Positions 1-35,726 of a stretch of DNA of 35,726 bases are shown in pieces. Position 1 is the stretch's first letter. The number at the start of each line of letters is the position of its first letter. The DNA is from a virus, in IMG/VR virus record IMGVR_UViG_3300050821_014794, positions 1-35,726 of that record. One strand, written 5' to 3'. A program made the position numbers and the translations under genes. The notes beneath the pieces are model-generated. The model was not told where the DNA came from. It was given only the letters and a program-made list of their open reading frames with translations, and searched no databases.

Positions 1-98
1 AAGTGAATCTGATAAATCGCATCCTTTTCTACAATTATTAGGAAGTGCCGCAGGAGCTGCCCCTTTAGCAGCTGGTGGAATTAACGCATTACGAGCCG
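1..98. repeat. Terminal direct repeat, left copy (circular contig overlap)
   Basis: The first 98 bases match bases 35629-35726 exactly. The reading frame of the ejection gene passes from one copy to the other without a break. This is what an assembler produces from a circular or circularly permuted genome, and it gives a unique length of about 35,628 bp. It lies inside a gene, so it is probably not a biological terminus. Confidence 0.95.
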
Positions 99-1786
99 TT
101 CCAGCATGGGGTGGTCTCGTAGAAAGGGCTTCTCCATCATTACTTAGATCGGCTCCTTTATTAGCTACTGAAGGAAGCCTATTAGGGGCTGGTATGTCAC
201 CTGAAGGACAAAGAGGTGAAGGAGCTTTACTAGGTGCTGCATTAGGTGTTGGAGGAGCTGCAATTCCTGCAATAGGACGAGGATTTGGCGCTCTAACAAA
301 TAGAATTTCATATCTTAGAAACTTAGATAAATTAAAAAATGAAGGAAAATTGTCGGCTGAGGAATATGAAAATGCTGTAGCAAAAGAATCATCACTTGAA
401 GATTTAATGAAACAAAAAGGACTTGGAACAAATGCAGGAAAATTAGAATCAGAGCTCCCTGAATACAGAGCGCAATCGGAAGAATTAGGTCGTAAAATTG
501 GAGAAATTCCAGAAGAAAACATTGCTAATTTATTGCCTCATCCTGAAGGAGAGCATTTGGTTCCAGAATCTGAAAATCTTCTAAAAACGGCTGAGAAAAA
601 GGCCGCTGATATTGAAGAGGGAATAGGATCTCATCTTGGTGAAGGATTATCTCATGATGTGAGAGCTGCAGAAGGACTTAATAAAATCATAAAGTCAAAA
701 AAAGAAGAAATAGGCTCTATCTATAATGATATTAAGTCAGATTTAAAAGAAACGAATGTTACTTTGCCAAGAGGTCGTGAGGTAAATCAAATTACTGGAG
801 ACATCCAGAAAGCAATAAAAGAAGGAGGATACGGCTCCAAAGAAGTGGAAAAGCTCGCTCAAGAATTAGATAATGCTCAAAAAGGTGGAACCGATATTGT
901 AAGAGGTGATGACTTCTTGGCAATGTATCGCTCAACTCGAAGCTTAGCCAATAAAGCTGCTAGAAACAGTAGAAAAACTGATATAGATGCTTTAGAGAGA
1001 CAACATTGGGAAAAACAATATGACGAGTTAACTAACACTGCCGATCGTATGAATGAACTTCTTAAAAATCATATGAATCCTGAATCCTATGCCGATCTTC
1101 AGAAAGCCAATGAACGATGGCGAACAGAAATAACTCCTCTTTATAAAAACAGATTATATCATCAGATTACTAAAGAAGGTCGGCTGCCATCCGATATCAT
1201 TCATCAATTGCGCGGAACAGGAGAAGGACAAGAAATTCTACGAGAAATGATCAAAGATAATCCTGAAATACTCAAAAATGTATTAGGCCAACGCTATGCT
1301 CATGCGCCAAAAAAACTACAAGAATTTGATGAAGAAGCTCAACAATACATCAATAAATCTCCAGAATTGCAAAATTTAATTAATGAAAATCGTTTATCTT
1401 TGAGAGAAATTTTAAAAAATCAAAAAAATGTTTTATCTTCAAAACAAAAAGCCTCTGAATTTAAAAAAGAATCTGAAAAAGTTAATAAGTCATTTGAAGA
1501 AACTAAAAAACAACAAATGGAACGTCAGAAATTAACTGTTGAACAACAAAAATTAACTGAAAAATTGCAGAATGCAGAACGTTATTTGCCCGAACTTAAA
1601 AAAATAGCGCGCTCTAAAAATATCTCTCTTCAAAAGAAAATTGAAGTTGAAGCTAAGATAGCTAAAGCTGAAAAAGATATAGAGACACTTAAAAACTATC
1701 TAATGTGGGGAACTGTCTCTGCAGGAAGCGCCTTATTAGGTGGACTTCTTGGAACTAGATATTTACGATCTAGATCTACTCCATAA
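2..1786 (+). CDS. Ejection-type virion protein, C-terminal part (starts at 35270)
   Basis: This is the 3' part of the gene that begins at 35270. Joined across the 98-base overlap it encodes about 714 aa. The frame here is open from base 2, and the first internal ATG is at 194. The Gly/Ala-rich start of this part is followed by long charged, Gln- and Lys-rich helical stretches that look like coiled coil. A Gly-rich hydrophobic segment (about 20 residues, with GSALLGGLLG) lies close to the C-terminus. The gene is last in a P22-like order, where P22 has gp16, a DNA-ejection protein of 609 aa. The position, the helices and the membrane-like tail suggest a protein delivered into the host envelope with the DNA. 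That role is inferred from gene order; I do not recognise a catalytic domain. Confidence 0.75.
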   Translation, partial: SESDKSHPFLQLLGSAAGAAPLAAGGINALRAVPAWGGLVERASPSLLRSAPLLATEGSLLGAGMSPEGQRGEGALLGAALGVGGAAIPAIGRGFGALTNRISYLRNLDKLKNEGKLSAEEYENAVAKESSLEDLMKQKGLGTNAGKLESELPEYRAQSEELGRKIGEIPEENIANLLPHPEGEHLVPESENLLKTAEKKAADIEEGIGSHLGEGLSHDVRAAEGLNKIIKSKKEEIGSIYNDIKSDLKETNVTLPRGREVNQITGDIQKAIKEGGYGSKEVEKLAQELDNAQKGGTDIVRGDDFLAMYRSTRSLANKAARNSRKTDIDALERQHWEKQYDELTNTADRMNELLKNHMNPESYADLQKANERWRTEITPLYKNRLYHQITKEGRLPSDIIHQLRGTGEGQEILREMIKDNPEILKNVLGQRYAHAPKKLQEFDEEAQQYINKSPELQNLINENRLSLREILKNQKNVLSSKQKASEFKKESEKVNKSFEETKKQQMERQKLTVEQQKLTEKLQNAERYLPELKKIARSKNISLQKKIEVEAKIAKAEKDIETLKNYLMWGTVSAGSALLGGLLGTRYLRSRSTP

Positions 1787-1841
1787 CACCATATCTGAGA
1801 AATATATAAACGCATAATCCCAGGAATAGAAAAGCTAACAT
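1776..1841 (-). CDS. 21-aa hydrophobic membrane peptide
   Basis: A very short minus-strand ORF that starts MLAFLFLGLCVYIFL and is almost entirely one transmembrane segment, ending in a short RYGVME tail. Its ribosome site AGGAG overlaps the TAG stop of the gene before it, which points to translational coupling. The last 11 bases run antisense to the end of the ejection gene. It would be the fourth gene of a small membrane-protein cassette. No family is recognised; a lysis accessory or toxin-like peptide is possible. The call rests on the ribosome site, the hydrophobicity and the context. Confidence 0.45.
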   Translation of the reverse strand: MLAFLFLGLCVYIFLRYGVME

Positions 1842-1850
1842 AACTATCTC

Positions 1851-2093
1851 CTAATACCAATGAAAACCATGGGCCATAATGGCAAACATGCCAGCAAACC
1901 CCCCAATCATAATGCTAAACAACCACCTTATATCGACTTTAATGCTTGATTCCATCTGATTATATCTTTCATCCAATTGATCAAACCGCTTCTCAAATCG
2001 AATCAAAGTAGTATTAATATTATTTATAGATTGTTCTAACAGAGCTAATCTGACTTCATCACTGTACATGTTTTTTATTTTTTCTGTAGACAC
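1851..2093 (-). CDS. Small coiled-coil/TM protein, XhlA- or holin-like (paralogue 1)
   Basis: 80 aa. A polar N-terminal half with regular heptads (residues about 10-52) is followed by one transmembrane segment (about 56-75) and a short HGFHWY end. It is related to the next gene: both contain an ALLEQS motif followed by a heptad region with RFE, and both end in a C-terminal TM helix with an aromatic tail. This layout resembles XhlA-type haemolysin/holin accessory proteins of phages. The phage lysozyme has no signal peptide, so a membrane pore is needed, and this cassette supplies the best candidates. The function is inferred. Confidence 0.65.
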   Translation of the reverse strand: MSTEKIKNMYSDEVRLALLEQSINNINTTLIRFEKRFDQLDERYNQMESSIKVDIRWLFSIMIGGFAGMFAIMAHGFHWY

Positions 2094-2107
2094 AACTACC
2101 TCCTAAA

Positions 2108-2341
2108 TTAAAACCATCCCAATGATTTAGCCAAAGCAGTAACTAAGGTACCAATCAGTGAGATATAAAGTACCGATATTGAACCGATGGTCCAGTGGAA
2201 ATGGCTATCAATCTTACTATCTAATTTCTCTAACTTTGTCTCAAACCGCTTCAATGTTTCAAGAATTCCTGTATTCGATTGTTCCAATAAAGCAATTCTT
2301 AATTGATCGTGAGTGTACATTTTTTCATCATCATTCTTCAT
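2108..2341 (-). CDS. Small coiled-coil/TM protein, XhlA- or holin-like (paralogue 2)
   Basis: 77 aa, same design as its downstream neighbour. A charged start (MKNDDEKMYTHDQL) and the shared ALLEQS motif lead into a heptad region with RFETKLEKLD, then a TM segment (about residues 51-71) and the end SLGWF. The two genes look like a tandem duplication that has diverged. It starts 7 bp after the stop of the 58-aa gene and 14 bp before the start of paralogue 1, so the cassette is one transcript. The ribosome site is weak, so translation may depend on coupling. Likely a membrane-associated lysis or exclusion factor; not proven. Confidence 0.65.
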   Translation of the reverse strand: MKNDDEKMYTHDQLRIALLEQSNTGILETLKRFETKLEKLDSKIDSHFHWTIGSISVLYISLIGTLVTALAKSLGWF

Positions 2342-2348
2342 TTAAATC

Positions 2349-2525
2349 TCAAGTTAATTTCAATGCATGCAAAAAAACAGGTATCAGCGCTACAGTAAAT
2401 ATTGCGCCACATGAGCCTATAACAAAATCAATCTTTCTATTAAGTTGCCTGTATTCTATTTCCCTCTCTCTTAATCGTAATTCATGATCAAGATATTTGT
2501 CTTTAGCTATCTCTTCTTCCGTCAT
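2349..2525 (-). CDS. 58-aa small membrane protein, first gene of minus-strand cassette
   Basis: Starts MTEEEIAKDKYLDHELRL and has a charged helical N-terminal half (rich in E, R and K). One hydrophobic segment follows (about residues 34-53, with FVIGSCGAIFTVALI), then a short tail. A GGGAG ribosome site lies about 9 bases upstream of the ATG, and a promoter with a perfect TATAAT box is further upstream. The topology matches the next two genes, although the sequence is not clearly related. A holin-type or other inner-membrane role is plausible. No family is recognised. Confidence 0.6.
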   Translation of the reverse strand: MTEEEIAKDKYLDHELRLREREIEYRQLNRKIDFVIGSCGAIFTVALIPVFLHALKLT

Positions 2526-2552
2526 GATATGATCTCCCTGAGAATTTCATTG

Positions 2553-2582
2553 ATTATAGACCAATTGATGAGTAAAAAACAA
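2553..2582 (-). promoter_or_regulatory. Promoter for the minus-strand membrane-protein cassette
   Basis: Read on the minus strand: TTGTTT, an 18-nt spacer, then a perfect TATAAT. It points at the 58-aa gene, whose ATG is about 28 nt below the -10 box. It makes the cassette independent of the late operon that runs the other way. Confidence 0.65.
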
Positions 2583-2604
2583 GCATTTAAAAAAGGGAGA
2601 TTAA

Positions 2605-3078
2605 ATGAAGTGGTATTCAGTTAAAGATCATCAACCAATATTATCCTGCTGCTGCATACTTCTTGCAATTTATATGCAAAAGAGAGGGGAGATATATTTA
2701 ACTCTAGGTGAATGGGATAATGGATGGAAAGATTGGGAACATAAATTTGATATAGAGAAAGAACTTGTTGGTCACAAAGTTCTCTATTTTTGCTATCCAG
2801 ACCCAATTCCTAAAGCGTATGAAAGCTTGATGGAATCAAATAAAACAATCAATCCCGATGATAGTAACTCGGTAAAAGATACATTGATTAAAGATATTGG
2901 TTTCACTGTGCGAACGACTAATTGCTTAATTGCAGGAGGAATTGAAACATTGGATCAATTATTAGTTTTGTGCGCACATCAATTTCTATACATTCCAAAT
3001 TTAGGTAAAAAATCAATTAAAGAAATTACAGATTGGCTCAATTTATCAGGAATTGAGCATGGATGGAGATTAAAGTAA
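2605..3078 (+). CDS. DUF551-like/RNA polymerase alpha-CTD fusion protein
   Basis: 157 aa with a GGGAG ribosome site. Residues 1-75 resemble DUF551 proteins of phages: WYSVKDHQP at the start, Trp-rich EWDNGWKDW, then CYPDPIP. Residues about 94-157 match the C-terminal domain of the bacterial RNA polymerase alpha subunit, including TVRTTNCL and IPNLGKKSIKEI and the end GWRL. Against E. coli alpha, R103, N106, G134, K136 and S137 line up with R265, N268, G296, K298 and S299, all at the same offset of 162, so the helix-hairpin-helix DNA-contact surface is intact. In the host, this domain binds UP elements and activators. Here it could bind A/T-rich promoter DNA or compete for activators. Homology is strong by eye; the role is inference. 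Confidence 0.85.
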   Translation: MKWYSVKDHQPILSCCCILLAIYMQKRGEIYLTLGEWDNGWKDWEHKFDIEKELVGHKVLYFCYPDPIPKAYESLMESNKTINPDDSNSVKDTLIKDIGFTVRTTNCLIAGGIETLDQLLVLCAHQFLYIPNLGKKSIKEITDWLNLSGIEHGWRLK

Positions 3079-3110
3079 ATGTCGATCATGCATTTTAGAG
3101 GAAGTCAGAG

Positions 3111-3188
3111 ATGAAGGGGTATAGCGTTAAGAGATACCAGCCGATTAATAATTCATGGCCAATAAAATTAAAAGGGTATTATGATTAA
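3111..3188 (+). pseudogene. 25-aa remnant of a DUF551-like N-terminus
   Basis: A short ORF with a good GAGGAAG ribosome site that begins MKGYSVKRYQPI, echoing MKWYSVKDHQPI at the start of the preceding gene. After that the similarity stops and the frame ends. It looks like the truncated remains of a duplicated DUF551-like gene. It could still be translated as a micro-protein. Terminator 3213-3248 follows. Confidence 0.45.
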
Positions 3189-3212
3189 GTAAGACAATGA
3201 ATTAGATAAAGC

Positions 3213-3248
3213 AAGCCGAACGGGTGTCAGCCCATATGTCCGGCTTTT
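3213..3248 (+). terminator. Rho-independent terminator after the alpha-CTD gene
   Basis: AAGCCG pairs with CGGCTT (3241-3246), and the stem extends inward through one mismatch (AAC with GTC). An inner GGG/CCC hairpin sits in the loop, and TTTT closes the element at 3245-3248. It separates the alpha-CTD unit from the winged-helix gene. Confidence 0.7.
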
Positions 3249-3351
3249 ACTTAACAACACCATTGGATTATATAGCATGACCGCTAAAAAAGAAAAGATA
3301 TTTCGAATAAGTAAATTATGAAAAGATAATCAATTGCATTAAGATATGATT

Positions 3352-3380
3352 GCCATACAGTCCTGCAAAGACTGTATGGC
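3352..3380. repeat. Perfect 11-bp inverted repeat upstream of the winged-helix gene
   Basis: GCCATACAGTC, a 7-base loop CTGCAAA, then GACTGTATGGC. No T-run follows on either strand, so it is unlikely to be a terminator. Its place just before the HTH gene suggests an operator or an RNA hairpin that controls that gene. Confidence 0.6.
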
Positions 3381-3422
3381 TATGTGAATTCTTCCACGAA
3401 CAACACGGGACAAGTTTACCTC

Positions 3423-3803
3423 ATGGCTATTAAAAAATCAAAATCAATTAATTCTAGAGTTTTTTCTTTAGCATGCAATAAATTAAATCTAAAGCGAAGA
3501 GAGAAAATCATATTCTACAGATTACTGGGATTTCTTATAAGAAACGACAAGCCATTTCCTTACTCCATAAAATCATTATCTGCTATAACCGGATACTCTA
3601 GAAGTTCAATATTTGAATCAATAAATCTACTCGAAAATCTGAGAATTATTTCTCGTAGAGGACTCACCAATAACGTCAAATTTAGCAAGGGAAGCATGAT
3701 GACTAGAATGTGCTCACTAGTCCAGAAACGTATAAAAATTGAACTGGATAAAGATTTAACACTAGTCCAGAAACTGGATATAAGAAAACATCTCTTTCTT
3801 TAA
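3423..3803 (+). CDS. Winged-helix DNA-binding protein
   Basis: 126 aa from ATG 3423; a GTG at 3384 would add 13 residues. The middle holds a replication-initiator-like winged helix: RREKIIFYRLLGF, then SIKSLSAITGYSRSSIFESI as the recognition helix region, then LLENLRIISRRG as the wing. The C-terminus carries two short repeats, SLVQKRIKIELDKD and TLVQKLDI, encoded by near-identical DNA. The gene stands alone between a terminator and the tail operon, so it is probably an accessory regulator. The ribosome site is weak, and the hairpin at 3352-3380 may control it. No exact family is recognised. Confidence 0.6.
   Translation: MAIKKSKSINSRVFSLACNKLNLKRREKIIFYRLLGFLIRNDKPFPYSIKSLSAITGYSRSSIFESINLLENLRIISRRGLTNNVKFSKGSMMTRMCSLVQKRIKIELDKDLTLVQKLDIRKHLFL
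3715..3780. repeat. Short direct repeats in the 3' end of the winged-helix gene
   Basis: CACTAGTCCAGAAAC occurs at 3715-3729 and again at 3760-3774. AACTGGATA occurs at 3742-3750 and 3772-3780. Together they encode the repeated LVQK peptide. This could be a recent slippage duplication or a set of binding sites. Confidence 0.6.
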
Positions 3804-3938
3804 AACATAAAGAAAAGGTGGTTCTAACCCCACACCAACCCAAAAACAAACCCAATTCGAAAACTCAGTCGGTGCCCGCGCAATCTCAGATATTTTGAAA
3901 TCAATAAAGCAAACACCTTAGCCAACCACAAAAACTCA

Positions 3939-3947
3939 TGCTATAGT
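3939..3947 (+). promoter_or_regulatory. Extended -10 promoter before the tail-collar gene
   Basis: TGCTATAGT is an extended -10 element (TGn plus TATAGT). No good -35 box is present, as expected for this type. The collar-gene ATG lies about 30 nt downstream. The rest of 3804-3977 is AT-rich and shows no gene. Confidence 0.5.
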
Positions 3948-3977
3948 GTAAATAAAGAAACACAGGGAGTGTTTGAC

Positions 3978-5585
3978 ATGCCGCTAGGAGTACGCGGATT
4001 TAATCCTATATGGGTTGAATTTGATTTACAGGGACAACTATTTGACGATACGTTCTATCTGTTCGTCTTGCAAAATACTATCCCCTATACTCCATTACCC
4101 GTATACCACGATATCAACTTATCCGATCCCTGGACAAACCCAATCCAATTTCTAGCTAATGGTACTTTGCCAGTAGACATTTATTTCGTTCCAGATGTTG
4201 TATACCGATTAGAATTCAGACAAGGAAATACTCAAGCAGCGCCACTTGTTTATGAAGTAGACAACTACATGCCTACAGGAGGAGAATCGCCACCGATTGA
4301 CATGACTGAATTTTCAACGAGCAATCAAGTTACCAATCCCCAATTTGCTTTAGTGAACTTTAGTTCCCCATTAACAATCAGTGGAACCGATCCCGCTCCC
4401 ATTCAAATTGGACCAGGATGGTTTTTAAATCTAGGTGGAACTGGCTCTGTCACACTGAATCAAATAGCATTGAACAACAGCAACATGAACCCCTCAAATG
4501 CGCCCTATGCGCTGGAATTAAATTTAAGTGGATGGGATGCTGGGGAAGTGTATTTAAGCCAAAGATTCGAACAAAATGGCATGCTCTGGGCGAACAAAAC
4601 AGTATCTACTACAATAACGGCACAATTAGTCGGGGTATCGAATACAATCAGTGCTACGTTATTTGATTCTCAAGGGGCTACACTTGCTGAAGTTCTATCA
4701 CCTCAGATTATTGACGAATCATGGAATGAATATACTGGCTATGGGGTTTTACCGGCCACTACTAATTCAAACACACCTCCTAACGCCTATATAGAATATC
4801 GATTAATGCTCCCGAGCAATATTAATATTTATGTCACAAGCATTCAATTAATCGTACAAGATGAGCCTTTTACACCGGCTTTCGAGCAAGATTCGATTAA
4901 TCGCCAAATTGATCACACCTACAATACCGCATACCCTATTATGTCTGTAGGTGGGATCATCGACTTTGCGGGATTTGTAGTTCCAGCTCATTATTTACTG
5001 TGCGATGGCACAGCATACTCTAGAATCACGTATAACCTGCTTTATCAGGCCTTAACGATGACTTTGACGGTTACCCTTACTTCCACGTCAAATATGTTCA
5101 CCGTAAGCTCTGCGGCCTTATTACGCATTGGTATGTTCATAGAAGGAACAGGCATACCCGCCGCAACGACAATTTCTAATATTTCAGGTACCACGATTAC
5201 AATGTCAGCAGCTGCGACAGCCTCAGGAACAGTTCCAGTTCGATTCTTTGGTTATGCCAATGGAGATGGAAGTACTACCTTTAATGTCCCTAATTTACAA
5301 GATTTTGTGACGGCAGGCTTAGGCGGCTCTTTATTTGGAGCGACCTTAAATGGCGTTGGAGGAAGTGGAGGGGCTGCCACAGTGACCCTAACTGGGGCTA
5401 ATATGCCGAACACGGTGGGTGTTTGTGTGACCACTAATGGTGCGAATCAAACCTACCAATCTGGCTCGACCGGAAACGTGTTTGGCACCACATCAGGTCT
5501 TGGTAACTTTAATAAAGGTCTTGGAAATGCCGTATCCATCGTCCAGCAAACTGCTCTGATGATGAAATGCATTAGGTTTGAATAA
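3978..5585 (+). CDS. Tail-collar fibre protein
   Basis: 535 aa from ATG 3978. AGGGAG sits 8 nt before it, which rules out the GTG at 3969. The N-terminal part (about 1-110) is a beta-rich module (PLGVRGFNPIWVEFDLQG) that may attach the fibre to the particle. The middle is beta-rich and resembles a carbohydrate-binding fold. The C-terminal part is a phage Tail Collar domain: VGGIIDFAG, LLCDGTAYSRITYNLLYQ, then GDGSTTFNVPNLQ. That domain is split by about 64 residues (DNA about 5058-5250) related to an insert in the gp4-like adaptor. It heads the fibre operon and is probably part of the receptor-binding apparatus. Confidence 0.75.
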   Translation: MPLGVRGFNPIWVEFDLQGQLFDDTFYLFVLQNTIPYTPLPVYHDINLSDPWTNPIQFLANGTLPVDIYFVPDVVYRLEFRQGNTQAAPLVYEVDNYMPTGGESPPIDMTEFSTSNQVTNPQFALVNFSSPLTISGTDPAPIQIGPGWFLNLGGTGSVTLNQIALNNSNMNPSNAPYALELNLSGWDAGEVYLSQRFEQNGMLWANKTVSTTITAQLVGVSNTISATLFDSQGATLAEVLSPQIIDESWNEYTGYGVLPATTNSNTPPNAYIEYRLMLPSNINIYVTSIQLIVQDEPFTPAFEQDSINRQIDHTYNTAYPIMSVGGIIDFAGFVVPAHYLLCDGTAYSRITYNLLYQALTMTLTVTLTSTSNMFTVSSAALLRIGMFIEGTGIPAATTISNISGTTITMSAAATASGTVPVRFFGYANGDGSTTFNVPNLQDFVTAGLGGSLFGATLNGVGGSGGAATVTLTGANMPNTVGVCVTTNGANQTYQSGSTGNVFGTTSGLGNFNKGLGNAVSIVQQTALMMKCIRFE

Positions 5586-5613
5586 CACCATACTAGGTTT
5601 GAATAACATCATA
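5573..5613. repeat. Tandem 20-bp duplication at the collar-gene stop
   Basis: TAGGTTTGAATAACACCATA (5573-5592) is repeated at 5594-5613 with one change (C to T). The first copy contains the stop codon of the collar gene; the second lies in the spacer. It is probably a slippage duplication. Confidence 0.7.
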
Positions 5614-5626
5614 ATGGAGTATAAAA

Positions 5627-5962
5627 GTGACTATAGCTTACAATGCAAACTATATTGAAACGATGCCCTTTAGTGATACTGCTTTTCAATTTGGATTAAG
5701 CAGTAATTCGGCATTGACAGCAACAGTCCCAGGAACTTCAACAAGTCAATATCAAGCTTATTTTGAATACACCTCAAACTCTAATGTTTATGTATGCATG
5801 AATGCTGCTCCCGTCATTCCTACTTTAGGAACTGTCGGTACGCAGCAATATAATGAATTTAAACCCAAAAAGAGATATGTAAGAGGTGGGGATGTGATTC
5901 AGATGATAACTCCAGATACATCAGCCTATGTAGGAGTGTCGTTAAGGCAGATTCAAGGTTAA
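5627..5962 (+). CDS. Small beta-rich structural protein
   Basis: 111 aa, started by GTG 5627: GGAG lies 7 nt upstream and no ATG fits. The protein is rich in Ser, Thr, Tyr and Asn, with no membrane segment. It has the pattern of a compact beta-sandwich, including FEYTSNSNVYVCMN and a KKRYVRGGDVIQ strand near the end. It sits between the collar protein and a fibre protein in the same transcript. It is likely a small fibre-associated or decoration protein. No family is recognised. Confidence 0.6.
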   Translation: MTIAYNANYIETMPFSDTAFQFGLSSNSALTATVPGTSTSQYQAYFEYTSNSNVYVCMNAAPVIPTLGTVGTQQYNEFKPKKRYVRGGDVIQMITPDTSAYVGVSLRQIQG

Positions 5963-5986
5963 TTGAACCAATCACAAGGATAAGTG

Positions 5987-7099
5987 ATGCCCATTACAAC
6001 GCCAATTCAGACGATTAAATTCAGCCAAATGACACCAGGCGGTGACATTGCTAATAACGATCAAGTTCCTGGTTTGCTGTCAGGTGGTAATGTGCTGTTC
6101 AATAATCCTTGGACTTTTCTTCCTCCTGGAAGTACTGCCGATAGACCGCCTCCTTCAACTGCCATTAACTATCGTCTGCGTTTTAATACCGATGATCAGC
6201 TTTATGAATATTATGACGCTGTCCTTGGGCAATGGACCCAGTTACAAGAAAACACCTTCACTGTAGGGCCCTTTGTTACCTATACATCAAGTGACAGTCT
6301 TCCTGATGCGTTTAATTTAGGAACTCTGGCAAGTGGCATATTGAAACAAACGGTAACAACCGGTGTTTCAACTCCTAATATTGCAGTCAATGGTGTGGAT
6401 TATTATGGGCCTGGATTTACTGGATATTTTCAAAGTCCGGCCGGTGTAAAAGATATTAGCGGAAATATTATTATGGGTTGGAATACAGCCGGACCTACTG
6501 CCGTCAATTATCCTCTTTTTTTAGCCAATGTATCTGGGTATCCTGTTGCTCAGTTTGCAGAAGGTGCTGATACTAACATCGATTATTTTTATTATACCAA
6601 AGGGAATGGGGCTCACGTTTTAATTTCACAAAATCCAACTTTACCTTTTATTATTTACAATGGGACATTAGGACAACATTCAACAAATTTTCTTTTTTCA
6701 AATACAGCCATAACAAGAAATGTAACCTTTCAAGACGCTGATGGAACCGTTGCTTTTTTAAGCGACATTCCTTCCCAAGTTTTAAATTGGGTGCCTGCCC
6801 CATCTTCTCCTATTACTGCAGCAATTAACACAGGTTATTATATTACTGATGCAAGCCAAGTAACCATAACCCTACCAACAACAGCTCCTGCGGGCTCTCT
6901 CGTTGCCGTCGTTGGATATGGCGCAGGAGGTTGGATTTTGCAGCCTGGAATCGGTCAAACAATTAAAATTCTGACTCAATCAGCCAGTACAAGCATTACA
7001 TCAGCTGAAGCTTTTGACTGCATTGAGGTCATTTGTGTTGTAGCAAACACAACCTGGGTGGCTCGATCATCCATAACAACTGGATTTACTGTTTCTTAA
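5987..7099 (+). CDS. Fibre protein A with the shared C-terminal domain
   Basis: 370 aa from ATG 5987, chosen because AAGGA lies 6 nt upstream; GTG 5984 is too close. The N-terminal region (QTIKFSQMTPG, then ADRPPPSTAINYRLRFNTD and YEYYD) looks like a fibre attachment module. A beta-rich middle follows. The last about 103 residues (TITLPTTAPAGSL, GYGAGGW, GIGQTIKI, VVANTTWV, ending TTGFTVS) recur in the gene at 7114 and in the candidate tail needle at 33069. Its job is probably receptor binding or trimer formation. The function is inferred from the context and composition. Confidence 0.65.
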   Translation: MPITTPIQTIKFSQMTPGGDIANNDQVPGLLSGGNVLFNNPWTFLPPGSTADRPPPSTAINYRLRFNTDDQLYEYYDAVLGQWTQLQENTFTVGPFVTYTSSDSLPDAFNLGTLASGILKQTVTTGVSTPNIAVNGVDYYGPGFTGYFQSPAGVKDISGNIIMGWNTAGPTAVNYPLFLANVSGYPVAQFAEGADTNIDYFYYTKGNGAHVLISQNPTLPFIIYNGTLGQHSTNFLFSNTAITRNVTFQDADGTVAFLSDIPSQVLNWVPAPSSPITAAINTGYYITDASQVTITLPTTAPAGSLVAVVGYGAGGWILQPGIGQTIKILTQSASTSITSAEAFDCIEVICVVANTTWVARSSITTGFTVS

Positions 7100-7113
7100 G
7101 GACGAGGTGAACA

Positions 7114-7875
7114 ATGTCAATAATTAATGCAGTCGCTAATCAGGCGCTCACCACTACGAGCTCGCCAACATTTAATGCGCTAACTCTTACAAATCCATTA
7201 ACTTTAGCCAATGGAGGCTCTAATGCGAGTTTGACAGCCTCTAATGGAGGAATTATTTATTCCTCAGCCAGTGCTATGGGTGTTTTGTCAGGAACCAGTA
7301 CAGCTAACCAAATTCTATTATCAGGAAGCAGCACGACACCTGCATGGTCTACGGCCACATATCCTGCAACAACCACAATAAATCAAATACTTTATTCAAG
7401 TTCTGCTAATGTTATTGCAGGAATAACTACCGCAGATAATGGGATATTAATTACAGGAACTACTGGAATACCTTCCATATTAGCCAATGGTACGGCAGGA
7501 TATGTATTAACTGCTAATAGTGGTGCTCCTCCATCATGGCAAGTAATTCCCACACAAGATTTAGCATGGGCTGCCAATGCCAGTAGCTCAATTAGTGCAG
7601 CAGTTGGGGTAGGATATGTATTAACATCTGGCTCTGCAACCACTGTTACATTACCGACCACATTTGCAGTAGGCCAACAAATTGGTGTACAAGGTGAAGG
7701 AGCTGCCTGGACCGTTGATATAGGCGCATCAACTAACGTGAAGCAATTTGGTAATACCTATACAACAAGCATTGCGAGCGCTAACAATACCGATTCAGTG
7801 ATTTTTATTGGAATTGTTGCCAATACTACATGGGCCATGCTTTCTCTTGTGACCACTGGCTTTACAGCTTCATAA
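7114..7875 (+). CDS. Fibre protein B with the shared C-terminal domain
   Basis: 253 aa with a GAGGTGAA ribosome site. The N-terminal 145 residues are Ser/Thr/Ala/Gly-rich and quasi-repetitive (NQILLSGSS, NQILYSSSAN, NGILITGTTG), as in fibrous phage proteins. Residues about 150-253 are the same C-terminal domain as fibre protein A, with TVTLPTTFAVGQ, IVANTTWA and the end TTGFTAS. It sits 14 nt after gene A and 11 nt before the next gene, so it is in the same operon. A role as a minor fibre or tip protein is inferred. Confidence 0.65.
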   Translation: MSIINAVANQALTTTSSPTFNALTLTNPLTLANGGSNASLTASNGGIIYSSASAMGVLSGTSTANQILLSGSSTTPAWSTATYPATTTINQILYSSSANVIAGITTADNGILITGTTGIPSILANGTAGYVLTANSGAPPSWQVIPTQDLAWAANASSSISAAVGVGYVLTSGSATTVTLPTTFAVGQQIGVQGEGAAWTVDIGASTNVKQFGNTYTTSIASANNTDSVIFIGIVANTTWAMLSLVTTGFTAS

Positions 7876-7886
7876 AGGAATAAGTG

Positions 7887-8435
7887 ATGACAACAATTAA
7901 TCCTATCGGAAATGGACTTAGTGGCACCACAGGAACAGGAAATTTCGTGGGAGCTAATACACCTACTCTTATAACTCCGGTTTTAGGTGCAGCTACTGCT
8001 ACGAGTATTAATTTTGGTGGAAGCAGCTTAAGTAATTATGTGGCAGAAACAAACTGGACACCGACATTTAGCTTTTTATCGCCTGGAAATTTAAGTGTCG
8101 TTTATGCAACACAGACAGGAGTTTATGTACGAATTGGTGCTGCGGTTTATTATGCATTTACATTAGTAGCTACCCCTACGTTCACTACTGCATCAAGTCT
8201 TGCATTTATAAATGGACTACCAATTAATGCAGGAACTACTACTGGATATATTGGTTCTTGCCTATCCAATGCGATAACCTTTACAGGATATCTTGGATTA
8301 CAAAATGCCGGTGGCACAGGATATATGTATATATATCAATCTTTATCATCAGCAGGAAGTGGTTTTTTAGCAACAACTAACTTTACCTCAGGTGTCCAAT
8401 TTACAGTTGTAGGCTCAGGATTTTATTTTGTTTAA
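7887..8435 (+). CDS. Fibre-like protein C
   Basis: 182 aa from ATG 7887 (AAGGA then 6-7 nt, the same start layout as gene A). It opens with a fibre-type repeat region (GTGNFVGANTPTLITPVLGAA) and continues as a beta-rich, aromatic-rich globular region, from WTPTFSFLSPGNL to GSGFYFV. It lacks the TTGF-type domain of A and B. It is the last gene before an AT-rich gap with a promoter-like sequence. Likely a receptor-binding tip or a fibre partner. Confidence 0.6.
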   Translation: MTTINPIGNGLSGTTGTGNFVGANTPTLITPVLGAATATSINFGGSSLSNYVAETNWTPTFSFLSPGNLSVVYATQTGVYVRIGAAVYYAFTLVATPTFTTASSLAFINGLPINAGTTTGYIGSCLSNAITFTGYLGLQNAGGTGYMYIYQSLSSAGSGFLATTNFTSGVQFTVVGSGFYFV

Positions 8436-8460
8436 AATAAATTCGGACTCTAGTAATTAT

Positions 8461-8488
8461 TTGCTTTTTAATTTATGTTATTTATAGA
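8461..8488 (+). promoter_or_regulatory. Candidate promoter for the small-gene cluster
   Basis: TTGCTT, a 16-nt spacer, then TATAGA, in the AT-rich gap after the fibre genes. The next ATG is about 36 nt further on. Confidence 0.45.
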
Positions 8489-8523
8489 GAAGTTTCATTT
8501 CATTGTAGATAAAAGGATTTACT

Positions 8524-8751
8524 ATGTCAGATAGGGTATTACACGATCGAGCTAACATTTTACGCGAAGAATACAACAAATCACGTCAAAATGTTTTATT
8601 ACTTACTGAACAATTAGAACAAGCTAAAAATCACTGCCTTACAGTGACAGGGCATTTGAATGAAGTGACTTATTTGATATCTGAAGAACAAAAGAAATCT
8701 CAATCTAATGGAGAAGATAATGGCGAAGTTAACGACCAAACAACGGAATAA
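8524..8751 (+). CDS. 75-aa coiled-coil protein
   Basis: AAAGGAT lies upstream of the ATG. Residues about 5-55 form one long amphipathic helix with heptads (LLLTEQLEQAKN, HLNEVTYLISEEQKK), followed by a polar, acidic tail. There is no membrane segment. It overlaps the next gene by 32 bases, a sign of coupled translation. No family is recognised; it could be a small virion-assembly or chaperone-like protein for the fibres. Confidence 0.55.
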   Translation: MSDRVLHDRANILREEYNKSRQNVLLLTEQLEQAKNHCLTVTGHLNEVTYLISEEQKKSQSNGEDNGEVNDQTTE

Positions 8752-8944
8752 GTTACCAAAATCCGATTTTGGATTACCTGGAAGTGAAAAATATCCTATG
8801 CCAGATAAGGCTCACGCAAAAAATGCCAAAGCACGCGCCACACAAATGGAAAATAAAGGAAAACTTTCTGAAAGTTCAAAAGCCAAGATTGATGCCAAGG
8901 CCAATCGAATTCTTGATGGTGGAAAAAGAGGAGGAAAAGGATAA
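8720..8944 (+). CDS. Small phage protein, DUF6582-like
   Basis: 74 aa from ATG 8720, where GGAG sits 6 nt upstream; ATG 8708 contains that ribosome site. The motif FGLPGSEKYPMPDKAHAKNA, followed by spaced basic residues and SKAKIDAKANRIL, matches a short family often found near phage structural genes (DUF6582-like). The charge is strongly basic. The stop and the next start overlap (TAATG). Its molecular role is not known. Confidence 0.6.
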   Translation: MAKLTTKQRNKLPKSDFGLPGSEKYPMPDKAHAKNAKARATQMENKGKLSESSKAKIDAKANRILDGGKRGGKG

Positions 8945-9129
8945 TGAGTTTATTGACTTCGTTTATAACTAATCAATTGATTAAGACTCTAGAGTCTCAA
9001 TTTGCAGCTCATGAGCCACAAATGCAGATGGCTTTTGTCGCTGAAGTTGCAGCAGCACTCAATGATGTGATGTCATGGGTTAATGCAAAGGTTCAAACCA
9101 CAACAACTCAACCCACTCAAACTAAATAA
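8944..9129 (+). CDS. 61-aa helical protein
   Basis: Starts in the stop of the previous gene (TAATG), so it is translationally coupled. Sequence features: an amphipathic helix (LTSFITNQLIKTLESQF), a second helix (FVAEVAAALNDVMSWV) and a Thr/Gln tail. There is no signal peptide. No family is recognised. It is part of the run of very small genes between fibre genes. Confidence 0.55.
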   Translation: MSLLTSFITNQLIKTLESQFAAHEPQMQMAFVAEVAAALNDVMSWVNAKVQTTTTQPTQTK

Positions 9130-9137
9130 GGACTATC

Positions 9138-9239
9138 ATGAAAAAAGATTCAAAGAAAATGCCTGAGAAAAGAAAGCCAATGGAAAAGAAAGAGGAAAAG
9201 AAAAAGCATAAAGAAAAAATGAAGAAGGACTGTTACTAA
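9138..9239 (+). CDS. 33-aa lysine-rich micro-protein
   Basis: Begins MKKDSKKMPEKRKPMEKK and is about half Lys or Arg, with many Glu residues. AAGGA lies 7 nt before the ATG, and the next gene follows 10 nt later, so it fits the operon well. The composition suggests an unstructured nucleic-acid-binding peptide. It could also be a chance low-complexity ORF, but its place and ribosome site favour a real gene. Confidence 0.5.
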   Translation: MKKDSKKMPEKRKPMEKKEEKKKHKEKMKKDCY

Positions 9240-9249
9240 GGAGCTTAAC

Positions 9250-9456
9250 ATGGCTTACGATGACATACCGAGAAAAAAGATAGAAATTCGTGAGGATTGT
9301 CTCAGGTATGAGAGTCACGATGAGTTGATAGAAAAAGGTGGAGATGCAGGAAGATGCGGGGTCAGAACTGACGTGCTCGCTGAAGGTGTTGGTTATTTAG
9401 GTATGGATGATATAGATAGAATTAGAAGGAAAAATTTAAAACATAGAACCCGATAA
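9250..9456 (+). CDS. 68-aa hypothetical protein
   Basis: An AAGGAG ribosome site precedes the ATG. The protein is hydrophilic and charged (IPRKKIEIREDCLRYESHDE, then GMDDIDRIRRKNLKHRTR at the end), with two Cys and a Gly-rich middle. There is no membrane segment and no recognised family. It lies 17 nt before the repeat-containing fibre gene and is probably co-transcribed with it. Confidence 0.55.
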   Translation: MAYDDIPRKKIEIREDCLRYESHDELIEKGGDAGRCGVRTDVLAEGVGYLGMDDIDRIRRKNLKHRTR

Positions 9457-9473
9457 TTTATACGGAGATAATA

Positions 9474-10640
9474 ATGATTACATCGATTAAAAGGGAATTT
9501 AATCTATTTCCTAATATTGTTGGTATCGTGACTACTGACGATCTTACAGTCATAACCACAGCAGGATATTTCAGCACCCAATTAGCCACTGTTGAATTAT
9601 TAAATAACGGTGTGTGGCAATGGGAAATTGAAGATATAGTTTTAATCTATTATGCAACTAATTTAATTGGATGGTTTACCTATGATGCTACTACTGACGC
9701 TTTTGTTTCAGTCGCTGCAAATGGCGGTTTATCTAATACTTTACCCTCCGGAGATATTTTTGTAGGGAATGCTTCCAATGTTGCAACACCTACAGCAGTT
9801 ACTGGTATTTTGGCAATAACCAATGCCGGTGTGACTTCAATTCCAGCCGCATCTGGAGATATCTTAGTAGGAAATGCAGGTGGAGACGCTGTTCCAGTGG
9901 CAATGACTGGAAGTGTAGCAATAAGTAATACAGGTGTTACCACCATTCCATTAACATCAGCTCATATATTAGTAGGTAGCTCAGGTAACCTCGCAGCGTC
10001 TGTTGCCATGAGTGGACTTGTTGCTATTACCAATGCTGGGGTTACCTCCATACCTTTAGCCTCTGCTGATATATTAGTAGGTAGTGCGGGTGGTGCTGCT
10101 GCAGCTGTTGCGGTAACAGGGGATGTTACTATATCCAATTCAGGTGTCACAACCATTGGCTCAGGCGCTGTAACTGGCTCAAAAATTGCTAATAATGCTG
10201 TTGATTATGCGCAAATAGCTTTAGACGTCGCCGCTACTGCTACAGTGACCTTGACTGCTGCTCAAATCAAAGCGCTTTATGATACGCCCGTGCAATTAAT
10301 TGCAGCCCCTGGCTCAGGGAAGCTCATTCTTATCGACAGCATCCTTTGGGATATTGCATTTGTGACTACTCAATACACGGCAGGTGGCGCAATACAAGCT
10401 CAATACGGTAACTCAGCACACGGTGCTGGATCGCCCGCATCAGCATCAATCGCAGCAGCCACACTCAATGGTGTTGCAGCTAGTGGATATTTAGCTAATG
10501 GCTCAGGTGCTGCTACGTTAAATGCTCCTGCAACTGTTTTAAATACAGCAGTCTACCTATCGAATGCTACTCAAGATTTTGCATCTGGTGACAGTACCGT
10601 TACATTATATGTTCGGTATCGAGTAGTAACCCCTGCTTAA
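9474..10640 (+). CDS. Fibre protein with four 35-residue repeats
   Basis: 388 aa. Residues 1-90 form a globular N-terminal domain with many aromatic residues (NGVWQWEIEDIVLIYY, GWFTYDATTDAF). Residues 92-231 are four exact-length repeats of 35 aa with the core SGDILVGNAGG, VAMTG and ISNTGVTTIP, a pattern seen in phage fibre shafts. A GSKIANNAVDYAQI segment links to a beta-rich C-terminal head (from about 250) with LTAAQIKALYDTPVQLI and an RYRVV end. It probably forms a trimeric shaft with a receptor-binding head. It is followed by a strong terminator. Confidence 0.7.
   Translation: MITSIKREFNLFPNIVGIVTTDDLTVITTAGYFSTQLATVELLNNGVWQWEIEDIVLIYYATNLIGWFTYDATTDAFVSVAANGGLSNTLPSGDIFVGNASNVATPTAVTGILAITNAGVTSIPAASGDILVGNAGGDAVPVAMTGSVAISNTGVTTIPLTSAHILVGSSGNLAASVAMSGLVAITNAGVTSIPLASADILVGSAGGAAAAVAVTGDVTISNSGVTTIGSGAVTGSKIANNAVDYAQIALDVAATATVTLTAAQIKALYDTPVQLIAAPGSGKLILIDSILWDIAFVTTQYTAGGAIQAQYGNSAHGAGSPASASIAAATLNGVAASGYLANGSGAATLNAPATVLNTAVYLSNATQDFASGDSTVTLYVRYRVVTPA
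9747..10166 (+). repeat. Four 105-bp coding repeats in the fibre gene
   Basis: Four back-to-back units encode residues 92-126, 127-161, 162-196 and 197-231 of the fibre protein. Units 1 and 3 share AITNAGVTSIP; units 2 and 4 share ISNTGVTTI or ISNSGVTTI. This alternation suggests that a two-unit block was duplicated. Confidence 0.8.
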
Positions 10641-10647
10641 TCTCAAT

Positions 10648-10673
10648 AGGCTCCTTCGGGAGCCTTAATTTTT
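10648..10673 (+). terminator. Rho-independent terminator after the fibre gene
   Basis: GGCTCC, a TTCG tetraloop, then GGAGCC, followed by TTAATTTTT. It is a compact, stable hairpin 8 nt after the fibre stop. The lysozyme ATG is only 13 nt further on, so lysozyme expression would depend on read-through or anti-termination. Confidence 0.85.
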
Positions 10674-10685
10674 AGGGATTATATA

Positions 10686-11084
10686 ATGACCGACATACAA
10701 ACATGGATTAAACAATGTGAAGGTTTAAAATTAACTCCCTATTATGACACTACAGGGCATTTAACTATTGGTTGGGGAAGAAATTTAACGGTCGGAATAC
10801 GGTTGGATGAGGCGGAATTTCTCTTTCAAAATGATTTCAGGCAAACCCTTTCTGAGCTACAAATTTGCGACTGGTATGATAATCTACCTCCCAATGTTAA
10901 AAATGCATTAATTAATATGAATTTTAATCTAGGAATAAGTAAACTATTAGAATTTACAAATATGATCACTGCACTAAAAGAAAAAGATTTTACAAAGGCC
11001 GCTCAAGAAGTGCTCAATAGCGAATGGGCGAAACAAGTTGGAGATCGAGCAAAAGATGTGGCTCTCATGATAAGACAGGCATAA
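10686..11084 (+). CDS. T4-type lysozyme (GH24 endolysin)
   Basis: 132 aa. It hydrolyses the glycan strands of peptidoglycan to release progeny. The catalytic set of T4 lysozyme (E11, D20, T26) is matched by E12, D21 and T27 in CEGLKLTPYYDTTGHLTIGWG. The second lobe has the NVKNALINMNFNLG motif typical of the family. There is no signal peptide or signal-anchor, so it should stay in the cytoplasm until a holin opens the membrane. It is shorter than T4 lysozyme (164 aa) but has both lobes. It lies just after a terminator and one base before the nuclease gene. Confidence 0.92.
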   Translation: MTDIQTWIKQCEGLKLTPYYDTTGHLTIGWGRNLTVGIRLDEAEFLFQNDFRQTLSELQICDWYDNLPPNVKNALINMNFNLGISKLLEFTNMITALKEKDFTKAAQEVLNSEWAKQVGDRAKDVALMIRQA

Positions 11085-11495
11085 ATGATGCACGCAGAAC
11101 AAGCCGATCACATCAACATCGTTAATTGGTTCAATTATCAATTTCCAGAGCTTGCTCCTGACTTTCATCATTTTGCTAATGAAAGACGATGCTCCGTGCA
11201 ACAAGGGCGCCTTTTAAAGCGCATGGGAGTAAAAAAAGGAGTCGCTGATTTTTTCTTAGCCTTTCCAATGAACCATAAAGGAGGTCTTTGGATTGAATTA
11301 AAAGTGGGTAAAAATAAACCCTCCAAAGAACAATTGGAATTTTTAGAACGAAAAGTAGCCCGAGGATATGAAGCGCACGTTACTTGGGGATTTGAAGGAG
11401 CTAAAGAATTGATATCTTCCTATTTGTACGATTACACTTCTAATAGGCATAAATATAATCCAAAAAAGCTGTCTGATTCTGAACCAGTTTGTTGA
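11085..11495 (+). CDS. VRR-NUC domain nuclease
   Basis: 136 aa, starting at ATG 11085 directly after the lysozyme stop (a second ATG follows at 11088). It shows the VRR-NUC pattern of the PD-(D/E)XK superfamily: an N-terminal Glu (E5), KKGVADFFLAF with D55, then LWIELKVGKNKPS with E71 and K73, a Gln (Q83) and a late WGFEGA strand-helix. Phage proteins of this family cut branched or flap DNA, and some serve as junction resolvases before packaging. That role would fit here, beside late genes. A hairpin overlaps the stop codon. Confidence 0.85.
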   Translation: MMHAEQADHINIVNWFNYQFPELAPDFHHFANERRCSVQQGRLLKRMGVKKGVADFFLAFPMNHKGGLWIELKVGKNKPSKEQLEFLERKVARGYEAHVTWGFEGAKELISSYLYDYTSNRHKYNPKKLSDSEPVC

Positions 11496-11506
11496 ACTGG
11501 ATTTGT
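11484..11506 (+). terminator. Weak terminator-like hairpin at the end of the nuclease gene
   Basis: CCAGTT, loop TGTTG, then AACTGG, followed by ATTTGT. The stem overlaps the TGA stop and the T-run is poor. It sits in the convergent gap 11496-11602, which otherwise holds no gene I can support. Confidence 0.3.
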
Positions 11507-11602
11507 ACAGAATTTTATTTAACCTAATTAACTTATCATTAATCTATTTGTATTCAATAGTTACTAAAAACCCACTAAGTCTGATTATCTGCATTATCAG
11601 GC

Positions 11603-11845
11603 CTAGCGAATTATTTCCCATCTTATTCCTCTTGTTATAAAATCAACATATCTGTAAAGAATTTGCGTTTCTTGTAATTGACATAAAATATCCTCCGTGA
11701 GAGGACATCTAAGAGAGAAATATAATAAATCCATATCAGCTTCAAAATCAGCCTTCACATGCGCGGCTAATCTAAATTTAATAAAATTATAATCATGATG
11801 ATGATCCTCGTCATTCGATTCTATTAACAAATATTGATAAGCCAT
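11603..11845 (-). CDS. 80-aa hypothetical protein, last gene of the left operon
   Basis: Starts MAYQYLLIESNDEDHHHD and holds a short His/Asp/Glu-rich stretch that could bind metal, followed by alternating hydrophobic and charged residues (FIKFRLAAHV, DLLYFSLRC) and the end RGIRWEIIR. There is no membrane segment. The family is not recognised. The gap upstream (11846-11890) is very AT-rich. It is the promoter-distal gene of the operon and faces the nuclease gene. Confidence 0.5.
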   Translation of the reverse strand: MAYQYLLIESNDEDHHHDYNFIKFRLAAHVKADFEADMDLLYFSLRCPLTEDILCQLQETQILYRYVDFITRGIRWEIIR

Positions 11846-11890
11846 AATATAAACCTAATAATTAATAATTAAATGATTCGTATTTTAATT

Positions 11891-12157
11891 TTATTCATCC
11901 ACAATCTTATAAATACAATTTTTTGCATCCTTAAGAAATAAATCAACCAATTTTTTAAATAATTTATTTTCAATTTTATAATCAAATAATGACATCAATA
12001 TGGTATATATTAAAAAAAATTGTGAATTCCTGAATATATCGAATGCTTCTTCTGGATTTAATTTATTTTCTTCACAAATTTTAATAAATTTATTTTGATA
12101 ACTTTCAATAAGAATTTTTGTGTATAATCTGTGTAATTCTTTTTTATCCTCATTCAT
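11891..12157 (-). CDS. 88-aa helical hypothetical protein
   Basis: Its ATG overlaps the stop of the zinc-ribbon gene (ATGA), and GAGGGG sits just before it. The protein is helical and rich in Lys, Ile and Phe, with two likely amphipathic helices (YTKILIESYQNKFIKICEE and NKLFKKLVDLFLKD) and a hydrophobic middle (FFLIYTILMSLF) that may be buried or membrane-associated. No family is recognised. Confidence 0.5.
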   Translation of the reverse strand: MNEDKKELHRLYTKILIESYQNKFIKICEENKLNPEEAFDIFRNSQFFLIYTILMSLFDYKIENKLFKKLVDLFLKDAKNCIYKIVDE

Positions 12158-12381
12158 TCCAACCCCTCATATGAAACGTAGCCGCACTTATTGCATCTAT
12201 ATTCTGAAATGCCGCAATCAATACAATTGTTACTATTTCTCATGTAATTATGAACACAATAGTTTTCAATCATGCCATTTATTTTTAAATACAATCCAGA
12301 AATATTTATAGAATCTTCATCAACAGATATTTGCAAATGCATTAATATATTTTCTAATTCATCTTTAGTGAAGTCATTCAT
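12154..12381 (-). CDS. 75-aa zinc-ribbon protein
   Basis: An AAGGAAACAG ribosome site precedes the ATG. The N-terminal half is acidic and helical (MNDFTKDELENILMHLQI). The C-terminal half contains CVH, CIDCG and CNKCGYVSYEG, with two CxxC knuckles and a nearby Cys/His, as expected for a zinc ribbon. It is 20 nt downstream of the helicase and coupled to the next gene by ATGA. It may bind nucleic acid or a host protein; the partner is unknown. Confidence 0.6.
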   Translation of the reverse strand: MNDFTKDELENILMHLQISVDEDSINISGLYLKINGMIENYCVHNYMRNSNNCIDCGISEYRCNKCGYVSYEGLE

Positions 12382-12401
12382 TCTGTTTCCTTTATTGATC
12401 C

Positions 12402-14108
12402 TTAATCAAAAAATTTCTTTTTTATCCTCAATCCATCTTCATAAGGTGCAATAAGCAATCTATTCGGAGGGATGGCCGATTCTAGCATTTCTTTCACTTT
12501 ATCTCGATTATTCAAATGCATAAACCATGCAGAGGATTTCTTACAATGTTTTCTAACAAATTCGCCATAAAACATATTGCGAGATTTAGTGCTGCTTGGT
12601 GAATATCCTTCATGAATTCGAATAATATTTCCTTCATCATCTAGGCATTCATAATCACAGCTGACTCTAAACCCTGATTGGGGACCTGATATTCTAAATT
12701 TCACCTGGAGCACGAGTACTTCATGACTTTGAGGCTTTATTGATTCTAGAGTTAATTTTTCATTAGGATCGATAAGCTCGAACTCGCATACACGACAATG
12801 TCGTGACGATATATCATTTTTAATAGTACATTTTGGATTTGGGCACTCCTTAAATTCAAAATAATAATCACACCTTAATTCATTAATAAGTCCAATGCAT
12901 CGTCTCGCATTTTCAGTATTCCAAGTTTGACACGCAGGGCATTGAATGATTAGGGGTTTATCATTATCAATAGTTTGATTCACTGCTTTAATCAATAGAG
13001 GATCGTCCCAATCTCGATGGCGCTCAATATTGCCCGCAAAATCCAGTACTAACGCACTATATTTTTCTGTCGAAGGGGATAACCTAAGTACACGGCCAAG
13101 GGTTTGAATAAGCAATACGAGGCTTTCTGTGGGTCTAAGATAGGCAATCGTGTCATAGGCCGGGATATCTACTCCAACACTGATAATTGCGATATTGACT
13201 AAAAATCTAATTTCTCCCTGGCGTGCTTTCATGAGAATTTCCGTGCGTTCATCTTGCGGCGTTTCTCCTAAGATAATTGCTGACTCTTTTTCGGGTAGAT
13301 GGCTTAATATTTCAAAAGCATGTTTTTTGGTAGTTGCAAATAAGAATACTCCGAATCGTTTTTGTGACTCCATGATGTGAACGACTTGTTTGCAAATAAG
13401 TTCAGTTAACCGAGCGCTTTGTTCAACAACTGTTTCTAATTCTTTTTGATCGAATAGACCATTACTTTTAATTTTAACTTTGGAAAAATCAAGCATTAAT
13501 TGGGGATCGATTTCAAATTTTGGTTCAATTAAATAGCTGTCTTTAATTAATTTATCAGTCGTTATGTTTCCAACTTGAGTTTTGAATAAGCATTTATCGC
13601 CAACGATTTCAGTCCCCTTGAATCTGAAATTAGTCCCTGTGGCGCCCAAAAGCCGCATCTCTGGGTAGAGCTCTCTATAATGGCGCAAAATACGCATGAA
13701 TGTAGATCGATGATTAGAATAGTTAATAGCATGAGCCTCATCAACCACGATAAGATTAAACCTAATGTTCCCAATGGATTCATTTTTATTAATCCCATTT
13801 AAAATAGATTGAGGAGTTCCAAATACTATAGCTCCACTATCATCCTTAGAGTTAAGAGAAGCGCAATAAATAGTTGCAATACCTCCCTGGGATAGAAATG
13901 TTTCGCAATTATTTCTGACTAGCTCTGCATTATTAACAATACATAAAGCGCGTTTATTTGCATTTTGCATCGTTAATAAAATGGAAGCTATCATCAAGCT
14001 TTTTCCTGCACCTACACTTGCCATTAATAAAACCGGCTCATTATTAATCTTCAAAGATTGCCATGACTCTTTTACGGCATCATATTGATAGGGCCTTAAT
14101 TGTTTCAT
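12402..14108 (-). CDS. SF2 DEAH-box DNA helicase with zinc fingers
   Basis: 568 aa. It should use ATP to unwind or remodel DNA (or branched DNA) during replication or recombination. Motifs in order: RPYQYDAV near the N-terminus, Walker A SVGAGKS (31-37), DEAH in VVDEAH (121-126), GATGT (155-159), VNIAIISVGVDIP and QTLGRVLR (335-342, motif VI). After the helicase core come Cys pairs at 390/393, 404/413, 422/427 and 438/441, which suggest two zinc-binding knuckles, then an OB- or DUF-like C-terminal region. It resembles phage helicases of the UvsW/RadD type. Its start overlaps the HNH gene stop by 4 nt. Confidence 0.88.
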   Translation of the reverse strand: MKQLRPYQYDAVKESWQSLKINNEPVLLMASVGAGKSLMIASILLTMQNANKRALCIVNNAELVRNNCETFLSQGGIATIYCASLNSKDDSGAIVFGTPQSILNGINKNESIGNIRFNLIVVDEAHAINYSNHRSTFMRILRHYRELYPEMRLLGATGTNFRFKGTEIVGDKCLFKTQVGNITTDKLIKDSYLIEPKFEIDPQLMLDFSKVKIKSNGLFDQKELETVVEQSARLTELICKQVVHIMESQKRFGVFLFATTKKHAFEILSHLPEKESAIILGETPQDERTEILMKARQGEIRFLVNIAIISVGVDIPAYDTIAYLRPTESLVLLIQTLGRVLRLSPSTEKYSALVLDFAGNIERHRDWDDPLLIKAVNQTIDNDKPLIIQCPACQTWNTENARRCIGLINELRCDYYFEFKECPNPKCTIKNDISSRHCRVCEFELIDPNEKLTLESIKPQSHEVLVLQVKFRISGPQSGFRVSCDYECLDDEGNIIRIHEGYSPSSTKSRNMFYGEFVRKHCKKSSAWFMHLNNRDKVKEMLESAIPPNRLLIAPYEDGLRIKKKFFD

Positions 14109-14863
14109 TTATTTAATAATTCCCTCTTTGCTTTTAAGTAAGCTTCATGCGCTTCTTCAGCGGTTTCATATTTATCACCAATTCTTACTCTAGTTTTATT
14201 CGTAAATATATAGGCCGAGTATTTCTTCCCGTGCTTGTAAACACCAAGAAAACCAGTTTTATTCGTTTTAATTAAAGGTCGGGGATATCGTTCTAAAACT
14301 TTATTTTTTATTTCATTTGTAGAAAGTCCGGTGTATTTCAATTCGTTTAAAAAAACAGCGGCTTTCAGCGCAAGATCTCTATCGTTATATTCACCAATTA
14401 TTATATTTTTATCGTCTAATTCTCCTCTAACACAAAAAACCGTTCCTGATTTTAAATGTCTTTCATAAACTAATTTTAATTCTTTTGTTCTATTTGATAA
14501 TTTACTTCTAAAATGCGCGGATTCCTCTGCACATAGATTTTCTATTTTTGTGTTAACATGGTTACCGTCTATGAAAGAAACATACTTTGGCTTTTTTTTG
14601 TGATGGAAAATATAAATGGCATGAGCTAAAGATATTTGACCATCCTTTTTAGTCCTAGATAAATAAGCTGGTAAATGCATTTTAATGTAGGCATGCCCAT
14701 CACGAAAACAACTCACAAAATGACCTGCTATTTCTCCTTTATTCTTATTGCGCGTATCTTTTTTAAATATTAATTCTCCCTCTTTATATTCAAAATGCTC
14801 ATGCAAATAATCATAAATTAAATCAATTTCATTTTGTTCATATTGTTCATATTTTTTTACCAT
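14105..14863 (-). CDS. HNH endonuclease with AP2 DNA-binding domain
   Basis: 252 aa. Residues about 78-110 form an HNH_3-like core (LAHAIYIF, then FIDGNHVNTKIENL). Residues about 201-248 form an AP2-type DNA-binding domain (TGFLGVYKHGKKYSAYI, EEAHEAYLKAKREL), and residues about 140-180 look like a degenerate copy of it. This is the layout of free-standing phage homing endonucleases. The His normally seen before the Ile/Lys-Asp-Gly step is Phe here (VSFIDG), so activity is uncertain. The AT-rich gap 14864-14986 lies upstream and the ribosome site is poor. It overlaps the helicase start (ATGA), which is unusual for a selfish insertion. Confidence 0.85.
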   Translation of the reverse strand: MVKKYEQYEQNEIDLIYDYLHEHFEYKEGELIFKKDTRNKNKGEIAGHFVSCFRDGHAYIKMHLPAYLSRTKKDGQISLAHAIYIFHHKKKPKYVSFIDGNHVNTKIENLCAEESAHFRSKLSNRTKELKLVYERHLKSGTVFCVRGELDDKNIIIGEYNDRDLALKAAVFLNELKYTGLSTNEIKNKVLERYPRPLIKTNKTGFLGVYKHGKKYSAYIFTNKTRVRIGDKYETAEEAHEAYLKAKRELLNK

Positions 14864-14986
14864 AATTTTTCTGCTTTAATTATTTTTATTTCATATATCC
14901 ATATGAAAGTGTTAATTCATTTTTCAATTTCATCCATTTTTATTTGCCCATGACATTATTTTCAATGTATTGTTTTCCATTAATTT

Positions 14987-15298
14987 TCATTTCCAAGGGT
15001 TTTCTTCTTCAACCGCTTCAACTCTATCTTTAAGTTCTGGGTATTTACCGGTAATTGATTTTATTAAGAGTGTCATAGTTGCAGATAACTCTTCTTGTCT
15101 GTCAATTATGTCTTTCATGCATCCAATCAGCGTATTTTGATAACAGCCAACTTGGGTATAATTTTTAGCCAATTCACTTTTATACTTAGATAAAATAGTC
15201 AATTCTTCATGCAATTTTTTATCTATTTTTTCTGAATAATCCCAAAATATTTTCTGCAAATATTTTTTTTCATCATCTGTTAAATTATTTTTTATCAT
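14987..15298 (-). CDS. 103-aa helical hypothetical protein
   Basis: Start chosen at 15298, where ATG overlaps the TGA of the nuclease gene (ATGA). It is highly helical and charged, with heptads over most of its length (EKKYLQKIFWDYSEKIDKKL, MKDIIDRQEELSATM), and ends in an acidic VEAVEEENPWK tail. No catalytic motif or membrane segment is seen. It is coupled to the Cas4-like nuclease and may be its partner. The family is not recognised. Confidence 0.6.
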   Translation of the reverse strand: MIKNNLTDDEKKYLQKIFWDYSEKIDKKLHEELTILSKYKSELAKNYTQVGCYQNTLIGCMKDIIDRQEELSATMTLLIKSITGKYPELKDRVEAVEEENPWK

Positions 15299-15960
15299 GA
15301 ATGACACACCTTATTAAATTTACACATCTTACATAAATACCAACTCGGAGACCCATTAATTTTAGGAGGAGGAACAGCGGCTGACTCTATTAAACGCGCT
15401 TTTTCTTCTAGAGATTCATAAAATGCCTCATCAAAATGTACTTTCTCATCAGAAATGTTACTGTTATCTTTATTTAAAACGAAAATATAAGTCGTATATA
15501 TCCCGCTCATTCCCATATAAGACTGAATTTGAGCATAATATTGAGGGCTCCATTTCTTAAGACCATTTTTTACAAAAAGATTAAAATTAGAATCTTTTGC
15601 CGTTTTAATTTCTATAATAGCTATAGCATTCTTCATGGTTTGACCGCGACTTACCCAGACAGAATCCAAGTGCCCTTTAAATAAGGGTACATTTTTTGAT
15701 TGTAATTGCTCCCATTCTCTATCGATGGTAAGTCCAGTTTGTTCTATCCAGTCTAATATGAGTGATTCCAAACAGTTCCCAATTTCCCATGCTCTTCTCA
15801 TTTTCGGAGGAATAAGATCTGCATTTACACCCTTAAATTCATACCAAATCTGGCGAAGACAAGGTGAGCCTATATTGGATGCCCCTATATATCCCCTACC
15901 TTTGTCGTGAATGCCATATTGATGTTTTTCTATCCTATTACTTAATCCATTCTTACTCAT
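15295..15960 (-). CDS. Cas4/RecB-like PD-(D/E)XK exonuclease with Fe-S cluster
   Basis: 221 aa from the ATG at 15960; an upstream ATG at 16011 lacks a clear ribosome site. The nuclease motifs are GHLD (D99), IIEIKTAK (E117, K119) and QYYAQIQSYM (Q140). One Cys near the N-terminus (C34, in SPCLRQIWY) and three near the end (C210, C213, C219) are spaced like the 4Fe-4S ligands of Cas4 and AddB. In phages such enzymes process DNA ends for recombination. Here it follows genes for an SSB-like and a Sak4-like protein, so it is likely the exonuclease of a recombination system. No CRISPR array is present. Confidence 0.88.
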   Translation of the reverse strand: MSKNGLSNRIEKHQYGIHDKGRGYIGASNIGSPCLRQIWYEFKGVNADLIPPKMRRAWEIGNCLESLILDWIEQTGLTIDREWEQLQSKNVPLFKGHLDSVWVSRGQTMKNAIAIIEIKTAKDSNFNLFVKNGLKKWSPQYYAQIQSYMGMSGIYTTYIFVLNKDNSNISDEKVHFDEAFYESLEEKARLIESAAVPPPKINGSPSWYLCKMCKFNKVCHS

Positions 15961-15981
15961 ACAACTCTCAATTCTAAGGTT

Positions 15982-16001
15982 AAAAATGCGGTCTCTCCCG
16001 C
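15982..16001 (-). terminator. Attenuator-like hairpin before the nuclease gene
   Basis: On the minus strand GCGG, a GAGAGA loop, then CCGC, followed by ATTTTT. The stem is only 4 bp but all G-C. It lies between the SSB-like and nuclease genes and could reduce read-through. It could also be chance. Confidence 0.35.
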
Positions 16002-16052
16002 CGTCACGCACGATTAAATTCTCGATAGTCCGGTACGTTTAAACTATCCCTT

Positions 16053-16640
16053 TTAAAATGGAACATCGTCCTCAGTAGGAATTGATCCCGATGCATTTCT
16101 AGATAATGCGCTATCAAATAAATCAGACTGCGGATTATGAGTGTGAATTATTTCTAATTTTTTCCCTGTTTCACATTTAAATCCTTCGGTGGGATGCACC
16201 TCTGATACCCAATTATAAGTCTTATTGTCAGAGTTAGGCTCTGTTTCTCTTATTTTAATTCCGGCCGATTTACCTACAAACACCAGCAAATCTTGATCGG
16301 ATGGAGCATCTGAAGTTTTTGGCTTGAGATTAAATTGTTGATACAACAATTTCAACATATTCAATGCTCTATGTCTCGTTTTCGCAGGATCTTTATCGTA
16401 TTGTGGCTCTGCTCCGAATACTTTTATTTTTTGAGTCACGTTTGCTCCCTTAAATTCCCCCTCAGTCAATAACCAAGTCACAACGAGGCATTTAAATCCA
16501 TTATTGTTTTCATCATTCACAAAAGATTCCACTTTAGCCAATGCCAGGGTTCCATCAGGAACCGTGGTAAATGACTTGGCAAAAGCATCGGATGCATTAC
16601 CAGTTATTTCACCTAACTCGCTTTTCCAAAAATCGCTCAT
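16053..16640 (-). CDS. SSB-like protein (DUF669-type) with acidic tip
   Basis: 195 aa. The first about 150 residues read as a beta-rich OB-type domain (DGTLALAKVESFVNDENN, FKCLVVTWLLTEGEFKGANV, KIKVFG), similar to DUF669 proteins found beside phage recombinases. A short polar linker leads to the C-terminus TEDDVPF, which closely resembles the DDDIPF tip by which E. coli SSB recruits partners. It should coat single-stranded DNA and load host or phage enzymes. It sits 3 nt from the Sak4-like gene, and such recombinases often need their own SSB. Confidence 0.82.
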   Translation of the reverse strand: MSDFWKSELGEITGNASDAFAKSFTTVPDGTLALAKVESFVNDENNNGFKCLVVTWLLTEGEFKGANVTQKIKVFGAEPQYDKDPAKTRHRALNMLKLLYQQFNLKPKTSDAPSDQDLLVFVGKSAGIKIRETEPNSDNKTYNWVSEVHPTEGFKCETGKKLEIIHTHNPQSDLFDSALSRNASGSIPTEDDVPF

Positions 16641-16643
16641 TAT

Positions 16644-17312
16644 TTATTCTTCCTCGTCATTAAAGTAATTTTCAACTGCCTCTTTTACCGACAATAAATC
16701 ATTCGGAATAAGAAATTCAGCAAACATATCTATGGGTGATTTTGCTAAAAACTCACCATCATATTGGGTTTGAAACAAGTATTTCCCATCTACTACCCTA
16801 GAATGCAAAACGGTTGTAAACAATCCCTCAATCGTTATTTTTTCATCGAGTAACTTACCGATTGTTTTGCATTTAGAGCGCCCCGTGGCATCCACATCAC
16901 TATGAGATAAAATAAAATTAGTTAATGTAGGCCTTGTATTTAAACACGCGTTAATCGTGCTCCATCCGTGATTTGCAAGCTCTGAATACTTATCAAATCC
17001 TTTTTCACTAACTCGTCTTATAAACTCATAGGACAAAATGTATTGCCAATCATCAATGACAAGGGTAGTAATTTCAGGTCTTTCTCTACTTACCATCTCA
17101 ACACACGATGCTACATGGGACCAATTATTAGTAGTGTAGTAATTTCCATCTTTATTTTCTTTCGAAATGGGATGGTAATTTTTTTTAAATGACCTAAACG
17201 GTAGAGGTTTATCAAGCACATTAATAATAAATGTGGTTTTAGGATCTAAGTTTCTTAATGAAGTGCTTTTACCACTTCCTGATTGCCCAATGACTAATAC
17301 TGTATTACTCAT
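16644..17312 (-). CDS. Sak4-like RecA-fold ATPase (recombinase)
   Basis: 222 aa. Walker A is GQSGSGKST (9-17) and Walker B is LVIDD (84-88), with a RecA-like arrangement: LSHSDVDATGR sensor-like strand near the middle and an acidic C-terminus (NYFNDEEE). The length and motifs match phage Sak4-type single-strand annealing ATPases rather than full RecA. It should pair or anneal DNA strands with the SSB-like protein next to it. A packaging or RepA-type ATPase is a less likely alternative, because the operon holds recombination genes. Confidence 0.82.
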   Translation of the reverse strand: MSNTVLVIGQSGSGKSTSLRNLDPKTTFIINVLDKPLPFRSFKKNYHPISKENKDGNYYTTNNWSHVASCVEMVSRERPEITTLVIDDWQYILSYEFIRRVSEKGFDKYSELANHGWSTINACLNTRPTLTNFILSHSDVDATGRSKCKTIGKLLDEKITIEGLFTTVLHSRVVDGKYLFQTQYDGEFLAKSPIDMFAEFLIPNDLLSVKEAVENYFNDEEE

Positions 17313-17351
17313 TTTTCATCCCCTCAAAATCATCATTGTTAACTGGTCTCA

Positions 17352-17771
17352 TCACACACGCTCCTTGATAGTTACTGATTTATTACCTGGTTTTTTTGTT
17401 ATGAGAGCTATTAGTGATTCTCTTGCATCCTTTGGGGCTGAGTTTAAGTACTCTTCATACAATCTTTTATCGACTGAATAGGAAACTGATTTTTTAATTG
17501 GATTGAATTTTTTAGGTAAAAAAAGACTTCCTGTTTCATAAAGCGATTTATCCAAGCTGTAATTGATTGGTGTTTTCACTTCAATCTTCAACTCTCCATA
17601 TTCATACGTCTTTTGTCCTTCATGACTATGATCTAAGACATCGATAATTTCATCAGTCAACTCTTCTTTTTGCAATAACAGTTTTGATAATTTATGATTT
17701 ACTAATCGAAGCTCTTTAATTTTCTCGACAAAAAATCGCTCTTGTTCATTGGTTGTGTCAAACTCTTGCAT
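17352..17771 (-). CDS. 139-aa protein, first gene of the left operon
   Basis: Residues 1-60 are helical and charged (VEKIKELRLVNHKLSKLLLQ). The second half has an internal echo: INYSLDKSLYETG, then VSYSVDKRLYEEY about 30 residues later. It ends with a basic KKPGNKSVTIKERV. Proteins of this shape occur at the start of phage recombination operons beside Sak4-like genes (DUF7173-like), but their function is not known to me. It lies directly below the strong leftward promoter, so it should be made very early. Confidence 0.6.
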   Translation of the reverse strand: MQEFDTTNEQERFFVEKIKELRLVNHKLSKLLLQKEELTDEIIDVLDHSHEGQKTYEYGELKIEVKTPINYSLDKSLYETGSLFLPKKFNPIKKSVSYSVDKRLYEEYLNSAPKDARESLIALITKKPGNKSVTIKERV

Positions 17772-17821
17772 TTTAATATCTCTTTACTTTATTAAGTCTA
17801 CGTCGGTATTGACGTAAGATA

Positions 17822-17850
17822 AGAATATGACAATATTTATCACATGTCAA
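17822..17850 (-). promoter_or_regulatory. Early leftward promoter (pL-like)
   Basis: On the minus strand: consensus TTGACA (17850-17845), a 17-nt spacer, then TATTCT (17827-17822). The first left-operon ATG is about 50 nt below the -10 box. TGACA repeats overlap the -35 and the spacer. Confidence 0.82.
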
Positions 17851-17859
17851 CACTTGTCA
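17828..17859. promoter_or_regulatory. Operator-like TGACA/TGTCA repeats at the early control region
   Basis: TGACA at 17828-17832, TGTCA at 17845-17849 and TGTCA at 17855-17859. The first two are an inverted pair 12 nt apart, and the last two are direct repeats 10 nt apart start to start. They overlap the leftward promoter and lie just before the Cro-like gene. Similar repeats occur at 21804-21842. Confidence 0.6.
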
Positions 17860-17880
17860 GAATTAAATTGTTTCTATAAG
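17854..17880 (+). promoter_or_regulatory. Tentative early rightward promoter (pR-like)
   Basis: TTGTCA then TATAAG, with a short 15-nt spacer. It is the best plus-strand match between the operators and the Cro-like gene. The spacing is poor, so the true -10 may lie a few bases away. Confidence 0.35.
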
Positions 17881-17912
17881 CTATGTTCACATTAAATAAA
17901 AAGAGTACATAA

Positions 17913-18098
17913 ATGACACCTGACGACGTTCTTAATTATTTTAAAAGCCAATACAACTTTAACAAAGTCACTGGCATGAGCCATTCACTGCTTGCTTATT
18001 GGATTAAAAGGGGGAAAATTCCTGAAGGCGCTCAGTATAAATTGGAGAGGATAACAGAGGGTGCATTGAAAACCGATTGGAGTAAAAAAGATGAATGA
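17913..18098 (+). CDS. Cro-like transcriptional regulator
   Basis: 61 aa. Its helix-turn-helix order (DVLNYFKSQYNFNKVTG, then MSHSLLAYWIKRGKIPE, then GAQYKLERITEGALK) matches small Cro/YdaS-type repressors of lambdoid phages. The YWIKRGKIPEG segment covers the turn and recognition helix. It is the first rightward gene and faces the left operon across a 141-bp control region. It probably binds the TGACA/TGTCA operators to shut down early promoters. No CI-type partner is present beside it. It overlaps the next gene by 8 nt. Confidence 0.8.
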   Translation: MTPDDVLNYFKSQYNFNKVTGMSHSLLAYWIKRGKIPEGAQYKLERITEGALKTDWSKKDE

Positions 18099-18396
18099 AT
18101 TAGAAGATCACCAAATTGAAGCCATCAAAAAAACGAATGAGCTTTGTACCCTTTTTATAAATAATTTTATGGATTTATTAAAGCAATTAATACAAGAACA
18201 AAGAGATTATCCTGCAAAATTATGTGCCTTAGTTAATTCTTATATTACCACGGTAAATATTAATGCGATTATGGACATGTGCCAGATAGAGCGAAAAGAA
18301 GTGGTGGATGATTTAGTATTTACCATCAATCGAATTATGGATGAAGAACTAAAAACTAAAATAACGAGCAGTAACGAATCTGTAATTCAAGAATGA
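18091..18396 (+). CDS. 101-aa helical hypothetical protein
   Basis: GGAG lies 7 nt before the ATG, within the end of the Cro-like gene. It is mostly helical (EAIKKTNELCTLFINNFMDL, VVDDLVFTINRIMDEEL) and carries a CQIERKEVVDDL stretch near the middle that could be the second half of an HTH. That would make it a CII-like regulator by position, but the similarity is not convincing. Two RNA hairpins follow its stop codon. Confidence 0.55.
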   Translation: MNELEDHQIEAIKKTNELCTLFINNFMDLLKQLIQEQRDYPAKLCALVNSYITTVNINAIMDMCQIERKEVVDDLVFTINRIMDEELKTKITSSNESVIQE

Positions 18397-18411
18397 ATTC
18401 AGTTAAGATGG

Positions 18412-18456
18412 CCTAGTACGAGGCCCGAAATTCTCGTACTAGGTTGGCGAAAGCCA
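18412..18456 (+). other. Two adjacent RNA hairpins in the early right transcript
   Basis: CCTAGTACGAG pairs with CTCGTACTAGG (11 bp, 10-nt loop; 18412-18443). After a single T, TGGC-GAAA-GCCA forms a second hairpin with a GNRA loop (18445-18456). No T-run follows, so it is not a simple terminator. Two stems separated by one base recall the put anti-terminator RNAs of phage HK022. The rest of 18457-18542 shows no gene; TTGACC at 18477 is a weak -35 with poor spacing to TATTTT. Confidence 0.6.
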
Positions 18457-18542
18457 TTGATACTGTACTCTGTCTCTTGACCCAGCAGACTACAGCAGGA
18501 GTATTTTATACATTGGAGTTGTAAATAGCAAAGGAGATTTTT

Positions 18543-18722
18543 ATGTATATCGATCTGTATGCAACAGCTGTGAAACTTTTAGAACAAGTGGCTAATTCCG
18601 TCCATGACAGAGATAATAAGAATGTGGATTTATCATGCTTTAGTGTGAGCGAAGTATTAGTCGTTAGAGACGCCCTTTCGGATATTATCCGTGAAGCTCA
18701 GATTCGTTTACCCAAGATGTGA
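18543..18722 (+). CDS. 59-aa hypothetical protein
   Basis: Starts MYIDLYATAVKLLEQVANSV after a strong AAGGAG. It is predicted to be two helices with a polar turn (HDRDNKNVDLSCF) and a second helix, VSEVLVVRDALSDIIREA. There is no membrane segment. No family is recognised. It belongs to the early right transcript and is followed by a leftward terminator hairpin. Confidence 0.6.
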   Translation: MYIDLYATAVKLLEQVANSVHDRDNKNVDLSCFSVSEVLVVRDALSDIIREAQIRLPKM

Positions 18723-18729
18723 TGTAATG

Positions 18730-18766
18730 AAAAATCAGCCAAGATTTATTTAGAATCTCTTGGCTG
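18730..18766 (-). terminator. Leftward rho-independent terminator inside the right operon
   Basis: CAGCCAAGA pairs with TCTTGGCTG (9 bp). On the minus strand the stem is followed by ATTTTTC, a good terminator; on the plus strand it is followed by AACAAAGG, so it would not stop rightward transcription. It would block antisense transcripts heading toward the control region. Confidence 0.65.
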
Positions 18767-18842
18767 AACAAAGGAGTGAAGTTATTTATAACGATGGTGA
18801 TCGCTATATTTACTAATCGTATCAACTACAGGATCATTGCTA

Positions 18843-18881
18843 ATTAACCAACAATATTAACCAACATCATTAATCAACAAC
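18843..18881 (+). repeat. Three tandem 13-bp repeats
   Basis: ATTAACCAACAAT, ATTAACCAACATC and ATTAATCAACAAC lie head to tail with no gap, ending 14 nt before the next ATG. They look like iterons or a protein-binding array in the leader of the zinc-finger gene. The region 18767-18842 holds no gene I can support. Confidence 0.75.
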
Positions 18882-18895
18882 AGGAAAACTATAAC

Positions 18896-19525
18896 ATGAG
18901 TTATGTAATAAACATAGATATCAACGGATTCACTTTTTATTTTGGAAATTATACCTATAACTGGAACATTGGTCTTATTATTGATTTTAATGAACTGGAT
19001 GTACTCGAGTCCATAGCCAATGGAGATCCTGCTTTTTTTGAGTCATTGGCTGAGCTCGCCACTAAAAAAGAAGAACTGATTGCCCTTCATACAATAGAAA
19101 GATTTGAACATTACATTCTTCAAGGTCACCCCTGGGAAACATTAACAAAGTACAAGAATTTTTCTTCCCTTCAAGGGTATAAAATCCAAGCTGATTTTGT
19201 TTTAAAAAGTAAGTTCGCTACAAACAAGCAGATAATCACAGCCCAAACTATTATTGATGTTCTCAATGGCAATTACAAAGCTCCTCCTCGTCCTGAAAAA
19301 TCACCCGAAGAAAAAGCCAAAAATGCGTTTCAATGGAAAAAAGAAAAACTCCGATTAAAGTTAGCTGTCGAGCGCGGCTATAAATGTGATAACTGTGGAG
19401 ATGATAAAGAAAACAGTTTATGCATTATTAGAAAAGATGAGAGCATTTGTAATTATGAGTTAGAAAATTTAGTCTTAAGGTGCAGGAAGTGTTTAAATAA
19501 GATGAAGGTTAGAATCAAAAAATAG
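18896..19525 (+). CDS. 209-aa protein with degenerate HNH-type zinc finger
   Basis: AGGAAA lies upstream of the ATG. The N-terminal 130 residues are not recognised (FTFYFGNYTYNWNIGLIIDF). From about residue 135 it becomes charged (PRPEKSPEEKAKNAFQWKKE) and ends in a CxxC/CxxC zinc module: YKCDNCGDDKENSLCIIRK, then YELENLVLRCRKCLNK. This matches the outline of HNH/McrA fingers (with ENLV before the last Cys pair), but the catalytic His is absent. It may bind DNA without cutting. It lies just before the replication initiator. Confidence 0.6.
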   Translation: MSYVINIDINGFTFYFGNYTYNWNIGLIIDFNELDVLESIANGDPAFFESLAELATKKEELIALHTIERFEHYILQGHPWETLTKYKNFSSLQGYKIQADFVLKSKFATNKQIITAQTIIDVLNGNYKAPPRPEKSPEEKAKNAFQWKKEKLRLKLAVERGYKCDNCGDDKENSLCIIRKDESICNYELENLVLRCRKCLNKMKVRIKK

Positions 19526-19636
19526 AAATTGAGGGCATCCAGTCCCTATACCAAAGATGAATTACCAGTTCATCAGCGGGTACATCCCTATAACAATGTG
19601 CTTACAACGGCACCAACTATGCGAGGACATTATATC

Positions 19637-20659
19637 ATGACTGTAAAATATATCCATATCGAAAAGTATGATTTTGAGACGTTTGAGAAAGAAAAAAAAC
19701 CATACGTGATGATTTGTACCGATGTAATCCAACGTATCGAAATGAAATATTCCCAAGCTTTTCTATTATGGGTCTTCTTAGAAAGCCATTCCCCGACATG
19801 GGTGCCAAACCGTTACCACCTGATGCAACACTTTCAAATATCCGAGCGTACATACGAACGTCACATGCATTGGCTTAACACTGTCGGTTTAATTGAATAT
19901 CGCCAGAACCGGGAATCAGGAGGTTCATTTGGTAAAGGTCACTTAGTTGTTCTCAATGGAACTAAGTTCAACCCGGACGCTGTGAGTCACGGGACCGTCA
20001 AAATTGGCGGTACGGTAGTAAATAAGAAAAAAGCCAAAGTTATCCACATTTCAGATACTCACCGAGACGCCAAAAATGGCGATTCGGTGAAACCTTCTAC
20101 AAGCCGCGCCAGTACTGAAGAATTGAAGATTTCACCGAATCGCCAAATTACCGAGGTTCGGTCGAATGCGGTACATATAAATAAAACAAAGATCTCTACA
20201 AAAGAAATAAATAAAACAAACAACTCTGTTTCTGTTTTTTCTGATTCTTTTTCTGTTAAAACCCATATCGAGAAAGTTATCGGAAATAGGAATGTTGAAG
20301 TGGACGAGGAAATTATTGAACAAGGGATTTATTATGCTTACGAAAAAAACGACGATAAATCGTTCGCATCAATCAACAAGAGAATCAATATTTTTTTGAA
20401 GAAAGTAGATGAGAGAAAATGGTTAATACCTCATGGATTCCACGGAATAACTTCACAATCAATCCGTGACACTGAACTTGGATATCAATCAAAAAAAGAA
20501 AAACAACAAGCCATCGATGCCTCATTGTTTCAGGGTATTGTTAAGGCTGAATCGAATGGAGAAGGGCTAAAAGGATTTAGCGCTATGGTAAAAAAAATGA
20601 AGGAAGAAACTCATGGAGAACCAACAAACAATCGAGCAATGCAAAAAAAGGCTCTTTAA
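19637..20659 (+). CDS. Replication initiator, lambda O-like winged-helix protein
   Basis: 340 aa from ATG 19637 (GAGGA upstream); the frame is open further up, but without a good start. Residues about 20-115 read as a winged helix: VIQRIEMKYSQAFLLWVFLE, HFQISERTYERHMHWLNTVG, LIEYRQNRESGG. A polar middle follows, then a separate helical C-terminal region (from about 215). The gene carries clustered inverted iterons and an AT-rich stretch, as lambda O carries its own origin. It should bind those repeats and recruit helicase. The 78-aa gene overlaps its end. Confidence 0.75.
   Translation: MTVKYIHIEKYDFETFEKEKKPYVMICTDVIQRIEMKYSQAFLLWVFLESHSPTWVPNRYHLMQHFQISERTYERHMHWLNTVGLIEYRQNRESGGSFGKGHLVVLNGTKFNPDAVSHGTVKIGGTVVNKKKAKVIHISDTHRDAKNGDSVKPSTSRASTEELKISPNRQITEVRSNAVHINKTKISTKEINKTNNSVSVFSDSFSVKTHIEKVIGNRNVEVDEEIIEQGIYYAYEKNDDKSFASINKRINIFLKKVDERKWLIPHGFHGITSQSIRDTELGYQSKKEKQQAIDASLFQGIVKAESNGEGLKGFSAMVKKMKEETHGEPTNNRAMQKKAL
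20005..20220 (+). other. Putative replication origin inside the initiator gene
   Basis: A 13-bp element occurs as CACCGAGACGCCA (20060-20072), reversed as TGGCGATTCGGTG (20077-20089) and as CACCGAATCGCCA (20133-20145). The last two are exact reverse complements. A weaker reversed copy is at 20005-20017 (10 of 13). They are followed by an AT-rich tract with a repeated ATAAATAAAACAAA (20177-20190 and 20207-20220), a good candidate unwinding element. Four iterons and then an A/T tract is the plan of lambda ori. Confidence 0.7.
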
Positions 20660-20849
20660 AATCGGGATTAAACTCGGAGCATCTCCTAAGCTCATCAGCA
20701 CACGCCTCTTGAGCACTGATGACAAAAAAGATATGGTAGATGGTCTTCTAGACGACTCATCTCTAGAAACTGCCGTTGAAGTTTGGATTAAGAACAAGAT
20801 GCCGGATTACGCAAACGGCAAAACAGAGCCATACAGACCTAAATACTAG
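20613..20849 (+). CDS. 78-aa protein downstream of the initiator
   Basis: AAGGAAG lies 7 nt before the ATG, inside the last 47 bases of the initiator gene. Its position matches that of the helicase loader P in lambda, but it is far shorter and no similarity is visible. The sequence has a helix (TIEQCKKRLFKIGIKLG), a short acidic stretch (STDDKKDMVDGLLDDS) and a basic, Tyr/Pro-rich end. A small replication accessory role is possible. No family is recognised. Confidence 0.6.
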   Translation: MENQQTIEQCKKRLFKIGIKLGASPKLISTRLLSTDDKKDMVDGLLDDSSLETAVEVWIKNKMPDYANGKTEPYRPKY

Positions 20850-20950
20850 TCACTGGCTATTGACCTATGGGTTGATGGTAGAGCGCGTCAGGAATCGAAG
20901 ATTTGGCACCTTTAAAAGGATTTTTACACTAACAAATGGATGTTGATATT

Positions 20951-21148
20951 ATGATTGGTACAGTTACATGGTTTTCGGATGAGAAGGGATATGGGTTTGT
21001 GCAAAGTGAGAAGAAAGATTATTTTGTGCATTACAAAGAAATTTCTGGAGAAGGGTTTAAGTCTTTAAAGCAGGGAGATAAAGTGATTTTTGAGCCCGCT
21101 TCTTCTCCCAAGGGATTAGTGGCTAAGAATCTTCGCAAAGATACGTAG
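20951..21148 (+). CDS. Cold-shock domain protein
   Basis: 65 aa from ATG 20951, chosen because the family begins MxGTVxWF; ATG 20936 has no well-placed ribosome site. RNP1 (KGYGFV, 12-17) and RNP2 (YFVHY, 24-28) are intact, and the length is normal for CspA-type proteins. It should bind single-stranded RNA or DNA and melt secondary structure. It ends 26 nt inside the opposite-strand gene at 21123. The gap 20850-20950 holds no other gene. Confidence 0.9.
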   Translation: MIGTVTWFSDEKGYGFVQSEKKDYFVHYKEISGEGFKSLKQGDKVIFEPASSPKGLVAKNLRKDT

Positions 21149-21314
21149 ACTTGTGAATGTTCATAACTTCTTTTCTAATTTCTTGCTGAAGATCTATGAG
21201 TATCATAAGCTTTTCACTGTCAGTGGATTCATTATCGCAAATAATTCGAGTTATTTTTCCATAGATGGTGCCAATAAGCACCATCATCGCCAGTGGAGCG
21301 TCATAGTTACTCAT
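21123..21314 (-). CDS. 63-aa hypothetical protein, last gene of the leftward micro-operon
   Basis: GAGGAAG lies about 9 nt before the ATG, and the start overlaps the previous stop (ATGA). The N-terminal half is hydrophobic (PLAMMVLIGTIYGKITRII) and could be a membrane segment; the rest is charged and helical (EKLMILIDLQQEIRKEVM). Its 3' end overlaps the end of the cold-shock gene by 26 nt. No family is recognised. Confidence 0.55.
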   Translation of the reverse strand: MSNYDAPLAMMVLIGTIYGKITRIICDNESTDSEKLMILIDLQQEIRKEVMNIHKSTYLCEDS

Positions 21315-21448
21315 AATTCAATTCTTCCTCTTTGTTGGTTACAACACGCACACGTATCATACCATGCAGGTTTGAATCTTTTATGAAATGCGCTGTAATT
21401 CATCATAAATTGGTGACCTCTTAACCAGCATTTCATCCGTTTAATCAT
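21311..21448 (-). CDS. 45-aa Cys/His protein, DUF1660-like
   Basis: Starts MIKRMKCWLRGHQF and has a second cluster WYDTCACCNQQR, so one Cys and one His pair with a CxCC group as a possible zinc site. The order CxxxGH, then Cys pair is like small prophage proteins of the DUF1660 type. A strong AAGGAG precedes the ATG, and its stop overlaps the next start (ATGA). Its function is unknown. Confidence 0.55.
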   Translation of the reverse strand: MIKRMKCWLRGHQFMMNYSAFHKRFKPAWYDTCACCNQQRGRIEL

Positions 21449-21461
21449 TTGGTTCTCCTTT

Positions 21462-21686
21462 TCATTCTACTGGATGACAAGCAACATCATAAAATTTCAA
21501 ATATCTCCGGCAAAAATCGGCTAAAGAATCAGCGGCATAAGGGTGAATTCCTTTCTCTTTTGCCAGTGGCTCGCCATCTTTGCAGTCGATATCCACATTA
21601 AATCCGAATTTAGTATTTCTGGATACCCATACATCAAAATCTTCTGACATTAAATCCGATAGTGTGACCTCACTCATATTCTTCAT
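21462..21686 (-). CDS. 74-aa hypothetical protein
   Basis: GGAGGGAG lies 5 nt before the ATG at 21686, which overlaps the stop of the 26-aa ORF (TGATG). The protein is acidic at the start (VTLSDLMSEDFDVWV) with later aromatic and Cys residues (ADFCRRYLKFYDVACHPVE). It is soluble by sequence. No family is recognised. Confidence 0.55.
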   Translation of the reverse strand: MKNMSEVTLSDLMSEDFDVWVSRNTKFGFNVDIDCKDGEPLAKEKGIHPYAADSLADFCRRYLKFYDVACHPVE

Positions 21687-21766
21687 CAGGCTCCCTCCAT
21701 GATGTTTTTTGTTAATGACCCATCTATTTTTATTTCGTATTTTACAGCCAAGTCAAGTACCTTCAT
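21686..21766 (-). CDS. 26-aa leader peptide of the leftward micro-operon
   Basis: Starts MKVLDLAVKYEIKIDG after a GGAG site and ends in TGATG shared with the next start. It is the first ORF below the 21800 promoter. The good ribosome site and coupling support real translation, as a leader peptide or micro-protein. Confidence 0.45.
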   Translation of the reverse strand: MKVLDLAVKYEIKIDGSLTKNIMEGA

Positions 21767-21799
21767 TGTTGATCTCCAGTGATTGCTTTAACAAGGAAG

Positions 21800-21828
21800 A
21801 TTATGTCAAAATTAGACATACATGTCAA
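21800..21828 (-). promoter_or_regulatory. Second leftward promoter
   Basis: On the minus strand: consensus TTGACA (21828-21823), a 17-nt spacer, then CATAAT (21805-21800). It leads to the micro-operon; the first ATG is about 33 nt below the -10 box. Its first nine bases, TTGACATGT, are the same as in the pL-like promoter at 17822-17850. Confidence 0.75.
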
Positions 21829-21842
21829 ACTTTATCATGACA
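21804..21842. promoter_or_regulatory. Operator-like TGTCA/TGACA repeats at the second leftward promoter
   Basis: TGTC at 21804-21807 faces GACA at 21815-21818, and TGTCA at 21823-21827 faces TGACA at 21838-21842. Both pairs overlap or flank the promoter at 21800-21828. The motif is the same as at 17828-17859. Confidence 0.6.
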
Positions 21843-21871
21843 AATGATTAAAATATTTTTGTGATGTGATT

Positions 21872-21899
21872 TTGCTATTAACAATTTTCGTGCTATCGT
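21872..21899 (+). promoter_or_regulatory. Candidate late promoter before the packaging operon
   Basis: TTGCTA, a 16-nt spacer, then TATCGT, with an extended TGC before the -10 box. The transcript would carry a leader of about 130 nt. In that leader GAGGG (21951-21955) can pair with CCCTC (21992-21996), and GGG (21975-21977) with CCC (21986-21988). Confidence 0.5.
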
Positions 21900-22006
21900 T
21901 TATTTATCAAGCAGCAATGTTTGATACGGTCACTCGTGTGGTGGCTATGAGAGGGTGTGTCTATAAGGCTGTACGGGTGTTCAATCCCTGCCCCTCGTTG
22001 ATACAG

Positions 22007-22024
22007 TTATTAATCGATTAATAA
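22007..22024. repeat. Perfect 18-bp palindrome before the late operon
   Basis: TTATTAATCGATTAATAA, all A/T except the central CG, lies just upstream of the GGGAG ribosome site of the next gene. It could be a dimer-binding operator, or an RNA hairpin that controls access to the ribosome site. Confidence 0.65.
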
Positions 22025-22036
22025 TGGGAGCAAAGC

Positions 22037-22228
22037 ATGAGCAGAAGCGGAGTTATTGATTATACTTCTGACGATGAAGCATCAGGAAATACGCATTACA
22101 ATGGCGTTTCTTCTGAATACGGTCGTCGTGTGGAAGAGCAGAACAAATTACAGCCTAAGTACTGCATGCCAGGTGAAGCTGGTGGCGGCATGGAAGGTGA
22201 TAAGCGCAATGAACAAGCTGGTCCATAA
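22037..22228 (+). CDS. 63-aa hydrophilic hypothetical protein
   Basis: GGGAG lies about 8 nt before the ATG. It is polar and Gly/Asn/Glu-rich with no hydrophobic core (MSRSGVIDYTSDDEASGN, GEAGGGMEGDK), so it is probably disordered. It is the first gene of the late operon and lies 23 nt before the small terminase. No family is recognised. Confidence 0.55.
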   Translation: MSRSGVIDYTSDDEASGNTHYNGVSSEYGRRVEEQNKLQPKYCMPGEAGGGMEGDKRNEQAGP

Positions 22229-22251
22229 TTAAAAAAGGTGCCCACACTATA

Positions 22252-22611
22252 ATGTACGAACAAATCTATAATGAAGCACTATGTGAAAAAACAGTACAGA
22301 TTCTAAGTACTGGAAAGAGCATAGCTGCTTTGGCTCATTTGCTCGGTGTCTGTCGTGAGACCATCTATGAGTGGCGCGACAAACACCCAGAATATGCACG
22401 TGCACTAAAAAAAGGACGCGATGCGTCTCAATTCTATTGGGAAGATATAGGGCAAGAAGGCATTCAGGGGGATATCAAAAACTTTTCCGCGACCGCATGG
22501 ATGTTCACTATGAAAAATCGGTTCCGTGATGATTATAAAGAGGATAAGCAGGAAAAGACAATATCTGAAAGCATCGTCGAAAAGTTAATTGATAGTTTAG
22601 TCGATAACTAA
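22252..22611 (+). CDS. terS: Terminase small subunit
   Basis: 119 aa. It should recognise the pac site and bring the genome to the large terminase. The N-terminal helix-turn-helix is clear: KSIAALAHLLGVCRETIYEW, followed by HPEYARALKKGRDA. The C-terminal half (SATAWMFTMKNRFRDDYKE) is the typical small-terminase pattern in many proteobacterial phages. It is shorter than P22 gp3 (162 aa). Its stop overlaps the next start (TAATG), but two zinc-finger genes separate it from the large subunit. Confidence 0.82.
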   Translation: MYEQIYNEALCEKTVQILSTGKSIAALAHLLGVCRETIYEWRDKHPEYARALKKGRDASQFYWEDIGQEGIQGDIKNFSATAWMFTMKNRFRDDYKEDKQEKTISESIVEKLIDSLVDN

Positions 22612-22811
22612 TGATTGAAGAGCGCTCATCATGGATTTGTAGAAGGTGCGATACGTCCCATGCGCCATGGGTTTCCTACTGCACATGCAAAGACTCGCCA
22701 AAGACTATACATTCTTGCCATCATCAATTTATTCTTATAAAAGATACTGATTCATTATTGTCTTATAAATGCATTTACTGCGATGTCATAAAACTGTGTA
22801 TTGATAAATAA
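22611..22811 (+). CDS. 66-aa zinc-binding protein
   Basis: Coupled to the small terminase by TAATG. Cys and His residues are abundant: ICRRCDTSHAPWVSYCTCKD in the first half, then HSCHHQF and YKCIYCDVIKLC, enough for two zinc sites. It is probably a small zinc ribbon. The function is unknown; its place suggests a packaging or late-regulation accessory. Confidence 0.6.
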   Translation: MIEERSSWICRRCDTSHAPWVSYCTCKDSPKTIHSCHHQFILIKDTDSLLSYKCIYCDVIKLCIDK

Positions 22812-22841
22812 TAAATTTGAATTTAATCAGGATGATTTCTT

Positions 22842-23135
22842 ATGTCTCAGGATGAATTTTTAGATAGCCTAGAAACTTGTTGCTATGATAAAGAAAAAGA
22901 ATTTCTTATCTTAAAACCCTTGAAAACTGTAACCTGCACGAAGTGTGGCGGCCATGGCACACAGAGAGTCCGGGAAGATTCCAGCGAATTTATGACAGAA
23001 TGTAAACACTGCTCTGGAACGGGCTTTGAAGCTGTAAAGACGTGTGGATATTGTTTTGGAGAAAAAAAATATCGCATTATTATAGGCGAAGAGCAATCGT
23101 TTCGTGATTGTGAGTTCTGTTCGGAGAATATATGA
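22842..23135 (+). CDS. 97-aa DnaJ-type zinc-finger protein
   Basis: Contains CTKCGGHG, CKHCSGTGF, CGYCFGEK and CEFC, which follow the CxxCxGxG rhythm of the DnaJ central zinc domain (two zinc sites). There is no J-domain or client-binding domain, and the first 27 residues are acidic and helical. In DnaJ this zinc domain helps hold unfolded clients. Here it may assist terminase assembly or act as an RNA/DNA-binding finger. The next ATG overlaps its stop (ATGA). Confidence 0.75.
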   Translation: MSQDEFLDSLETCCYDKEKEFLILKPLKTVTCTKCGGHGTQRVREDSSEFMTECKHCSGTGFEAVKTCGYCFGEKKYRIIIGEEQSFRDCEFCSENI

Positions 23136-24655
23136 GCGATGAAAAACTACTTCTTATACTTAAATCGCTCCCTCTTTTTGCTAAAAATTTTCTTGTTATT
23201 CATGACAAATCAGGTGCTGAACGAAATTTTGTGTTCAATCGAGCTCAGCAATACATTCATGAGCGTCTGGAAGCACAATATCAAGCAACGGGAAAGATAC
23301 GAGCTCTCATATTGAAGGGCCGTCAGCAAGGGGTGTCAACATATGTACAGGCGCGCTACTTCCATAAAATAGTCACCAAACGCGGCAAGAAAGCGTTTAT
23401 TCTCACGCATCTCTCAGATGCCACGCGTGCTATTTTCGAGATGACTAAGCGCTACAGCGAAAATTTGCCTTTTGAACTATTCTCGCTTCCCGATAAGAAA
23501 AACGAAAATACGCTGATGTATGACAGAATGGGCTCAGGATATCGCGTGGGAACAGCAGGAAGTGCTGAAATAGGTCGCTCTATGACTAATCAATATTTGC
23601 ATCTTTCTGAATATGCCTTCTACAAAGACGCAGCTCGCATAAGCTTGGGTCTTTTGCAAACCGTTGCTGAGATGAATGATACGGAGGTTATCAAAGAGTC
23701 GACAGCGAACGGTATTGATAATGACTTTTATTCCGATTGGCAAGAAGCAAAGAACGGAGCATCTCGCTATCAAGCTATCTTTGTTCCCTGGTATTGGCAG
23801 GATGAATATTGCATTGATGATGCAAGTTTTGTGCCCATTGACGAGGAATGCGAGTGGATAGAGCGTTATGGCCCTAATGGGCTTAAGTCTGGGCATCTCA
23901 ATTGGCGCCGCATTAAACTTCAAGACTTCAAGGGCGATTACGAGCAGAAATGCAGGAAGTTTCGTCAGGAATATCCCTTTACGGATGATGAGGCTTTCTT
24001 AAGCTCGATTACTGACACCTTTATTAAAGTAGAATTTGTGCAAAAAGCGCGTAAGACTCGTGTGGATAGTGAATCGAATCTCGTTCTTGGCGTCGATCCT
24101 GCCAGAAAAGGTGGTGATAGAACCGCAATTATTCGAAGGCGAGGAAGGCGTGCCTATGGACTCGAGACGTATTATAACATCGATACAATGGAGTTGGCAG
24201 GTATTGTAAAGCGAATTATTGAAAAAGAGCATCCAAGGCGTGTTGCCATTGATTCAATTGGCATAGGCGGTGGTGTCGTTGATCGCCTGAATGAATTAGG
24301 CTATAGTGACATTGTGGAAGGAGTTAATGTTTCTCTTCCATCGACAGAGCCAGATAAGTACAAAAATGTTAGAGCAGAGCTCTGGGATTCTATGCGAGAA
24401 TGGCTTGTTGGAACTCTGCCCGTTGAAATTCCCGATAGTGATGAGCTTCAAACTGATTTGACTGGACTTGGATATAAGTACGATTCGAGCGATAAGTTAC
24501 AGATTGAAAGCAAAGTGGATGCTAAGGGACGGGGTCTTTTGTCTACCGATACATCTGATGCTTTAATGCTGACATTTTATGGCGGGGAATATGTGAGCGA
24601 TGGTGGATATAAAGTGAATCGTTTGCCTGAACATCTGCATGGTAGATTAATATGA
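23132..24655 (+). CDS. terL: Terminase large subunit
   Basis: 507 aa, close to P22 gp2 (499). It drives DNA into the procapsid and cuts it. ATPase: GRQQGVST (63-70) is the Walker A variant and YLHLSE (155-160) the Walker B with catalytic Glu. Nuclease: D322 in VLGVDPARKGGDRTAI, D374 in VAIDSIGIG and Asp in TDTSDALML (473-476) fit the RNase H-like active site. It is coupled to the DnaJ-like gene by ATGA. The 91-bp gap that follows has no gene. Confidence 0.95.
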   Translation: MSDEKLLLILKSLPLFAKNFLVIHDKSGAERNFVFNRAQQYIHERLEAQYQATGKIRALILKGRQQGVSTYVQARYFHKIVTKRGKKAFILTHLSDATRAIFEMTKRYSENLPFELFSLPDKKNENTLMYDRMGSGYRVGTAGSAEIGRSMTNQYLHLSEYAFYKDAARISLGLLQTVAEMNDTEVIKESTANGIDNDFYSDWQEAKNGASRYQAIFVPWYWQDEYCIDDASFVPIDEECEWIERYGPNGLKSGHLNWRRIKLQDFKGDYEQKCRKFRQEYPFTDDEAFLSSITDTFIKVEFVQKARKTRVDSESNLVLGVDPARKGGDRTAIIRRRGRRAYGLETYYNIDTMELAGIVKRIIEKEHPRRVAIDSIGIGGGVVDRLNELGYSDIVEGVNVSLPSTEPDKYKNVRAELWDSMREWLVGTLPVEIPDSDELQTDLTGLGYKYDSSDKLQIESKVDAKGRGLLSTDTSDALMLTFYGGEYVSDGGYKVNRLPEHLHGRLI

Positions 24656-24746
24656 TGAAGCGAATAAGCAGTTAGAAGTTAAGAATAATAAAGCATTAAA
24701 AAGGTAAGTAAGGATTATTTACCGCTACTACTACAAGGATTGTACG

Positions 24747-27080
24747 ATGGCCAAGCAAAATGAAAAGGTCGCGCGTCAAGCACGCATCGCATGCGAAAAG
24801 TGGCGTGGGTTTTTCCGTCATAATATCGATGAATATCACTTAATGCACACATTCGTTCTGGGTCAACAGTGGACTGCTGATGAAGAGGACGACATGATTA
24901 AAACCTTTCGAAAGGTTCCTCTTACCTCTAATAAACTCGCCACCATGGCTAACTCGCTCCTTGGTGAGCAGCAGCAAAATACGCCTCAACTGTCCGTCGT
25001 TCCAATGACAAATTGCGATGAAAATGTTGCCCATTTGCGTGAGCTCATTACTAAAGACATTATGTTTTCGAACAACACAGCCACTGTTTATCAAGTTGCT
25101 GCAAGCCAGGCTGCGATTGGTGGATTTGGCGCCATTCTTGTTGATACTGAATATTCCCACCAAAAGTCTTTCGATTTAGACATTGTGTACCGACACTTCA
25201 AAGACGCCACTCGCTGCTATTGGGACGTGGGAGCAGAGTCAGTTAATAAAACTGATGGCACTTTATGCGGTTTTGTATCGCGCATGACACGAGTTAAGTT
25301 TCGTGAAGTGTATGGTCGAGATTTAGAAGAAAAAATAGGAAAGACGCAGATTGCAGCGAGTAAGGAAGAGATTGCTCTTACGGTGCAGCCTGACGAAGGA
25401 GACGATCCTTTCAGCTGGTCTGACACGGAAGCGGTGACCATCATCGATCACTTTGTGCGTAAGTTTGAAAAAGACATGCTCTATAAGCTCTCAACGGGAG
25501 ATGTGTTAAATCAAGAGGAAATGGATGAGCTTATCGAATCCTCAAAAAAGATTAATGAAAAAAATCGCATGATGGAGATCTCCCAAGAGTTAATGGGCAG
25601 CATGCAAGAGGAACAAAATCCAGAGATGCAAATGCAGACAGAAATCCCCATGATGCCTGAAGGAAGCAATGGATTTGGTATGCCAGGCAACCAAGAAATA
25701 CTTCCTCAAGAAAATGGACTTGATGTTACTGGCTCATCGGTTGAGCTTGAACCTGATAATGATTTAGACGATTTGAATAATCCTGATTTTATGACCCTTT
25801 GGATGGATAATGAAATTGTTCGCATTGAAGACAAGCGGCCTAGTAAGCGTCATAAGATTATTCATTACAAGATTGCTGGTGAATACGTGCTTGATACGAC
25901 TGAATTCCCTAGTGAGCAGCTGCCGCTCGTATTTGTTGATAATAATTCTTATTACGATAAGACAGGTAAACAGATTTGTCGCTCATTTTTTGGAGATGCC
26001 AAAGACACGCAGCGCTACATTAACTATCTAAGAACTCAATCAGCCTACATCATCAAAGTCAGCAGATACGATCAATGGATTGGGAGCAAAAAGAATGTCT
26101 CAAGCTTAGACACGCAAAGGAATTGGCGTGACCCAAATTCAACGCAGGGAATGATTACTTATGATGAATCACCCAGTGGTGCCAAGCCTGAGCAAGTTCG
26201 AGCACCTGAGTTGTCTGCGTCTCTTTTTCAGCAATATCAGCTGGCGATAGAGGACTTATACACGTCCACTGGACTTTATCCTGCTCGTATGGGTAACAAT
26301 GGGGATGAAGCCAGTGGCAAGGCTATTGACGCACGAACTCGCCAAGGAAGCTATACCACTTATGTCTTTTTTAACTCGATTAATCGGGCAATTGCTACTA
26401 GTGGCGCTATTGTTAACGAAATGATTCCTCGTGTTTATGACACAGAGCGCGTGCTTGCACTGATGACTCCCGATGAAGGCATGAAAAACATTGCCATCAA
26501 CAAACAATCTGATGAGTATGGCGAGCACGTAGAAAATGATATTACGAAAGGTACTTATGAAGTAAGACTGAAACCGGGTCCGAGTTATGAGGGCCAAAAA
26601 GAGCAAGCGCTGATGTCGCTTCGTGAAGTGCTTCAAGCCGATCCTAGTGCTTTTAATCTGATTGCTGATTTGTATGCTGATAATTTGCCCCTTTCTAACA
26701 CGATTGAGATTAAGAATCGCTTAAAAACTAGAGTTCCGCCTCAAATTGTGGAAGCCGGGAAAACAGGGAAAATGCCGGCTCAATCAGGGCCTTCACCGGA
26801 AGAGCAAGCAGCACAATTGCAGCAGCAACAAATGCAGCTGGATGCTCAATTTAAACAACAACAATTGGAGATTAAAAAGCAAGAGCTCGCGCTGAAAGCA
26901 CAACAAATGCAGGTAGAGCTTGAGATTGAACATCAAAAACTAAGAGCCGAAGAGCTGTCGGTTATGGGGGATATAGAAGAAGGAAAAATGAGGTTTATGG
27001 CAGAAACTCAAAGGACAGAAAGCGATCATGCCATCGCACATGCTGATAATTTGATTAAGATTTTAACGCATAGGATTTAA
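24747..27080 (+). CDS. Portal protein, P22 type
   Basis: 777 aa, with AAGGAT upstream. It should form the dodecameric ring through which DNA passes. The N-terminal region (WRGFFRHNIDEYHLMHTFVL, LTSNKLATMANSLLGEQQQN) and the later KQICRSFFGDAKDTQRYINY and GNNGDEASGKAIDARTRQGS segments match P22-like portals. The C-terminus is Gln-rich and helical, like the P22 barrel. Compared with P22 (725 aa) it carries a Met/Gln/Glu/Pro-rich insert at about 270-350. It is followed by the scaffold gene. Confidence 0.92.
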   Translation: MAKQNEKVARQARIACEKWRGFFRHNIDEYHLMHTFVLGQQWTADEEDDMIKTFRKVPLTSNKLATMANSLLGEQQQNTPQLSVVPMTNCDENVAHLRELITKDIMFSNNTATVYQVAASQAAIGGFGAILVDTEYSHQKSFDLDIVYRHFKDATRCYWDVGAESVNKTDGTLCGFVSRMTRVKFREVYGRDLEEKIGKTQIAASKEEIALTVQPDEGDDPFSWSDTEAVTIIDHFVRKFEKDMLYKLSTGDVLNQEEMDELIESSKKINEKNRMMEISQELMGSMQEEQNPEMQMQTEIPMMPEGSNGFGMPGNQEILPQENGLDVTGSSVELEPDNDLDDLNNPDFMTLWMDNEIVRIEDKRPSKRHKIIHYKIAGEYVLDTTEFPSEQLPLVFVDNNSYYDKTGKQICRSFFGDAKDTQRYINYLRTQSAYIIKVSRYDQWIGSKKNVSSLDTQRNWRDPNSTQGMITYDESPSGAKPEQVRAPELSASLFQQYQLAIEDLYTSTGLYPARMGNNGDEASGKAIDARTRQGSYTTYVFFNSINRAIATSGAIVNEMIPRVYDTERVLALMTPDEGMKNIAINKQSDEYGEHVENDITKGTYEVRLKPGPSYEGQKEQALMSLREVLQADPSAFNLIADLYADNLPLSNTIEIKNRLKTRVPPQIVEAGKTGKMPAQSGPSPEEQAAQLQQQQMQLDAQFKQQQLEIKKQELALKAQQMQVELEIEHQKLRAEELSVMGDIEEGKMRFMAETQRTESDHAIAHADNLIKILTHRI

Positions 27081-27104
27081 TAACGTAGAGCTGAGAGGGA
27101 ACTT

Positions 27105-28037
27105 ATGATTACGAGTAGCATTGATGAATTATTGCTAGGCGCAAAAACCACGCATCATCCAAAAACACCAGAAAATCAATACAATGATGAGCCTGAACAA
27201 ATAGAAGAAATAGAAGAAGTAGAAAAAGTCGATTTCGAGAAATCTGAAGAGACTTATGAGGAAGAATCAACTCATCATGCGCAAATAGAAGAGCCAAGTA
27301 GCGAAGAATCTCAGGCAGCTGAATATGATGAATACGGCAATGAAAAAGAGCGCATGAGTAAGGGGATGAAGGACAGGCTTGACCGCAAAGAGAAGCAATA
27401 TCAGCGAGAAGTAGAGCAGCGTGAACGAGAAATAGAGAATTTGCGTGCGCAATTAGCCGCTCAAGGAGCAAGTCATCAAGTTCAAAAAGCAGCTTCTGAT
27501 TTTGAATACGATAATAATGCAGAAGGTGATTGGCAGCAGCAATTAGCACACTTTGTGAAGCAAACAGTCAGCTCGATGAGTCGCGAGCAGGAAGCGGCTC
27601 AAATGAGGCAGCAAGAACACATGCAGCTTCAAGAATTTGAAACTAAGTTTAAGCAAGGAATGAATAAATTTGATGATTTCAAAGAGGTTATTACTGCTCT
27701 TCCCTTTGAGATATCAAATCCTATGACGCTTGCTACCCGCGCCATGTCCGATCCTGCTGCTTTTTTATATGCAGCTGCTAAGCGTAATCCAGGCGAGCTT
27801 GAGCGAATATCCAAGATTCGTGACCCATATGCTCAAATGACTGAAATGGGAAAACTTGAAGAGCGTATGAAGCGTAACAAGCCAACAACGAGAGCTCCAA
27901 GACCATTAGATAGAACGAATGAAGATGCCTCGTTGCCTGCTGCTAAAAAGAAAACGCAACCCACCATTGAAGATTTAATTGCTAAAGCAGATGCTAAAAA
28001 AATGCAAAGAATGAAGGGGCGAGGAAGGGTGAGGTGA
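27105..28037 (+). CDS. Scaffolding protein
   Basis: 310 aa, close to P22 gp8 (303). The first 90 residues are strongly acidic (EQIEEIEEVEKVDFEKSEE). A long helical, coiled-coil centre comes next (RKEKQYQREVEQREREIENL). The end is basic (KKTQPTIEDLIAKADAKKMQ), as expected for a coat-binding C-terminal helix. It lies between the portal and coat genes, where P22 has its scaffold. The call rests on position and composition. The stop overlaps the next start (TGATG). Confidence 0.8.
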   Translation: MITSSIDELLLGAKTTHHPKTPENQYNDEPEQIEEIEEVEKVDFEKSEETYEEESTHHAQIEEPSSEESQAAEYDEYGNEKERMSKGMKDRLDRKEKQYQREVEQREREIENLRAQLAAQGASHQVQKAASDFEYDNNAEGDWQQQLAHFVKQTVSSMSREQEAAQMRQQEHMQLQEFETKFKQGMNKFDDFKEVITALPFEISNPMTLATRAMSDPAAFLYAAAKRNPGELERISKIRDPYAQMTEMGKLEERMKRNKPTTRAPRPLDRTNEDASLPAAKKKTQPTIEDLIAKADAKKMQRMKGRGRVR

Positions 28038-28543
28038 TGGATGAGCTCTATGAATTCGATCTTGATTCTTTGGATGATACTGACATTGATGACGGTTATA
28101 GTATTGTTTCACTAGATGATTGGGAGCCTGAAAAGAAAACTAAAACGGTGCCTAAGTCTCAATGGAGAAGTGATTATAAGGATGCCGATCCTTGTCAAAG
28201 ACCGGGACTGGATGAAATCAGGAAAATTAATTTCTACATAAAAAATAAATATCCCGACCATCAAATAATGGATTCTTTTGGCATTTCTGCTGAAATTTTG
28301 GTCGCAATTAAATCAAGAAATTATTGTCCAGTTGATGGAATTTCACTTGATAACTTAAGTAAGATTCAAAAAGAATTTGAGAAGATTGATAAGAAAATTG
28401 AACTCATTTACAAAGCGCTGCAATTTTTTGCTGATAATGGATTTAATGAGGCAGACTCTTTTAAGCGTAGTGCATTCAAAGGAATCATATCAAGATCTAA
28501 GAAAAAAAATAAAAGAAAAAATAAAGGTGATGAGGAAGAATAA
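28037..28543 (+). CDS. 168-aa hypothetical protein between scaffold and coat
   Basis: Start at ATG 28037 (TGATG overlap with the scaffold stop); the GTG at 28034 is less likely. The acidic N-terminus (MDELYEFDLDSLDDTDIDDG) is followed by an HTH-like stretch in the middle (RKINFYIKNKYPDHQIMDSF, GISAEILVAIKS) and a Lys/Arg-rich end. It could bind DNA, for example as a late regulator, or assist assembly. No family is recognised. A structured RNA element follows. Confidence 0.55.
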   Translation: MDELYEFDLDSLDDTDIDDGYSIVSLDDWEPEKKTKTVPKSQWRSDYKDADPCQRPGLDEIRKINFYIKNKYPDHQIMDSFGISAEILVAIKSRNYCPVDGISLDNLSKIQKEFEKIDKKIELIYKALQFFADNGFNEADSFKRSAFKGIISRSKKKNKRKNKGDEEE

Positions 28544-28547
28544 TCAA

Positions 28548-28598
28548 GGGGCATAGCCTGGTGGCCCAGTCTACCACCAATCGTGCGCCAATTGCCCC
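28548..28598 (+). other. Structured element upstream of the coat promoter
   Basis: GGGGCA (28548-28553) pairs with TGCCCC (28593-28598), and inside it TGGTGG (28559-28564) pairs with CCACCA (28574-28579). It is GC-rich compared with its surroundings and has no T-run. It lies at the end of the upstream transcript and 19 nt before the coat promoter. It is not a tRNA. Confidence 0.6.
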
Positions 28599-28616
28599 AG
28601 CTCATAATAGCGTCAT

Positions 28617-28645
28617 TTGACAATTGATAAAAGCCAATCTATGCT
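28617..28645 (+). promoter_or_regulatory. Coat-gene promoter
   Basis: Consensus TTGACA, a 17-nt spacer, then TATGCT. The transcript would have a leader of about 120 nt before the coat ATG at 28776. The leader (about 28652-28775) holds no ORF with a good ribosome site. Confidence 0.82.
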
Positions 28646-28775
28646 AAAAATTGACGAGTAATAGCAGAATTCCGTCACTGCACACAAAATACACGCGCGT
28701 ACTTATGTCTCTCCGCGAAGACGAATGGGAATTACATTAATTTATTCATTCATTTTCGTACAGGGAGTACATAAA

Positions 28776-30023
28776 ATGGCTAACTTGTTTCAAGAAACCC
28801 AGTATGTTCTAGATGACGTATTTGTACGCTTCTGGAACTCTTTATCTTTTGCTAGAACTGCTAACAGAAATCTAGAAGCAGACTTCAAAAATTTACGATT
28901 CGCAACCGGACAAACTATCGACTATCGTTTGGAAGAGCGCTATTTGGCTGGTGAAGGTGCTTCTGCTACGGCTGAAGCTCGGGTTCAAATCATCCGTCCA
29001 TTATCCATTACTAAGCAATTTAGAACCATGATTGAATACACAGGCTTCAACCTGACATTCGATCGCGCTCGAGATGAGCCTTATTTGGAAATGGCCAATG
29101 CTCCTCGTGCTAAACGCTTGGCTAACTTGGTTGAAAATTTTATTGCCTCAGAGTTCCAAACCCAAACCTATCAAGCAGTGGGCACACCTGGAGTTCCAGT
29201 TGATTTCAACACCATATTAACTGCAGATGCTTACATGACGCAGCTTGCAATTCCTGAAGATGGGAAGCGTTATACAGGTGTTCCACCACGAATTGCTGCA
29301 AACCTGTCTAATGACTTATTTGCAACTTTTAATGACACAGTCAATACCGGTGCTTTAATTGATGGCTTTGTTGGACATTTGTCAGGTTTTGATTTCTTTA
29401 AGACTAACTTCTTAAGCTATCAAGTTGCAGGTGCTGGACAAGCGGGTGGAAGTCCTCCTGCTGGATTCTTGCTCGCAGGAACGGTCACTAACGGTCCTAT
29501 TACAGGCGGCAACACCATTGCTGTTACCGGACTTGGTCAATCTCCTGGAACTGTTGTGTTTAATGTGGGTGACATTGTTGAGGTTGATAGTGCGTCTGGG
29601 GTTTACATGGTTAACCCACTGACTTATCAGCCTATTCTAGAACAGGTAGCTCAATTTGTTGTGACGGCGCAAGTCATCACATCCGATGGTAGTACTGCTA
29701 CGATTCCTGTTAATCCAACAATTATTGTTGATGGAGCAAGACAAAATATTTCAGCGGCCATTCCTAATGGAGCTCAGATGTTGTTACGAGCAAGCCATAA
29801 CGTCTCTCTTGCTTATCACACGCAAGCGGTAGTTTTTGCAGCTCCTCCAATTAAGGAATTACGTGGTGGTGTTGAAGCGGTTACTCGATACTCTGACTTA
29901 TATAAGTTAGCGATGACTTATTCGTTAGGTGCTGATATTCGTAACTACGAGCAGCTCGATCGTATTGACGTTATCTGTGGTGTCGCGATAAACCCAGAGT
30001 TTGCGGTTCGTATTTGTTCTTAA
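28776..30023 (+). CDS. Major capsid protein, P22 coat family
   Basis: 415 aa from ATG 28776, chosen because AGGGAG lies just before it; the frame upstream to 28725 has no such site. P22 gp5 has 430 aa. The N-terminal arm (MANLFQETQYVLDDVFVRFW) and the RLEERYLAGEGA loop look like the family's N-arm and E-loop region. The middle has an inserted beta-rich stretch (TVTNGPITGGNTIAVTGLGQ) where P22 has its I-domain, and the end has AMTYSLGADIRNYEQLDRID. It has its own promoter and terminator, as suits the most abundant virion protein. Confidence 0.92.
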   Translation: MANLFQETQYVLDDVFVRFWNSLSFARTANRNLEADFKNLRFATGQTIDYRLEERYLAGEGASATAEARVQIIRPLSITKQFRTMIEYTGFNLTFDRARDEPYLEMANAPRAKRLANLVENFIASEFQTQTYQAVGTPGVPVDFNTILTADAYMTQLAIPEDGKRYTGVPPRIAANLSNDLFATFNDTVNTGALIDGFVGHLSGFDFFKTNFLSYQVAGAGQAGGSPPAGFLLAGTVTNGPITGGNTIAVTGLGQSPGTVVFNVGDIVEVDSASGVYMVNPLTYQPILEQVAQFVVTAQVITSDGSTATIPVNPTIIVDGARQNISAAIPNGAQMLLRASHNVSLAYHTQAVVFAAPPIKELRGGVEAVTRYSDLYKLAMTYSLGADIRNYEQLDRIDVICGVAINPEFAVRICS

Positions 30024-30031
30024 CTGTACCC

Positions 30032-30065
30032 GTCCTGCATGGCTGTATGCGTGCGGGACATTTTT
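30032..30065 (+). terminator. Rho-independent terminator after the coat gene
   Basis: GTCCTGCATG pairs with CGTGCGGGAC over 10 bp (two G-U pairs), loop GCTGTATG, then ATTTTT. With the promoter at 28617 it defines a single-gene coat transcript. Confidence 0.88.
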
Positions 30066-30077
30066 AAAGGAGTAACG

Positions 30078-30344
30078 ATGGAGGGAACACCTGCCGTTTA
30101 CTTAGGAAGAATTGTATCTAAAGAGAATTTCAGAGTTTTTATCTATGGACAAAAGGGTTTGAAAAAATGTGTCAATTCTTGGGATGAATATGAAAGACAC
30201 ATGCAAACAGGGCTTTGGTTTGCCTCAATTGAGGAGGTAAGTAGTCCAGTGGATGAGCCAGTCACACCCGTTGAGCCCATCTGTGTTCCATACAAAAATA
30301 ACAATAAAAGCACAAAGTCAGTACCTAAACAGAAATCAAAATAG
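30078..30344 (+). CDS. 88-aa small head or completion protein
   Basis: ATG 30078 has AAAGGAG 6 nt upstream; the longer frame back to 30039 crosses the coat terminator. The first 55 residues are compact and mixed alpha/beta (TPAVYLGRIVSKENFRVFIY, SWDEYERHMQTGLWFAS). The rest is Pro-rich and then Lys-rich (KSTKSVPKQKSK), probably unstructured. Its place after the coat gene suggests a small head protein. No family is recognised. Confidence 0.6.
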   Translation: MEGTPAVYLGRIVSKENFRVFIYGQKGLKKCVNSWDEYERHMQTGLWFASIEEVSSPVDEPVTPVEPICVPYKNNNKSTKSVPKQKSK

Positions 30345-30352
30345 AGAACATT

Positions 30353-31297
30353 ATGGCTTTCACCGTGGGACAATTTGTGTTTCAAATGTATCGGCTGATT
30401 ACTGCCTCAAATCCGACAGTGCCACTTCATGGTGATGATGAGAAGCTTGCCATCATGGTTTTAAATCAACTGTTGCAATCTTATGCCAATTCAGGTCTCA
30501 TGCTCACCATTGCGCAAACGGTAACTGTTCCCATTAATTTGCCAGTACAAAGTATATTATTTACCGATCCTGATTACGTAGGCGACGTCACAACACAGCA
30601 AGAAATTGTCACGTTAACCGCTGTTTCTCCAGTGTTTACCGTGGCTAATGGCGCAATCTATGCAGTAGGGGATGGCGTTTCAGGGACTGGTATTATTCCA
30701 ATGACCACCATTATTTCTATTGTCGGAAATACGGTAACCATTTCGTCTAATGCAACGATTACTGGAGCATCCAATCTCACGTTTACTCAATCCATACCAG
30801 ACCCAACAGTCGCTATTATTAAACAAGGTCGACTTGCTAATTTGGATAGTGCGTGGCTTGTATTAAGTGGGGTCACTTATCCGCTTATTGATAAAAGTCG
30901 TGATGAATATTTAGCCGCTTGGAAATATGAGCCTTTGCAAGGTTTGCCTAGGTTCATCATTACTTTTCCCGATACTGACGTTGTTCAAGCACGACTGTAT
31001 CCAGCACCGAGCCAATTCTATCAATTTTATTGTCGCGGTAAATTTCAGATGGTGCCGCTTACTTCAAATGATGATTTGAGCTCTATTCCTGAATACTATT
31101 ACTTGTATTTGATTTATGCGGTTGCCAAGTATGTTTCTAAATTTAAAGGACGCGCCTCGGCGTGGACTCCTGATTTAGAGGCTGAATATCGAGAACTTAA
31201 AGACAACATGGAAGCAGCCAGTGAAGTAAACTTATCGATAGCAGGAGATGAACAAAGTTTACTCAATGGTGCATGGCGAGTTAGGGCAGGAATATAG
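30353..31297 (+). CDS. Head-to-tail adaptor, P22 gp4-like, with inserted beta domain
   Basis: 314 aa. The N-terminal helical part (FVFQMYRLITASN, EKLAIMVLNQLLQSYANSG) and the later IPEYYYLYLIYAVAKYVSKF and AEYRELKDNMEAASEV match gp4-type tail accessory factors that extend the portal. P22 gp4 has only 166 aa. The extra length includes residues about 83-147, a beta-rich insert (VFTVANGAIYAVGDGVSGTG, GNTVTISSNATITG) like the one in the collar fibre. It should close the portal and anchor the tail. The gene order supports this. Confidence 0.82.
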   Translation: MAFTVGQFVFQMYRLITASNPTVPLHGDDEKLAIMVLNQLLQSYANSGLMLTIAQTVTVPINLPVQSILFTDPDYVGDVTTQQEIVTLTAVSPVFTVANGAIYAVGDGVSGTGIIPMTTIISIVGNTVTISSNATITGASNLTFTQSIPDPTVAIIKQGRLANLDSAWLVLSGVTYPLIDKSRDEYLAAWKYEPLQGLPRFIITFPDTDVVQARLYPAPSQFYQFYCRGKFQMVPLTSNDDLSSIPEYYYLYLIYAVAKYVSKFKGRASAWTPDLEAEYRELKDNMEAASEVNLSIAGDEQSLLNGAWRVRAGI

Positions 31298-31299
31298 TT

Positions 31300-33069
31300 A
31301 TGGCCGATAATCCGAACAGTGCACACATAGAAGAGCTTCCAATATTTTGTTATTACGATGTGCAGCGTTTCCCTCAGTTTGGTGCGATGGATTGTGCGAA
31401 TTTTTACAGAATTCAGGCTGATTCTGGCAAAAAAAACGTGGCTCTTTATCCGGCTATGGGACGCCAACATATTAATTTTTTAAATCAAAATCGTTTGGTA
31501 TTCAATGCAGAGCCTGTGGCTTTTTTCAAGTCTATTGATTATTTATATGTGATTGATGAGACTGTAGTCTTTCAATTCGACCGTTTTTATAATCGAAAAA
31601 TTTTACCTATTAATGTGGCATTAGGAGCACCGGTATGGTTTGCCACTTTGCCTGTGGGAACTATTGTTTACAATATGATGACCGATGGCACTAACATTTT
31701 CTTAATTACTGAAAATGGAAGTTCTGTTACAGCTGAAGTGGTTACCGACACCAATCGGCCCGTAAATCCCCTCTACGTTGCCTCGTTCGGTAACCGCTTC
31801 GTAGTGAGCACGGCCGATACTCCAAATTATGGATTAAGTACAATCAATGTGACTGGAGGTGCAAGTGCCTGTTTTACTATCAATGATGCCCCTTTGTTTA
31901 ACCGTGCATCGGGTATTATTAGACAATTTGCTGTGCTTCACAATCAGCTTTACATTCTTTGCGATTTTACAACGGATGTGTGGGCCAATATTTTAACTAC
32001 TATCACAGTCGCGGGCGTGACCACAGAATTTCCCTGGAAGCTTAATTCCTCTTATGACTTTGATTATGGGATTGCCGATCCTAATTCTTTGTCGGTTGAT
32101 TTTGGAATGATGACCTGGCTTGCTAAAAACCAAAATGGTCTTATTACTTTTATGACGAGTAATGGACAGGCTCCTAAGCCTATATCGACGCAAGCCATTA
32201 ATGTGTTATTGGAAAATTCAACTCATACTGATGCATTAAATCCTTTTCTAACAAGCGAGGTGGATGGATTTTTGTATCAATATGAGAACACAATTTTTTA
32301 CAGAGCCTCGGCCGGTCACTATTATAACTTTGGCTCACTTGATGTGTCTGATGATGCAAGTTGTATTGAATACAATTTTCAAACTGATACTTGGATTCGT
32401 TGCATTGAGCTTAATGGAGAGAGAAACAGAATTAAGAAGCATGTTTATTTTAATAATATTCATATTGTTTCTGTTCAAGGCGATCCTGCGTTATATCAGA
32501 TGGCTGGCAATATATATCACAATGAGTTGATTAATCCTGCACAGCCCGATCATCAAGCCGTTGATGCTTTTTTGAAATATCCCATGCGTTATGAACTGGT
32601 AACCCGGCAGATATTTTTGCCCGACTACTCGGAGTTTGCAGATGAATACGTGGAAATTGACTTTGTATTTGGCAATCAGACGTTTTTTAGGAGTGATGCG
32701 CCCTTTTCTAATACTGTGTTCATCGTCGATGAGCTTAGCACTCCTACAGTCCCTATTTTCATGCTTTCAGAAATCGATCAATTCATTATTGAGGAAGGTA
32801 CAAACACACCCTCTTTTGATGACAATCATTACAATGCTTTATTTAAACCTTATCTCGAGCTTTATTATTCGGATGACGGTGGACAAACTTTTATTTGGGC
32901 CGATTTAAGGGAATTTAGCCCTTTGGGGCAATATCGATGGCGTATGCGCTGGTATGAGCTTGCTACCAGCAGAAATCGCTGTTATCGCCTTGTTTGCGTA
33001 AGCTCTGCTCCCATTGTAATTCTAGGTGGAGTGCGCAACACAAGGCGCGTGAGCGGAGGGGCTAACTGA
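31300..33069 (+). CDS. Packaged-DNA stabilisation protein, P22 gp10-like
   Basis: 589 aa; P22 gp10 has 472. It starts 3 nt after the adaptor stop. The sequence is beta-rich and repetitive, like a gp10 beta-propeller: LPIFCYYDVQRFPQFGAMDC, SFGNRFVVSTADTPNYG, GIIRQFAVLHNQLYILCDFT, FGMMTWLAKNQNGLITFMTS. In P22 this protein forms a ring below gp4 and holds DNA in the head. The C-terminal 170 residues (EYVEIDFVFGNQTFFRSDAP, RMRWYELATSRNRCYRLVCV) are less familiar and may add a fibre-docking domain. Confidence 0.82.
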   Translation: MADNPNSAHIEELPIFCYYDVQRFPQFGAMDCANFYRIQADSGKKNVALYPAMGRQHINFLNQNRLVFNAEPVAFFKSIDYLYVIDETVVFQFDRFYNRKILPINVALGAPVWFATLPVGTIVYNMMTDGTNIFLITENGSSVTAEVVTDTNRPVNPLYVASFGNRFVVSTADTPNYGLSTINVTGGASACFTINDAPLFNRASGIIRQFAVLHNQLYILCDFTTDVWANILTTITVAGVTTEFPWKLNSSYDFDYGIADPNSLSVDFGMMTWLAKNQNGLITFMTSNGQAPKPISTQAINVLLENSTHTDALNPFLTSEVDGFLYQYENTIFYRASAGHYYNFGSLDVSDDASCIEYNFQTDTWIRCIELNGERNRIKKHVYFNNIHIVSVQGDPALYQMAGNIYHNELINPAQPDHQAVDAFLKYPMRYELVTRQIFLPDYSEFADEYVEIDFVFGNQTFFRSDAPFSNTVFIVDELSTPTVPIFMLSEIDQFIIEEGTNTPSFDDNHYNALFKPYLELYYSDDGGQTFIWADLREFSPLGQYRWRMRWYELATSRNRCYRLVCVSSAPIVILGGVRNTRRVSGGAN

Positions 33070-33521
33070 TGCTCTCTCTTGACCGAATTGACTCAGCTCC
33101 TATTTTATATAGTGATTTTGACACTGAATTTATGCAATGGATTTGGGTGCTTATCGACTCATTAAATGAAAATTTATTTGATTTAGAAAATGCGGTGATG
33201 TCGGCTACTAGTGTATCGGGAACGACACAAGCAGTATCAATAAACACGCGGTATGTCCCAACGAATTCATCATTAACGACCTTTCAACTACCAGCGATGG
33301 CCCAAGTTGGCGCTCGTGTGACTATCGCAGGACAGGGCTCAGGTGGATGGTCGCTCTTGACAGCAATAGGTCAAACGGTACAAATTGGAGATGTGGGCGC
33401 CACAGCTACGACCAGTGTTTCATCATCGAGTCGATATGACAGTATTGAGATAATGTGTGTGCTATCAAATACTACGTGGATAACTTTAAGCACACAAACA
33501 ACAGGATTTGTTATTGTATAA
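33069..33521 (+). CDS. Candidate tail-needle protein with fibre-type C-terminal domain
   Basis: 150 aa; the start overlaps the gp10 stop. The N-terminal 45 residues (PILYSDFDTEFMQWIWVLID, then SLNENLFDLENAVMS) are helical and could plug the portal and trimerise. The last about 100 residues (TFQLPAMAQVG, GSGGWSLL, IGQTVQIG, NTTWITLS, end TTGFVIV) are the same domain as at the ends of fibre proteins A and B. P22 gp26, the needle, has this gene position but is longer (233 aa) and mostly coiled coil. A short needle with a knob fits best; a minor fibre is the alternative. Confidence 0.6.
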   Translation: MLSLDRIDSAPILYSDFDTEFMQWIWVLIDSLNENLFDLENAVMSATSVSGTTQAVSINTRYVPTNSSLTTFQLPAMAQVGARVTIAGQGSGGWSLLTAIGQTVQIGDVGATATTSVSSSSRYDSIEIMCVLSNTTWITLSTQTTGFVIV

Positions 33522-33532
33522 AAGGAGTTATT

Positions 33533-34156
33533 ATGAGCTGGCTTTCAAGTTGGATGCATCCAGAGCGCGGTTATCAAGCAGCGCAAGATCAACTAAGTAA
33601 TTATTACAATCAAGCTCAGGGCTATTTAAATCCCTATAATCAGCACGGCAATCAACAGTATTCGAACCTGAATCAATACATCATGAGTTTGATGGACCCA
33701 CAAGCCCTTCAAGATAAGTGGGCATCTGGTTGGAAAGAGTCGGAAGCTGCTAAAAATATGGAAGGAATTGCTAATCAACATGGTCTTAATGCAGCAAGCT
33801 CTATGGGGCTTTTGGGATCAACACCTGCTCTTCAAGCCATCCAAGCAGGAACATCAGGAATTGCTGCTCAAGACAGACAAAATTATCTGGATGATTTAAT
33901 GCAAAAATACATGAGCGGCGCTGGATTGTCTCAAAACATTTATGGCATAGGTGCCAATGCCGCGGGACAAATGGGTAGTAACGCCATGAATCAGGGTCAA
34001 AATATGGCAGGCCTTGAATTCCATAAAACCAATGCTCCAGGAAGCCTGTTTGGAGGTATTATGGGAGGAATTGGAAGGGGTGCTTTGGATTATTTGACAG
34101 GTAGATACGGCCAGGGCGGAATGGGTCGAGGCGTTTGGGCTACAGGAGGAAGCTAA
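33533..34156 (+). CDS. Ejection-type protein, P22 gp7 position
   Basis: 207 aa from ATG 33533, which has AAAGGAG 5 nt upstream. The protein is rich in Gly, Ala, Asn, Gln and Met, with repeated NQ/GQ segments (YNQAQGYLNPYNQHGNQQYS, GANAAGQMGSNAMNQGQNMA). A Gly-rich hydrophobic stretch lies near the end (GSLFGGIMGGIGRGALDYL). P22 gp7 (229 aa), at this place in the order, enters the cell with the DNA. The composition fits a protein that must unfold and insert into a membrane. The assignment is by position and composition. Confidence 0.65.
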   Translation: MSWLSSWMHPERGYQAAQDQLSNYYNQAQGYLNPYNQHGNQQYSNLNQYIMSLMDPQALQDKWASGWKESEAAKNMEGIANQHGLNAASSMGLLGSTPALQAIQAGTSGIAAQDRQNYLDDLMQKYMSGAGLSQNIYGIGANAAGQMGSNAMNQGQNMAGLEFHKTNAPGSLFGGIMGGIGRGALDYLTGRYGQGGMGRGVWATGGS

Positions 34157-34157
34157 T

Positions 34158-35270
34158 ATGGCCATTGTAAACATACCAGGTGTATTATCTCCTCTTGATT
34201 CCTTTGCTAAAGGTTTTGGGTTGACAGATAACCTTATGAAACAAATTCTTGAGCGAAAGTATTTGAGCCAGCAACAAAAGCAATTTGAACAAGAGCTTGC
34301 ACTAAAGAAACAGCAAGAAGCTCGTATGGGCGCTAATATGGGACTTAACAGAGCGATATTGCAGCAGCGTCTTAATATTCTGAAACAAAAATCCGATCCT
34401 AATTATGAATTAAATAGATTTAATCTTTTGTTTGGTGGTGGTCAATCAGGGAATCAAATGGATGGCGGACAATCAGGAACTGCTGCACCAACTCAAATGA
34501 GTCAAGAATATCCTGCATTAGATGAGATGTTTTCAGGAAGAGGAGCTTTTCCAATTCCAGAAGAAATGCCAAGAACTGAACCAGTGCAACAACGTCCTGC
34601 AATGGGTGGTGCGCAGGTCAATAATGCTCTGCTTGAAACATTACGTAACGATCCTGCTAAGCGAGCTTTATTTAAGCATATGTATAAGTTTGATCCTTTG
34701 GCACCTACTGCTCAAACTCCTGAAGAGAAGAAAGAACTCGCTATTGATCAAGCTTTATCTATTGATGAAGCCAAAGCTAATAGAAAGAAAATTGATGAGA
34801 TTGAAAAAACAGCACAAGCCTTAATTCCTTTTATTGTTAAAGCGAAAACCATTAAAGATATATTAAATAGAAATCCCAAACTTACTGGCCCATCTACTGC
34901 ATTAGCTGATATGTTAGGATTAAGCCGAGATACTGATGTGGGAACGTTCATATCAGCAGCACAGTCGCTGCAGGGAAAAATGGCCCATGAACTTGGTTCA
35001 AGGGGAGGATATGGATTGGCGACACTTGTCGAGAAGGGGAAGCCAAACATTGGAAAGTCTAATGAATTCAATGTGGGTGTTACTGAGGAAATACTGGAAA
35101 GCATGCATGATTCTTTTCTTCAAATGAAGCAAGAATATGAACGATTAAGCAATAAACCTTTTCCTTATAATTTTGAACAATATTTTGAAAAAGCGACAGG
35201 AACTGAAAAAGCAAAGAGAGCTAATAAAAAACGAGTAAAATTTAATCTAGTTACCGGGAGGCTCGAATAA
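34158..35270 (+). CDS. Ejection-type protein, P22 gp20 position
   Basis: 370 aa, 1 nt after the previous stop. The N-terminal region is Gln/Lys-rich helical (ILERKYLSQQQKQFEQELAL). A low-complexity Gly/Gln/Pro linker covers about 95-150. The C-terminal half is helical (AKTIKDILNRNPKLTGPSTA, SAAQSLQGKMAHELGSRGGY). It holds the place of P22 gp20 (471 aa). The stop overlaps the next start (TAATG). A role in DNA ejection is inferred; no enzymatic motif is seen. Confidence 0.65.
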   Translation: MAIVNIPGVLSPLDSFAKGFGLTDNLMKQILERKYLSQQQKQFEQELALKKQQEARMGANMGLNRAILQQRLNILKQKSDPNYELNRFNLLFGGGQSGNQMDGGQSGTAAPTQMSQEYPALDEMFSGRGAFPIPEEMPRTEPVQQRPAMGGAQVNNALLETLRNDPAKRALFKHMYKFDPLAPTAQTPEEKKELAIDQALSIDEAKANRKKIDEIEKTAQALIPFIVKAKTIKDILNRNPKLTGPSTALADMLGLSRDTDVGTFISAAQSLQGKMAHELGSRGGYGLATLVEKGKPNIGKSNEFNVGVTEEILESMHDSFLQMKQEYERLSNKPFPYNFEQYFEKATGTEKAKRANKKRVKFNLVTGRLE

Positions 35271-35726
35271 TGGAAATTGAATTACCTAATGGCCAAATCG
35301 CCGAATTTCCTGATGATATGCCTCATGAACAAATAGAATCTGTCTTAAAACGTCATTTTTCACCAAAAATTGCGTCTCAAAACGATCAATCAGAGGCATT
35401 TCAAAATATCAAGCAACGTTATCCTGGAATGCCTGAATTCATGATTAATGCATTAATGCCTGCTGCTGTTACCATGGCAGAAACTCCAGAAGATGTCACA
35501 CCTGGGACACCTCATGGAGCTATGTGGCGAGCAGCTGCTAGAGCCCCGTTGGAAGCGGCTAATAATCTTGCATCATTAATCGGACTTAATAATAATGAGA
35601 ATGCCAAATGGCCTTCATTAATTGCTGAAAGTGAATCTGATAAATCGCATCCTTTTCTACAATTATTAGGAAGTGCCGCAGGAGCTGCCCCTTTAGCAGC
35701 TGGTGGAATTAACGCATTACGAGCCG
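35270..35726 (+). CDS. Ejection-type virion protein, N-terminal part (continues at base 2)
   Basis: Start of the 714-aa protein that continues at base 2 of the window. The first 30 residues (MEIELPNGQIAEFPDDMP, HEQIESVLKRHF) are a small module seen at the N-terminus of many phage virion proteins, including some ejection proteins and transglycosylases. The following region is Ala/Pro-rich with a helical, hydrophobic stretch (FLQLLGSAAGAAPLAAGGI). It occupies the position of P22 gp16. The last 98 bases repeat the start of the window. Confidence 0.75.
   Translation, partial: MEIELPNGQIAEFPDDMPHEQIESVLKRHFSPKIASQNDQSEAFQNIKQRYPGMPEFMINALMPAAVTMAETPEDVTPGTPHGAMWRAAARAPLEAANNLASLIGLNNNENAKWPSLIAESESDKSHPFLQLLGSAAGAAPLAAGGINALRA
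35629..35726. repeat. Terminal direct repeat, right copy (circular contig overlap)
   Basis: Identical to bases 1-98. See the left copy. The unique circle ends at 35628. Confidence 0.95.

Follow-up and report, generated by a model that had tools for sequence, protein, structure and literature searches.

The window analysed here is the whole of a 35,726-nucleotide viral DNA (IMG/VR record IMGVR_UViG_3300050821_014794). It is the complete genome of a P22-like podovirus: portal and coat are P22-like, and the sequence can be taken as complete because bases 1-98 recur at 35629-35726 as a 98-bp direct terminal repeat and an ejection-protein ORF that starts at 35270 crosses the junction and reaches 1786. 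The genome is circularly permuted and ~35.6 kb long, though the record is classed as lacking end repeats. By terminase, the nearest named phages are Pseudoalteromonas H6/1 (44%) and Vibrio 1.182.O (41%). Elsewhere in the window, an ORF at 20936-21148 resembles a cold-shock protein (GTVTWFSDEKGYGFVQSEKKDYFVHY). The gene of interest encodes P0001, a two-domain protein; it follows the last ejection-protein gene and precedes the tail-fibre gene, in the late-strand region and on the same strand as the tail operon. The island and its parts are as follows:

1851..2525, minus strand: three small genes (1851-2093, 2108-2341 and 2349-2525) whose products look membrane-anchored and XhlA-like
2593..2599, plus strand: AAGGGAG, ribosome-binding site of P0001 (direct reading of the sequence)
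2605..3078, plus strand: P0001, two-domain phage protein, DUF551-like + alpha-CTD (ORF and translation; identical copy on contig L002)
2605..2829, plus strand: DUF551-like domain, P0001 residues 1-75, mostly beta, MKWYSVK...FCYPDPIP (unfused relatives, Foldseek, hhalign)
2830..2862, plus strand: linker, P0001 residues 76-86 (lower pLDDT over 71-90; near the point where the closest unfused relatives stop)
2863..3075, plus strand: RNA polymerase alpha-CTD, P0001 residues 87-157 (PF03118, PDB sequence match, Foldseek)
3111..3188, plus strand: 25-codon remnant MKGYSVKRYQPINNSW... (translation; resembles the MKWYSVKKYKP starts of the DUF551-like family)
3213..3246, plus strand: possible, weak intrinsic terminator after P0001 (hairpin of -14 kcal/mol)
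3384..3803, plus strand: helix-turn-helix (HTH) protein, neighbour of P0001 (HTH_36/MarR_2 E ~8e-4, below cut-offs)
3969..5585, plus strand: tail-fibre/collar protein, right edge of the island (Pfam Collar, E = 2.1e-9)

The P0001 ORF is open, starts with ATG and encodes 157 residues. A letter-for-letter identical ORF is present on a separate contig (L002, from metagenome 3300021170), and an assembly error in a single contig therefore cannot account for the fusion; the exact fusion was found only in this one phage, on these two identical contigs, and PHROGs assigns P0001 to no family. An AlphaFold2 model computed from a 32-row alignment has a mean pLDDT of 85, which drops to 70 and then 61 over residues 71-90, and a pTM of 0.52, which makes the relative placement of the two domains uncertain.

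The C-terminal part of P0001 is a true RNA polymerase alpha-CTD, as confirmed by profile HMM, gapless alignment and the AlphaFold model. The PF03118 (RNA_pol_A_CTD) profile matches residues 87-145 over most of its length (model positions 7-65 of 67; E = 2.3e-13) with 50.1 bits, more than twice the curated cut-off of 23.8 bits, and NCBIfam rpoA models match at residues 68-154 only. The initial annotation had described an alignment to E. coli alpha-CTD that is gapless between the two key motifs, and this is borne out: residues 95-156 align gaplessly with the E. coli domain in PDB sequences (E ~2e-7). In the model, residues 91-150 (pLDDT block means 84-97) adopt the alpha-CTD fold; Foldseek matches the C-terminal half to isolated alpha-CTD chains in the PDB at TMt 0.71-0.88, the best being 8y5t_A2 (TMt 0.88, 1.8 A) and 7vpd_S (0.86, 0.9 A), and the matches include 3n97 and 9zum, alpha-CTDs solved with UP or A/T-rich DNA. 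E-values and structure together rule out a chance similarity. Another helix-hairpin-helix (HhH) family, the placement that according to the initial annotation would have overturned its reading, is likewise ruled out, since HHH_5 and DUF3701 stay below cut-off (E>0.1) while PF03118 does not. Could the gene be a piece of host rpoA, either as contamination or as a recent fragment? This too is ruled out: the alpha-NTD, which serves dimerisation and assembly in RpoA, is missing and residues 1-75 are DUF551-like instead; the neighbours are phage genes; and identity to enterobacterial (gammaproteobacterial) alpha is only 41%, so the CTD is not a fresh rpoA fragment.

Compared with residues 249-329 of E. 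coli RpoA, the phage domain is alike in fold and in the residues that contact DNA, but sits on a different N-terminal domain and has altered protein-contact surfaces. R103, N106, C107, G134, K136, S137 and E140 correspond to R265, N268, C269, G296, K298, S299 and E302, all of them kept (the five of these pairs given in the initial annotation, all but C107 and E140, are right), and D259 and R317 are also retained. Changes are found at E261 (G99), K271 (I109), K291 (Tyr) and T285/E286/V287/E288 (C123/A124/H125/Q126). Judged from the alignment, the DNA face, or 265 determinant, is preserved except for K271, whereas the surfaces that meet sigma and CRP in E. coli (the 261 and 287 determinants, which are not needed for Pfam membership) are lost. 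The domain had been called “intact”; the word holds for the DNA face but must be limited to it, because Gly replaces E261 and the 285-288 surface has been lost. The computed net charge at pH 7 is about +0.6, compared with -3.1 for the E. coli domain.

The N-terminal domain had been named DUF551-like by eye, and the name is a fair one, although Pfam membership cannot be claimed: DUF551 (PF04448) gives no match to P0001 at E<=10. The relation emerges from family and structure comparisons. One of 12 members of the P0001 N-domain family matches DUF551 (E = 0.014), Foldseek against viral models returns many DUF551-named matches (TMt 0.61-0.72, the best of them with an rmsd of 1.9 A), and hhalign relates the family to DUF551 proteins of sister phages over the first 25 columns only (prob 61, P = 8e-5). 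With DUF551 proper, as in YfdS and at the C-terminus of Ea22 variant V2 of Stx phages (PMC10834534), the P0001 domain shares the fold and a WxSVK...H(W/F)..P pattern; it differs in falling below the Pfam model and in forming a separate “MKWYSVK..FCxPDPI” branch. DUF551 itself behaves as a portable domain, reported for example in helix-turn-helix and sigma-type proteins (PMC10834534).

The N-terminal domain is small and of a kind common in phages, and its relatives occur unfused in other phages. The closest are five proteins (L197-L201) of 79-83 aa that are 50-77% identical, and one of them, L197, stops about where the P0001 linker starts; more distant ones are 66-73 aa long. All begin with MKW(Y/L)S and carry FC.PDP(I/V) near the end. 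Since the domain exists on its own elsewhere, P0001 can be described as a standalone phage protein to which an alpha-CTD was added, and HMM, structure and these unfused relatives together confirm the fusion that the initial annotation had reported. A scan of a genome collection gave a single match, an unfused N-domain (L088) whose phage-like contig had been assigned to a Planctomycetota MAG. On the phage contig that carries L200, a CsrA-like ORF (MLILTRKENQSIIINKNIKITFLGIG; 3521-3802) adjoins the unfused copy. Just downstream of P0001 in the window, the remnant at 3111-3188 resembles the beginning of a second DUF551-like gene that has decayed.

Comparison with sister phages (terminase ~77-84% identical) supports the placement of P0001 in a variable accessory slot just upstream of the tail operon, as had been proposed. 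At this point the sisters have a tight junction, small orphans, a gene of XhlA type or the HTH gene of the window, whose homologue adjoins the fibre gene in sister G009. The P0001 gene is missing from most sisters, including ones that share the fibre gene. In the window, the island has a GC content of 33.6%, compared with 38.4% for the whole genome, and the XhlA match of 1851-2093 (E = 0.0014, Pfam) is below cut-off. The possible terminator is weak: the hairpin at 3213-3246 has a z of -2.07 with 7/200 shuffles as good, and a pattern scan for such elements found 2 where 1.1 are expected; sigma70-type promoters around P0001 are not in excess in a promoter scan (8 found vs 10.6 expected), which leaves the idea of a late promoter here unsupported. 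Neither the larger ORFs of the window nor the Pfam scans made of it revealed a phage RNA polymerase.

PF03118 scores above cut-off in only two (G010 and G023) of 47 related phage records, a set that includes many fragments. In both, the alpha-CTD is joined to other N-terminal parts in a minus-strand region near the helicase gene, and in G023 the two genes adjoin. The partner in G010 has an unfused homologue in the window, encoded at 14987-15307 (40% over 70 aa). Sub-cut-off PF03118 matches in two further pairs of records (G026/G027 and G056/G057) were judged to be chance or divergent HhH.

Beyond this phage group, alpha-CTDs free of the rest of RpoA are common in uncultured phages on many partners, so P0001 is not an isolated curiosity. 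Scans of IMG/VR yielded 206 and 209 relatives, in sets that overlap, and over 200 contigs encode one. None of the 109 distinct ORFs that were read, which comprise the loci kept and loci reached by other searches, contains an rpoA N-terminal motif or a full rpoA, and their non-CTD parts fall into ~46 sequence families. When clustered at 60% identity (58 clusters), the alpha-CTD is C-terminal in 37 and internal or N-terminal in 21. R265 and G296 are present in 100% of the clusters, S299 in 98%, E302 in 97%, K298 in 88%, C269 in 78% and N268 in 74%, while the sigma (257-261) and activator (285-288, 317) surfaces vary; these figures are to be read with the retrieval in mind, because the NLG(K/R)KS..E columns were in the retrieval patterns and their conservation is partly built in, NCL (N268, C269) was in the patterns for some loci only, which confines the bias to those, and R265 was in none, being the only column fully free of it. 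Within a single phage family of 19 members, purifying selection is stronger on the CTD (median dN/dS 0.126) than on the part joined to it (0.213).

Phage alpha-CTD proteins are already named in databases; the pairing of alpha-CTD with a DUF551-like domain is a new variant. Like P0001, the named examples are small phage proteins with an alpha-CTD; those examined have other partner regions, and they are named by annotation only, the literature searched yielding annotations but no functional study. In Ruegeria phage V16, an alpha-CTD is part of gp23, whose annotation is pyrophosphatase. In SPO1-type phages, the terminal repeat holds host-takeover genes. The terminal repeat of Bacillus phage Goe8 (Herelleviridae, MN043729.1) includes a gene for a free alpha-CTD (c00050/c02430, at 1959-2591 and 156106-156738). 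ORF 40 of vB_EliS-L02 is another case in a named phage (PMC9127768). In the uncultured set, L014 joins a sigma-70 region 4 HTH to an alpha-CTD (Pfam E = 1.1e-8), and L063, L072, L263, L288, L290 and L297, tied to L014 by sequence, join HTH parts to one. By eye, L085 has an alpha-CTD followed by DUF551-like-looking sequence, the reverse of the order in P0001, and Pfam did not confirm a DUF551 there.

What could a phage do with an alpha-CTD of its own? This part of RNA polymerase recognises UP elements and is where activators make contact; phages cut or modify it: T4 Alt and ModA act on alpha-CTD through ADP-ribosylation. Rac of phage LUZ19 severs it and lowers transcription (PMC7552054). If its function is as proposed below, P0001 would share a target with these factors, the alpha-CTD step of transcription, but would work as a phage copy of the domain and not by cutting or modifying the host's. 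While the reading of the domains is supported, the function attached to them is a proposal, which leaves the interpretation as a whole partly supported. From domain content and location, P0001 may be a moron-borne, two-domain DNA-binding regulator that alters promoter use by host RNA polymerase during infection, a reading that in our estimate falls a little short of probable. Using the conserved 265 determinant, its alpha-CTD would dock in the minor groove where DNA is A/T-rich, presumably at UP-element-type sites upstream of -35; the DUF551-like domain would be the cargo or the partner-binding part carried there; and P0001 could then either compete for UP elements with the alpha-CTD of the host or add a tethered contact at phage promoters, in both cases shifting the promoter choice of host RNA polymerase. 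Competition is plausible because loss of alpha-CTD lowers host transcription, as Rac demonstrates (PMC7552054), and the proposed functions, to direct, starve or redirect host transcription, would fit both the kept DNA face and the P22-like nature of a phage for which no polymerase of its own was seen. We infer DNA binding, promoter targeting and an effect on transcription in P0001 with two points counting against them: two basic side chains are lost (K271 to I and K291 to Y), and alpha-CTDs elsewhere also adjoin domains with no obvious role in transcription. Moreover, isolated alpha-CTD binds DNA weakly, so P0001 may do little unless it dimerises or is tethered.

Several other accounts compete with a regulator of promoter use. 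A free alpha-CTD might serve mainly as a decoy that titrates host activators or occupies UP elements, depriving the promoters of rRNA and other strongly transcribed host genes of help from alpha-CTD; the host would be shut off as by Rac cleavage or T4 ADP-ribosylation, only through competition. That phages are known to attack alpha-CTD, as LUZ19 Rac does (PMC7552054), and that Goe8 holds a free copy in its terminal repeat speak for such a role; but the CRP-type activator surface is altered in P0001 (T285C, E286A, V287H, E288Q) and varies across phages, the gene is in the late-strand region away from early genes, and stoichiometric titration requires high expression, and we consider such starvation of the host unlikely. 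A positive factor, in which alpha-CTD and partner bridge phage promoter DNA to host RNA polymerase or sigma region 4 and boost late genes, would suit a gene co-directional with the tail operon and just upstream of it, as well as L014 and its relatives with their sigma-region-4-type HTH; yet P0001 has Gly in place of E261, the residue at the centre of the sigma contact, promoters around the gene are no more frequent than expected, and the gene is missing from sisters that share the fibre gene. This makes late-gene activation distinctly doubtful, more so than starvation.

The domain might also have nothing to do with transcription and simply hold accessory proteins for nuclease, recombination or counter-defence activities on DNA, as a generic HhH module would. 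The diversity of partners (~46 families, with the CTD at either end), the pyrophosphatase of V16, the helicase gene beside the G023 alpha-CTD and the portability described for DUF551 (PMC10834534) are all compatible with such tethering. A generic HhH would not require R265 in every cluster. The alpha-CTD, moreover, is a particular kind of HhH with a preference for A/T-rich DNA upstream of promoters and with contacts to RNA polymerase partners, which argues against a purely generic tether; we rate this as quite unlikely, between starvation and late-gene activation. Finally, the chance joining of a captured piece of rpoA, now drifting as non-functional cargo, would explain why the exact fusion is confined to one phage and the gene is absent from most sisters, but not why key residues are kept in a domain that has diverged to 41% identity, why fusions recur, or why the CTD is under purifying selection in another phage family; we regard drift as improbable, the least credible of the four.

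Returning to P0001 as a regulator of promoter use, the wider pattern suits a portable minor-groove module, because the DNA face is kept while other surfaces drift, partners are many and fusion is repeated. On dozens of unrelated phage proteins, the borrowed alpha-CTD probably steers or blocks host transcription. It is possible, if more tentative than the regulatory role of P0001 itself, that phages have made alpha-CTD a portable adaptor, joined time and again to small accessory proteins, and with it an unrecognised class of regulators acting at UP-element DNA, of which P0001 would be the DUF551-like member. If widespread, phage-owned alpha-CTDs on dozens of partners would represent a different way of handling the alpha-CTD step, and these natural fusions would be a ready-made set for studying how a tethered alpha-CTD acts.

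The matches in INPHARED are rpoA-like, and six unannotated “phage” records (MT837142, MT837602, MT839982, MT839537, MT837710 and OR851339) hold whole or partial rpoA ORFs and are probably bacterial contamination. In the Planctomycetota MAG G048 (contig C64; L175/L176), a 498-aa bacterial protein ends in two tandem alpha-CTD-type domains.
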